NCBI GenBank assembly: GCA_030605125.1
Contig: JAUWBD010000016.1
Location: forward strand, 1-41,700
Reading direction: 5' to 3'
Length of the DNA: 41,700 nucleotides
Source of the DNA: Verrucomicrobiota bacterium
GTDB taxonomy: Bacteria; Verrucomicrobiota; Verrucomicrobiia; Opitutales; Opitutaceae
Position numbers and translations under genes: made by a program. Every line of letters starts with the position of its first letter. Within the stretch, counting starts at the first letter, position 1. The notes beneath the pieces are model-generated. The model was not told the DNA's origin. It saw only the letters and a list, made by a program, of their open reading frames with translations, and made no database searches. Positions 1-41,700 of the stretch are shown here, piece by piece.

Positions 1-86
1 GCCCCATCCCGGAGCCCGCCTCCACCGCCTCGCTCGCCGCAGCCGCGACGCTCGGCTTCGCCGCTCTCCGGCGTCGCCGGCGCTAA
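1..86 (+). CDS. PEP-CTERM protein, C-terminal end only (partial)
   Basis: Only the last 27 codons lie in the window, read in the frame starting at base 3 and ending with TAA at 84-86. They encode PIPEP, then a hydrophobic Ala/Leu-rich helix (about 17 residues) and a terminal run of five arginines. This is the three-part PEP-CTERM sorting signal recognised by exosortase-type transpeptidases, so the protein is probably exported and tethered or processed at the envelope. The body of the protein lies upstream and its function cannot be told. It is followed 57 bases later by a pseudopilin gene, an association repeated elsewhere in the window. Confidence 0.8.
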   Translation, partial: PIPEPASTASLAAAATLGFAALRRRRR

Positions 87-143
87 GCTTTTCCCTCAAC
101 GTCAACCTGCCCCGCGCGGCCACGCGGCCGCCTTCCTCGCCCC

Positions 144-857
144 ATGAACTCTCGTCATCCCACCGCTTCCCCTCGCGGCTTCACCCTGATCGAGCTGCTC
201 ACCGTCATCGCGATCATCGGCATCCTGGCCGCGATCATCATCCCCACCGTCGGCGCGGTGAGAAAATCCGCCCAGGCCGCCGCCTGCACCAGCAACCTCC
301 GGCAGATGGGCGTCGCGTTCCAGCTCTACGCCCAGGCCAACCGCGGCCTCCTGCCCCCACCCCAGGAACGCGACGTCACCTGGCCGCAGAACCAGTGGAT
401 GTTCAAACTGCAGCCCTACCTCGAGTCCCGCCGCGTCGGCGACAGCGCAACCAACAATCAGCTCTGCTTCGACGGCATCTTCCGTTGCCCCGGCAAGACG
501 GATTGGAACCTCAACGGCGGCTCCGACGCCTACAAGGTCTCCTACGGCATGAACACCTTCGACGCCACCAACGCCGGCGAGCAGACGAAATACGAGGCGC
601 GGCAGCTCTCCAGGCTCCAGCACCCCGCCCTCACGATGCTCGCCATGGACCGCGGCACCTTCCGCGAGGACGGCTCGATCGGCCTCACCGGCACCTACGT
701 CATCAACCGCAACTACATCTACCGCGACTCCGTCGGGCTCCGACACAAGGAGCGGGACAACGTTCTCTTCGTGGACGGCCACGTCGAGGCCATCCCTCGC
801 AACGGCCTCAACTACTACCTCATGAAGTCAACCGACACCGCCTTGCGGCCGCTCTAG
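144..857 (+). CDS. Type II secretion/pilin-like pseudopilin with H-x9-DG C-terminal motif
   Basis: A 237-residue protein with a short basic leader (residues 1-12) and a class III prepilin signal, [20 protein letters not shown], cut after the glycine by a prepilin peptidase. The hydrophobic helix that follows would anchor it in the inner membrane and pack into a pseudopilus. Near the C-terminus the stretch H-KERDNVLFV-DG fits the H-x9-DG signature of pilin-like proteins that are greatly expanded in Planctomycetes and Verrucomicrobia. The globular part has few cysteines and no enzyme motif. The start ATG follows CGCCCC without a Shine-Dalgarno sequence. The next gene begins 7 bases after the stop, so the two are probably co-transcribed. 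The role of these proteins is not established; presentation or secretion of polysaccharide-active proteins is inferred from neighbours. Confidence 0.88.
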   Translation: MNSRHPTASPRGFTLIELLTVIAIIGILAAIIIPTVGAVRKSAQAAACTSNLRQMGVAFQLYAQANRGLLPPPQERDVTWPQNQWMFKLQPYLESRRVGDSATNNQLCFDGIFRCPGKTDWNLNGGSDAYKVSYGMNTFDATNAGEQTKYEARQLSRLQHPALTMLAMDRGTFREDGSIGLTGTYVINRNYIYRDSVGLRHKERDNVLFVDGHVEAIPRNGLNYYLMKSTDTALRPL

Positions 858-864
858 TCTCGCG

Positions 865-2598
865 ATGAACGAATCGCGCCGCAGGCAACTCCTCCAGGCG
901 ATGGCCGACCACGGCGATCGCCACTTCGACCCCTCGGCCGGCCTCCTCCGCCTGCCGATGACGAACTACCGGAACGTCCACGCCGAACATCTCGACACCA
1001 CGCCGCGCCACCCGCTGCGCGAGTCGCTCTACTACGCCCTCGTGTTGCTCGAGCTCGCGGAACGCTCCCGCCAAGGCCGCGCCGAGACGATCCTCGACCG
1101 CGTGCTCGCCCTCCAGGACACCCGGGATCCGGAGGCGAAAACCTTCGGCCTCTGGCCCTACTTCCAAGAGGAGCCCGTGGCCGCCTGGCCTTGGCCGGAC
1201 TACAACTGGGCCGACTTTAACGGCATGACGCTGCTCCTGATCTGGCATCGTCACCAACGCCGCCTTCCGGTGGAGCTCGCGGAGCGCCTCGTCACCTCGC
1301 TGCGTCGCGCCGCGCTCTGCATCCGGCGCCGAAACGTCGACCTCAACTACACCAACATCGCGATCAAGGGCACCTTCGTCACCCTCTCCACCGCCGAGAT
1401 CACGCGCGACGAGGAACTTCTCACCTACGCGATGGACCGCTTGGAGCGCCTGCGCGACACCGTCGCCGCCACCGGCGCCTTCGCCGAATACAACAGCCCC
1501 ACCTACGCCGCCGTCAGCCTCGCGGGCCTGCACGCCATCGCGACCTACGTCGCGTCGCCCCGTGCGCGCGAGCTTCTCGCTCCGCTGCTCGCCCGCTTCT
1601 GGGACGACGTCGCGAGCCGTTTTCATTCGGGACTGAAGGAACTCGCCGGGCCCCACTCCCGCGCCTACCGCCCCGGCCTCGCCTCCTCGCCTGGGCTCCT
1701 CGGAGCGCTCATCGAAAAAGCGAGCCGCGGAGCCATCGCCTTCTCCGCGCTCGATCACCGCGAGCCACTGGGCGCCCTTGCCGCCTGCGTTGTGCAGGTG
1801 GACGCGCCTCCGTCCGCGACCGCCGCGATCTCGCGCCCGGTCAACAGGACGCGCCAAGTCGTCACCCGCTCCCACTCGCGGCCCGAGGAGGCTCCGCGCG
1901 TGCAAACCACCCACCTCGCCCCCGACTTTTGCCTCGGCTCGGTCTCGTTCCAAGACGGCTGGGAACAGCGCCACAACCTCATCGCGTATTGGAAATCTCG
2001 TGACGGCGCCACCGGCATCCTTCGCCACCGCTATCTGCGTGACGACCGTCCCTGCTGCAGCGGTTACTTCACGGCCGCCCAGCAGGGCGGCGCCGTCGCC
2101 GTCGGCGCCTTTCTCGGCGCCTACGCCGACCACCATGTCTCCCTGCCCGTTGATCGCGTCACGGCCTCCTTTCTCGGCACCGTGCTGGAAATCGACACCG
2201 CCGGGGAAGCCGCGCAGGTCCGCCTCGCCGGCGAGCTCCTCGAGTTTCCCGCCCGCCGCAGCCTCGGCGTCGGCGAACCGCTAGAAATAGATCTTGAGAA
2301 CGTCCGAATCGCCTTCGAGCTCATCCACCATGAGACCGCTCCGGGGGACACGCCTTTCGCGCGGCTCGAGCTTGCGGCCGAGGGTATCCGGGTCGTGCTG
2401 CCGCACTACGAGGGCGACCGTCGCGAGCTCCGCTGGAGCGACTTCACCCGCGCCTCCTCCGGCTACGTGCTCCGCATCGCCGGCGCGGACGAGGACTTGC
2501 CCGACGGCGCCGCCCTCCGCCCCACCTGGCCCGAGTCGGTGATGTCCCGTGAGGAAACCGAACTCTGGGCGCTCGAGGCCGCCACGGCGCCTGCCTGA
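865..2598 (+). CDS. Uncharacterised (alpha/alpha)-toroid plus beta-sandwich protein, polysaccharide lyase-like
   Basis: A 577-residue protein without signal peptide. The first 300 or so residues are mostly helical, with aromatic and Asn-rich motifs spaced like the inner-helix loops of (alpha/alpha) toroid enzymes: WPDYNWADFNGM (about 110-122), NVDLNYTNIAIKG (about 157-169) and FAEYNSPTYAAVSL (about 208-221). The second half is rich in short beta strands, consistent with a C-terminal beta-sandwich as in heparinase II/III and related lyases. I could not assign a CAZy family and no catalytic residue is proven. The gene starts 7 bases after the pseudopilin stop and precedes a GntR-type regulator, so a role in processing an imported acidic or modified oligosaccharide is plausible. 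A hydrolase or a non-catalytic protein of the same fold is the alternative. Confidence 0.6.
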   Translation: MNESRRRQLLQAMADHGDRHFDPSAGLLRLPMTNYRNVHAEHLDTTPRHPLRESLYYALVLLELAERSRQGRAETILDRVLALQDTRDPEAKTFGLWPYFQEEPVAAWPWPDYNWADFNGMTLLLIWHRHQRRLPVELAERLVTSLRRAALCIRRRNVDLNYTNIAIKGTFVTLSTAEITRDEELLTYAMDRLERLRDTVAATGAFAEYNSPTYAAVSLAGLHAIATYVASPRARELLAPLLARFWDDVASRFHSGLKELAGPHSRAYRPGLASSPGLLGALIEKASRGAIAFSALDHREPLGALAACVVQVDAPPSATAAISRPVNRTRQVVTRSHSRPEEAPRVQTTHLAPDFCLGSVSFQDGWEQRHNLIAYWKSRDGATGILRHRYLRDDRPCCSGYFTAAQQGGAVAVGAFLGAYADHHVSLPVDRVTASFLGTVLEIDTAGEAAQVRLAGELLEFPARRSLGVGEPLEIDLENVRIAFELIHHETAPGDTPFARLELAAEGIRVVLPHYEGDRRELRWSDFTRASSGYVLRIAGADEDLPDGAALRPTWPESVMSREETELWALEAATAPA

Positions 2599-2713
2599 CC
2601 AGAGGGTCAAGCGGCGGCCCGGCGGCTCGCGCCCCGGCGACCGAAGCCACTAGGCGAACACGCCCCTTGCCAGCGCCGCGGCGCCGGGCACAAGGTCCGC
2701 GCCTACCCCGCCC

Positions 2714-3784
2714 ATGGCGCGCCCCGACACCCAGACCCGGCTCGCGATCGAGATGATCCGCAAACGCGTGCGCCACGCCGACCACGTCGCCTATCGCCTG
2801 CCCGGCGAACGCGGCCTCGCCGTCGAGCTCGGCCTCAGCCGCCAGACCATCCGCCGCGCCATCGACCAGCTCGTCGCCGAAGGCCTCCTGCTGCGCGGCG
2901 AAACCGGCCGCCTCGGCGTCAACCCCGCCCTCGCCTCCGACGGCCGCGACCCGCGCCCACTTGTCGCCTTTCTCAATCCCGGCGGGGTCTCGCCCGAGAC
3001 CACGCTCTGGCGCGAAGGCGTGCTCGGCGCCCTCGCCGGCCACGAGGTCGTCGTCCGCTCCCTCAGCTACGAGCACTACAGCGACCCCGCCGTCAGCGCC
3101 GCCCTCGAGGGCTTCGACGGCATCTGCTTCCTGCCTCTCGCCGGCGAGCGCACGCCGCCCTGGCTCGCCGCGCGCATGGTCGCCGCGCGCGCCCGCGTCG
3201 TCGTGCTCGACCACGACGAGAGCGCGGCCGGCCTGCGCTCCGTGATCGTGTTCCCCTTCGCCGCCGGGGAGCGGCTGCTCGAACACCTCCGCGGCCTCGG
3301 CCACCGCCACATCGACTGCTTCAACGTCCAACCGCTCAACACCGTGATCGCCGGCCGCATCGCGGTGTGGCGCGACTACCTCGCCCGCCACGGCCTCGAA
3401 GGCGAGCTCCTCAGCCATCCCGGCGACGGCTCGCTCGCCGTCGGCCACCACGCCTTCGCCCGCCGCCTCGCCCACGGCAAACACGCGCCCGCCTCCGCGC
3501 TCTACTGCACGACCGCCATGGCCGCGATCGGGGCCATGCGAGCCCTCCACGAAAGCGGCCTGCGCATCGGCGCCGACGTCTCGGTCTGCGCGGTCAACGA
3601 CGAAGGCTTCGGCCCCTACCTCATCCCCTCGCTCACCTGCCTGCGCAGCACGCCCCGCGCGCGTGACCTCCGCAAGGCCGCCCGCTGGCTCCTCACCGGC
3701 AAGGGCTGGGACAAACCCAGCCTCCACCAACCCGCCGACGCGCCCTTCTTCGCCGGCGAATCCACCGGATCCGCGCCGGAGTGA
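2714..3784 (+). CDS. GntR-type transcriptional regulator with LacI-like sugar-sensing domain
   Basis: A 356-residue protein. Residues about 5-70 form a GntR winged helix: the recognition helix region reads LGLSRQTIRRAIDQLVAEGLL and is preceded by LPGERGLAVELG. Residues about 78-350 look like a periplasmic-binding-protein fold of the LacI/GalR kind, with the typical passages VVVLDHDESAAGL, GHRHIDCFNVQ and GADVSVCAVNDEGFGPYLIPSLT. Such fusions (the AraR-like arrangement) bind a sugar and release DNA. The gene lies between the putative lyase at 865 and the esterase at 3862, on the same strand as both, so these are its likely targets. I saw no clear operator in the 115 bases upstream. The start ATG follows CGCCC, a context shared by many genes here. 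Confidence 0.85.
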   Translation: MARPDTQTRLAIEMIRKRVRHADHVAYRLPGERGLAVELGLSRQTIRRAIDQLVAEGLLLRGETGRLGVNPALASDGRDPRPLVAFLNPGGVSPETTLWREGVLGALAGHEVVVRSLSYEHYSDPAVSAALEGFDGICFLPLAGERTPPWLAARMVAARARVVVLDHDESAAGLRSVIVFPFAAGERLLEHLRGLGHRHIDCFNVQPLNTVIAGRIAVWRDYLARHGLEGELLSHPGDGSLAVGHHAFARRLAHGKHAPASALYCTTAMAAIGAMRALHESGLRIGADVSVCAVNDEGFGPYLIPSLTCLRSTPRARDLRKAARWLLTGKGWDKPSLHQPADAPFFAGESTGSAPE

Positions 3785-3861
3785 CGCGCGGCCACTGTTG
3801 GCATCGCGCCGCCCGCGAGCCGACTCGCGCCAACGCCGCCGCTCCATCAAGAACAGCTCCC

Positions 3862-5046
3862 ATGCCCACACCGCTGTCTCGCCTCGTTTCCCGACTTCCA
3901 CTCGCCATCGTTTTCGCCCTGCCCCTCATGTCCGCGCCCGACGAAGACACGCCGCGCCCCGATCCGCTCCGCGCCCTCGACGGCACGCCGATCACCACGC
4001 CCGCCGCCTGGGCCGAGCATCGGCCCGCGCTGCTCGAGCTTTTCCGTGAACACATCTACGGGCGCGGCCCCATCGCGCGCATCTCCGGCGTCGCCTACGA
4101 GATCGAGGAGGCCGCCGCGCCCGCCTTCGACGGCGCCGCGCTGCGGCACCGCGCACGGCTCGACTACGCCGGCCCGGGGGCCTCGGGTTCCATCCGCCTC
4201 ACCGCCTACCTGCCGCCCGGCGACGCGAAGCCGAAGGGCGCCTTCGTGCTCATCGTGAACCGCTCGCGCCGCATCATCGACGAGGCCGAGACCAGCCCGC
4301 GTGAGTTTTGGCCGGCGCGCGAGATCGTGGCCCGCGGCTACGCCACCCTCGCCTTCCACTACGGCGACGTCGCGACCGACAAGCCCGGGGAGGCCTTCGA
4401 CAGCGGCGTCTTCGCCGCCTTCGGCCCGAAAGCCACGCCCCGCGCGCCCGACTCCTGGGGCGCGATCTCGGCTTGGGCGCTCGGCATCAGCGCTGTGCTC
4501 GACTACCTGCCGCAAATCCCGCGCCTCGAAGGCGTGCCGGTCGCGGTGGTCGGCCACTCGCGCGGGGGCAAGACCGCGCTCTGGTGTGCCGCCCAGGATC
4601 CGCGCGTGGCCCTCGCCATCAGCAACGAGTCCGGCACCACCGGCGCCGCGCTCGCCCGCACCACGCGCGGCGAGACGGTGCGCCGCATCAACACCGTTTT
4701 CCCGCACTGGTTCGCGCCCAACTACCACGCCTACGCCGACCGCCACGAGGAGCTGCCAGTCGATCAACACCAGTTGCTCGCGTTGATCGCGCCTCGCCTC
4801 GTTTACGTGGCCAGCGCGAGCGACGACGCCAACGCCGATCCGCGGGCCGAGTTTCGCGCCTGCGTCTGGGCCGGCCCGGTCTTCGCGCTGCACGGGCTCG
4901 AGGGCGTGGGCGCGCCGGACTTCCCCGCCATCGGCGAACGCCGCCACGAGGGCGCCATCGGTTACCACCTGCGCGCCGGCGAGCACGACCTGAAGCGCGA
5001 GGACTGGCGCCACTTCCTCGACTACGCCGACCGGCACCTGCGATAG
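3862..5046 (+). CDS. Secreted CE15-like glucuronoyl esterase (alpha/beta hydrolase)
   Basis: A 394-residue alpha/beta hydrolase. An open frame extends further upstream, but the ATG at 3862 is preferred because it places a signal peptide (LSRLVSRLPLAIVFALPLMSA) at the N-terminus. The nucleophile elbow is GHSRGGK with Ser233; NESGTTGA (Glu256) and GYHLRAGEHDL (His375) follow in the order expected for carbohydrate esterase family 15, which cleaves 4-O-methyl-glucuronate esters linking xylan to lignin. The usual family motif is GCSRxGK, so the His in place of Cys is a variation. An acetyl-xylan-type esterase is the alternative. It follows the GntR regulator on the same strand with a 77-base gap. 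It probably acts in the periplasm or outside on glucuronoxylan or pectin-like esters. Confidence 0.8.
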   Translation: MPTPLSRLVSRLPLAIVFALPLMSAPDEDTPRPDPLRALDGTPITTPAAWAEHRPALLELFREHIYGRGPIARISGVAYEIEEAAAPAFDGAALRHRARLDYAGPGASGSIRLTAYLPPGDAKPKGAFVLIVNRSRRIIDEAETSPREFWPAREIVARGYATLAFHYGDVATDKPGEAFDSGVFAAFGPKATPRAPDSWGAISAWALGISAVLDYLPQIPRLEGVPVAVVGHSRGGKTALWCAAQDPRVALAISNESGTTGAALARTTRGETVRRINTVFPHWFAPNYHAYADRHEELPVDQHQLLALIAPRLVYVASASDDANADPRAEFRACVWAGPVFALHGLEGVGAPDFPAIGERRHEGAIGYHLRAGEHDLKREDWRHFLDYADRHLR

Positions 5047-5149
5047 CGTCGCCCGCCTTTAGCAACTAGTTTCTTTACTCGAAAAGGCCTTAGATACCGG
5101 CCATTTTCAGCGAGTTTTCTACTGCACGCACCCAGCTCCACCCTCAATT

Positions 5150-5165
5150 AAGAAAATACTTTCTT
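5150..5165. promoter_or_regulatory. Operator-like dyad upstream of PEP-CTERM gene
   Basis: AAGAAA-ATAC-TTTCTT is a perfect 6-base inverted repeat with a 4-base centre, in an A+T-rich stretch about 33 bases before the PEP-CTERM start. The 13 bases at 5152-5164 recur exactly, in the opposite orientation, at 11278-11290 in front of a pseudopilin gene. A common regulator-binding site is inferred, not proven. Confidence 0.4.
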
Positions 5166-5197
5166 TATTTGGCGAGATCTGCTTATTCAGGGGCGCC

Positions 5198-6031
5198 ATG
5201 ACCCCTCCGTTCTCCTCCCTTCGTTTGCCGGCGGCCCTGCTCGGTTTGGCCGCTGTTTTTGCTTTCGCCCCGTCCGCTCAAGCGGTGCTGGTCACCACTT
5301 GGACGCAAACCACCGGCACCAATGCGACCGGTCTCACCACCTCCAGCCCGGTCTTCGGCACGGGCGCGACCGGCTCCGGCAACGGCGCCCAAGTCTACGC
5401 CACCACGCCGACCTACACCTTGGCGGCGGTAGGCGATTCGCTGGTGTTCTCGGGCTCGGCCAGCTTCAACCTGAGCTCCGGCGCGGGCAGCGACCAATTC
5501 CGTATCGGTCTCTTCAATACCAACGGCAGCGCGGACAACACCGGCTGGCTCGGATACTTCGGCACCAACAGCGGCATCGGCGCCAACCCCAACGGCCGCC
5601 TCTGGGAGCGCAAGGCGGGCAACACCGCCGCCTATTTCAACAACGCCTCCGCGGCCGCCGACGAGCGGCAGGCCTTCGCCGGCACGCCGCCCAGCACGGC
5701 CAGCGTGAGCACGTTCCTTTCCGGCACCTACAATTTCTCCATCGGCGTCACCCGCACCGAAGCCGGGCTCAGCGTGGTCTGGTCGATCATCGGCACCGGG
5801 GGCACCAACTACACGATCGGCGGCACCTACAACGACACCACGCCGCTGACCTACACCTTCAATCGCGTCGGCTTGATGAGCGGCGGCGGACTCAACGCCA
5901 ACCAGGTGAGCTTCTCCGGCCTCGATGCCACCTTCACGGCCGCCCCGATCCCCGAGCCGTCCTCGTGGGCCGCGGCCGCCGGTCTGGCCGGCCTCGTTTG
6001 CGCGGCCGGCCGCCGTCGTCGCCGCGCCTGA
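5198..6031 (+). CDS. PEP-CTERM sorting-domain protein, beta-rich
   Basis: A 277-residue exported protein with an N-terminal signal peptide ending near APSAQA (about residues 25-30). The Thr/Ser/Gly/Asn-rich body is predicted to be beta-strand-rich. The C-terminus is IPEPSSWAAAAGLAGLVCAAGRRRRRA, the PEP motif, hydrophobic helix and basic tail of an exosortase substrate. The body resembles the lectin- or concanavalin-like domains common in such proteins (SFNLSSGAGSDQFRIGLFN, WLGYFGTNSG), but I do not assign a domain. It is one of the few genes here with a G-rich stretch (CAGGGGCG) shortly before the ATG. It has its own A+T-rich promoter region with a dyad at 5150 and its own terminator at 6053, so it is probably a single-gene unit made in quantity. 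Confidence 0.85.
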   Translation: MTPPFSSLRLPAALLGLAAVFAFAPSAQAVLVTTWTQTTGTNATGLTTSSPVFGTGATGSGNGAQVYATTPTYTLAAVGDSLVFSGSASFNLSSGAGSDQFRIGLFNTNGSADNTGWLGYFGTNSGIGANPNGRLWERKAGNTAAYFNNASAAADERQAFAGTPPSTASVSTFLSGTYNFSIGVTRTEAGLSVVWSIIGTGGTNYTIGGTYNDTTPLTYTFNRVGLMSGGGLNANQVSFSGLDATFTAAPIPEPSSWAAAAGLAGLVCAAGRRRRRA

Positions 6032-6052
6032 ACTCGCTCGATCTTAGCACCG

Positions 6053-6079
6053 GCCCGGCCTTTCACGGCCGGGCTTTTT
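6053..6079 (+). terminator. Intrinsic terminator after PEP-CTERM gene
   Basis: GCCCGGCC and GGCCGGGC form a perfect 8-base stem around the loop TTTCAC, followed directly by TTTTT. It lies 21 bases after the stop of the PEP-CTERM gene and is the clearest rho-independent terminator on the plus strand of this window. Confidence 0.88.
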
Positions 6080-6127
6080 GTTTCCTCCTCCCTTTTAAGC
6101 CTCGATCGCGCCGCGCCCCCTCCGCCC

Positions 6128-8407
6128 ATGTCCCCCGCCGAGCCGTCTCCCGATCTCGTTATTTCCTGGACCCGCCGCGACGTCGCGCTCGGGCCTCTGA
6201 CCGCACGCTACCGCCACGACCCCGCCAGCGGCCGGGTCGATCTCACGCTGCTGCCCACCGCCCGCGCCGCCGAAACCGTGGCGCGGCGCGCCGAGCTGCG
6301 CGGTGTGGAGATCGACGCCTACGTCGCGGCCACGCGCAGCCCCATCCCGGCGGAGAAAATCGACGGCCTCGTTCAGATAAAGGAGCTCGCGGATGAGCAG
6401 GCCCCCGCCTTCTCCCAAGGCTCTACGCTGCGCAACAGCGGCACGGTGGATCGCCTGCGCCTGACCGACTTCATCGTTCTCGGAGAGGCGCCCGAGACCG
6501 AAGCCCGCGCCGCCGGCGACGACGCCCACAACGCCTCGCGCGGCGTGTGCATCCGCGCCACACTCACGCACACGCGCGGCTGGCGCGTGCGCCACGAGCT
6601 CTCGTGGCGCGCCGGCGCCGCTTGGGCGACGTCGCGTGTGATCGTGGAAAACCCGACGGCGGAACCCATCGCGCTCGAGCTCCTCGCGAGTTTCTCCCTC
6701 GCCGGCATCACGCCCTTCGCCGCCGACGACGCCCCGGGCCGGCTCGTGCGTCATCGTTTCCGCAGCGTCTGGAGCATGGAGGGCCGGCTCGATTCGCAAC
6801 CGGTCGAGGACCTTCAACTGGAACGCTCCTGGGCCGGCTGGGGCGTGCGCTGCGAACGCTTCGGCAGCGTCGGCTCCATGCCGGTGCGCAACTTCTTCCC
6901 CTTTGTCGCCGTCGAGGATTCCGTCGCCAAGGTCACCTGGGCCGCGCGGCTCGACCAACCGGGCTCCTGGCAACTCGAGGTCTATCGCCGCGACGACGGC
7001 CTCGCGCTCTCCGGCGGCCTCGCCGACCGGGAATTCGGGCACTGGATGAAAAGCATCCCTCCCAGTGGCCGCTTCGAGAGCCCGCGCGCCTTCCTCACCT
7101 GCGTGGAGGGCGGGATCGACGAGGCCTGCGACGCGTTGCTCGACGCGGCGGAACACGAGGCGCGGCCCGCGACACGACGAGAGCAGGGCCTGCCGATCAT
7201 CGTCAACGAGTGGGCGACCACCTGGGGCAGTCCCACCCATGATAATCTCGCCGCCATCGCCACACGCATCCGCAACTTCGGCGCGCGCTACCTCGTGATC
7301 GACGCGGGCTGGTTCGCCCCCGAGTCCGGTCCCTGGCACGTCGCGCACGGCGACTGGACCGCCTCCTCCCGCCACTACCCGCGCGGCCTCCGCGCCGCCG
7401 CCGACGCCATTCGCGCCCAAGGCCTCGTGCCCGGCCTGTGGTTCGAGATGGAAACCTGCGGCGCGGACTCCCGCCTCTTCTCCGAGCGAGAAGACCTGCT
7501 GCTGCACCGCGACGGGCGCCCGCTCACCGCGAGCGGCCGGCGTTTCCTCGATTTTCGCAAGCAGGCCACGATCGACTACCTCGGTGATCGGGTCGTCGGC
7601 GCCCTGCGCGAGGGAGGATTTGGGTATTTGAAAATCGACTACAACGAGACCATCGGCCTCGGCGTGGACGGCGCCGAGTCGCTCGGCGAAGGGCTGCGAC
7701 AACACCTCGAGGGCGTGCAGGCTTTTTTCCGCCGCATCCGCGAGGCTCTCCCGGAGCTGGTCGTCGAGAACTGCTCGAGCGGCGGGCACCGTCTCGATCC
7801 CTCCTTCTTCGCCCTCTCGGAAATGAGCAGCTTTTCCGACGCGCACGAATCGCCCGAGATCCCGATCATCGCCGCGAACCTCCTGCGCCTCGTGCCCCTC
7901 ACACAGTCGCAGATCTGGGTCGTCCTCCGCGCAAACGAGCCGCGCGATCGCACGGTTTACAGCCTCGCCGCCGGCCTCCTCGGGCGCTTCTGCCTCTCGG
8001 GCGACATTCTCTCGCTCGAGGCCGAGCAAGACCGCCTGCTGAAGCGCGCCATCGCGCTCTACGGGCTTTGCGAATCGATACTCCAGCGCGGTCGCAGCCG
8101 CCGCCATGGCCCCTCCGTCGGCGCCTACCGCCACGCCAGAGGCTGGCAGGCGGTCACCCGGCTCGGCGCCGACGGCGGCGAGATGCTGGTGGTGGCCCAT
8201 CGCTTCGGCGGCGCCGTGATCGAGCCGCTCGAGGTCCGGCTGCCGCCAGGCGAGTGGCGGGTCGCGGAGCAGCTCGACGACCTCGCGCCGTCCCCTGCCC
8301 TAAGCGACGGCGTGCTTTGCCTCCCGCTCAGGGAGTGGCAGGGCCAGGCGTTGCGGCTGGTGGCGGATCGACCGGCCCCACCGGCGCGAGCTTTAGGCGC
8401 GCGCTGA
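6128..8407 (+). CDS. GH36-family alpha-galactosidase, cytoplasmic
   Basis: A 759-residue protein without signal peptide. An N-terminal beta-sandwich (about 1-330) is followed by a (beta/alpha)8 barrel (about 350-650) and a C-terminal beta domain. Clan GH-D motifs are clear: YLVIDAGWF, GLWFEMETCG, the nucleophile in YLKIDYNE (Asp504), VENCSSGG, and the acid/base in SFSDAHESPE (Asp571). The 67-residue spacing of the two aspartates fits family GH36, which removes terminal alpha-galactosyl residues; alpha-N-acetylgalactosaminidases share the fold, so the exact sugar is unsure. The last 80 bases overlap the end of the convergent SGNH hydrolase gene. The upstream terminator at 6053 isolates it from the PEP-CTERM gene. 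Confidence 0.88.
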   Translation: MSPAEPSPDLVISWTRRDVALGPLTARYRHDPASGRVDLTLLPTARAAETVARRAELRGVEIDAYVAATRSPIPAEKIDGLVQIKELADEQAPAFSQGSTLRNSGTVDRLRLTDFIVLGEAPETEARAAGDDAHNASRGVCIRATLTHTRGWRVRHELSWRAGAAWATSRVIVENPTAEPIALELLASFSLAGITPFAADDAPGRLVRHRFRSVWSMEGRLDSQPVEDLQLERSWAGWGVRCERFGSVGSMPVRNFFPFVAVEDSVAKVTWAARLDQPGSWQLEVYRRDDGLALSGGLADREFGHWMKSIPPSGRFESPRAFLTCVEGGIDEACDALLDAAEHEARPATRREQGLPIIVNEWATTWGSPTHDNLAAIATRIRNFGARYLVIDAGWFAPESGPWHVAHGDWTASSRHYPRGLRAAADAIRAQGLVPGLWFEMETCGADSRLFSEREDLLLHRDGRPLTASGRRFLDFRKQATIDYLGDRVVGALREGGFGYLKIDYNETIGLGVDGAESLGEGLRQHLEGVQAFFRRIREALPELVVENCSSGGHRLDPSFFALSEMSSFSDAHESPEIPIIAANLLRLVPLTQSQIWVVLRANEPRDRTVYSLAAGLLGRFCLSGDILSLEAEQDRLLKRAIALYGLCESILQRGRSRRHGPSVGAYRHARGWQAVTRLGADGGEMLVVAHRFGGAVIEPLEVRLPPGEWRVAEQLDDLAPSPALSDGVLCLPLREWQGQALRLVADRPAPPARALGAR

Positions 8408-10055
8408 AGCCCGCGCTGCCCGCGCCGATTTTCAGCACGAAGCGGTTCTCCCCCGCCCGGAGACGCACCGGCAAAAACACCGGCACACGGTGCGGCCCCT
8501 CCAGCGTGAGGATGCGTTCACCATTGAGCCACAGCCACGCGTAGTAATCGGCCGCCACGGACAACAGCGCCACGCCTTCCGTTTCGCTCCGCCACAACGC
8601 GCGCGCATAGGCGACGCCCGGCTCCTGCGAGCCTGTCAGGGCGCGGAAATCCACCAGACCCTCCTCGCCGTCCCCGGCCGACACCGCCCTCCATTCGACC
8701 GCCTCGTCCGCGTCCGGCGCGTTCTCCAAGCGCGGGAGAAAGGGCAGCCCGATGGCCGAGATCGCGTCGGCCGGCGCGCGGCCGTCCGGCGCGGCGGGCA
8801 CCGGGAAGGGGCCCGTCCACGACCATGCCGCGGTCGGCACCGTCTCGAATCGCAGCTCGCGCAAAGTCTCCACACCGAAGGGCCCCTCGGCGGCGCGCTC
8901 CGAGCCGGCCTGGTTCTCTCCGGCCACCAGCAGGTAGCCGAGCATCACCGGCCCGCCGATTTTGGCGCCCGCGCCGCCGCCCGACGCGTCGGCGGCCGGC
9001 AACACGACGTTCAACGTGTGCTCGCCCGGAGGCAGGTCCGCCTCGGCCAACACCGAGCTGAAGCCGTTGCGGCCGTTGGCGACGACGTGCATCGGCGTCC
9101 GCCCGTCCACGTTGAGGAAAAACGTGCCGTAGTTCTCCCGCAGCGCGAACAGGACGCCGGCCGTCGTTCCGCGGAACGGAATGCGCAACGCCGCCCCCGG
9201 TCGCTCCGCGGCGATCCCGCCTTGGAAAAATCTTCCCCACCACTCGGTCGGCGCGGGCACGGGGCGCCAATCGCCGGCTTTGTCCATCCAGCCCTGCAAA
9301 GGCACGAGCCGCGCATCCAGCAACAAGGGCTTCACGCTCAACGGCGCGGGCAGCATCTCCCGCGGCGAGGCATCGCCCGGCGCCCTCCGCCGCGCCTCCT
9401 CCACCAGAGGCGACAACACCCGTCGCATCGTCTCGGCGTAGAGGGCATGGCCGGCGCGGTTCGGATGCACGTCATCGGAGAAATAGACGGACCACGCCTT
9501 GCCCTCCGCCGCGAGCCGCGCATCCACCGCCTCCTGAAAGTCCACCTCGAGCAGGCCGTAGTGACGGGCGACCCGCCGATGCCGCTGGAGATTCACCCCC
9601 GTGCGCGCCGCCGCCTCGAGGATGATGATCGCCGGCGGGCGCGGCGCGGATTTCAGGCGAACCACCAGCGTCTCCATGTAGCGAATGGTGGACTCGTCGG
9701 CCACGCCGCCGTCGTTCACACAGAACTCGATGGCCACTAGATCCGGCTGATGCGCGAGCACGTCGCGCTCGACGCGGAAGATCCCGAGGGAACTGCCCGT
9801 GCCGCTCATCCCCGAGTTGACCACCGTCACCGCGCTGAGCGGAAACACCTCCCGCAGCCAGTCCCCCACCCAGCCGGGGCCGCTCGCCTGGGTGATCGAG
9901 CCTCCGATCGCCACATAGCGGAGCGGCTCGCCCCGATGCGCCCGGGCAAAGGTTTCCACCACGTCGCGCCCCGGCTCGCCCGCCAGCGCCCGTGGCGCGA
10001 CGAAAAGGACCAAGGCGACGAGCGCCGGCCAGACCCACCGCTTCACGCCTTTCAT
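8328..10055 (-). CDS. Secreted SGNH/GDSL-type hydrolase (probable carbohydrate esterase) with C-terminal beta domains
   Basis: A 575-residue protein from the ATG at 10055; a TTG three codons upstream is less likely. A signal peptide (KRWVWPALVALVLFVAPRALA) is followed by an SGNH domain (about 45-215): block I IGGSITQ with Ser53, block II NSGMSGTG, block III EFCVNDGG with Asn114, and block V SDDVHPNRAGH with Asp195 and His197. All four catalytic-block residues are present. The remaining 350 residues are beta-rich, with jelly-roll-like passages such as RAGENRFVLKIGAGSAGFSARL near the end, perhaps carbohydrate-binding. SGNH proteins of this layout often deacetylate plant polysaccharides, but the substrate is inferred. 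The gene begins 25 bases after the LacI-type gene on the same strand, so the two form a likely operon, and its 3' end overlaps the alpha-galactosidase gene. Confidence 0.82.
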   Translation of the reverse strand: MKGVKRWVWPALVALVLFVAPRALAGEPGRDVVETFARAHRGEPLRYVAIGGSITQASGPGWVGDWLREVFPLSAVTVVNSGMSGTGSSLGIFRVERDVLAHQPDLVAIEFCVNDGGVADESTIRYMETLVVRLKSAPRPPAIIILEAAARTGVNLQRHRRVARHYGLLEVDFQEAVDARLAAEGKAWSVYFSDDVHPNRAGHALYAETMRRVLSPLVEEARRRAPGDASPREMLPAPLSVKPLLLDARLVPLQGWMDKAGDWRPVPAPTEWWGRFFQGGIAAERPGAALRIPFRGTTAGVLFALRENYGTFFLNVDGRTPMHVVANGRNGFSSVLAEADLPPGEHTLNVVLPAADASGGGAGAKIGGPVMLGYLLVAGENQAGSERAAEGPFGVETLRELRFETVPTAAWSWTGPFPVPAAPDGRAPADAISAIGLPFLPRLENAPDADEAVEWRAVSAGDGEEGLVDFRALTGSQEPGVAYARALWRSETEGVALLSVAADYYAWLWLNGERILTLEGPHRVPVFLPVRLRAGENRFVLKIGAGSAGFSARLKLAPVGPVDPPPAATPGPATP

Positions 10056-10080
10056 GGCCGGCAAGAGGAGTTTGTATCCA

Positions 10081-11154
10081 TCATTTACCTACGCCGCGCG
10101 GCGCCGCCGTCGAGTCGCGCACCTCGAGCTTCACCGGCACGCGCTCCGAGACCGGCGCGGCCGCCTGGGCCACCGCCGCCGCCTCGCCGATCTTGCCCAC
10201 TGCCGGGGCCTGCTCCCGATCCTCCAGCAAGGACACGAGGCGCGCCGCCGCCCGCCGCCCGATCTCGCGCGGATCCTGCGCGACCGTGGTCAGCCGCGGC
10301 CGGATATGCGCCGACATCTGCAGGTCGGCGAAGCCGACCACGGACAGGTCGCGCGGCACGGAGAGGCCGGCGTCGGTGGCCGCCGCGATCACGTCGAGAG
10401 CCACCCAGTCGTTGAAGCAGAGGATGGCGCTCGGTGGTTCCGGCGAAGCCAGGAGCTCCCGGGTGCGGACGTAGGCCTCGTTGGACTCGTATTGGCCGAT
10501 CTCGCACAACCATTTCCCGTGAATCGCCACGCCCGCCTGCGCCATGGCATGCTGATAGCCCTCCAAACGCGCCCGGCCCGTGCTCGTCTGCCGGAAAAAG
10601 ATGTTGGCCAGCCGTCGGTGCCCGAGCGCCAGCAAGTGCTCCGTCGCCGCCACCGCGCCCTCGAAATCCTGGCTGCCGACAAAGTCGTAGCACTCGCAAC
10701 CGGCGAACACCTGGTCCACCACCACGATCGGACGGCGCAGGTTTCGCAGCTCCTGCAGATAGTCCTGCGACGGCTGATCCGCCGGGGGAAACATCAACAA
10801 ACCGTCCACGCGCCGCTCGGCGAAGGTGCGCAACACCTTCTCCCCCTCATGCACGCAGAGGTCCCAGTTGATCACGATCGGATCGTAGCTGGCCTCGTAG
10901 AGGACCTTGAGCATCCCCTCGACGATGCGCCCGCCGAAGTCGCTGTGAAAATCGCTGCAGGTGAGCCCCACCGTCATGCTGCGGCCCCGCTGGATCGCGT
11001 GCACCAGGCGGTTCGGCCGATAGTTCGTCTGCGCCGCCACGCTCAAAATCCTTTGCCTCGTCGCGTCGGACACGCCGGGCTTGCCACTCAAGGCCTTCGA
11101 CGTCGCACCAAGGGAAACACCACAAATCCGGGAAATCTCAGCGAGTGATGCCAT
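10081..11154 (-). CDS. LacI-family transcriptional regulator
   Basis: A 357-residue repressor-type protein. The start at 11154 puts the helix-turn-helix at the very N-terminus (MASLAEISRICGVSLGATSKALSGKPGVSDATRQRI, residues 1-36 or so), followed by the hinge region NYRPNRLVHAIQRGRS. The sugar-binding core contains typical passages: GLTCSDFHSDFGGRIVEGML, RRVDGLLMFPP, LGHRRLANIFFRQTSTGRARLEGY, and VPRDLSVVGFADLQMSAHIRPRLTTVAQDP. It lies directly upstream of the SGNH hydrolase on the same strand and diverges from the pseudopilin/GH-A gene set at 11358. It probably controls both from the 203-base shared region, in response to a sugar released by the secreted enzymes. Confidence 0.9.
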   Translation of the reverse strand: MASLAEISRICGVSLGATSKALSGKPGVSDATRQRILSVAAQTNYRPNRLVHAIQRGRSMTVGLTCSDFHSDFGGRIVEGMLKVLYEASYDPIVINWDLCVHEGEKVLRTFAERRVDGLLMFPPADQPSQDYLQELRNLRRPIVVVDQVFAGCECYDFVGSQDFEGAVAATEHLLALGHRRLANIFFRQTSTGRARLEGYQHAMAQAGVAIHGKWLCEIGQYESNEAYVRTRELLASPEPPSAILCFNDWVALDVIAAATDAGLSVPRDLSVVGFADLQMSAHIRPRLTTVAQDPREIGRRAAARLVSLLEDREQAPAVGKIGEAAAVAQAAAPVSERVPVKLEVRDSTAAPRGVGK

Positions 11155-11277
11155 AGCCGAGAAAGTAAGGGATCGGTCGATGCTAATGCAAGGGAATGTT
11201 CCGTGCTCCACGGCAAATTAAAACACCTCTAGAAATGCCGCCGCTTCCCTCGGAAATTGGGGCTTGATTTCCGACGG

Positions 11278-11290
11278 AGAAAGTATTTTC
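11278..11290. promoter_or_regulatory. Second copy of the shared 13-base dyad
   Basis: The dyad GAAA-GTAT-TTTC lies 68-80 bases before the pseudopilin ATG. The 13 bases are the exact reverse complement of 5152-5164, upstream of the PEP-CTERM gene. The rest of the 203-base region between the divergent LacI and pseudopilin genes also contains the short palindrome GGAA-TG-TTCC near 11192, but no obvious canonical LacI operator. Confidence 0.4.
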
Positions 11291-11357
11291 GTTCACACCG
11301 TCTTTCCGGCCCGTTTTCCCTAGGCCGAGCGATTGCCCTCCCCGTAAATCTCGCCCC

Positions 11358-12089
11358 ATGCACCCCAAGCACCCCCACCCCGACCTTCGTCTCTCGATGC
11401 GCCCGCGCGCCCCTCGCCGGCTTCGCTCCTCCTCCCTCCCCCGCGGCTTCACCCTGATCGAGTTGCTGACCGTGATCGCGATCATCGGCATCCTGGCCGC
11501 GATCACGATGGCGGCCATCGGCCAGGTGCGCAGCTCCGCGCAAGCCGCCCGCTGCGGATCAAACATCCGACAGCTCGCGACCATGGCCTCCCTCCTGGCC
11601 GAGGCCAACCGCGGCTGGGTGCCGCAGGCGTGCTGGGCCTGGAAACAGCTCCCCCCCGGCTACACCCGCGTGCCCAACCTGCGTAGCGTCGGCTACACGG
11701 ACCAGGTGGGCACCTGCGGCTCGGTCAATGACGGCACGACCTTCGCGCCGCACTACGGGCTCAACAGCCTGCTCGCCTCCGCGGCGAACAACACCGTGTA
11801 TTACGAACGCGGATACTACCAGCTCTCGAAGATCCTCGGCTCGCGCACCATCCTCTTCGCCGAGACCAAGTGGGTGAGCGACTGGTCCTTCAACGCCAGC
11901 CTGGTCACCGACGCCGCGCCCGAGGGCGGCGGCAGAACCGGCGCCTACCTCGCCGCCAACAACACCTTCGACGCCCGCCACAACGGCAAAGGCTACGTCG
12001 CCTACGCCGATGGCCACATCTCCCTGCGGACCGCGGCCGAGCTCGCGGTCACCAACCCCGATCCGTGGCGCCAAGGCATCACGCAGTGA
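11358..12089 (+). CDS. Type II secretion/pilin-like pseudopilin with H-x9-DG motif
   Basis: A 243-residue protein with a 30-residue basic leader, then the prepilin peptidase site and helix [20 protein letters not shown]. The C-terminal region carries H-NGKGYVAYA-DG, the H-x9-DG signature. The 63 bases coding for the processing site and helix (11443-11505) match 60 of 63 bases of the first pseudopilin gene, all three changes being silent, whereas the remainder is clearly different. It is the first gene of a plus-strand set with a small binding-type protein (12137) and a GH-A glycosidase (12900), and diverges from a LacI gene. It is probably an inner-membrane-anchored component that helps export or display the neighbouring secreted proteins; this role is inferred. 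Confidence 0.88.
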   Translation: MHPKHPHPDLRLSMRPRAPRRLRSSSLPRGFTLIELLTVIAIIGILAAITMAAIGQVRSSAQAARCGSNIRQLATMASLLAEANRGWVPQACWAWKQLPPGYTRVPNLRSVGYTDQVGTCGSVNDGTTFAPHYGLNSLLASAANNTVYYERGYYQLSKILGSRTILFAETKWVSDWSFNASLVTDAAPEGGGRTGAYLAANNTFDARHNGKGYVAYADGHISLRTAAELAVTNPDPWRQGITQ

Positions 12090-12136
12090 AGCGCCGCCCG
12101 CCAACACGCTCCGTCCCGAACTTCCCGCCCCTCCCT

Positions 12137-12790
12137 ATGCTCCGCCACCTGCCCGCCTCGCTCCTCGCCGCGTCCCTCGCCTTGCTCGCGCCCCTGTCCA
12201 TCCACGCCGCCCCCGCCGGCGGCAAAACCGCGCCGGCGCCGATGCTCCTGGCGAAGTTCAACTTCGAGGACACACCCGCCTGGGTGCCGAACTGGGGCGC
12301 CGCGAACAACGGCTCCTACAAACCCGCCACCGGCTGGAAAAAACCCTTCGTGGTGAAGCTCGATCCCGCCGATCCGCACTCCGGCGAAAACGCCCTTCGC
12401 TTCGAGCTGATCGAGAACCGCGCGCCCGACGAAAAGGCCGGCGAGCGCCTCGTCCACTCCCCGCAGATCGAGATTCCGACCTTCACCGGCACCACGCCGC
12501 CCAAGCTGGTCGTGCGCTTCGCCGCGCGCACCCGTGGCGTGTTCGAAGGCGGCGTCGGCATCCGCGTGCTCGAGCGCAACGACAAGCAGGCCAGCCTCGG
12601 CCTGCTGGGAAACAAGGAATCTTTCATCGAGCTGCCCGAGACGCCCGGTTGGAAGGAGTTCCAGTTCGAGGGGAAGCTCCGCACCAACACCCGCTCCATC
12701 GCCTTCATGGTGGTGATGTATAACCACCAGCAGGCGCCCGCCGCCGTCTGGATCGACGACATCTCGCTCGAATACCTGCCCGGCGAGTAA
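12137..12790 (+). CDS. Small secreted beta-jelly-roll protein, probably carbohydrate-binding
   Basis: A 217-residue protein. The ATG at 12137 gives a signal peptide, LRHLPASLLAASLALLAPLSIHAA, cleaved around residue 25. The mature part of about 190 residues forms a single domain with alternating strands and the ending VWIDDISLEYLPGE, a pattern typical of jelly-roll carbohydrate-binding modules (similar to the CBM4/9/11 superfamily). KFNFED near its start and IDDISLEY at its end are the usual bookends of such domains. No catalytic domain is attached, which is unusual for this fold. It lies 47 bases after the pseudopilin and 109 bases before the GH-A enzyme and is probably co-transcribed with both, so it may bind the same glycan at the cell surface. 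Confidence 0.75.
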   Translation: MLRHLPASLLAASLALLAPLSIHAAPAGGKTAPAPMLLAKFNFEDTPAWVPNWGAANNGSYKPATGWKKPFVVKLDPADPHSGENALRFELIENRAPDEKAGERLVHSPQIEIPTFTGTTPPKLVVRFAARTRGVFEGGVGIRVLERNDKQASLGLLGNKESFIELPETPGWKEFQFEGKLRTNTRSIAFMVVMYNHQQAPAAVWIDDISLEYLPGE

Positions 12791-12899
12791 GCGCCGCCCG
12801 CGGCGGGAGAACGCGCGCTCGCGCGGATCCCCCTCCCCACTTTCCCACTCCCCCTTCAGGCCGGGCGCCTCCCGCGGTCGCCTGGCCACTTCTCCCTCC

Positions 12900-15650
12900 A
12901 TGTCCATTCGCCCCTCCCGGGCGCACGCCGTCGCCGCGCTCGCGCTCCTTCTCGCCTCTCTCGCTCCTCTTTCGGTGCAAGCCGCCGAGCAAGCGGCTAC
13001 GACCGCGGCCAAGCCCGCGGCCAGCCCCGCTCCGGCTCCCGCAAAACAGACGCCCGAACTCGTCTTCTCCTCCGCGGCGAAGGGCCACATCTTCACCGCC
13101 ACCGAGGGCGAGATGCGCCTCTCCCTGCCGAGACAGGGCGTTGTCGGCGGCACCGTCACCCTCCGCGATGAGCTGGGCAACGTGCTCGCGACGCACCCGG
13201 TGCCCGCCACGGGCGCGCGGACGGACGAGGCCGACACGCTGGCGATCCCGCTCCCCGCGAAGGGCTACTACCGCCTCGAGGCGAAAGTCACCCGCACCGA
13301 CGGCACCGCGGCCGAGACGAGCGCCTCCGCCGCCGTCATCGGCCCCCTCCTTGACGACGCGCTACGCATGCAGTCGCGCCTCGGCCTCTGGACCGTGCAG
13401 GGTGATCCCGACCTCGTCGTCGCCGCCGGCGCTCGCTGGAACCGGCGCATGACCTCGATCCACACGCTCGAGGAATCGATCCTCTCGCCCAACCCGCCGC
13501 CCACCGAGCGCGTGCTGTTTCCCGAGAGCCCCTTCACCCAGGTCGGCGTGCTCTCCTTCGGCCTCCCGCTCTGGATGATGGAGCCGATGACCCACAAAAA
13601 GAGCTACGGCAACCCCAGCGCGCCGCCCAAGGACTGGGATCAGCTCAAACAACTCGTCGCCGCGTGGGCCCGGCAGCAGAAGCGGTTCTCTCCCTACTTC
13701 GAGGTCTATAACGAACCCGAGTGGCAATGGAAGGGCAGCAACGAGGACCTCGTGCGCTTCCTCGCCACCATCGCCGACGGCATCCGCGAGGCGCACCCCG
13801 ACACCAAAATCTACGGCCCCGGCTTCTCCTCGATCCGCATCAAGGATCCCGCCCGCCTCGACCTCGTCACCTCCGAAAAACTCGGGCTCTTCGACCACCT
13901 CGACGGCATCGTCGTGCACGCCTACGTCGATGGCACCCCGCCCGAGGGCGAGTTCATCCGCCGCGTCATCGACTTGCAAAACTGGCTCAAGGAGATCGGC
14001 CGTCCCGACTTCCCGATCCACCTCACCGAGTTCGGTTGGACCTCCGGCACCGGCACCTGGCAGAAGCCCGTGGACGAGATCACCCAGGCCCGCTACGTCG
14101 CCCGCTCGCTCACGCTGCTCGCCGCGCTCGGCATCGAGAACTCGACCTACTTCTGCCTCCAGTTCAAAGCCGCGCCCAACGCCGGCGAGCGCGGCTTCTC
14201 CCTCGTTTACGACAACGAGACGCCCAAGCCCGGCTACGCCGCCTACGCCAACCTCGCCCGCTGGCTCGCCGGCGTGCGCGGCCTCGGCACCTGGCTGCAC
14301 CTCACGCCCACCACGCACCTGATCCTCTTCAACAAATCCGACGACACCAGCATCGCCGTGGCCTGGGACACGCAGGCCGAGCGCGTGATCGAGTTGCCGC
14401 TCGAGACCACGCGCCGCGAGAACCTCGTCGGCCGCGCGATCCCCTCCGCTCCCGAACTCGCGCTCTCGCCCAGCCCGGTCTTCCTCGAGTTTGCCGGCGG
14501 CCAGTCGCCCGAGATCGAGATGCTGCCCGCCGTGCAGGTGATGCGCGGCGGCGAGCCGCTCGCCCTGCCCCGCCCCGGCCAATGGATCGCGCCCGCCCCC
14601 CTCCACATGGACTCGGGCAAGCTCGCCGTCCCCGGCGACGCCGCCAACGGCGACTACCTGCTCCTCTCCCGCGTCGCGGACAAGTGGCTCGCGCAGCCCG
14701 TGAAGGTCATCCCCCCGCTCGAGGCCACCGCGCCCGTGCTCAAATGGCCAAAGGGGGACGCCACGCCCCGCCTCGTCCTGAATCTCACCTCGCACGCCCC
14801 CGCGCCGCTCGCCACCCGCGTGGCCGCGTCGCTCGAAGGCGTGCGGGACAACTTCGCCGAGTTGCCGCCCGTCCAGCCGGGCGAGAAACGCGACTTCTCG
14901 GTCCCGCTCCCCCACCTCGAGCCCGGGCGCCGCTACAAGGGCAAGCTCACCATCGACAGCCGCCACGACGGCCGCCGCGATCTGGTCGCCAAGCCCCTCG
15001 ACATCACCCTGCTCGCCGCCGCTCCCGTGGGCCCCGGCCGCAGCACGCCCGACTGGAGCAAGATCCCCGCGATCGATTTCTCCGCCTGGGATCCCTTCGG
15101 CGGCCCGATCGCGCCCGAGGATTGCTCCGCTACCTTCCAAAGCGCGCACGATGCGCGCGGCCTCCACCTGCGCATCGTCGTCCGCGACGAGGAGCACCTG
15201 CAAACCCAGGCGCCCGAGCAGATGTGGTCGCACGACGCCATCCAGATCGGCTTCGACGCCGACTACGAAAAGAGCTGGGAGCCCAACGACCTCTTCGGCC
15301 TCAAAGGGCACCGTGTCTTCGAATACGGCATCGGTTGGAACAAGGCCGCGAAGGAGCCTTTCATGACCTGGCGCTGGATCTCCTACACCCCGGAGCTGCC
15401 GGTGGCGACGAGCGAGCCGCGCATCCGCCTGAAGGTGAGCCGCAGCGGCGACGAGACGATCTACGAGGCGCTCTTCCCCTGGGAAGTGCTCGGTCTCGAG
15501 CGCGCGCCGGAAGCCGGCACGGCCATCGGTATCGCGCTCGCCGTCTCCGATGCCGACACCGGCAAAAAAGGCCGCCGCACCCTCCGCCTCTTCAACGGCG
15601 TCTCCGAGGGCAAGGATCCGGAAAAATTCGGCCCGCTCTGGCTGCGCTGA
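12900..15650 (+). CDS. Large secreted clan GH-A glycoside hydrolase with CBM9-like C-terminal domain
   Basis: A 916-residue protein. After a signal peptide (residues 1-28) and an Ala/Pro-rich linker comes an Ig-like beta domain (about 45-145). The catalytic (beta/alpha)8 region (about 160-480) has the two clan GH-A signatures: FEVYNEPEW (acid/base Glu272) and HLTEFGWTS (nucleophile Glu377). The 105-residue spacing and motifs resemble GH39 and neighbouring families, but I do not fix the family. Residues about 530-710 form further beta domains. The last 200 residues (IDFSAWDPFGGP…, SHDAIQIGFDAD, YEALFPWEVLGL, GIALAVSDADTG) match the carbohydrate-binding CBM9-like fold found with xylan-active enzymes. 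Gene order with the binding-type protein and pseudopilin suggests one secreted degradation unit controlled by the divergent LacI protein. The substrate is unknown. Confidence 0.82.
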   Translation: MSIRPSRAHAVAALALLLASLAPLSVQAAEQAATTAAKPAASPAPAPAKQTPELVFSSAAKGHIFTATEGEMRLSLPRQGVVGGTVTLRDELGNVLATHPVPATGARTDEADTLAIPLPAKGYYRLEAKVTRTDGTAAETSASAAVIGPLLDDALRMQSRLGLWTVQGDPDLVVAAGARWNRRMTSIHTLEESILSPNPPPTERVLFPESPFTQVGVLSFGLPLWMMEPMTHKKSYGNPSAPPKDWDQLKQLVAAWARQQKRFSPYFEVYNEPEWQWKGSNEDLVRFLATIADGIREAHPDTKIYGPGFSSIRIKDPARLDLVTSEKLGLFDHLDGIVVHAYVDGTPPEGEFIRRVIDLQNWLKEIGRPDFPIHLTEFGWTSGTGTWQKPVDEITQARYVARSLTLLAALGIENSTYFCLQFKAAPNAGERGFSLVYDNETPKPGYAAYANLARWLAGVRGLGTWLHLTPTTHLILFNKSDDTSIAVAWDTQAERVIELPLETTRRENLVGRAIPSAPELALSPSPVFLEFAGGQSPEIEMLPAVQVMRGGEPLALPRPGQWIAPAPLHMDSGKLAVPGDAANGDYLLLSRVADKWLAQPVKVIPPLEATAPVLKWPKGDATPRLVLNLTSHAPAPLATRVAASLEGVRDNFAELPPVQPGEKRDFSVPLPHLEPGRRYKGKLTIDSRHDGRRDLVAKPLDITLLAAAPVGPGRSTPDWSKIPAIDFSAWDPFGGPIAPEDCSATFQSAHDARGLHLRIVVRDEEHLQTQAPEQMWSHDAIQIGFDADYEKSWEPNDLFGLKGHRVFEYGIGWNKAAKEPFMTWRWISYTPELPVATSEPRIRLKVSRSGDETIYEALFPWEVLGLERAPEAGTAIGIALAVSDADTGKKGRRTLRLFNGVSEGKDPEKFGPLWLR

Positions 15651-15770
15651 GCCGATCAAGGCGAGGCGCTCCGCCCATGGCCGTCGCGTATTCGGAAAGT
15701 TGCTACAAAACCGCACGGCCGGCGGTCGCAACGGCCTGCGTCGTCGTGCTCGCGAGCCGCTCGCACTCGT

Positions 15771-15956
15771 TCAGCACGCCGCTGGCGCGAGCTGGAACAA
15801 ACCGAACACGCCCGGGTCCTTCATCGCCTCGCCGAGACCAGGCGTGAGGTGGACCCACTGCTTGCGATGGCAGCCCGGCGCCACGACTCGGCCGCCAGTG
15901 TCGCCGCGAACCCAATCGCACCAGAGCTGAATATCACCACCCGTGACGCTGACGTC
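15771..15956 (-). pseudogene. Possible C-terminal remnant of a lost gene
   Basis: On the minus strand a 61-codon open stretch between stops reads like real protein: DIQLWCDWVRGDTGGRVV and KQWVHLTPGLGEAMKDPGVF, with Trp, Asp and Gly spaced as in a conserved domain, and ends in a TGA. It has no start codon of its own and runs into the 3' end of the AraC gene by 23 bases. It may be the tail of an enzyme whose front was replaced when the AraC gene arrived. The rest of 15651-15933 shows no gene or clear signal. In DNA this G+C-rich, open stretches of this length are common, so the call is tentative. Confidence 0.22.
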
Positions 15957-16791
15957 TCAAGGCGCGAGGGCCGAGACCGAAATGGCGCTTGAAGGCCTTG
16001 GAGAAGTGAAACGGGTCTTCGTATCCCACCAGCGCGGCGACGGAGGATACGTTGTGGTTCCGATCTGCGAGCAAATAGGCCGCGTGCGTTAATCGCTGGA
16101 CGATCAAGCAGTCTATCGGCGCCTGCCCAAAGGCCTTCTTAAACGACGCGCAAAAATGGGGAACCGACATCCCCGCCATCGTAGCCAGATTCGCGAGTGA
16201 CACCTTTTGCGTCGGCGCGGTGCCGATCCAGCGGCGCACGAGCATCAATCTCTCCTCCACCTGCGCACCGACGCCCCCGCCGGCCACGGCTCGGGCCTGC
16301 TCGTGCAAGCCGTTTTGAAACAGATTGCAGGCTATCGTGGGACTCGGCGGGAAATTGGAAACCAGCTCTTCGTAGAGCGCCAACATGCATTGCGAAAAGA
16401 GCGCTGGCGCCGCGATCCGGAACGCCCGGCCCACCGGCAACCGGGTTTCTCGCAGCCAACGGCGCACATGGGTGCCATCGCAGTGGATCCAGGAGTGGCT
16501 GTAGGAGTGCTGCTCATTGCCGTAATACTGCCCCTCCCCCGGGGGCCAGATCATCATCGTCTCCGGCGCGTGCAACGGCCCCTGCTCGGGACCGCGTGCG
16601 GCGTGCGCTTGGTCATGGAAGAGCATGAACAAATAATCTCCCGTTCCCCGAGGCCTGCGGATGCTGCCCGGCCGCATCCGTTCATGCACCCCTATCCCGG
16701 CCACGGTGAACCGCGGCGTATCCAGCGGACGAGGGGTGAAGAGGTGCTTGAAGCCCGCCGAAACGGCCGCGTGGTGGGTGGAAGAGGCCAT
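15934..16791 (-). CDS. AraC-family transcriptional regulator
   Basis: A 285-residue regulator from the ATG at 16791; the frame is open 43 codons further but without a convincing start. The N-terminal half is an AraC sugar-binding cupin-like domain (about 20-150, with YLFMLFHDQAHAARGP and MMIWPPGEGQYYGN). The C-terminal 100 residues hold two helix-turn-helix motifs: SLANLATMAGMSVPHFCASFKKAFGQAP and NVSSVAALVGYEDPFHFSKAFKRHFGLGPRALR. It diverges from the GH172 gene at 16929; a strong palindrome at 16849 between them is a candidate binding site. It probably activates the GH172 gene in response to a sugar. Confidence 0.9.
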   Translation of the reverse strand: MASSTHHAAVSAGFKHLFTPRPLDTPRFTVAGIGVHERMRPGSIRRPRGTGDYLFMLFHDQAHAARGPEQGPLHAPETMMIWPPGEGQYYGNEQHSYSHSWIHCDGTHVRRWLRETRLPVGRAFRIAAPALFSQCMLALYEELVSNFPPSPTIACNLFQNGLHEQARAVAGGGVGAQVEERLMLVRRWIGTAPTQKVSLANLATMAGMSVPHFCASFKKAFGQAPIDCLIVQRLTHAAYLLADRNHNVSSVAALVGYEDPFHFSKAFKRHFGLGPRALRRQRHGW

Positions 16792-16848
16792 AGCAAGATC
16801 CGACAGGATTACCGAGCGGCTTTTTAGGGGGCTGGCGATGAAAGACGC

Positions 16849-16866
16849 CGATTTTCGATAAAATCG
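16849..16866. promoter_or_regulatory. Palindromic operator candidate between AraC and GH172 genes
   Basis: CGATTTT-CGAT-AAAATCG is a perfect 7-base inverted repeat with a self-complementary 4-base centre, so all 18 bases are palindromic. It sits 57 bases before the AraC start and 62 before the GH172 start. This is a natural place for a regulator site, although AraC proteins more often bind direct repeats. Confidence 0.5.
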
Positions 16867-16928
16867 TCCAGCTTTTCCATAATGGCGGCCATGTCCCCGG
16901 CCTCCCCGCCTTGGTAACATTTTCCGCG

Positions 16929-18017
16929 ATGAACGCCTCTTCCGCCCCCGCTCCCTTCGCGCTCTCGCTGGGTTCGATTCCGCTTCTCAGCCGGGCCCAG
17001 TCCCGCTCCATCAGTCCGGAGAACTTCACCGGCGAAAAAGGCAAGGGCGGCATGGCGCCGGCCAAGCCCGATGGCCCCGCCCGTGAACTCGGCCTCGGGT
17101 GGAAGACCTCTCCCTTCATTCGAGTGGAGCCCGGCGAAGTCCGCGAACTCGGCCGAGCCGACGGCCCCGGTGTGATCCAGCAGATCTGGATGACTCCCAC
17201 CGGGCACTGGCGCCACTCGATCCTCCGCATCTACTGGGATGATGCCGAACAAGCCTCGGTAGAATGCCCCGTCGGCGACTTCTTCGCCTGCGGCTGGCAA
17301 AAATTCGCGCAGGTCTCGTCGCTCGCCGTCTGCGTCAACCCCGGCAGCGCCTTCAACTGCTACTGGCAGATGCCGTTCAAGAAGAACTTCCGGATGACCC
17401 TCGAGAACGTGGGCCTCGTGCCCATGAATTTGTATTACCAAATCAACTACTCGCTACAGGCGATTCCGGAGGATGCCGGCTATTTCCACGCGCAGTTCCG
17501 CCGGGTGAATCCCCTTCCCTACAAGAGCGTTTACACGATCCTCGACGGCGTGGAGGGCTGGGGCCACTACGTCGGCACCTATATGGCCTGGGGCGTCAAC
17601 AGCTCCGGCTGGTGGGGCGAGGGCGAGATCAAGTTCTACCTGGATGACGACGGCGAGTTCCCGACCATCTGCGGCACCGGCACCGAGGACTACTTCTGCG
17701 GCTCCTACAACTTCGAGGACCAAGCGACGAAACAGTATCGGGAATTCACCACGCCCTACGCCGGGCTTCCCCAAGTGCTCCGCCCCGACGGCACCTACCA
17801 GTCGCAAACGCGCTTCGGTCTCTACCGCTGGCACCTCATGGATCCGGTGCGCTTCGAGAAGAACCTCAAAATCACGATCCAAGCGCTCGGCTGGCGCAGC
17901 GAACACCGCTTCCTGCCGCTGCAGGACGATATCGCGTCGGTGGCCTACTGGTATCAGCAAGGTCCCGCGCGCCGTTTCCCGGCGCTTCCCGACCGCGACA
18001 ACCTTGAGGTGATCTGA
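16929..18017 (+). CDS. GH172 (DUF2961) family glycoside hydrolase, cytoplasmic
   Basis: A 362-residue protein. The ATG at 16929 is chosen over an in-frame TTG at 16911. There is no signal peptide. The sequence shows the hallmark passages of DUF2961, now CAZy family GH172: GPGVIQQIWMTP, YWDDAEQASVECPVGDFF, GEGEIKFYLDDDGEFPTICGTGTEDYFCGSYNF, and TPYAGLP. Glu233 (in GEGEIKF) and Glu253 (in GTGTEDYF) correspond to the two acidic catalytic positions of the family, whose studied members act on alpha-D-fructofuranose or alpha-D-arabinofuranose linkages. Length agrees with single-domain members. It diverges from an AraC gene and ends in a strong hairpin. The substrate here is unknown; a D-arabinofuranosyl or fructofuranosyl oligosaccharide is the inference. 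Confidence 0.86.
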   Translation: MNASSAPAPFALSLGSIPLLSRAQSRSISPENFTGEKGKGGMAPAKPDGPARELGLGWKTSPFIRVEPGEVRELGRADGPGVIQQIWMTPTGHWRHSILRIYWDDAEQASVECPVGDFFACGWQKFAQVSSLAVCVNPGSAFNCYWQMPFKKNFRMTLENVGLVPMNLYYQINYSLQAIPEDAGYFHAQFRRVNPLPYKSVYTILDGVEGWGHYVGTYMAWGVNSSGWWGEGEIKFYLDDDGEFPTICGTGTEDYFCGSYNFEDQATKQYREFTTPYAGLPQVLRPDGTYQSQTRFGLYRWHLMDPVRFEKNLKITIQALGWRSEHRFLPLQDDIASVAYWYQQGPARRFPALPDRDNLEVI

Positions 18018-18022
18018 AACCT

Positions 18023-18054
18023 GGCCCGCGCGCTCCGCACGGTGCGCGCGGGCC
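18023..18054. terminator. Strong hairpin between convergent genes
   Basis: GGCCCGCGCGC and GCGCGCGGGCC form a perfect 11-base stem around a 10-base loop, 6 bases after the GH172 stop. No T-run follows on the plus strand. It lies between convergent genes (GH172 and the FAD/Fe-S dehydrogenase) and probably ends or stabilises transcripts from the plus strand. The rest of 18055-18154 shows nothing else. Confidence 0.55.
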
Positions 18055-18154
18055 GCGGCTCGAAAAAACGGGGCCGATTTGGCGCCGCCGTCGTCAACCG
18101 TCCCACCCATGCGCGCGGCTTGAACTCCGCCCGGCGAAATCCCTCCGACCACTC

Positions 18155-21121
18155 TCAGCCGAGGCCCTTGCAGGCGGCGTGCAGGATCTCGATCGGGTGC
18201 AGCGCCACGCGGCCCGTGCCGTCCTTGATCTGGTGACGGCAACTCGTGCCTGGCGCGGCGATGGCGACCTCCTCGGGGGTCGCGCGCACGGTCGGGAAAA
18301 GCACGAGCTCGCCGACCTTTTGCGAGACCTCGTAGTGCTCGTGCTCATACCCGAAGGAGCCCGCCATGCCGCAGCAGCCGGAGGGGATCATCCGCACCGA
18401 GTGGCCGCGCGGCAGCTCGAGCATCTTCACCGTCGGCGTGAGGGAGGACAGCGCCTTCTGGTGGCAATGCCCGTGCAGCTTGATCACGCGCTCGCGCGCC
18501 ACGAAGGACTCGGGGCGGATGCGGCCGGCGTCGGCCTCGCGCGCGATGAACTCGTCGATGAGCAGCGCGCGTTTCGCGAGGGCGCGGGCGCTCTCGCGCA
18601 GCTCCGGCGCCACGAGGTCGGGATACTCGTCGCGAAAGCCGAGGATCGCGGAGGGCTCGATGCCGATCAGCGGCGCGGCGTCCGTCACCACCGGCGCGAG
18701 CAGCTCGACGTTGCGCGTCGCCAGTTTTTTCGCGGCGCGCACGAGGCCCTTGGAGAGGTGCGCGCGGCCGCTCTCGGTGTGCCGCGGGATCACGACCTCG
18801 TAGCCGAGGCGGTTGAGCAGCTCGACCGCCTTGATGCCGACGGGCGTGTCGCTGTAGTTGGTGAACTCGTCGCAGAAGAGGTGCACCCGGCCGTTCGGGT
18901 AGCGCAGGTTGGCGGGGTTGGCGTGGCGCCGGTGCCAGGCGGCGAGCGTGGTCTTGTGCAGGCCGGGCAGGCTGCGCCGGCGCGCGAAGCCGGCGAAGCG
19001 CTTGATCGGATCGGCGAGCGCGGGCGTGGAGACGACGCGGTTGTAGAGCGCGGGCATGAGCGCGGCGAAGCGCATCGACTTGGCGAAGCCGGCCACGAGC
19101 CGCGAGCGCAGCGGCACGCCATGCGCGTCGTAGTGGTGCTGGCGCCACTCGGCCTTGAGGCGGGCGACGTCCACGTTGGAGGGGCACTCGGATTTGCAGG
19201 CCTTGCAGGAGAGGCAGAGGTCCATCACGGCCGCGACCGTCTCGTCGTCCCAGGGATTGCGCGCCTCGGCGCCGGTGCGGCCGAGGGCCTGGCGGAGGGC
19301 GTTGGCCCGGGCACGGGTGGTGTCCTTCTCGTCGCGCGTGGCCATGTAGCTCGGGCACATGGTGCCACCGGAGAGGTGGGTCTTGCGGCACTCGCCCACG
19401 CCGGTGCATTTCTCGGCGGCGCGGAGCACGCCCTGATCGGCGTCGAAGTTAAAAAGCGTCTCGTGCTCGTGCCCGTGCTCGGCGCCGGCGGCGTGGCGCA
19501 GCGAGCTGTCCATCGGCGGCGTGTCGATGATCTTGCCGGGATTGAAGACGCCGAGCGGGTCGAAGAGCGCCTTCACGCGGCGCATCATCGCGTAGCACTC
19601 GGGGCCGACCATGAAGGGGATGAACTCGCCGCGCAGGCGGCCGTCGCCGTGCTCGCCGGAGAGGGAGCCGCGATACTTTTTCACGAGGGCGGCGACGTCG
19701 GTCGCGATGTCGCGAAACATCTTCCGGCCCTCGGCGTTCTTCAGGTTGAAGAGCGGGCGCGTGTGCAGCTCGCCGGCGCCGGCGTGGGCGTAGTAGATGC
19801 ACTCGATGCCGTATTTGCCGCGCATGAGCGCGTCGAACTCCTCGATGTAGGCCGGCAGATCCTCGATCGCCACGGCGGTGTCCTCGACGATCTCGCGCGG
19901 CTTGGCGTCGCCGACGACGTTGTTCACGAGGCCCTGGCCGGCGCGGCGCAGCTCCCACACGCGGTCGCAGTCGGCACCGTGCAGGACCGGGAAGGCGTAG
20001 CCGAGGCCGGCGGCGCGGATATCCTCGGCGATCCGGGCGAGCGCGGCGTCGCGCGCCGCGGGATCGACGTCGCGACGCTCGACCACGAGCACCGCGCCGG
20101 GATCGCCCTCGACGAAGAAGCGGTTCTTCGCGTGCTCGTGGTTGGCCTTGGTGCACTCGAGAATGGTGCGGTCGATCAGCTCGCAGCCGAAGGGGCGGTG
20201 CCGCATCGCGATCACGGCCGCGCGCAGCGAGTCGAGCACGGTGGCGAAGTGCGCGCAGAGCAGGGCGCCGGGCGGCGGCAGCGGCTCGACGTTGAGCTCG
20301 AACTCCACGCCGACGAAGAGCGTGCCCTCGGAGCCGGCGAGGAGGCGGCAGAGGTTGAAGGGCTTTTCCGAGCCGGGATCGAAGACGCCGCAGTCGAGCA
20401 GCTCGTCGAGGGCGTAGCCGGTGTTGCGGCGCGTGACGGTGGGCTTGGGAAAGTTGTCGCGGATGAGCGCGCGGTTTTCGGCGGAGCCGAGCAGGTCGCG
20501 CACCTCGCGGTAGAGCCGCGTCTCGAGCGTGTCGGGCCCGGCGCACTTGGCCGCGAACTCCTCGCGGGTGAGCGGGCCAAAGGTCACGAGCGAGCCGTCG
20601 CCGAGGTAGCCGCGCGCGGTCACGAGGTGGTCGCGCGTGGAGCCATAGACGATGGAGTTGGCCCCGCAGGAGTTGTTGCCGACCATGCCGCCGATCATGG
20701 CGCGGTTGGCGGTCGAGGTCTCGGGCGCGAAGAAGAGCCCGTGGGGCCGGAGCGCGACGTTGAGGTCGTTGCGGATCACGCCGGGCTGCACGCGCACGCG
20801 GCGCGCGGCGGCGTCGATGGCGAGCACGCGGTTGAGGTGACGGCCGAGATCCACCACCACGCCCGAGCCCACCACCTGGCCGGCGAGCGAAGTGCCGGCG
20901 GCGCGGGGGATGAGCGGCACCCGCTCGCGGACCGCAAAGGCCACCAGCTCGCCCAGCGCCTCCTCGCTGCGGGGAAAGGCCACCGCGAGCGGAAGCTCCT
21001 GATACTCCGAGGCGTCCGTCGCGTAGATGGCGCGGACCGTGTGATCGAGGTGCAGCTCTCCGTCGAAACGCGCCGCGAGGGAGCGTAAACCGGAGACTGC
21101 CGCGGACGAGGAGGGGCTCAT
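18155..21121 (-). CDS. FAD-linked and Fe-S D-2-hydroxyacid dehydrogenase (YdiJ-like, GlcD-GlcF fusion)
   Basis: A 988-residue protein from the ATG at 21121. The N-terminal half is a vanillyl-alcohol-oxidase-type FAD domain: IPRAAGTSLAGQVVGSGVVVD, and GGMVGNNSCGANSIVYGSTR. It continues with the FAD-oxidase C-terminal domain (SGEHGDGRLRGEF). Around residue 574 is CTGVGECRKTHLSGGTMCPSY and around 639 CLSCKACKSECPSNVD, two ferredoxin-like cysteine clusters. The C-terminus carries CCG-type domains (HGHCHQKAL; PSGCCGMAGSFGYE near residue 915). This order and length match E. coli YdiJ and related D-2-hydroxyglutarate dehydrogenases, which pass electrons to the respiratory chain; D-lactate or glycolate are alternative substrates. 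It diverges from the alpha-mannosidase gene; a metabolic link to the sugar genes is not evident. Confidence 0.88.
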   Translation of the reverse strand: MSPSSSAAVSGLRSLAARFDGELHLDHTVRAIYATDASEYQELPLAVAFPRSEEALGELVAFAVRERVPLIPRAAGTSLAGQVVGSGVVVDLGRHLNRVLAIDAAARRVRVQPGVIRNDLNVALRPHGLFFAPETSTANRAMIGGMVGNNSCGANSIVYGSTRDHLVTARGYLGDGSLVTFGPLTREEFAAKCAGPDTLETRLYREVRDLLGSAENRALIRDNFPKPTVTRRNTGYALDELLDCGVFDPGSEKPFNLCRLLAGSEGTLFVGVEFELNVEPLPPPGALLCAHFATVLDSLRAAVIAMRHRPFGCELIDRTILECTKANHEHAKNRFFVEGDPGAVLVVERRDVDPAARDAALARIAEDIRAAGLGYAFPVLHGADCDRVWELRRAGQGLVNNVVGDAKPREIVEDTAVAIEDLPAYIEEFDALMRGKYGIECIYYAHAGAGELHTRPLFNLKNAEGRKMFRDIATDVAALVKKYRGSLSGEHGDGRLRGEFIPFMVGPECYAMMRRVKALFDPLGVFNPGKIIDTPPMDSSLRHAAGAEHGHEHETLFNFDADQGVLRAAEKCTGVGECRKTHLSGGTMCPSYMATRDEKDTTRARANALRQALGRTGAEARNPWDDETVAAVMDLCLSCKACKSECPSNVDVARLKAEWRQHHYDAHGVPLRSRLVAGFAKSMRFAALMPALYNRVVSTPALADPIKRFAGFARRRSLPGLHKTTLAAWHRRHANPANLRYPNGRVHLFCDEFTNYSDTPVGIKAVELLNRLGYEVVIPRHTESGRAHLSKGLVRAAKKLATRNVELLAPVVTDAAPLIGIEPSAILGFRDEYPDLVAPELRESARALAKRALLIDEFIAREADAGRIRPESFVARERVIKLHGHCHQKALSSLTPTVKMLELPRGHSVRMIPSGCCGMAGSFGYEHEHYEVSQKVGELVLFPTVRATPEEVAIAAPGTSCRHQIKDGTGRVALHPIEILHAACKGLG

Positions 21122-21247
21122 GGCAAGGTCTCGAAAACCGGCGCCACGCTCCATTGTCAAAGCCTCCGCCTCGTCGGCGACGAGTTCCGCGCCCGCTGTT
21201 TAGCGCTGCCAAGCAAGCTAATGAGACCGCGCGCCAGCACCGGACTT

Positions 21248-21275
21248 GTTTTAATACCATTTTTGGTATCTAAAC
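21248..21275. promoter_or_regulatory. Long dyad immediately before the alpha-mannosidase start
   Basis: GTTTTAATACCA-TTTT-TGGTATCTAAAC has 12-base arms with two mismatches; the inner ATACCA/TGGTAT is perfect. It ends 4 bases before the ATG at 21280. It could be a regulator site (ACCA/TGGT arms are common in GntR-type operators) or, in the messenger, a hairpin hiding the start region. Confidence 0.5.
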
Positions 21276-21279
21276 AAAC

Positions 21280-24200
21280 ATGCTCCCCCGCACGTTCCTC
21301 ACCCAGCTCGTTCCCGCCCGCGTCGCCGAAGCGATGCGCCGCGCCCAGGCGCGGATCTGGCGCCCGCTGCCCTCCGATGCGATCCGCGTGGAGCAGGCCG
21401 CGCCCACGCTGGAGTTTCGCAACGCCGCCCAGGTCCCCGCCTCCGACTTCAAGCCCCTGCCGGGCGCGTCTTTCCACTGGGGCCCGAAATACGCGCAGTC
21501 GTGGTTTCGCGTCACGCTGCCGCCCGCGACCGGCGCCGAGACGCGCTACTTCCGCTGGAACGACCAGGGCGAGGCGACCGCCTACCTCGACGGCGTGCCC
21601 TACTCCGGCCTCGACATCGCCCACCCGCAGATCCCGCTCCCCGCGGGCACCTCGCAGTTTCTCATCGAGGGTGTCTGCATCCGCTCCGGCATCTGGCTCG
21701 CCGGCGAGGCGGCGCGCATGGACGAGGAGGGCAGCCTCTACGCGCCCCCGCAGCTCCTCGCGCGCGACGACACCGCCTGGGCCGTTTATCACGATCTCAA
21801 GGTGCTGCTCGAGCTGCTCGAGGCTGAGTATCGCGAATACCAGCCCGCGCAATCCGGCCTACCCAAGCCCTTCACCGATCCCGTTCGCCACAGCCAGCCG
21901 GCCTTTCGCGCCAGCCCGCTTTTCCGCCGCCTCTGCGAACGTCTCGACCGCGCCATCGACCTCTACGACCGCGACGGCCTCGCGCCCTTCGCCGCGGAGC
22001 TGAAAAAAATCTACGCCGACCACAAGGCCGCGCCCGACTCCATCAAGGCCGTGCTCACCGGCCACGCCCACATCGACCTCGTGTGGCTCTGGCCCGAGCG
22101 CGTCGGCGAGGCCAAGGCCGTGCACTCCTGGTCCACCCAGACGCGCCTCCTGCGCGAGTATCCGGAATTCCGCTTCGGCTACTCGCAACCCGCCAGCTAC
22201 GAGGCCGTGGGCCGCCGCTCGCCCGAGCTGCTCGCGCAGGTGAAGACGCTCATCGCCGAGAAAAAATGGGACGCCACCGGCGCCGCCTACGTCGAAGGCG
22301 ACACGCAGATGCCCTGCGGAGAGGCGATCCTTCGCTGCCTGCGCATCGGCCAGGACGAGTTCAAAAAACTCCGCGGCACGCCCGCCGAGGTCTTCTGGCT
22401 GCCCGACGTCTTCGGCTACAGCGGCTGCATGCCGCAGCTCCTCCGCGCCGTCGGCGTGAAGAGCTTCTTCACCTCCAAGCTCTCCTGGAGCACGATCAAC
22501 CGCTTCCCCCACTCCAGCTTCCGCTGGCAGGGCCCGGACGGCGCCGAGATCGCCGCCCATGTCGTATTGATCCACGACTACAACGAGTGGGTGGACGTGA
22601 AACGCCTCCGCGAATGCGCGCTCCACCACCAGCAGTCGGGCGTGCATCCCGAGATGCTCATCCCCACCGGCTACGGCGACGGCGGCGGCGGCCCCACCGA
22701 GGAGATGCTCGAGCGCGCCCGCCGCGTCTCCGATCTCGCCGGCATGCCGCGCGTGGAGTGGGGCAACATCGAGCCCTTCTTCGAGCGCCTCGCGCAGGTG
22801 AAACAGGATCTGCCCGTCGTCGCCGGCGAGCTCATGCTCGAACTGCACCGCGGCGTCTTCACCACCCACGGCCGGCTGAAGGCCGCCTTCCGCGCCCTCG
22901 AACGCGCGCTTCAGACGCTCGAGGCGGCCCACGCGGCCCGCGGCCTCGGCCCCATCGACCTGCACTATTGGAAGCGCGCCACCTTCTCGCACTTCCACGA
23001 CTACATCCCCGGCAGCTCGATCTGGGAAGTTTACGCCGAGGCCATTCCCGAGCTGGAGACGCTCGCCGCCAAGGCCCTCGCCGAGGCGGCCTCCGTGCTC
23101 GAGGCCGGCGACGCCGCGACACCCGCCGCCGCCCGCGGCTGGTTCAACCCGCTCCCGCTCCCGCGCATCTGGATCGACGGCGACCGCTGCCACGAGCTCG
23201 CCCCGCTCTCCGGCGCGCCCGTCTCGGCGCTGCCCTTGCGAAAAGTCGCCGCGCCCTCCGCCACCGCCACCGAGCTGCGCAGCGACCGCGTGCGCGCCGC
23301 CTTCGATACCGAAGGCTCGCTCGTCGCGCTGGAGATCGACGGCCACCCCGTCGCCGTCACCGGGCACCGGCTCCAGGCCTACCCCGACCAACCGGCGACC
23401 TTCGACGCGTGGGACGTGGATCGCGCCGCACTCGTGCACGGCCACGCCGCGCGTCTCGTGGGCGCGCCCGTCGCGGCCGTCCGCGGCCTGGAGGCGTCCT
23501 TGGTTTTTGAATACGAAATCGTCCGCGCCAGCCGGGTGAAGGTGGTCTATTATCTTCGCGCCACGGAGCCGGTCCTCCGCGTGCGTTACGAGGTGGACTG
23601 GGCGGATCCGCTCCACTGGCTGAAGGCCGTCGTCACGACCGACTACCGCGGCCGCGAGGCCCGCTTCGGAGCGCCGGTCGGCAGCCAGCTCCGTGGCCAG
23701 TGGCCCGGCTACCCGCGCGAGGAGGCCCAGTGGGAGGTCTGCGCCAGCCGCTGGATGGTGCTCAGCGACGACGCGCAACACGACGGGCTCTCGCTCATCA
23801 CCGAGGCCAAATACGGCTTCACCGCCCGCGAGGGCGTGGTCGGCGTGAGCCTGCTGCGCAGCGCGCTCGTCACCGAGGCCGACGACCACCCGAAGATCCG
23901 GGCGACGCCCGACCGGCCGCGGCACTCCGATCTCGGCCGCCACGTCATCGAACTCGCCCTCGGCCGCCACGCGCCGGACCTGCCCGTCACCGAACAACCC
24001 GCCGCGCTCGCCGACCTCCTCTACACCCCCTGCGTGCCCTGCGGCACGACGGTCTCCGCGGGACTCGCCGCGATCACTGGCACGCCCTCGGCGGTGCCGT
24101 CCTGGGCCGAGCCGCTCGAAGGCGGAGCCTGGGCGCTGCGCCTCCACGAGACACTCGGGCGCCGCGGCCGCGCGACCGCCGCTCCCGCGGCCGGCTGGAG

Positions 24201-24309
24201 CGTCGCCCCGGCGGATGTTTACGGAAAACCGCATCTCACCTCGGCCGACGCCGCGGCCGCGCGGGTGGAACCTTACGGCCTGCTCTCGCTGCGCTTTGCG
24301 CGAAGCTGA
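21280..24309 (+). CDS. GH38-family alpha-mannosidase, cytoplasmic
   Basis: A 1009-residue protein without signal peptide. The N-terminal 250 residues form a beta domain before the catalytic one. Family GH38 motifs follow: LTGHAHIDLVWLWPERVGEA, with zinc-ligand positions His264 and Asp266; EGDTQMPCGEA; the nucleophile region VFWLPDVFGYSGCMPQLLR (Asp376); and FHDYIPGSSIWEVY with a further zinc-ligand-type histidine. The C-terminal 450 residues are the usual beta-sandwich domains. Such enzymes trim alpha-mannose from oligosaccharides; bacterial members are typically about 1000 residues. The start has no Shine-Dalgarno sequence but a palindromic dyad at 21248-21275. The gene is followed 74 bases later by the DUF4886 gene and may be co-transcribed with it. 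Confidence 0.92.
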   Translation: MLPRTFLTQLVPARVAEAMRRAQARIWRPLPSDAIRVEQAAPTLEFRNAAQVPASDFKPLPGASFHWGPKYAQSWFRVTLPPATGAETRYFRWNDQGEATAYLDGVPYSGLDIAHPQIPLPAGTSQFLIEGVCIRSGIWLAGEAARMDEEGSLYAPPQLLARDDTAWAVYHDLKVLLELLEAEYREYQPAQSGLPKPFTDPVRHSQPAFRASPLFRRLCERLDRAIDLYDRDGLAPFAAELKKIYADHKAAPDSIKAVLTGHAHIDLVWLWPERVGEAKAVHSWSTQTRLLREYPEFRFGYSQPASYEAVGRRSPELLAQVKTLIAEKKWDATGAAYVEGDTQMPCGEAILRCLRIGQDEFKKLRGTPAEVFWLPDVFGYSGCMPQLLRAVGVKSFFTSKLSWSTINRFPHSSFRWQGPDGAEIAAHVVLIHDYNEWVDVKRLRECALHHQQSGVHPEMLIPTGYGDGGGGPTEEMLERARRVSDLAGMPRVEWGNIEPFFERLAQVKQDLPVVAGELMLELHRGVFTTHGRLKAAFRALERALQTLEAAHAARGLGPIDLHYWKRATFSHFHDYIPGSSIWEVYAEAIPELETLAAKALAEAASVLEAGDAATPAAARGWFNPLPLPRIWIDGDRCHELAPLSGAPVSALPLRKVAAPSATATELRSDRVRAAFDTEGSLVALEIDGHPVAVTGHRLQAYPDQPATFDAWDVDRAALVHGHAARLVGAPVAAVRGLEASLVFEYEIVRASRVKVVYYLRATEPVLRVRYEVDWADPLHWLKAVVTTDYRGREARFGAPVGSQLRGQWPGYPREEAQWEVCASRWMVLSDDAQHDGLSLITEAKYGFTAREGVVGVSLLRSALVTEADDHPKIRATPDRPRHSDLGRHVIELALGRHAPDLPVTEQPAALADLLYTPCVPCGTTVSAGLAAITGTPSAVPSWAEPLEGGAWALRLHETLGRRGRATAAPAAGWSVAPADVYGKPHLTSADAAAARVEPYGLLSLRFARS

Positions 24310-24340
24310 ACAGTCCAAGATTTTATCATAACGAACAATC

Positions 24341-24369
24341 GGCCCTCGCGCGCTTCGGCGGCGAGGGCC
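24341..24369 (+). other. Hairpin in the gap before the DUF4886 gene
   Basis: GGCCCTCGC and GCGAGGGCC form a perfect 9-base stem with an 11-base loop, 14 bases before the next ATG. It has no T-run, so it is less likely a terminator than an intercistronic or start-proximal structure. Confidence 0.45.
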
Positions 24370-24383
24370 TAGTGTTTTCCGCG

Positions 24384-25385
24384 ATGCACTCCGCCACCCC
24401 GCACTCCCCCCGTTGTCCATCGCTGCGCCTCGCGCTCGGCATCCTCGCCGTAGTCGTCTGCGCCCTTCCGCTTCGCGCCGCCGAGGCCGCGCGCGACACG
24501 GTTCACCTGCTCACCATCGGCAACAGCTTCGCCGACGACTCGACCGCCTTTCTCCCCGGCATGGCCAAAGCCGGCGGCAAGAAGCTCGTGCTCTTCCGCG
24601 CCAATCTCGGCGGCTGCTCCTTCGAGCGCCACGCCCGCCACCTCAACGCCGCGCTCGCCGATCCCGAGGCGACCAACACCGAGGCGCGTCCCTACCGTAA
24701 CAACGAAGTGCTCGGCTTGCCCGACCTGAAAACCGTGAGCCTGGTGGACGCGCTCAAGGCCCGCCCGTGGGATTACGTGACGATCCAGCAGGTCAGCCAC
24801 CAGAGCTACAAACCCGAGAGCTACGAACCCTACGCCTCCCAGATCATCGCGAAGATCCGCGAGCTCGCCCCGCAGGCCGAGATCCTGATCCACCAGACCT
24901 GGGCCTACCGCGAGGATCATCCCTTCTTCAAACGCGGCGACGGCTTCACGCCGTTGAAGATGTATGAGCAATCGCGCGCCGCTTATCACGAGCTCTCGGC
25001 CCGCTACGGCGGCCTGCGCATCCTGCCCGTCGGCGACGCCATGCACCTCGCCCGCCAGACCCCGCGCTGGACTTTCGCGCCCGACGCAAACTTCGACTAC
25101 AAGAACCCGCCCGTGGACCAGTTGCCCGACCAGCGGGCCAGCCTGATGGTCGGCTGGCGTTGGACCAACAAGGACGGCGTGAAGAAGATGGAGCTCGACG
25201 CCATCCACGCCAACACGCCCGGCCGCTACCTCGGCGCCGCGGTGTGGTATCAAGTGATCTTCGGCACGAGCGAGGTGCCGGCCGACTACGCACCAAACAA
25301 CATCCCGGCGGAAGACGCCGCCGACCTGCGCGAGCACGCGAAGGCCGCCGTGGCCGCCCTCGCCGCCCCGGCGGCGGCGCGATGA
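24384..25385 (+). CDS. Secreted DUF4886 SGNH-like protein, probable esterase
   Basis: A 333-residue protein with a signal peptide (LRLALGILAVVVCALPLRAAEA). The mature part begins with TVHLLTIGNSFADDSTAFLPGMAKAGGKK, the DUF4886 version of the SGNH block I with GNSF in place of GDS, and contains WDYVTIQQVSHQSYKPESYEPYASQI, EILIHQTWAYREDHPF and, near the end, MELDAIHANTPGRYLGAAVWYQVIFG, where Asp and His would complete the triad. Proteins of this kind occur in glycan-utilisation clusters of Bacteroidetes and Verrucomicrobia, but few have a known substrate. The open frame extends far upstream; the ATG at 24384 is chosen because it precedes the signal peptide. The 12 bases through the start codon match those of the GH172 gene. 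Confidence 0.82.
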   Translation: MHSATPHSPRCPSLRLALGILAVVVCALPLRAAEAARDTVHLLTIGNSFADDSTAFLPGMAKAGGKKLVLFRANLGGCSFERHARHLNAALADPEATNTEARPYRNNEVLGLPDLKTVSLVDALKARPWDYVTIQQVSHQSYKPESYEPYASQIIAKIRELAPQAEILIHQTWAYREDHPFFKRGDGFTPLKMYEQSRAAYHELSARYGGLRILPVGDAMHLARQTPRWTFAPDANFDYKNPPVDQLPDQRASLMVGWRWTNKDGVKKMELDAIHANTPGRYLGAAVWYQVIFGTSEVPADYAPNNIPAEDAADLREHAKAAVAALAAPAAAR

Positions 25386-25431
25386 GCCGTAACGATGCAG
25401 TCGAAGGCTGAGCAGCGGGGCGAGATGGTGA

Positions 25432-25503
25432 GTGCATTTCAGAGGCGAACGACCGAGGAATACCCGGAGGGTATTTCGCTGGAAGTGAGCCGCTGAAATG
25501 CGC
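25432..25503. repeat. 72-base imperfect palindrome (REP- or MITE-like hairpin)
   Basis: Outer arms GCATTTCAG (25434-25442) and CTGAAATGC (25493-25501) are perfect. The inner core AATACCC-GGA-GGGTATT (25459-25475) is also perfect. Between them the arms stay in register with blocks of paired bases separated by A-G or G-A mismatches, so almost the whole element folds as one long stem. It lies between the convergent DUF4886 and autotransporter-repeat genes, and no T-run flanks it. The flanks (25386-25431 and 25504-25523) hold nothing else recognisable. Confidence 0.6.
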
Positions 25504-25523
25504 CGCCGCAGTTCGCGCGCGAA

Positions 25524-27023
25524 TCAGCGGCGGCCGCCGACGCGGAGCTGAATGGCATCGGCCGCGTGCACGAGCTCGGCTTCGTAATTGTCCAAGCCCT
25601 CGCCAAGGACGAGGCGCCCGGCGTAGGCGTCGGACGCGTCAAAGGAAACCAGCGTGTAGAGCCCGGGCGGGAGGCCGCCGGCCGCGGGCGGCGTGAGATC
25701 CACCACGGTGTCGTTGAAATGCACGCGCGCGCCACCACGGGCGAGGCCGGTGAGGGCGAGGCGTTCGGTGGCCGCGGGGCCGCGCGAGTTCAAGTCGATG
25801 GCGAGCCGCGCGCCGCTCTGGAAAACGACTCGCCCGCTCGTGGCGCCGAGCGAGAAGGTCAGCACCGAGGCCGCGGCACGGCTCGCGCCGCTCCTGTCGC
25901 CGGGCGCCACCGTGGCGCCGTTGGCGATGGTGATTCCGGCGGAGCCAGAGGGAGCGATGCCACCAAGGCCGCCGAGGGTGGCGCCGGCGTTGACGACCAC
26001 GGGGCCGGAGCCGGTGGCGGAGCCTCGCGTGTTGTTCACGAGCAGGAGGCCTCCGTTGCACATGGTGGAGCCGCCATAGGTGTTGGCGGCGCGCAGGGTG
26101 AGATCGCCGACATCGGTCTTTTGCAGCGAGAGACCACCGGCGCCGATGTCGCCGTCGGAGATCGTGCCGGAAATCTCGACCGTGGTGCCGGGGCGCACGC
26201 GGAAACGGAGCACGTTGGCATGCATGCCGGCCGCGCCGGGCGTGGCGCCGGGGGTGAGTTTGCCGGAGATGGCGCCGGTGATGAGCGTGGTGCCTTCGGA
26301 TTGTTGCACGCCGAAGAGGTGGGTCTGGTCGGAGGAGCCGCCGCGCTGGAGGGTGAGCGTGCCGGCGAGGGTGTTGTCGCCGTTGTCGAGGTAAAGATTG
26401 GCGGAATCGCCGGGACTGGTGCGGAAGAGCACGATGTCTTCGTCGATCACGACGCCACGGCTGACGTGCAACTGCGCGGTCTGCGTGACGATGGTGTTGT
26501 TGCCGGGGCCGGTGAGCCCGAGCGAGCGCGGGTTCATCGCGTAGAGATGACCGCCGGTGACGAAGGTGGCGCCGGCGTAGGAATTTTCCCCCGAAAGGTA
26601 GAGGTGGGAGCCGCCGCGCTTCACGAAGCCCTGGTTGCCGGCGAGGCCGCAGGGCAGCAGGTGGTGGCCGTCGAGCACGGTGATCGTGGGCTGTTCGTCG
26701 GCGCCGCTCACCGCGAGGGTGAGGCGCGAACCATTGAGGTCCCAAGGGCGGCGCCCCTTGAGCACGAGGTGGCCGACGGTGCGACCGGTGTCCACCCCGA
26801 CGGAGATCGTCTGCGCGCCGTCGCCATCGAAGGTGGCGGTGGCATCCACGCCGCCGGCGATCACGCCGCCGACCCAGTTTTGCGCGGCGCCCCAGCCGCC
26901 GTTTTTGGGCTCGGCCCACTGGCCATTGACGGCGCGGGCGGAAGACTCGTGCGCGAGCAGGCTGGAGCCGAGCAAGGCGAGGGAAGACGGGAGGAGACGG
27001 GAGGCAAGGCGCGGGGTTTTCAT
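25524..27023 (-). CDS. Autotransporter-type beta-strand repeat protein lacking a PEP-CTERM tail
   Basis: A 499-residue exported protein. The ATG at 27023 begins MKTPRLASRLLPSSLALLGSSLLA, a signal peptide like that of the neighbouring paralogue; an ATG at 27071 just after a terminator is rejected. The body consists of autotransporter-associated beta-strand repeats, e.g. LYLSGENSYAGATFVTGGHLYA, and LRAANTYGGSTMCNGGLLLVNN, then GSGPVVVNAGATLGGLGGI and ITIANGATVAPGD. It parallels the protein at 27142 nearly throughout and shares its last beta unit (ADAIQLRVG versus ADSIQLQIG). However, it stops with GRR exactly where the paralogue continues into IPEPSS. It may therefore be released rather than anchored. 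There is no autotransporter barrel domain. Confidence 0.8.
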   Translation of the reverse strand: MKTPRLASRLLPSSLALLGSSLLAHESSARAVNGQWAEPKNGGWGAAQNWVGGVIAGGVDATATFDGDGAQTISVGVDTGRTVGHLVLKGRRPWDLNGSRLTLAVSGADEQPTITVLDGHHLLPCGLAGNQGFVKRGGSHLYLSGENSYAGATFVTGGHLYAMNPRSLGLTGPGNNTIVTQTAQLHVSRGVVIDEDIVLFRTSPGDSANLYLDNGDNTLAGTLTLQRGGSSDQTHLFGVQQSEGTTLITGAISGKLTPGATPGAAGMHANVLRFRVRPGTTVEISGTISDGDIGAGGLSLQKTDVGDLTLRAANTYGGSTMCNGGLLLVNNTRGSATGSGPVVVNAGATLGGLGGIAPSGSAGITIANGATVAPGDRSGASRAAASVLTFSLGATSGRVVFQSGARLAIDLNSRGPAATERLALTGLARGGARVHFNDTVVDLTPPAAGGLPPGLYTLVSFDASDAYAGRLVLGEGLDNYEAELVHAADAIQLRVGGRR

Positions 27024-27071
27024 GGGCGTGGAAGCGGGGGCGGCCGGGACGGAGACGGTAGATCGAGACAT

Positions 27072-27106
27072 GAAAACGCGCCTGCGCAGCGGGGTGCGCA
27101 GGCGCG
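27072..27106 (-). terminator. Intrinsic terminator after the PEP-CTERM repeat gene
   Basis: On the minus strand CGCGCCTGCGCA-CCCCGC-TGCGCAGGCGCG, a perfect 12-base stem, is followed by TTTTC. A second small hairpin, CCGGCCC-TGAA-GGGCCGG, lies at 27115-27132 between it and the gene end. It separates the paralogue at 27023 from the upstream genes, which then depends on readthrough or a promoter of its own. Confidence 0.75.
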
Positions 27107-27141
27107 AGCTATGACCGGCCCTGAAGGGCCGGAGGGGAGTC

Positions 27142-28755
27142 TTATTTGCGACGGCGGCGGACGGCGGCGCAGCCGAGGGCGAACAGGCCGCCGAGCGCAG
27201 CCGCGCTGGAGGGCTCGGGGATGGCGCCGATCTGCAGCTGGATGCTGTCGGCGTTGAAGATCAGCGTGGGGCTCTTGTCGGCGTAGGCGGCGAGGCCGGT
27301 GCCGAGCGTCCAGGTGCCGGAGTAGGCGTTGGCGGCGCTGAAGGTGGCGAGGGTGTAGAGCCCGTCGGCGAGGGCGGTGCCGCTCACGGAGAAGTTGACG
27401 ACGTTGTCGTGGAACAGGACGTCGGCGACGCCGGCGCTGAGGCCGAGGAAGGAGAAGCTCTCGGCGATGGTCGCGGAGTCGCCGTTGAGATCGATGGAGA
27501 TGACCGCGCCGCTCGCGAAACTCACCTGCCCGGTGGTGCCGGACAGATCGAAAGACAGCTTGGCGCCGGCGGCGAGGGGGGCGCCGGCGGCGCTCACGTC
27601 GCCGGGGGCGACGATGGAGCCGCTCGCGAAGGTGACGCCGTTGGCGCCGCCGGGGGCGACGGTGCCGGTGCCGCCAAAGACGGCGGTGGAGGCGACGTTC
27701 ACCGCGCCGAGGCCGGTGCCGGAACCGGCGACATTGTTGACCAGCAGCGTGCCCTTCTGGTGGACGGTGGAGCCAGTGTAGGTGTTGGCGCCGGAGAGGC
27801 GGACGATGCCGAGGCTGTCCGCGGCGGTGTAAACCGAGAGGCCGCCGGTGGTGAGGGTGCCGTCGGAGATCACGCCGGCGACGTTCGCCACGGAGGTGGC
27901 GGTGGTGGGACGAAACTGCAGACGGGTGGGGTCGGCATAAGCGCCGCTGGCCTGGCCGGCGGTGGCGGCGCCGCTGATGTTGCCGTTGAAATTGAGGACG
28001 CTGGAGGCGCCGGTGACTTGCACGCCGAACCAGTGGATGTGGCCGGAGCTGTTGGCTCCGGTGCGGTCGAGCAGCAGCGAGCCGGTCAGGGTGTTGGCGC
28101 CGCCGTCGTTGTAGATGAGGTTGCTGCCCACGAGGCTGCCGGCGGCGGCGCCGGTCTGGTTCATCCGCAGGGTGATCTCCTCGGCGGTGGTGATGTTGTT
28201 GGCGATGTGGAGCTGGGGAAACGCGTTCGTGGATTGCGAGATGATGGTGCCATTGCCGGAGCCGACGGCGCCGAGGGCGGTGTTGGACCGGATGGTGAGG
28301 TTGCCGTTGGTCAGCGTGGTGACGCCCGAGTAGGTGTTGGCGCCCGAGAGCGTAAGCGTGCGGTTGCCGCCCGGGTTCATCGTGAAGCCCTGCGTGCCGG
28401 CGAGGGTGGCGGAGATGGTGCCGGTGCTGCTGAGATTCGGGGTGCCGGTGGACGTCGCGAGGGTGATGACGCTCCCGTTGGTCGAGGCGATGGTGTAGGT
28501 GCCGTTGCTGAAGGCGATGGAGCCGAGGGTGACGTTGGTGTTGAGCTCAACGGTCTGGGTGCCGGTGGCCGAGAAGGTGGCGACCGCGCCCACGCCGTCG
28601 GCGTAGCCGGTGCCGCTCTGCCAGTTGGCGAGATCGGTCCACACGCCTCCGGTGGTCGTGCGTATCCACGTTTCGGATGCGGCGAGAAGCGGGCCGGCGG
28701 TGAGGCCGGCGAAGGCGGTGGCGAGGGCGAGGCGGGCGGTGAGGCGGGTTTTCAT
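27142..28755 (-). CDS. Autotransporter-type beta-strand repeat protein with PEP-CTERM sorting signal
   Basis: A 537-residue exported protein. The ATG at 28755 gives a signal peptide MKTRLTARLALATAFAGLTAGPLLA. The body is a run of autotransporter-associated beta-strand repeats (LTLSGANTYSGVTTLTNGNLTI; VRLSGANTYTGSTVHQKGTLLVNN; VTFASGSIVAPGD), expected to form a right-handed beta-helix. It ends with IPEPSSAAALGGLFALGCAAVRRRRK, a full PEP-CTERM signal, so it is likely anchored or processed by an exosortase. The order on the minus strand is GH50-like enzyme, pseudopilin, this gene, then a terminator, which suggests an operon whose last product is a surface protein, perhaps a glycan-binding scaffold. 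The function is not established. Confidence 0.86.
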   Translation of the reverse strand: MKTRLTARLALATAFAGLTAGPLLAASETWIRTTTGGVWTDLANWQSGTGYADGVGAVATFSATGTQTVELNTNVTLGSIAFSNGTYTIASTNGSVITLATSTGTPNLSSTGTISATLAGTQGFTMNPGGNRTLTLSGANTYSGVTTLTNGNLTIRSNTALGAVGSGNGTIISQSTNAFPQLHIANNITTAEEITLRMNQTGAAAGSLVGSNLIYNDGGANTLTGSLLLDRTGANSSGHIHWFGVQVTGASSVLNFNGNISGAATAGQASGAYADPTRLQFRPTTATSVANVAGVISDGTLTTGGLSVYTAADSLGIVRLSGANTYTGSTVHQKGTLLVNNVAGSGTGLGAVNVASTAVFGGTGTVAPGGANGVTFASGSIVAPGDVSAAGAPLAAGAKLSFDLSGTTGQVSFASGAVISIDLNGDSATIAESFSFLGLSAGVADVLFHDNVVNFSVSGTALADGLYTLATFSAANAYSGTWTLGTGLAAYADKSPTLIFNADSIQLQIGAIPEPSSAAALGGLFALGCAAVRRRRK

Positions 28756-28812
28756 GAGGCTTGGAGGCGGGTTTCGGGGCGGGGAAAGAGAGCGGGGCAA
28801 GGCGGTGGCCTG

Positions 28813-28835
28813 GAGGCGCGCGTAGTGCGCGCCTC
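28813..28835 (-). other. Intercistronic hairpin
   Basis: GAGGCGCGC and GCGCGCCTC form a perfect 9-base stem around a 5-base loop in the gap between the pseudopilin and the PEP-CTERM repeat gene. There is no T-run. It may slow decay of, or set different levels from, the downstream part of the message. Confidence 0.45.
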
Positions 28836-28867
28836 GATACAAGCGGAGGGGGCGAGACGGGGGCGGG

Positions 28868-29626
28868 CTAGAGCGTCTCGTAAGGGTCGATCTTGCTGCT
28901 GATCGGCGCGACGCGGCCGTCAAAATAGAGGACGTTGCGCAGAGTGTCGTGCACCGCGGAGGGGGCGGCGGTGGCGATCGCGCTGGAGCCGACGAGCGTG
29001 ATGAACTCCTGGTCGGTGTCGAAGAGCGCCACGGCGGTGCGGGGCGAGGCGATCTCGGCCAGGCGAAGCGAAGGCGTGGACCACGAGGCGGAGAAGGGCC
29101 GCTGCAGGGTGTTTCGCGTCGTGCGCACCTTGATGCCAACGGCGTAGCTGGGCGCGGGATTGGAGGTCTCGTAGGAAGAGACCGCGGTCGAGTTGGCGCG
29201 GCACAACATGATCTCCACCTTGCCCGAGCGGCTGCCGCTGCCCTTCACCTGGGTGGTGAGATACGGCGACAGCTGGCCGGCGATGCTGCGGGTGGGCACG
29301 CCGTTGTCGGCCCAGTAGAGCGGACCGGCGGCGCCGGAGGCGCTGGTCACCGTGTGGCCTTCGCCGTCCTTGTCGGTGATCTTGTAGTAGCCGGGGAGGC
29401 CGCCGGCCTTGTTGTCCGAGACGAAGGCCAGCAGGGCGACGCCGACCTGCCGCAGGTTCGACGTGCAGGTCGCGCGATGGGCGCTCGCGCGAACCTTGCC
29501 GACGACCGGGATGAGAATGGCGGCAAGGATGCCGATGATGGCGATGACCGTGAGCAGCTCGATCAACGTGAAGGCGGCGGGGCGCCGGGCAAAGCGTCGG
29601 CCGGGGAGGGATTTTGCACGATGCAT
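28868..29626 (-). CDS. Type II secretion/pilin-like pseudopilin with H-x9-DG motif
   Basis: A 252-residue protein with a basic leader of about 17 residues, then [20 protein letters not shown]. The residue before the phenylalanine is Ala rather than the usual Gly, a conservative change at the peptidase cleavage position. Near the end [12 protein letters not shown] fits the H-x9-DG signature. It lies 37 bases after the GH50-like gene on the minus strand and 112 before the PEP-CTERM repeat gene, probably in one operon. As in the two other copies, the globular domain has no enzyme motif. It is presumably an inner-membrane pseudopilus subunit dedicated to this gene set, which is inference. Confidence 0.87.
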
Positions 29627-29663
29627 GGGGATCAGGGGGTGAGGGGTTGTAGTGACGGGGAGA

Positions 29664-31724
29664 CTACTTCATCGGGTTGCGAAGCTCGCCGCGCTGGCGG
29701 TAGCGATACATGTGCTCGCCGACGGCGCGGGCGGCGGAGGTGAGCAGCGGATAGGGCGTGTCGGCCACGTCCACGAAGCCGATGGCGTAGCCCTCGCCGT
29801 CCCAGCGGCCGGTGAGCGGCTGGTCGCGGAACTGGAACCAGTGGGTGCCGACGATCTTCGGGTGGACGAGCGCGCCCTGGAGGAAGCGGGTGTAGGCGAG
29901 CGCGCGCTCCTCCTGGGTGAGGCCGGTGGGGTTTTGGCCGGGGGAGAACATGCCGCGATCGAGCACGCCGAAGTGAAACTCGCCGATGAGGACCGGCATG
30001 TCGGGGAAGCCCTCGGCGTCGAGGTTGGCGACGCTGTGCGCATAGACGTTGGTCGTGAGCACGTCGCAGTATTTCGCGCTGGCCTTGAAGAGGGCGGGGC
30101 GCACGGCGTCGGTGGAGATGAAGCGGCTGCCGAGGTAGAGGCGGTGCGGGGCGACCGACTTGATGGCGTCGCGGCAGAGGCGGAAGTATTGGTCCACGGC
30201 CTTCTCGAAGAAGACCTGCGAGTCGGGCATGTAGGCCGAGCGCTCGGCGGGCAGCTCGCGGTGCGCGAGCAGGGCCTCCCAGCTCGCGTGCTCGGTCTTC
30301 CAGGCGGCATTGAGCTGCTCGATCGTGCCGTATTTGGCGCGGAGGTCCTTCACGAACTCGATCTTCGCGGGCTGCGTGGCAGGGCTGCGAAGCACGTCAT
30401 CGCCGAAGGTCTGGCGGCCGCGGTTGCCGTAGTTGAGCTCGTTGTCGATGAAGTAGCCGATGCACATCGGATCCTTGATGGATTTGGCGACGATCGGGGA
30501 GGCGGGCCGGGCGAGCAGCTGGCTTATAGTGTCGGCGTAGGAGGAATCGAATACGTCGAAGAACTTCAGCCTGCTGCCGGCGATCTTGGGGAGCTTGTCG
30601 TGCAGCTCGGCGAGCTGGAGGGTGTAGGGCGTCTTGCCCTGCTCCATGATGTCGGCGATGCCCCAGGCGCCGATCGTGTTGACGCCCCAAGCTTCGAGGC
30701 GTTTGGCGAGCGTGCCGTAGAACTCCTTCTCGTAATCGGCACGGCCGTATTTGCGCTGCAGGTTGAGGTGGTTGAAGGGCAGGACGTCGGCCTTCACGTC
30801 GAAGTTGAACCAATGCTCGTGGCCCCGGGTGCGGGTGCCGTCGGTGCTGGCGCGGAGCACGTCGATGCCATGCGAGAAAAATAGGCGCCCCTCGGGGTCC
30901 ACGAAATACCATTTGCCTTGGTATTTCTCGGTGCGGAAGTGCCCGGTGGCCTTGAGCTGCGGGCCGTTTTTCCAGCCACCGAAACGGTTCCACTCCTTCG
31001 GGCGGCGGGAGGCGGCGAGCTCGCGGTCCTCCTTGGCGCGGGCCTTTTTCAGGTCGGCGTCGGAATGGATTTTTTCCGGCCAGTCGCCGTGCACGAATTG
31101 CCCGTAGGTGTCGATGAAGGGCATGAAGGCCTCGTCGGCGACCTTGGCGGCGACGTCGGGCTCGCCGACGAGCCGGAGGTTGGAGATGCGGCAGTCCACG
31201 AGGCCGGGCGTCTTGCCCTCGAAAGGCCACTGCATGTAGAGCTCGATCGGGTTGACCTTGGTCGAGTCCACCGTCTTCGGGCCCGGCACGCCCTTTGGCG
31301 TGGAGTAGATCGTGCGGTGGGGGACGAGGAGATTGAGGGTGCGCTTCTCGCCGGGGTTTACGCCGACGCCGCTGTTGACCTCGGTGAGGGTGCGGTCGGC
31401 GCGCTGCCCGCTGGAGACGTGCATCGTGAGCCGGAGCTGGCGGGTCGGGTGAAGGTTCTCCACGTCCACGGCGAGGACCTTCCCGCCGGAGAGGTCCCAG
31501 GTGTCGGCGCCGCCGGGAGGCAGGAGGCGCACGCCGGAATCCCAGCCCGGATCGTCGAAACGGATGCGGATGCCTTGGCTCGTCCATTCGAGCTTGGCCG
31601 AGCCCTTGCGCTGCATCTGCGCCTCCTGCAGCGGAAGCGCCGCAGCCGCGACCGGGAGCGAGGGGAGGAAGCAGGCGAGGCCAAACAAGCAAGCGCTCAG
31701 GGAGCTGCGGAGGGAGAGAACCAT
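29664..31724 (-). CDS. Secreted GH50-like glycoside hydrolase (beta-agarase family relative)
   Basis: A 686-residue protein with a signal peptide ([23 protein letters not shown]). The N-terminal 200 residues form a beta domain ([46 protein letters not shown]) like the carbohydrate-binding-like domain of GH50 beta-agarases. The barrel contains the family-like passages [34 protein letters not shown] (acid/base Glu429), and [16 protein letters not shown] (nucleophile Glu582). The 153-residue spacing is close to that of known GH50 enzymes. Agarose is the best known substrate, but Verrucomicrobial relatives may act on other galactans. It is the first gene of a minus-strand operon, with a putative promoter at 31823-31851 and a terminator-like hairpin in its leader. 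A LacI gene diverges from it. Confidence 0.8.
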
Positions 31725-31763
31725 GGACGAAGACCGTTGCGGGGGATGAGGGGGAGGGGTGGG

Positions 31764-31789
31764 AAAAACCTCCGGGAGGGGGCCCGGAG
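31764..31789 (-). terminator. Terminator-like hairpin in the leader of the GH50-like operon (attenuator candidate)
   Basis: On the minus strand CTCCGGG-CCCCCT-CCCGGAG is followed by G and then TTTTT. It lies 40-65 bases before the ATG of the GH50-like gene and downstream of the proposed promoter, so it would interrupt the operon's own transcript unless bypassed. No leader peptide or riboswitch fold was recognised. Confidence 0.55.
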
Positions 31790-31822
31790 AGAAAATCAGC
31801 CGGTGTGACGAATTTGTTTTTC

Positions 31823-31851
31823 TAAATGCGAAACTCTTTTATTCCCGTCAA
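31823..31851 (-). promoter_or_regulatory. Candidate sigma-70 promoter for the GH50-like operon
   Basis: On the minus strand TTGACG is followed after 17 bases by CATTTA in an A+T-rich stretch. The -35 element is near consensus, the -10 element is weaker. It lies about 100 bases before the GH50-like start in the 265-base region shared with the divergent LacI gene. Confidence 0.45.
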
Positions 31852-31989
31852 ATCGGAATCGGCTTCCCTGCCTCCCCAATTCATGCCCTCCAGTAGCATT
31901 GCCCAGCCGCTTTCTCTGCTTATACCTATACTTGAACTGGTTCCGTAGTCTCCATCGCTTTTTCACCACAACCTCGTCTCATCCTCCCC

Positions 31990-33024
31990 ATGAAGCCGCC
32001 CCCCCCCTCTCCCCTTGTCGATGGAGCCACCGGCACACCCGCCGAGGCCGGCCCGGCCGCCTCCCCGGGCGAGGCGCGCGTGAATGTTTACCACGTGGCC
32101 GAGCGCGCAGGCGTCTCGCCTGGCACGGTGAGTCGAGTGCTCAACAACCGCGGCCGCGTGCACACCGACACGCGCGCCCGGGTCTTCGAAGCGGCGCGCG
32201 CCCTCGGCTTTCGCCCGCAGGTGCAGGTCCGCACCAAACAGGTCGCGGTGGTCGCCGACAACATGTGGGAGGCCATGCGCAACTGGGGCTACTACCGCGA
32301 GGTCTGGTCGCACATCGCCTTCGCTCTCTACAAACGCGAGATGGCGATGATCCTCCCCGACGACCCGGGCGACCTGCGCCACAAACACCTCGACGGCGTG
32401 ATCGTGATCGGCGAGTGCCCCGCGCTTCAGCCCATGCTCGACGAGCTGCGCCTGCACACACCCGTGGTGCTCACCGATGACTTCTCCGCGGCCGCGGCCG
32501 CCTGCCACGTCGTGCGCAGCGACCAGGCGCTGACCGGCCGCCTCGCGGCCGAGCGCTTCATCCGGGCCGGACGCCGCAAACTCGGCTTCGTCGGCTCTTG
32601 GGGCGCGCAGGACAAGGTCGCGCTCGAGGGCTACCGCGCCGCCATCCTCGCAGCCGGCCTCGAGCCTCACGAGGAGCTTTTCGTGCTGCGCGACCAGGAG
32701 GTCACCTTCTACGGGGCGGTCGGGCGCGTGGTGCGGCTCGGGGCCGATGCCCTGCTCGTGCCCGGCGCCAACTACGAGGCGCTCGAGGGCGTGAACGTCC
32801 TGGCCAACGTCCTCCGCCTCCGCATCCCGCAGGACGTCGCGCTGATCGGCGGCGAGCTGCACGGCGTATCCAAATTTCTCACACCACCGATGACCACGAT
32901 CGAGCAGCCGCTCGGCGAAGTCGCTGAACGCGCGGTCGAGGTGCTCACCGCCCTCATGCGCGGAGAATCCGCTCCGCTCGAGCACACGCTCCCCGTGCGC
33001 CTGATCGCGCGCGAGTCGGCCTGA
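31990..33024 (+). CDS. LacI-family transcriptional regulator
   Basis: A 344-residue protein. The first 30 residues are Pro/Ala-rich and low-complexity; a GTG at 32080 directly before NVYHVAERAGVSPGTVSRVLNN could be the true start. The LacI helix-turn-helix occupies about residues 31-80, with GRVHTDTRARVFEAARALGFRPQ after it. The ligand domain includes VAVVADNMWEAMRNWGYYREVW, LDGVIVIGECP, GRRKLGFVGSWGAQDKVALEGY and IPQDVALIGGELHGVSKF. It is divergent from the GH50-like operon across 265 bases and is its most likely regulator. It is convergent with the next LacI gene with only 12 bases between stops. Confidence 0.89.
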   Translation: MKPPPPSPLVDGATGTPAEAGPAASPGEARVNVYHVAERAGVSPGTVSRVLNNRGRVHTDTRARVFEAARALGFRPQVQVRTKQVAVVADNMWEAMRNWGYYREVWSHIAFALYKREMAMILPDDPGDLRHKHLDGVIVIGECPALQPMLDELRLHTPVVLTDDFSAAAAACHVVRSDQALTGRLAAERFIRAGRRKLGFVGSWGAQDKVALEGYRAAILAAGLEPHEELFVLRDQEVTFYGAVGRVVRLGADALLVPGANYEALEGVNVLANVLRLRIPQDVALIGGELHGVSKFLTPPMTTIEQPLGEVAERAVEVLTALMRGESAPLEHTLPVRLIARESA

Positions 33025-33036
33025 CCGTCCGCGGCA

Positions 33037-34095
33037 TCAGCCCGCCACCGTCGCCCGCGATCCCACCGTCCCCCCCTCCTGCCACGCGCCGTCGAGCAGG
33101 ATGCGGCGCGGGATCCGCGGCACGCCGTATTCGCCGCGGTTGAGCATGCCCACCAGAAACTCGCCCGCCGTGTGCCCGATCTCGAGCGAGGGCTCGAGCA
33201 CGCCGGCGTGGTCTGTATTCGATTTTTGGAGACTAGGCGAGACATAGGCCACGTCTTCCGGCACTCGCAGGCCCGCCTCGCGCAGCCAGTCGAGGATGTG
33301 ACGATCCACGACCAGCACCGCATCCGGCCGATGCTCCGCCATCCAGCGAAGAAACAGCTCGCGGTTCTCCTCCGAAAACAGCGTGGGCCGCCGCTCGATC
33401 CGCAGGGTGGGCAGCGCTCCGCCCCACTTCCCCTCGAAAGGCGGCGTGCGAAAGGCCGCCGTCCACTGCTCCGCCACCCGCTTGCTGATCTCGTCCCAGG
33501 TCACCAGGCCCGGCCGCCGGTATCCGCGTCGGTGCAGCTCGCGCAGGCAGATTTGCATGTTCTGGTAGTGCGAGGTCGTCACGAAATGCAGCGCCGGCTC
33601 CACCAAGGTGTGCCCGAAGGCCACCGCGGCGAAGCGATCCCATGGAAAATCCAGCCGCGCCTCGAAGGTCGGCATCGGACTGACCAACACCCCGCGAATC
33701 CCGCGACTCTCCAGGATCTGCGCCGCCCGCCGCGGGCTCATCCCCGCCTCCTGCAGCCAGAAGTCGTCCACCTGGTAGCCGTGCCGCGCCAGCGCCTCGC
33801 GCGCGCCCTCGCGGTAAAACTCGAAAGTCTCGCAACGCCAGCCATCCCGCGTCGGAAAACTCGTCAGCCACGCCACGGTGCCATGATAGGGCGTCGGTCG
33901 GATCGCCGTCCTATAGGTGCTCAACGCCGAGAGCATCGGATCCGGCGCGTAGCCCAGCTCGCGCGCGATGCGCCGGATTTTCTCCTGCGTCTCCTTCTGC
34001 ACGCGCGGATCGTTCTTCATCGCCCGCGCCGCGGTGGTCAGGTGCACCCCGGCCTTCTCCGCCACGTCCCGCAACACGATGCGTTTTTCCGTCAT
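33037..34095 (-). CDS. LacI-family transcriptional regulator
   Basis: A 352-residue protein. Residues 1-50 carry the DNA-binding domain (IVLRDVAEKAGVHLTTAARAMKNDPRVQKETQEKIRRIARELGYAPDP). The ligand domain begins with PMLSALSTYRTAIRPTPYHGTVAWLTSFP; the xPDPxxSxxxxxxR passage is shared with the next regulator and marks a LacI subgroup. Further typical parts are ESRGIRGVLVSPMP, FAAVAFGHTLVEP, GYRRPGLVTWDEISKR and RVPEDVAYVSPSLQ. It follows the gene at 34129 by 33 bases on the same strand, so the two regulators are probably co-transcribed. Its target is unknown; the autotransporter/GH50 or the GH28 module are near. Confidence 0.89.
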   Translation of the reverse strand: MTEKRIVLRDVAEKAGVHLTTAARAMKNDPRVQKETQEKIRRIARELGYAPDPMLSALSTYRTAIRPTPYHGTVAWLTSFPTRDGWRCETFEFYREGAREALARHGYQVDDFWLQEAGMSPRRAAQILESRGIRGVLVSPMPTFEARLDFPWDRFAAVAFGHTLVEPALHFVTTSHYQNMQICLRELHRRGYRRPGLVTWDEISKRVAEQWTAAFRTPPFEGKWGGALPTLRIERRPTLFSEENRELFLRWMAEHRPDAVLVVDRHILDWLREAGLRVPEDVAYVSPSLQKSNTDHAGVLEPSLEIGHTAGEFLVGMLNRGEYGVPRIPRRILLDGAWQEGGTVGSRATVAG

Positions 34096-34128
34096 GGTGC
34101 CCCTTTGTCTCGACCTCGCGTCCGACGC

Positions 34129-35172
34129 TCAAGCGCTCACGTGCAGATCGGGCAATGTTTTCCCCTCGACCCAGCTTCCCTGCGTTTGCACGTCCGCCGG
34201 CTCCTCCGGCAGCCCCGTCTCGTTGTGCAGACGCGCCTGCATCACGAGATCGATCGCATGCCCCGCCATGCGTTCCGGACTCTGGTGCACGCCGCTGATC
34301 GGCCCGTCCCGCCGGTAAACATCGAGCGCCAAAAAACCCGGCACCTTGGCCGAGCTCGGCGCCGCGCGAAACACCTTCAACCACTCCTCCGTGTCCGCGA
34401 TCACCACATCGGGCGAAAGCGCGCGCAACCGGACCTCGATCTCCGCCGCGTCCCGCGACTCAAGGTGCAAGACCCGCCACGCCGGGCCCGCTTCGTGCGC
34501 GAGAAACGCCCCGGTATAGGCGCGCTGCATGCGCTCCTCCAAGTCCACCAGCGAGAGCAACACCGGCCGCCGGTAGCCGCGCTGGCGAAGCCGCCCCAGC
34601 ACGTTCACCATCGAGCCATAGTGGTTGTGGTGCACGCAGTGAAAAGCCGCCCCGCTCAAGGAGCGGCCGATCGCCACCGTGCTGAAGCGGTTCCAGCCGA
34701 GGTCCGGAGCCTCCGTGCCCGGCACCGTCGGAGGGGTGAGCACCAAGCCCCGGATGCGACGCGCCTCCAACGTGCGCACCAATGCCGCCTCGCCGTCCTC
34801 CCTCAACACGAAGTGCGTCAGTCGGCAGCCGTGCTTCTCCGCCGCGGCCGCCAGCCCCGACCGCAGACGGTTCGCGAAACTCGCCGGCGCCACGCTCTGC
34901 CCCCAACGGTCCGGCCACCACAGCACGCCCAAAGTCTCGCGGTAATCCACCGGCTTCCGCCGCGCGAAGCTCGTCATCACCTCGCTCACCAGCGGGTCGG
35001 GCCGATAGCCACGCCGCTCCGCCTCCGCCAGGATGCGCGCACGCAGCTCCGGCTTCACCGAAGCCTCGCCGCGAAACGCGCGCGAGACCGTGGAGCGCGA
35101 CGTGCCCATCGCCTCCGCCAGGCTGCGGACAGATATCGGCGCCGTTGGCTTGCGTTGCTCGGGGGGAGGCAT
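34129..35172 (-). CDS. LacI-family transcriptional regulator
   Basis: A 347-residue protein with the ATG at 35172; a longer reading to 35229 adds 19 residues that do not belong to the DNA-binding domain. The helix-turn-helix reads SVRSLAEAMGTSRSTVSRAFRGEASVKPELRARIL, followed by GYRPDPLVSEVMTSFARRKPVDYRETLGVLWWPD. The ligand domain has RRIRGLVLTPPTVPG, FSTVAIGRSLSGAAFHCVHHNHYG, and GYRRPVLLSLVDLEERMQRAYTG. It diverges from the PEP-CTERM/DNRLRE protein gene at 35282 across 109 bases containing the palindrome TGGGAC-T-GTCCCA (35207-35219), a candidate operator. It probably regulates the DNRLRE/GH28 pair. Confidence 0.9.
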   Translation of the reverse strand: MPPPEQRKPTAPISVRSLAEAMGTSRSTVSRAFRGEASVKPELRARILAEAERRGYRPDPLVSEVMTSFARRKPVDYRETLGVLWWPDRWGQSVAPASFANRLRSGLAAAAEKHGCRLTHFVLREDGEAALVRTLEARRIRGLVLTPPTVPGTEAPDLGWNRFSTVAIGRSLSGAAFHCVHHNHYGSMVNVLGRLRQRGYRRPVLLSLVDLEERMQRAYTGAFLAHEAGPAWRVLHLESRDAAEIEVRLRALSPDVVIADTEEWLKVFRAAPSSAKVPGFLALDVYRRDGPISGVHQSPERMAGHAIDLVMQARLHNETGLPEEPADVQTQGSWVEGKTLPDLHVSA

Positions 35173-35206
35173 GGGCGAAACGAATAAAGGGGTGCCGGGG
35201 AAGAGT

Positions 35207-35219
35207 TGGGACTGTCCCA
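35207..35219. promoter_or_regulatory. Short perfect palindrome between divergent LacI and PEP-CTERM genes
   Basis: TGGGAC-T-GTCCCA lies 35 bases before the LacI start and 62 before the PEP-CTERM start. It is perfect but short, and its odd centre differs from the central CG of many LacI operators, so the assignment is tentative. Confidence 0.4.
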
Positions 35220-35281
35220 TTCTTGTCACGGTTTATCTCGCTCCGGCGTCGTGGTTCGCTCCGTCCCGAACCCAAAACCCC

Positions 35282-36037
35282 ATGCCCTCCCTCGCCGCTT
35301 CACGCATTCTCCTCTCCGCCGCCGCCCTTTCGCTCGGCGCGACCGTCGCCTCCGCCGCCACGCTAAGCTTCAGCGTCACCGGCGACGCCAACATCCGCCC
35401 CAACACCGCCAACACCAACGGCAGCCAGCTCGTCCTCGTCGGCGACACCACCACGGCCAACGACTACCTCCGCGGCCTCTTCAGCTTCACCCTCGACAAT
35501 CCCGCGCTCGTGGGCGCCACCATCCACAGCGTCTCGCTCCGCCTCTTCGTCGAGACCGCCGACGGGACATCCGCCGACCGCAACGAAGTCATCCAGGTCT
35601 TTCAACTCAGCCGCGCCTTCAACGAGACCCAGGTCACCTGGACCAACGCCACGACCACGACCCCCTGGACCACCCCCGGCGGCGACTTCTCGACCACCCT
35701 GCTCTCTTCGGTGACCGCCAATCCCCGGACGGTGACCGCCAACCAATCCCTGACCTTCGACTCGTCGTCCGCCTTCGTCACCAGCGTTATCAACACGCTG
35801 CAACAGCCCGACAAGACGCTCAGCCTCCTCCTCAAGCTCGAGACCGAAAACAACCAGCGCTCGATCTTCCGCTTCTACGCCGGCACCACCACCAACCCGA
35901 ACCTCGCGGCCGCCGCGCTTCGACCCCAGCTGCTGATCGACTACACCGCGGCGCCCATCCCTGAGCCCTCCGCCTTCGCCGCGCTCGCCGGCCTCGGCGC
36001 CCTCGGTTTCGCCTCCCTCCGCCGCCGACGCCGCTGA
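35282..36037 (+). CDS. DNRLRE-type domain protein with PEP-CTERM sorting signal
   Basis: A 251-residue exported protein. The ATG at 35282 follows AACCCC and starts a signal peptide ending near LGATVASAA. The body (about 25-220) reads SVTGDANIRPNTANTNGSQLVLVGD, YLRGLFSFTLDNPALVGATIHSVSLRLFV, then a strand-rich second half ending RPQLLIDYTA. This is the layout of DNRLRE domains, some of which are carbohydrate-binding (CBM96 in alginate-active enzymes). The tail IPEPSAFAALAGLGALGFASLRRRRR is a complete PEP-CTERM signal. The neighbouring GH28-like enzyme begins with the same domain, so the pair may bind one glycan, one at the surface and one on the enzyme. Confidence 0.85.
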   Translation: MPSLAASRILLSAAALSLGATVASAATLSFSVTGDANIRPNTANTNGSQLVLVGDTTTANDYLRGLFSFTLDNPALVGATIHSVSLRLFVETADGTSADRNEVIQVFQLSRAFNETQVTWTNATTTTPWTTPGGDFSTTLLSSVTANPRTVTANQSLTFDSSSAFVTSVINTLQQPDKTLSLLLKLETENNQRSIFRFYAGTTTNPNLAAAALRPQLLIDYTAAPIPEPSAFAALAGLGALGFASLRRRRR

Positions 36038-36080
36038 GCGCCACCTGCGGCAGCTCCAGCCGCTTCTCCTCTTTTTCCAC

Positions 36081-36102
36081 TTCGCGGCTTCGACGCCGCG
36101 AA
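36081..36102 (+). other. Hairpin between the DNRLRE and GH28-like genes
   Basis: TTCGCGGC-TTCGAC-GCCGCGAA, an 8-base perfect stem in the 102-base gap between the two genes. It has no T-run after it, so it may reduce rather than end transcription into the enzyme gene. Confidence 0.45.
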
Positions 36103-36139
36103 CAGGGCCGGCTTTTGCCCGCGCCCCTCCCCCGTCTCG

Positions 36140-38521
36140 ATGAAACACCTCTTCTCCCCTATGCTCCTCGTCGGCGCCTCGCTCGGTCTCTCGCTCCACT
36201 CCCCGGCCGCCGCCGAAGTCGTCACGCTCCGGCCGGTCGCCGACGTCACCATCCGCTCCGACCAGGCGAACACCTCGCAGGCCCCGAGCCAGCTCCTCCT
36301 CGTTGGCGACACCGGCGCACCCCAAGGCGCCCTCCGCGCCGCCCTCGGCTTCGACCTCGCCGCCGCGCTCCCCGCCGACGCCGTCATTCGCTCCGCCTCC
36401 CTCCGCCTCGCCATCGACGGCCCCGACCGCGACAACGCCGACGCCACCGACACGATCCAAGTCCACCTGCTCAACGAATCCTTCGCCGCCGACTCTGCCA
36501 CCTGGACCCGCCGCGATGCCACCGCGCGCTGGGCCGTCCCCGGCGCGCTCCCGCCCGGCGCCACGCCCCTCGCCACCGCCGAGGCCAACGCCGGCACCGC
36601 CACCCAAGGACAAACCATCGCCCTCGGCGGTCCCCAGCTCCTCCGCGCCCTCGAATCGCGCCGCGCCGGCCGCCTCGATCTTCTCGTGAAGGTCGCCAAC
36701 GAAAACTCCGCGCGCGGCGTCTTCCGCTTCGGCTCCAGCCGCGCCCGCGTGCGCACCCCTCTCCTCGTCGTCGAATACGACCTCGCCCACAACCCCTCCG
36801 GCGTCATTCCCATCCCCGGCCACCCCGAGCGCCCGCTCAGCCCGCGCTATCGCGTCTCCGTCGGAGGCCGCCCCGTCGAGGTCCGCGCCGAACGCTTCGA
36901 CTTCGACGTCGCGATGTTCGACCTCCCCGCCCACGGCGCCCCGGTCGAGATCGAGCTGCCCGCCGACGCGCCTCCCGTCACGCTCAAGCCCGCCCGCCAC
37001 GGCATCTCCGTCTCCCGCGAGGGCCGCGTCCTCCGCTTCGACCTCCTCACGCCCGCCAAGCTCGTGCTCCAGGCCGAGGGCCTCGTGCCGCTCGCCCTCC
37101 TCGCCACGCCCCTCGAGACCGACGTCCCCTCTCCCGACTCGCCCGACGTGGTGTATTACCCGCCCGGCGTCACCGTGGCCGGCGTCATCCGCCCCCGCAG
37201 CGGCCAGACGCTCTACCTCGCCCCCGGCGCCTTGGTCAAAGGCCGCATCGAGGCCAAAGGCGTATCCAATGTCACGATACGCGGCCGCGGCATCCTCGAG
37301 ACCTCCGGCTACTCCAAGCGCGAGGACAAGACCCACGGCATCCTCTTCGAGGACGCGCGCCGCATCCGCATCGAGGGCATCGGCCTCCGCGCCCACCACA
37401 CCTGGTGGCAGACCCTCTTCCTCAAGGCCCGCGACATCGAGGTCGCCCACATGAACCTCTTCGGCGTCGGCGTGAACACCGACGGCATCGACATCGACGG
37501 CGTGCGCGACTTCCTCGTGCGCGACACCTTCATCCGCGCCGAGGACGACGGTCTCGGCTGGCACGCCCTCGACGCCGAGGCCAACGGCGAGCCCGGCACC
37601 GAGCGCGCCTACGCCCGCGACCTCGTCATCTGGAACACCCACGCCGGAAACGGCATCCGCCTCGGCGCCTCCATGGAGGCCCAGCTCTGGCGCGACATCG
37701 TCGTCGAGCGCACCGACATCCTCATGCACGCCGGTTCCGGCATCTACAGCGACTACTCCGACTGGGCCCTCTCCGAGGACGTCGTATTCCGCGACATCAC
37801 CATCGACCGCCCCAAGGAGCCCATCGTCTTCAAGATCCTCAAGACCCACTACAGCAACAACACCGGCTTCCTCGACGCGCGCGGCCACATCGAGCGCCTC
37901 GTCTTCGAGGACGTCACCATGGCCGGCGGCCGCATCACCCTCCTCGGCCACGGTCCCGGCGCCGGCATCGACCAAGTGCGCTTCATCCGGTGCACCAACG
38001 GCGGCCGTCCCCTGCGCTCGCTCGCCGACATCACCGTCAACGCCCACGTCACCGATGTGCGCTTCGACGAGCCGCTGCCGCCGCGCCCCGCCACGCCCGC
38101 CGGGCGCCACGAGGCCGAGCACCTCGACTCCTCCACCAACACCCGCCCGCAGCTCCCCTTCCTCGACCCCCTGCTCAGCGGCGGCAAAGGTCGCGCCCTC
38201 CTCGCCACCGCCCTCGGAGACCACGTCGAATACACCTTGGAAAATCTGCCCGCCGGCCCGCACCGCCTGCGCCTCGGTGTCCTCCGCTCCCCGCGCTCCG
38301 GCAAGTTCCGCCTCTCGCTCAACGGCATCCCGCTCGGCGCCGAGCACGATCTCTTCGCCGCCAGCCCGACCGCCGCCGTCATCGACTTCGGCCAAGTCAC
38401 GCTCCCGCTCGCCGAGACGCACTCGGTGCGCCTCACCGTCTCCGGCGCCAACGCCGGCGGGGCCGCCCACCGCCTCGACGTGGACTTCATCGAGCTCACG
38501 CCCGTCAACACCGGCCGCTAA
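36140..38521 (+). CDS. Secreted DNRLRE-domain plus GH28-like parallel beta-helix hydrolase with C-terminal binding domain
   Basis: A 793-residue protein. Signal peptide to about residue 25; DNRLRE-type domain about 28-215 (VADVTIRSDQANTSQAPSQLLLVGD, ALRAALGFDLAAALPADAVIRSASLRLAI, RTPLLVVEYD). A linker domain follows, then a right-handed beta-helix about 330-640. There GVNTDGIDIDG (Asp448) and AEDDGLG (Asp469, Asp470) reproduce the 21/22-residue spacing of the three catalytic aspartates of GH28 polygalacturonases. HAGNGIRLG (His501, Arg507) may stand for the usual His and Arg-Lys, though the exact RIK motif is absent, so GH49-like or another beta-helix family is possible. The last 130 residues (EAEHLDSS…RLDVDFIELTPV) look like a CBM6/35-type jelly roll. 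It probably acts outside the cell on a pectin-like polymer. Confidence 0.8.
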   Translation: MKHLFSPMLLVGASLGLSLHSPAAAEVVTLRPVADVTIRSDQANTSQAPSQLLLVGDTGAPQGALRAALGFDLAAALPADAVIRSASLRLAIDGPDRDNADATDTIQVHLLNESFAADSATWTRRDATARWAVPGALPPGATPLATAEANAGTATQGQTIALGGPQLLRALESRRAGRLDLLVKVANENSARGVFRFGSSRARVRTPLLVVEYDLAHNPSGVIPIPGHPERPLSPRYRVSVGGRPVEVRAERFDFDVAMFDLPAHGAPVEIELPADAPPVTLKPARHGISVSREGRVLRFDLLTPAKLVLQAEGLVPLALLATPLETDVPSPDSPDVVYYPPGVTVAGVIRPRSGQTLYLAPGALVKGRIEAKGVSNVTIRGRGILETSGYSKREDKTHGILFEDARRIRIEGIGLRAHHTWWQTLFLKARDIEVAHMNLFGVGVNTDGIDIDGVRDFLVRDTFIRAEDDGLGWHALDAEANGEPGTERAYARDLVIWNTHAGNGIRLGASMEAQLWRDIVVERTDILMHAGSGIYSDYSDWALSEDVVFRDITIDRPKEPIVFKILKTHYSNNTGFLDARGHIERLVFEDVTMAGGRITLLGHGPGAGIDQVRFIRCTNGGRPLRSLADITVNAHVTDVRFDEPLPPRPATPAGRHEAEHLDSSTNTRPQLPFLDPLLSGGKGRALLATALGDHVEYTLENLPAGPHRLRLGVLRSPRSGKFRLSLNGIPLGAEHDLFAASPTAAVIDFGQVTLPLAETHSVRLTVSGANAGGAAHRLDVDFIELTPVNTGR

Positions 38522-38546
38522 TACCAGCAGCTAAAAAGATTCAGAC

Positions 38547-38635
38547 TTTAACCGCGGATCACGCGGATGGGCGCGGATAATGACTGGGGAACATCCTGCT
38601 TCTTATCCGTGATACCTGTGCGATCTGTGGTCAAA
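38547..38635. repeat. Palindromic intergenic repeat with internal GCGGAT units
   Basis: The left arm (38547-38580) contains ACCGCGGATCACGCGGAT and ends CGCGGATAA. The right arm (38603-38635) starts TTATCCGTG and ends GATCTGTGGTCAAA. The reverse complement of the right arm aligns with the left almost throughout, mostly with transitions (GCG against ACA). The left arm itself is a near tandem of GCGGAT units. It lies between the GH28-like gene and the convergent AraC gene, and looks like a member of a dispersed repeat family rather than a terminator. Confidence 0.6.
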
Positions 38636-38679
38636 TTTCAGGCTTCCGAAAGCCTGGTTCTGCACAGCCATCGTTACGG

Positions 38680-39492
38680 CTAAGCCTCGCCTACGCCGCC
38701 GCGATCCGCGCGGGGCGAGCGGCCCCAGAAGCGCCTGTAGTGGTTGGAGAAATACAGCGGGTCGGCGAAGCCGCACTCCGCCGCGATCTCCTTCACCGAC
38801 AGCCTCGTCTCCGCGACCAGATAACGCGCCCGCCGCAGCCGCAGCCGGGCCAGCATCGCCTGCACCGTCTCGCCCGTCTGCCGGCGAAACAGCAGCCGGA
38901 AATGATTCGGGCTCAGCCGCAGCCCCTCGTAAACCGCCTCCAAGGCGTCCGGCCGCGCGAAATGCTCGCGCAACCACGCCGCCGCCCGCGCCACCTCCGG
39001 GTGCCGCGGCCCCGCCTCCCGCGCCGCCTCGGCCGGGCGGGCGCGCGACCAGAACTCCGCCGCCAGCGCCTTGAGCTCCGCCTCCCGACGCAGCGCCGCG
39101 AGCTCCCCCTCCGCCGACCACCCCCGGGCCAGCGCCGCCATCTTCGCGGCGACCACCTTCCCGGCGGCGGGCACGCGATAAAAGCCCGGCGGCACCTCCA
39201 CCGGATCGGTCGTGAACTCGCACCAGCACAACTCGCAGCCGCCCCGCCTCGCGGCCCAGCCGCGCCGGGACCAGGCCGGCACCCACACCCAATCATCCGC
39301 CGCCAGCGGCCGCGCCTCGCCCTCCACCGTGTAGCTCAAGCGCCCCGCTCGCACATGGATCAACCGATGCGAGACCACCACCTGGTCCGGCGTGATCCGG
39401 TCGGACTTGAAACGATCCTTCGCCGCATGCGTGACCCGGCAGGGACCGCGCAGGAGCGCGCGCAGCAAATCCGGAACGGCGAGTGGCGACAT
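38680..39492 (-). CDS. AraC-family transcriptional regulator with cupin sensor
   Basis: A 270-residue regulator from the ATG at 39492. The frame stays open to 39543, but that start would sit within about 45 bases of the divergent gene. Residues about 30-110 form a cupin-like sensing domain (VVVSHRLIHVRAGRLSYTVEGEARPLAADDWVWVPAWSRRGW). The C-terminal 100 residues have the two AraC helix-turn-helix units (ALEAVYEGLRLSPNHFRLLFRRQTGETVQAML and SVKEIAAECGFADPLYFSNHYRRFWGRSPRA). It is divergent from the FAD-dependent oxidoreductase gene, its likely target. Confidence 0.9.
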   Translation of the reverse strand: MSPLAVPDLLRALLRGPCRVTHAAKDRFKSDRITPDQVVVSHRLIHVRAGRLSYTVEGEARPLAADDWVWVPAWSRRGWAARRGGCELCWCEFTTDPVEVPPGFYRVPAAGKVVAAKMAALARGWSAEGELAALRREAELKALAAEFWSRARPAEAAREAGPRHPEVARAAAWLREHFARPDALEAVYEGLRLSPNHFRLLFRRQTGETVQAMLARLRLRRARYLVAETRLSVKEIAAECGFADPLYFSNHYRRFWGRSPRADRGGVGEA

Positions 39493-39587
39493 GGCCGCCC
39501 ACGCTGCGCGAATCATGCGTTTTGTCCATGTCATGATCCGCATGCTCCCGATTGTTTTCCTCCCCTGGTCCGCGGCGTCCCGCCAGC

Positions 39588-40961
39588 ATGCTCCGCATGA
39601 ACGTATCCACCCGCCCCGCCCTGCTCGAGCCCGCCCGCCACACCCCGGTCGTTTACGAGGCCGATGTCTGCGTGCTCGGCGGCTCCTGCACCGGCCTCTT
39701 CGCCGCCATCCGCGCCGCCCGCCTCGGCGCCCGCGTCGTCATCGTCGAGAAGGACAACTGCTTCGGCGGCGTGGCCACCACCGCCATGGTCAACGTCTGG
39801 CACTCGCTCTGGGACACCCTCGGCGAGCGCCAGATCATCGCCGGTCTCACCGAGGAGACCATGGACCGGCTCGACCGCCGCGGCGCCATGCGCCGCCACG
39901 AGCGCACCAACCCCTCGCGCGGCTTCACCTTCAACTCCGAGGAGCTCAAGATCGAGCTCGACGAGCTCGCCCGCGAGGCGCGCCTCAAGATCTACCTCCA
40001 CACCCAGTTCGTCGCGCCGATCCTCGAGGACGGGCGGCTCGTCGCCGTCGCCATCGAGAACAAATCCGGCCGCGGCGCGATCCGCGCCCGCATGTTTATC
40101 GACGCCACCGGTGACGCCGACCTCGTGGCGCGACTCGGCGGCGAGACCTACTTCGCCAACCAGCTCCAGCCCGCCACCGCCTGCGTGCGCGTCGGTGGCT
40201 GGGCCACGCTCGGCGAGGCCGGCAAACGCGTCGGCGACCTCATCCGCGAGCACGGCCCCGCGCGCGACCTCCCGCCCACCTTCGCCTGGGGCGGCCTCGT
40301 GCCCGGATCCGACACCTACATGCTCGCCGCCACCCGCGTGCACGGCATCAACCCGGCCGACGCCGACCAGCTCACCCACGGCGAGATCGAGGGCCGCCGC
40401 CAGATCCGCGCCATCCTCGACATCCTCCGCGAGGCCGCGCCCGAATCCCGCCTCTCGATCGAGGCCCTGCCCTCGCGCCTCGGCCTGCGCGAATCGCGCC
40501 ACGTCCGCGCCGTGTATTCACTCACTGGTGACGAAGTGCTCTCCGGCGCCTCGTTTCCCGACGCCGTCGTGCAGAGCTGCTACCGCGTGGACATCCACCA
40601 CCAGGACAAGCCCGGCATCACCCTGCGCTACCTCGACGGCACCGAGGAATACCATCGCCCGGGCTATCCCTCCGAGCGCCGCCGCTGGCGCCCGGAGACG
40701 CCGACCAACCCCACCTTTTACCAGGTGCCCTACCGCTGCCTCCTCCCGCGCGGCGTGCCCGGCAACGTGATCGTGGCCGGCCGCATGATCGACATGGACC
40801 CGCTCGCCCACGCCGCGGTGCGGGTGATGGTGAACATGAACCAAACCGGCGAGGCCGCCGGCGTGGCCGCCGTGCTCGCGCTCGATTCCGCCGGCGGTTT
40901 CCCCACGGTAAACACCGACACACTCCGCGAGGCGCTCCGCCGCGGCGGCTCCGCGCTCTGA
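39588..40961 (+). CDS. FAD-dependent oxidoreductase (FAD_oxidored family)
   Basis: A 457-residue protein; an ATG at 39597 is an equally possible start. The Rossmann dinucleotide-binding site reads ADVCVLGGSCTGLFAAIRAARLGARVVIVEKDNCFGG, with GGSCTG as a variant of GxGxxG. The second FAD contact region appears as ARMFIDATGDADLVARLGGE and NVIVAGRMIDMDPLAHAAVRVM, typical of this family. No signal peptide or Fe-S cysteines are seen. Such genes are frequent beside sugar-utilisation genes in Verrucomicrobia and Planctomycetes, but their substrates are mostly unknown. The gene is divergent from an AraC regulator and followed by a palindrome at 40968. It is the last gene before the composition of the window changes. 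Confidence 0.85.
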   Translation: MLRMNVSTRPALLEPARHTPVVYEADVCVLGGSCTGLFAAIRAARLGARVVIVEKDNCFGGVATTAMVNVWHSLWDTLGERQIIAGLTEETMDRLDRRGAMRRHERTNPSRGFTFNSEELKIELDELAREARLKIYLHTQFVAPILEDGRLVAVAIENKSGRGAIRARMFIDATGDADLVARLGGETYFANQLQPATACVRVGGWATLGEAGKRVGDLIREHGPARDLPPTFAWGGLVPGSDTYMLAATRVHGINPADADQLTHGEIEGRRQIRAILDILREAAPESRLSIEALPSRLGLRESRHVRAVYSLTGDEVLSGASFPDAVVQSCYRVDIHHQDKPGITLRYLDGTEEYHRPGYPSERRRWRPETPTNPTFYQVPYRCLLPRGVPGNVIVAGRMIDMDPLAHAAVRVMVNMNQTGEAAGVAAVLALDSAGGFPTVNTDTLREALRRGGSAL

Positions 40962-40967
40962 CATCCG

Positions 40968-40984
40968 CAATCTAGACTAGATTG
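40968..40984. terminator. 17-base palindrome after the oxidoreductase gene
   Basis: CAATCTAG-A-CTAGATTG is a perfect inverted repeat starting 7 bases after the stop. As RNA its loop would be too tight for all pairs and no T-run follows, so a weak terminator or a protein-binding site are both possible. The stretch 40985-41100 holds only weak symmetry (GCATCAT…ATGATG). Confidence 0.35.
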
Positions 40985-41100
40985 ATAGAAGCCTCACGGT
41001 TTCTTTTGCTGGCCGGACAAAGATTGGAGCAGCGCAATCCCTACTTTAGTCTGGCCGGGCGCATCATTGATAAAAGTTCTTCATGATGTCGCATTGGGAC

Positions 41101-41215
41101 CCCGAAAAGGGACCGAGGCGTTGTTTATTGATGCGGGAGGGTAGTCCTCATCGGAGGGATTGGCCGAAAAACAGAAATCAACAAACAACGCCCAGCCCCT
41201 TTGGCTCGGCCCCCA
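41101..41215. repeat. Long imperfect inverted repeat
   Basis: GGCGTTGTTTATTGAT (41117-41132) pairs with ATCAACAAACAACGCC (41177-41192) with one mismatch. The similarity extends outward through AAAGGGACCGA (left, before 41117) and CAGCCCCTTTGGCTCGG (right, after 41192). A small GAGG/CCTC hairpin lies inside. The outer motif recurs at the window end (41681-41700), on the other side of the lipoprotein gene. Confidence 0.55.
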
Positions 41216-41234
41216 TTATTTGGCACTCTGGCCT

Positions 41235-41654
41235 TCACCGTGCTTTGGTTGGCTCTGGAGGTTCGCTTCTTTTTTCGATTTCATGCTTCACCATTCTATA
41301 GGCGAGCGTCCGTGCAATTGACGTCTTCCGGGCTTCTGAGTAATCGAGAAGCCCCCTTGTAAGTTCAGACAGAGGCATCCCCATTTTTTCGGCCTCGAGG
41401 AGAATCTGCTCCAATTCCTTTTGGCCTATTAAGGGGAAATTTTGTCCAAACACATCCCCTCTCTCCGCAACTATCGCTTTTACTGCGAAGTCGAACTCCT
41501 TCTCGTCCATGGTCTGCACGTCAGGCACGTATCTCGCTAGATTAGAAGACCTTAGAGCTATTCTAAACTCCCGCTCCACTGAGGTGCCACTAGCGCAAGC
41601 AGCAAAAACCGCAGACCAGGCACCCAAAACAACAAAAGCCAACCTTTTCATCAT
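41235..41654 (-). CDS. Small predicted lipoprotein of unknown function
   Basis: A 139-residue protein starting with two adjacent ATG codons. The N-terminus MMKRLAFVVLGAWSAVFAAC is a lipoprotein signal with the modified cysteine at residue 20. The mature part is charged and helical (VPDVQTMDEKEFDFAVKAIV; KELEQILLEAEKMGMPLSEL) with no recognised domain. Sampled lines of the gene have about half G+C, well below the genes to its left, and codon choice is more A/T-tolerant. Together with the flanking repeat motifs on both sides, this suggests a separately acquired segment. I do not recognise a family. A gene is supported by the signal sequence, lipobox and consistent protein-like composition. Confidence 0.65.
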   Translation of the reverse strand: MMKRLAFVVLGAWSAVFAACASGTSVEREFRIALRSSNLARYVPDVQTMDEKEFDFAVKAIVAERGDVFGQNFPLIGQKELEQILLEAEKMGMPLSELTRGLLDYSEARKTSIARTLAYRMVKHEIEKRSEPPEPTKAR

Positions 41655-41680
41655 TTATTATCAAACAGGTCTTTTATAGG

Positions 41681-41700
41681 CCCGGCAAAGGGGCCGAGGC
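41681..41700 (+). repeat. Partial copy of the flanking repeat, cut by the window end
   Basis: AAAGGGGCCGAGGC at the end of the window matches AAAGGGACCGAGGC at 41106-41119 in 13 of 14 bases and the same orientation. The window stops where the copy at 41101 continues with GTTGTTTATTGAT. The 580-base spacing encloses the lipoprotein gene exactly. Confidence 0.5.

Follow-up and report, generated by a model that had tools for sequence, protein, structure and literature searches.

In the available part of PMC3733652, TIRtrons are described as genes for tyrosine transposases (TIRYTs, TIR-associated tyrosine transposases) with TIRs on either side; some of these TIRs share the sequence GGGGWSAS, and TIR families are described as dispersed and often dimeric. 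The same part reports that the verrucomicrobium O. terrae is rich in GTAG repeats, so that this second kind of repeat occurs in the phylum too. In PMC6006769, as far as its available text goes, 20 of the 26 TIRYTs fall into its subclass 2.1, and TIRYTs probably correspond to what that paper classes as TnpA-REP subclass 2.1. TnpA-REP cuts near REPs and leaves a 3'-OH (PMC8266576, available part).

We analyzed a stretch of 41,700 nucleotides, hereafter called the window, which is the entire contig C107 of a 4.88 Mb assembly of an Opitutaceae genome (271 contigs, 95.7% complete). An earlier note had proposed that a palindrome and a lipoprotein gene near its right end follow the plan of a gene-cassette array. 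The analysis reported here indicates that the palindrome is very probably a dispersed TIR dimer of a TIRYT-type, RAYT-like Y1 (HUH) transposase, situated beside an unrelated orphan gene.

An imperfect palindrome in the low-G+C end of the window

From roughly 40,900 onward, the window has a G+C content of 0.49-0.56, compared to ~0.70 before, in keeping with the drop previously noted from about 40965. The features of this segment are collected in Table 1. An imperfect palindrome, earlier described as 115 bases long, was recovered by a repeat search as two 40-nt arms (41093-41132 and 41177-41216) that are 70% complementary, and the further copy of its outer motif that had been seen beyond the gene is likewise present. 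The outer AGGG ends of the dimer lie at 41108 and 41200, which gives 93 bp outer-to-outer. As DNA, the minus strand of the palindrome folds better than 200/200 dinucleotide shuffles (z -3.46); the plus-strand fold is weaker (z -1.69, with 10/200 shuffles equally good), and the best ungapped 17-base inverted match, 15/17, was reached in 1/200 base shuffles. These values give the palindrome no more than moderate significance as long as the window is taken by itself; its decisive support comes from the recurrence of its arm elsewhere. Comparison of the flanks revealed no target-site duplication marking the window dimer, and Rfam gave no match at E <= 1 in 40900-41700.

Table 1. Coordinates of the features of the window and list of loci with nested duplications
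Feature	Position	Strand	Remarks
Imperfect palindrome, very probably an inverted pair (dimer) of a terminal-repeat element	41093..41216	.	boundaries set by hand
Minus arm AAAGGGGCTGGGCGTTGTTTGTTGATTTCT	41173..41202	-	top-scoring matrix site of the window; 31.9 bits against another background
Plus arm, degenerate outer end, inner half GGCGTTGTTTATTGAT	41106..41136	+	2 mismatches to the pattern at 41106-41132
Third copy, outer part only GCCCGGCAAAGGGGCCGAGGC	41680..41700	+	cut by the contig end
Orphan lipoprotein-like ORF (P0001), 139 aa	41235..41654	-	between dimer and third copy; at most a putative part of the element
Nested duplications	L058, L063, L079, L090, L096, L102, L109, L115-L117, L121, L123, L127, L129, L132, L135-L137, L139

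The 139-residue lipoprotein gene of the earlier note is borne out as a lipoprotein-like ORF that starts MMKRLAFVVLGAWSAVFAACASG, with a signal peptide and a plausible lipobox as judged by eye. Its product has no relatives at E <= 0.001 in the 249 other genomes of the family, no NCBIfam match at E <= 0.001 and nothing of note in Pfam (best E 0.13, below cut-off). Because of its low G+C content and this lack of relatives, it is probably an acquired gene. The left neighbour (P0003, 39600-40961) encodes an FAD-oxidoreductase-like protein for which an NCBIfam scan gave no model over cut-off. An empty site was sought through relatives of this gene; no relative was found at E <= 1e-60 in 18 other genomes, and hence no empty site. 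Directly past it, at 40969-40983, lies a small palindrome, AATCTAGACTAGATT. A Pfam scan of 26 ORFs, hand-picked from those of the window and some of them in overlapping frames, identified glycoside hydrolases, LacI-, GntR- and AraC-type regulators and other genes; a recombinase gene, thought worth seeking next to the supposed array, did not emerge, as no recombinase or transposase domain was found among these ORFs.

The minus arm resembles the terminal repeats of Y1 transposase genes

In genome G019, a gene for a 315-aa Y1 transposase (P0002) lies between inverted copies of GGGGTCAGGCCGTTGTTTGTTGAT. P0002 matches PF01797 (Y1_Tnp) with an E of 2.5e-12 and the NCBIfam model for REP-associated tyrosine transposases with an E of 1.1e-18, its 67.5 bits being under the model cut-off of 80; none of the solved structures matched it at E <= 0.001. 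Relatives at E <= 1e-20 are present in 162/250 genomes of the family, that of the window included. In genome G011, three tandem RAYT-like gene matches were observed at C1:723159-725763. For the analysis of flanking repeats, 30 transposase loci were examined, these being the top-scoring ones, one per genome. A plus-oriented end upstream together with a minus-oriented end downstream of the transposase was found at 26/30 loci, a count that is not independent of the end matrix since the matrix was partly built from those loci. The constant spacing is independent of it: the outer-to-outer distance was 1,002-1,028 bp in 25 of the 26 loci, the exception (L137) measuring 1,131 bp. The loci devoid of an inverted pair were L128, L129, L130 and L133, of which at least L128 runs into the edge of its contig. 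With the plain motif, matches were found downstream of the transposase at 27/30 loci, upstream at 20/28 and on both sides at 17/28, compared to 120/3,608 random 160-base stretches of the same loci searched on one strand, the downstream stretch being up to 220 bases long.

For the window, we used a matrix built from 42 ends of 29 genomes, the window's own being excluded, and 50 Markov-randomised windows as a null. The minus arm scored 36.1 bits, compared to a null maximum of 12.7, and the next unrelated site of the window scored 2.9. The plus arm (41107-41136), taken by itself, reached 6.0 bits and did not exceed the null maximum; it is assigned through its inverted pairing with the minus arm and its identity to the pattern (2 mismatches in 27). 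At a threshold of 15 bits, the matrix detected 66 ends in stretches that surround dispersed copies and were chosen for holding them (445,905 bases in all), and 1 in the 342,986 bases of 20 control stretches. By its minus arm, the repeat of the window appears to be of the same type as the terminal repeats that flank the transposase genes.

Dispersed copies of the repeat

Other copies were expected in the genome if the earlier note was right, and two were found, on contigs C46 (23.5 bits by the matrix, one unrelated site of this contig giving 12.4) and C142 (28.4 bits), which together with the window makes three loci. Both are single copies beside other genes and, by reading, sit just past ORF ends. 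With up to 3 mismatches the pattern was found in 5/38 genomes, and a shorter pattern with up to 1 mismatch in 17/250 genomes of the family, the window's own being included in each count; a reversed-pattern control gave 0 in every listed genome. Among the 11 listed records with the repeat are Ereboglobus, which is a member of Opitutaceae, Opitutus and Rariglobus, and the titles of some others read Verrucomicrobiaceae, Chloroflexi, Akkermansia and Thermoflexus.

Several observations were made on the surroundings of the copies. The C46 copy (L005:6569-8446) follows a lipoprotein-like gene with DUF6794, which itself follows the 3' end of an apparent RHS gene, identified by reading. In genome G195 (C2:989781-991735; L078, L089), two copies bracket a block of small genes that look toxin/immunity-like by reading; as in the window, the outer ends of the copies point toward the enclosed genes. 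These two cases suggested a general link to RHS toxin/immunity genes, which was rejected as the core motif was present in 2/30 stretches near copies and in 0/20 controls, which is too few. The sequence GGCCGAGCCRAA occurs outside the element at the window minus arm, at the C46 and C142 copies and at the upstream end of a transposase locus on contig C148; it directly precedes GGGG in three of the four, and in C142 it is found farther out by some 15-20 bases. This may point to an element that is longer, or to a site that is preferred in this genome.

To the window dimer of 93 bp we compared seven other dimers, hand-picked from the list of matrix hits, which measure 64, 96, 98, 99, 129, 253 and 276 bp outer-to-outer; the repeat type of the 253-bp one (L181) is divergent. 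The arms of these dimers are identical at 20-28 of 28 ungapped bases, whereas the window arms agree at just 13, because they are one base out of register.

A resident transposase carries a different inner half

The genome of the window (G000) has four PF01797 matches. One of them, on C148, is related to the G019 enzyme (59% identity), and its locus (21760-22832; L109, L122) has inverted ends GGGGTCAGGCCGCGTTTTGTTGC with stacked duplications downstream. Allowing 3 mismatches, repeats of this GGGGTCAGGCCGCGTTTTGTTGC type were found at three places in the genome, all at the C148 locus. The inner half of the window repeat differs from the C148 type and resembles the G019 type. A transposase with the window's repeat type was not found in the 95.7%-complete assembly. 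Since the genome's own transposase has a different inner half, the cognate enzyme would be absent, lost or unassembled and, for the same reason, the window copy is probably a relic or an orphan, or is mobilised by another enzyme.

Comparison with described systems

As in TIRtrons, the Y1 gene in G019 and at C148 lies between inverted repeats that start GGGG[AT][CG]A[CG], and further copies are scattered over the genome, in part as dimers. GGGGWSAS thus fits the G019 and C148 repeats (GGGGTCAG). In contrast, it is absent from the outer ends in the window (AGGGGCTGG, AGGGACCGA and GGGGCCGA), where the copies vary from the motif (GGGGCC, GGGGCT, GGGACC); the motif is reported for some TIRs, not all, and is not a strict requirement. 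The locus further differs from the described cases in that its genome has yielded no transposase with its own repeat type, and the available text of PMC3733652 and PMC6006769, figure species lists aside, names no TIRYT of Opitutaceae. With GTAG REPs, BIMEs and REPINs and their RAYTs, the window repeat shares the organisation in short inverted pairs between genes and the tie to a Y1 transposase, but it has few copies in the genome and there is no GT[AG]G at the foot of its hairpin, which by reading is AAAGGGG or AAAGGGA. Integron attC sites are similar in being imperfect palindromes 3' of a small gene; the window differs in having no RYYYAAC or GTTRRRY in the palindrome, no IntI over cut-off in its genome and no visible array.

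Alternative readings of the palindrome

The orphan gene, which is low in G+C, has copies of the repeat on either side, and a similar layout exists around the toxin/immunity-like genes of G195, as would be expected if the repeats were the ends of a small composite element with the lipoprotein gene as cargo. However, the minus arm and the third copy face this gene with their outer GGGG ends, which is the reverse of the orientation around transposase genes, and RHS core motifs occur near copies in just the 2/30 stretches mentioned above (0/20 in controls). We consider this reading unlikely. The earlier suggestion of some other repeat-flanked mobile unit is partly borne out: the repeat matches the end of a mobile element, and the gene is at most its putative cargo.

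It is very unlikely that the palindrome serves the lipoprotein gene solely as a transcription terminator or as a hairpin that stabilises its mRNA. Its position just 3' of the gene, its strong fold on the gene's strand and the similar position of the C46 and C142 copies, by reading, are all compatible with such a role, but a plain terminator is not expected to keep 20-25 bases of sequence across genera, nor to match the ends that flank transposase genes. REPs can act as mRNA 3' ends, and the hairpin may likewise form, as a secondary function, the mRNA 3' end of the lipoprotein gene.

An integron-like cassette, made of the lipoprotein gene and one recombination site, would account for a low-G+C gene that has a single structured repeat behind it and another, partial copy ~580 bases away, yet it is hardly credible: the GTTRRRY/RYYYAAC core, rightly reported as lacking, occurs on neither strand of 41085-41225, the 5 matches to the integron integrase model TIGR02249 in the 95.7%-complete assembly are all below cut-off (best 76.5 vs 265 bits), the gene has no homologue at E <= 0.001 in the 249 other genomes of the family, the other two copies are single, the repeat flanks transposase genes elsewhere and, on either side of the gene, the outer ends of the repeat are turned toward it.

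Several observations also stand against the preferred reading of the palindrome as a dispersed TIR dimer. The copy number is low, with three loci in the genome; the 6.0 bits of the plus arm are within the null; the window copies depart from GGGGWSAS; and the searches described above found no cognate enzyme, empty site or target-site duplication. In addition, PMC6006769 states in its available text that in the authors' own searches no REP-like sequences turned up next to genes of subclass 2.1 (TIRYT). As for how such a dimer would spread, the single-stranded dimer may fold, the transposase would nick near the foot of the folded structure, and the nicked dimer would then be spread in trans by the enzyme, as proposed for REPs and BIMEs. 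The movement of the window element itself is putative.

Nested duplications at the outer ends of the repeats

Just outside GGGG, a stretch of 9-15 flanking bases (~12) together with 3-32 bases of the element is tandemly duplicated at 28/126 matrix-defined ends. Such nested duplications were found at 11/66 ends around dispersed copies and at 17/60 ends of transposase loci, whereas the same test was positive at 73/11,350 random positions and 61/2,358 other GGGG sites; the loci behind these controls overlap, duplicates among them were retained, and some sites of the GGGG set may be true ends on one strand. With ends defined more laxly, the test was positive at 31/224. In places the duplications lengthen, with the element part truncated and repeated before the full copy. 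An assembly error is unlikely to be their cause because they are also present in genomes of one or two contigs (G017, G075, G019). The window's own copies were not flagged.

An origin of these duplications as target-site duplications was considered and rejected. In a comparison of flanks that covered 26 transposase units and 8 dimers, direct repeats of at least 6 bases were found in 2/26 units (6 and 8 bases) and 0/8 dimers, 2,000 random pairs giving 1%; with such counts there is no general 12-base duplication around whole elements. A tentative and rather doubtful explanation is that the duplications are the footprint of how a TIRYT lays down its repeats: an HUH nick at a constant ~12 nt outside GGGG would provide a 3' end that primes repeated and often aborted copying of the end of the element. 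Among the matches listed in a literature search, no title dealt with such end duplications, and we do not claim them as unreported.

Discussion

With the palindrome read as a TIR dimer, a false cassette lead is removed and the repeat is tied to a transposase family with relatives in most of the sampled genomes of the family (162/250). The palindrome of the window would then be an ordinary example of a little-studied kind of repeat. If the duplications do reflect primed copying, the mode would be replicative, unlike the cut-and-join transposition of IS200/IS605. The regular duplications offer a concrete and testable clue to the possible cut site of the enzyme.
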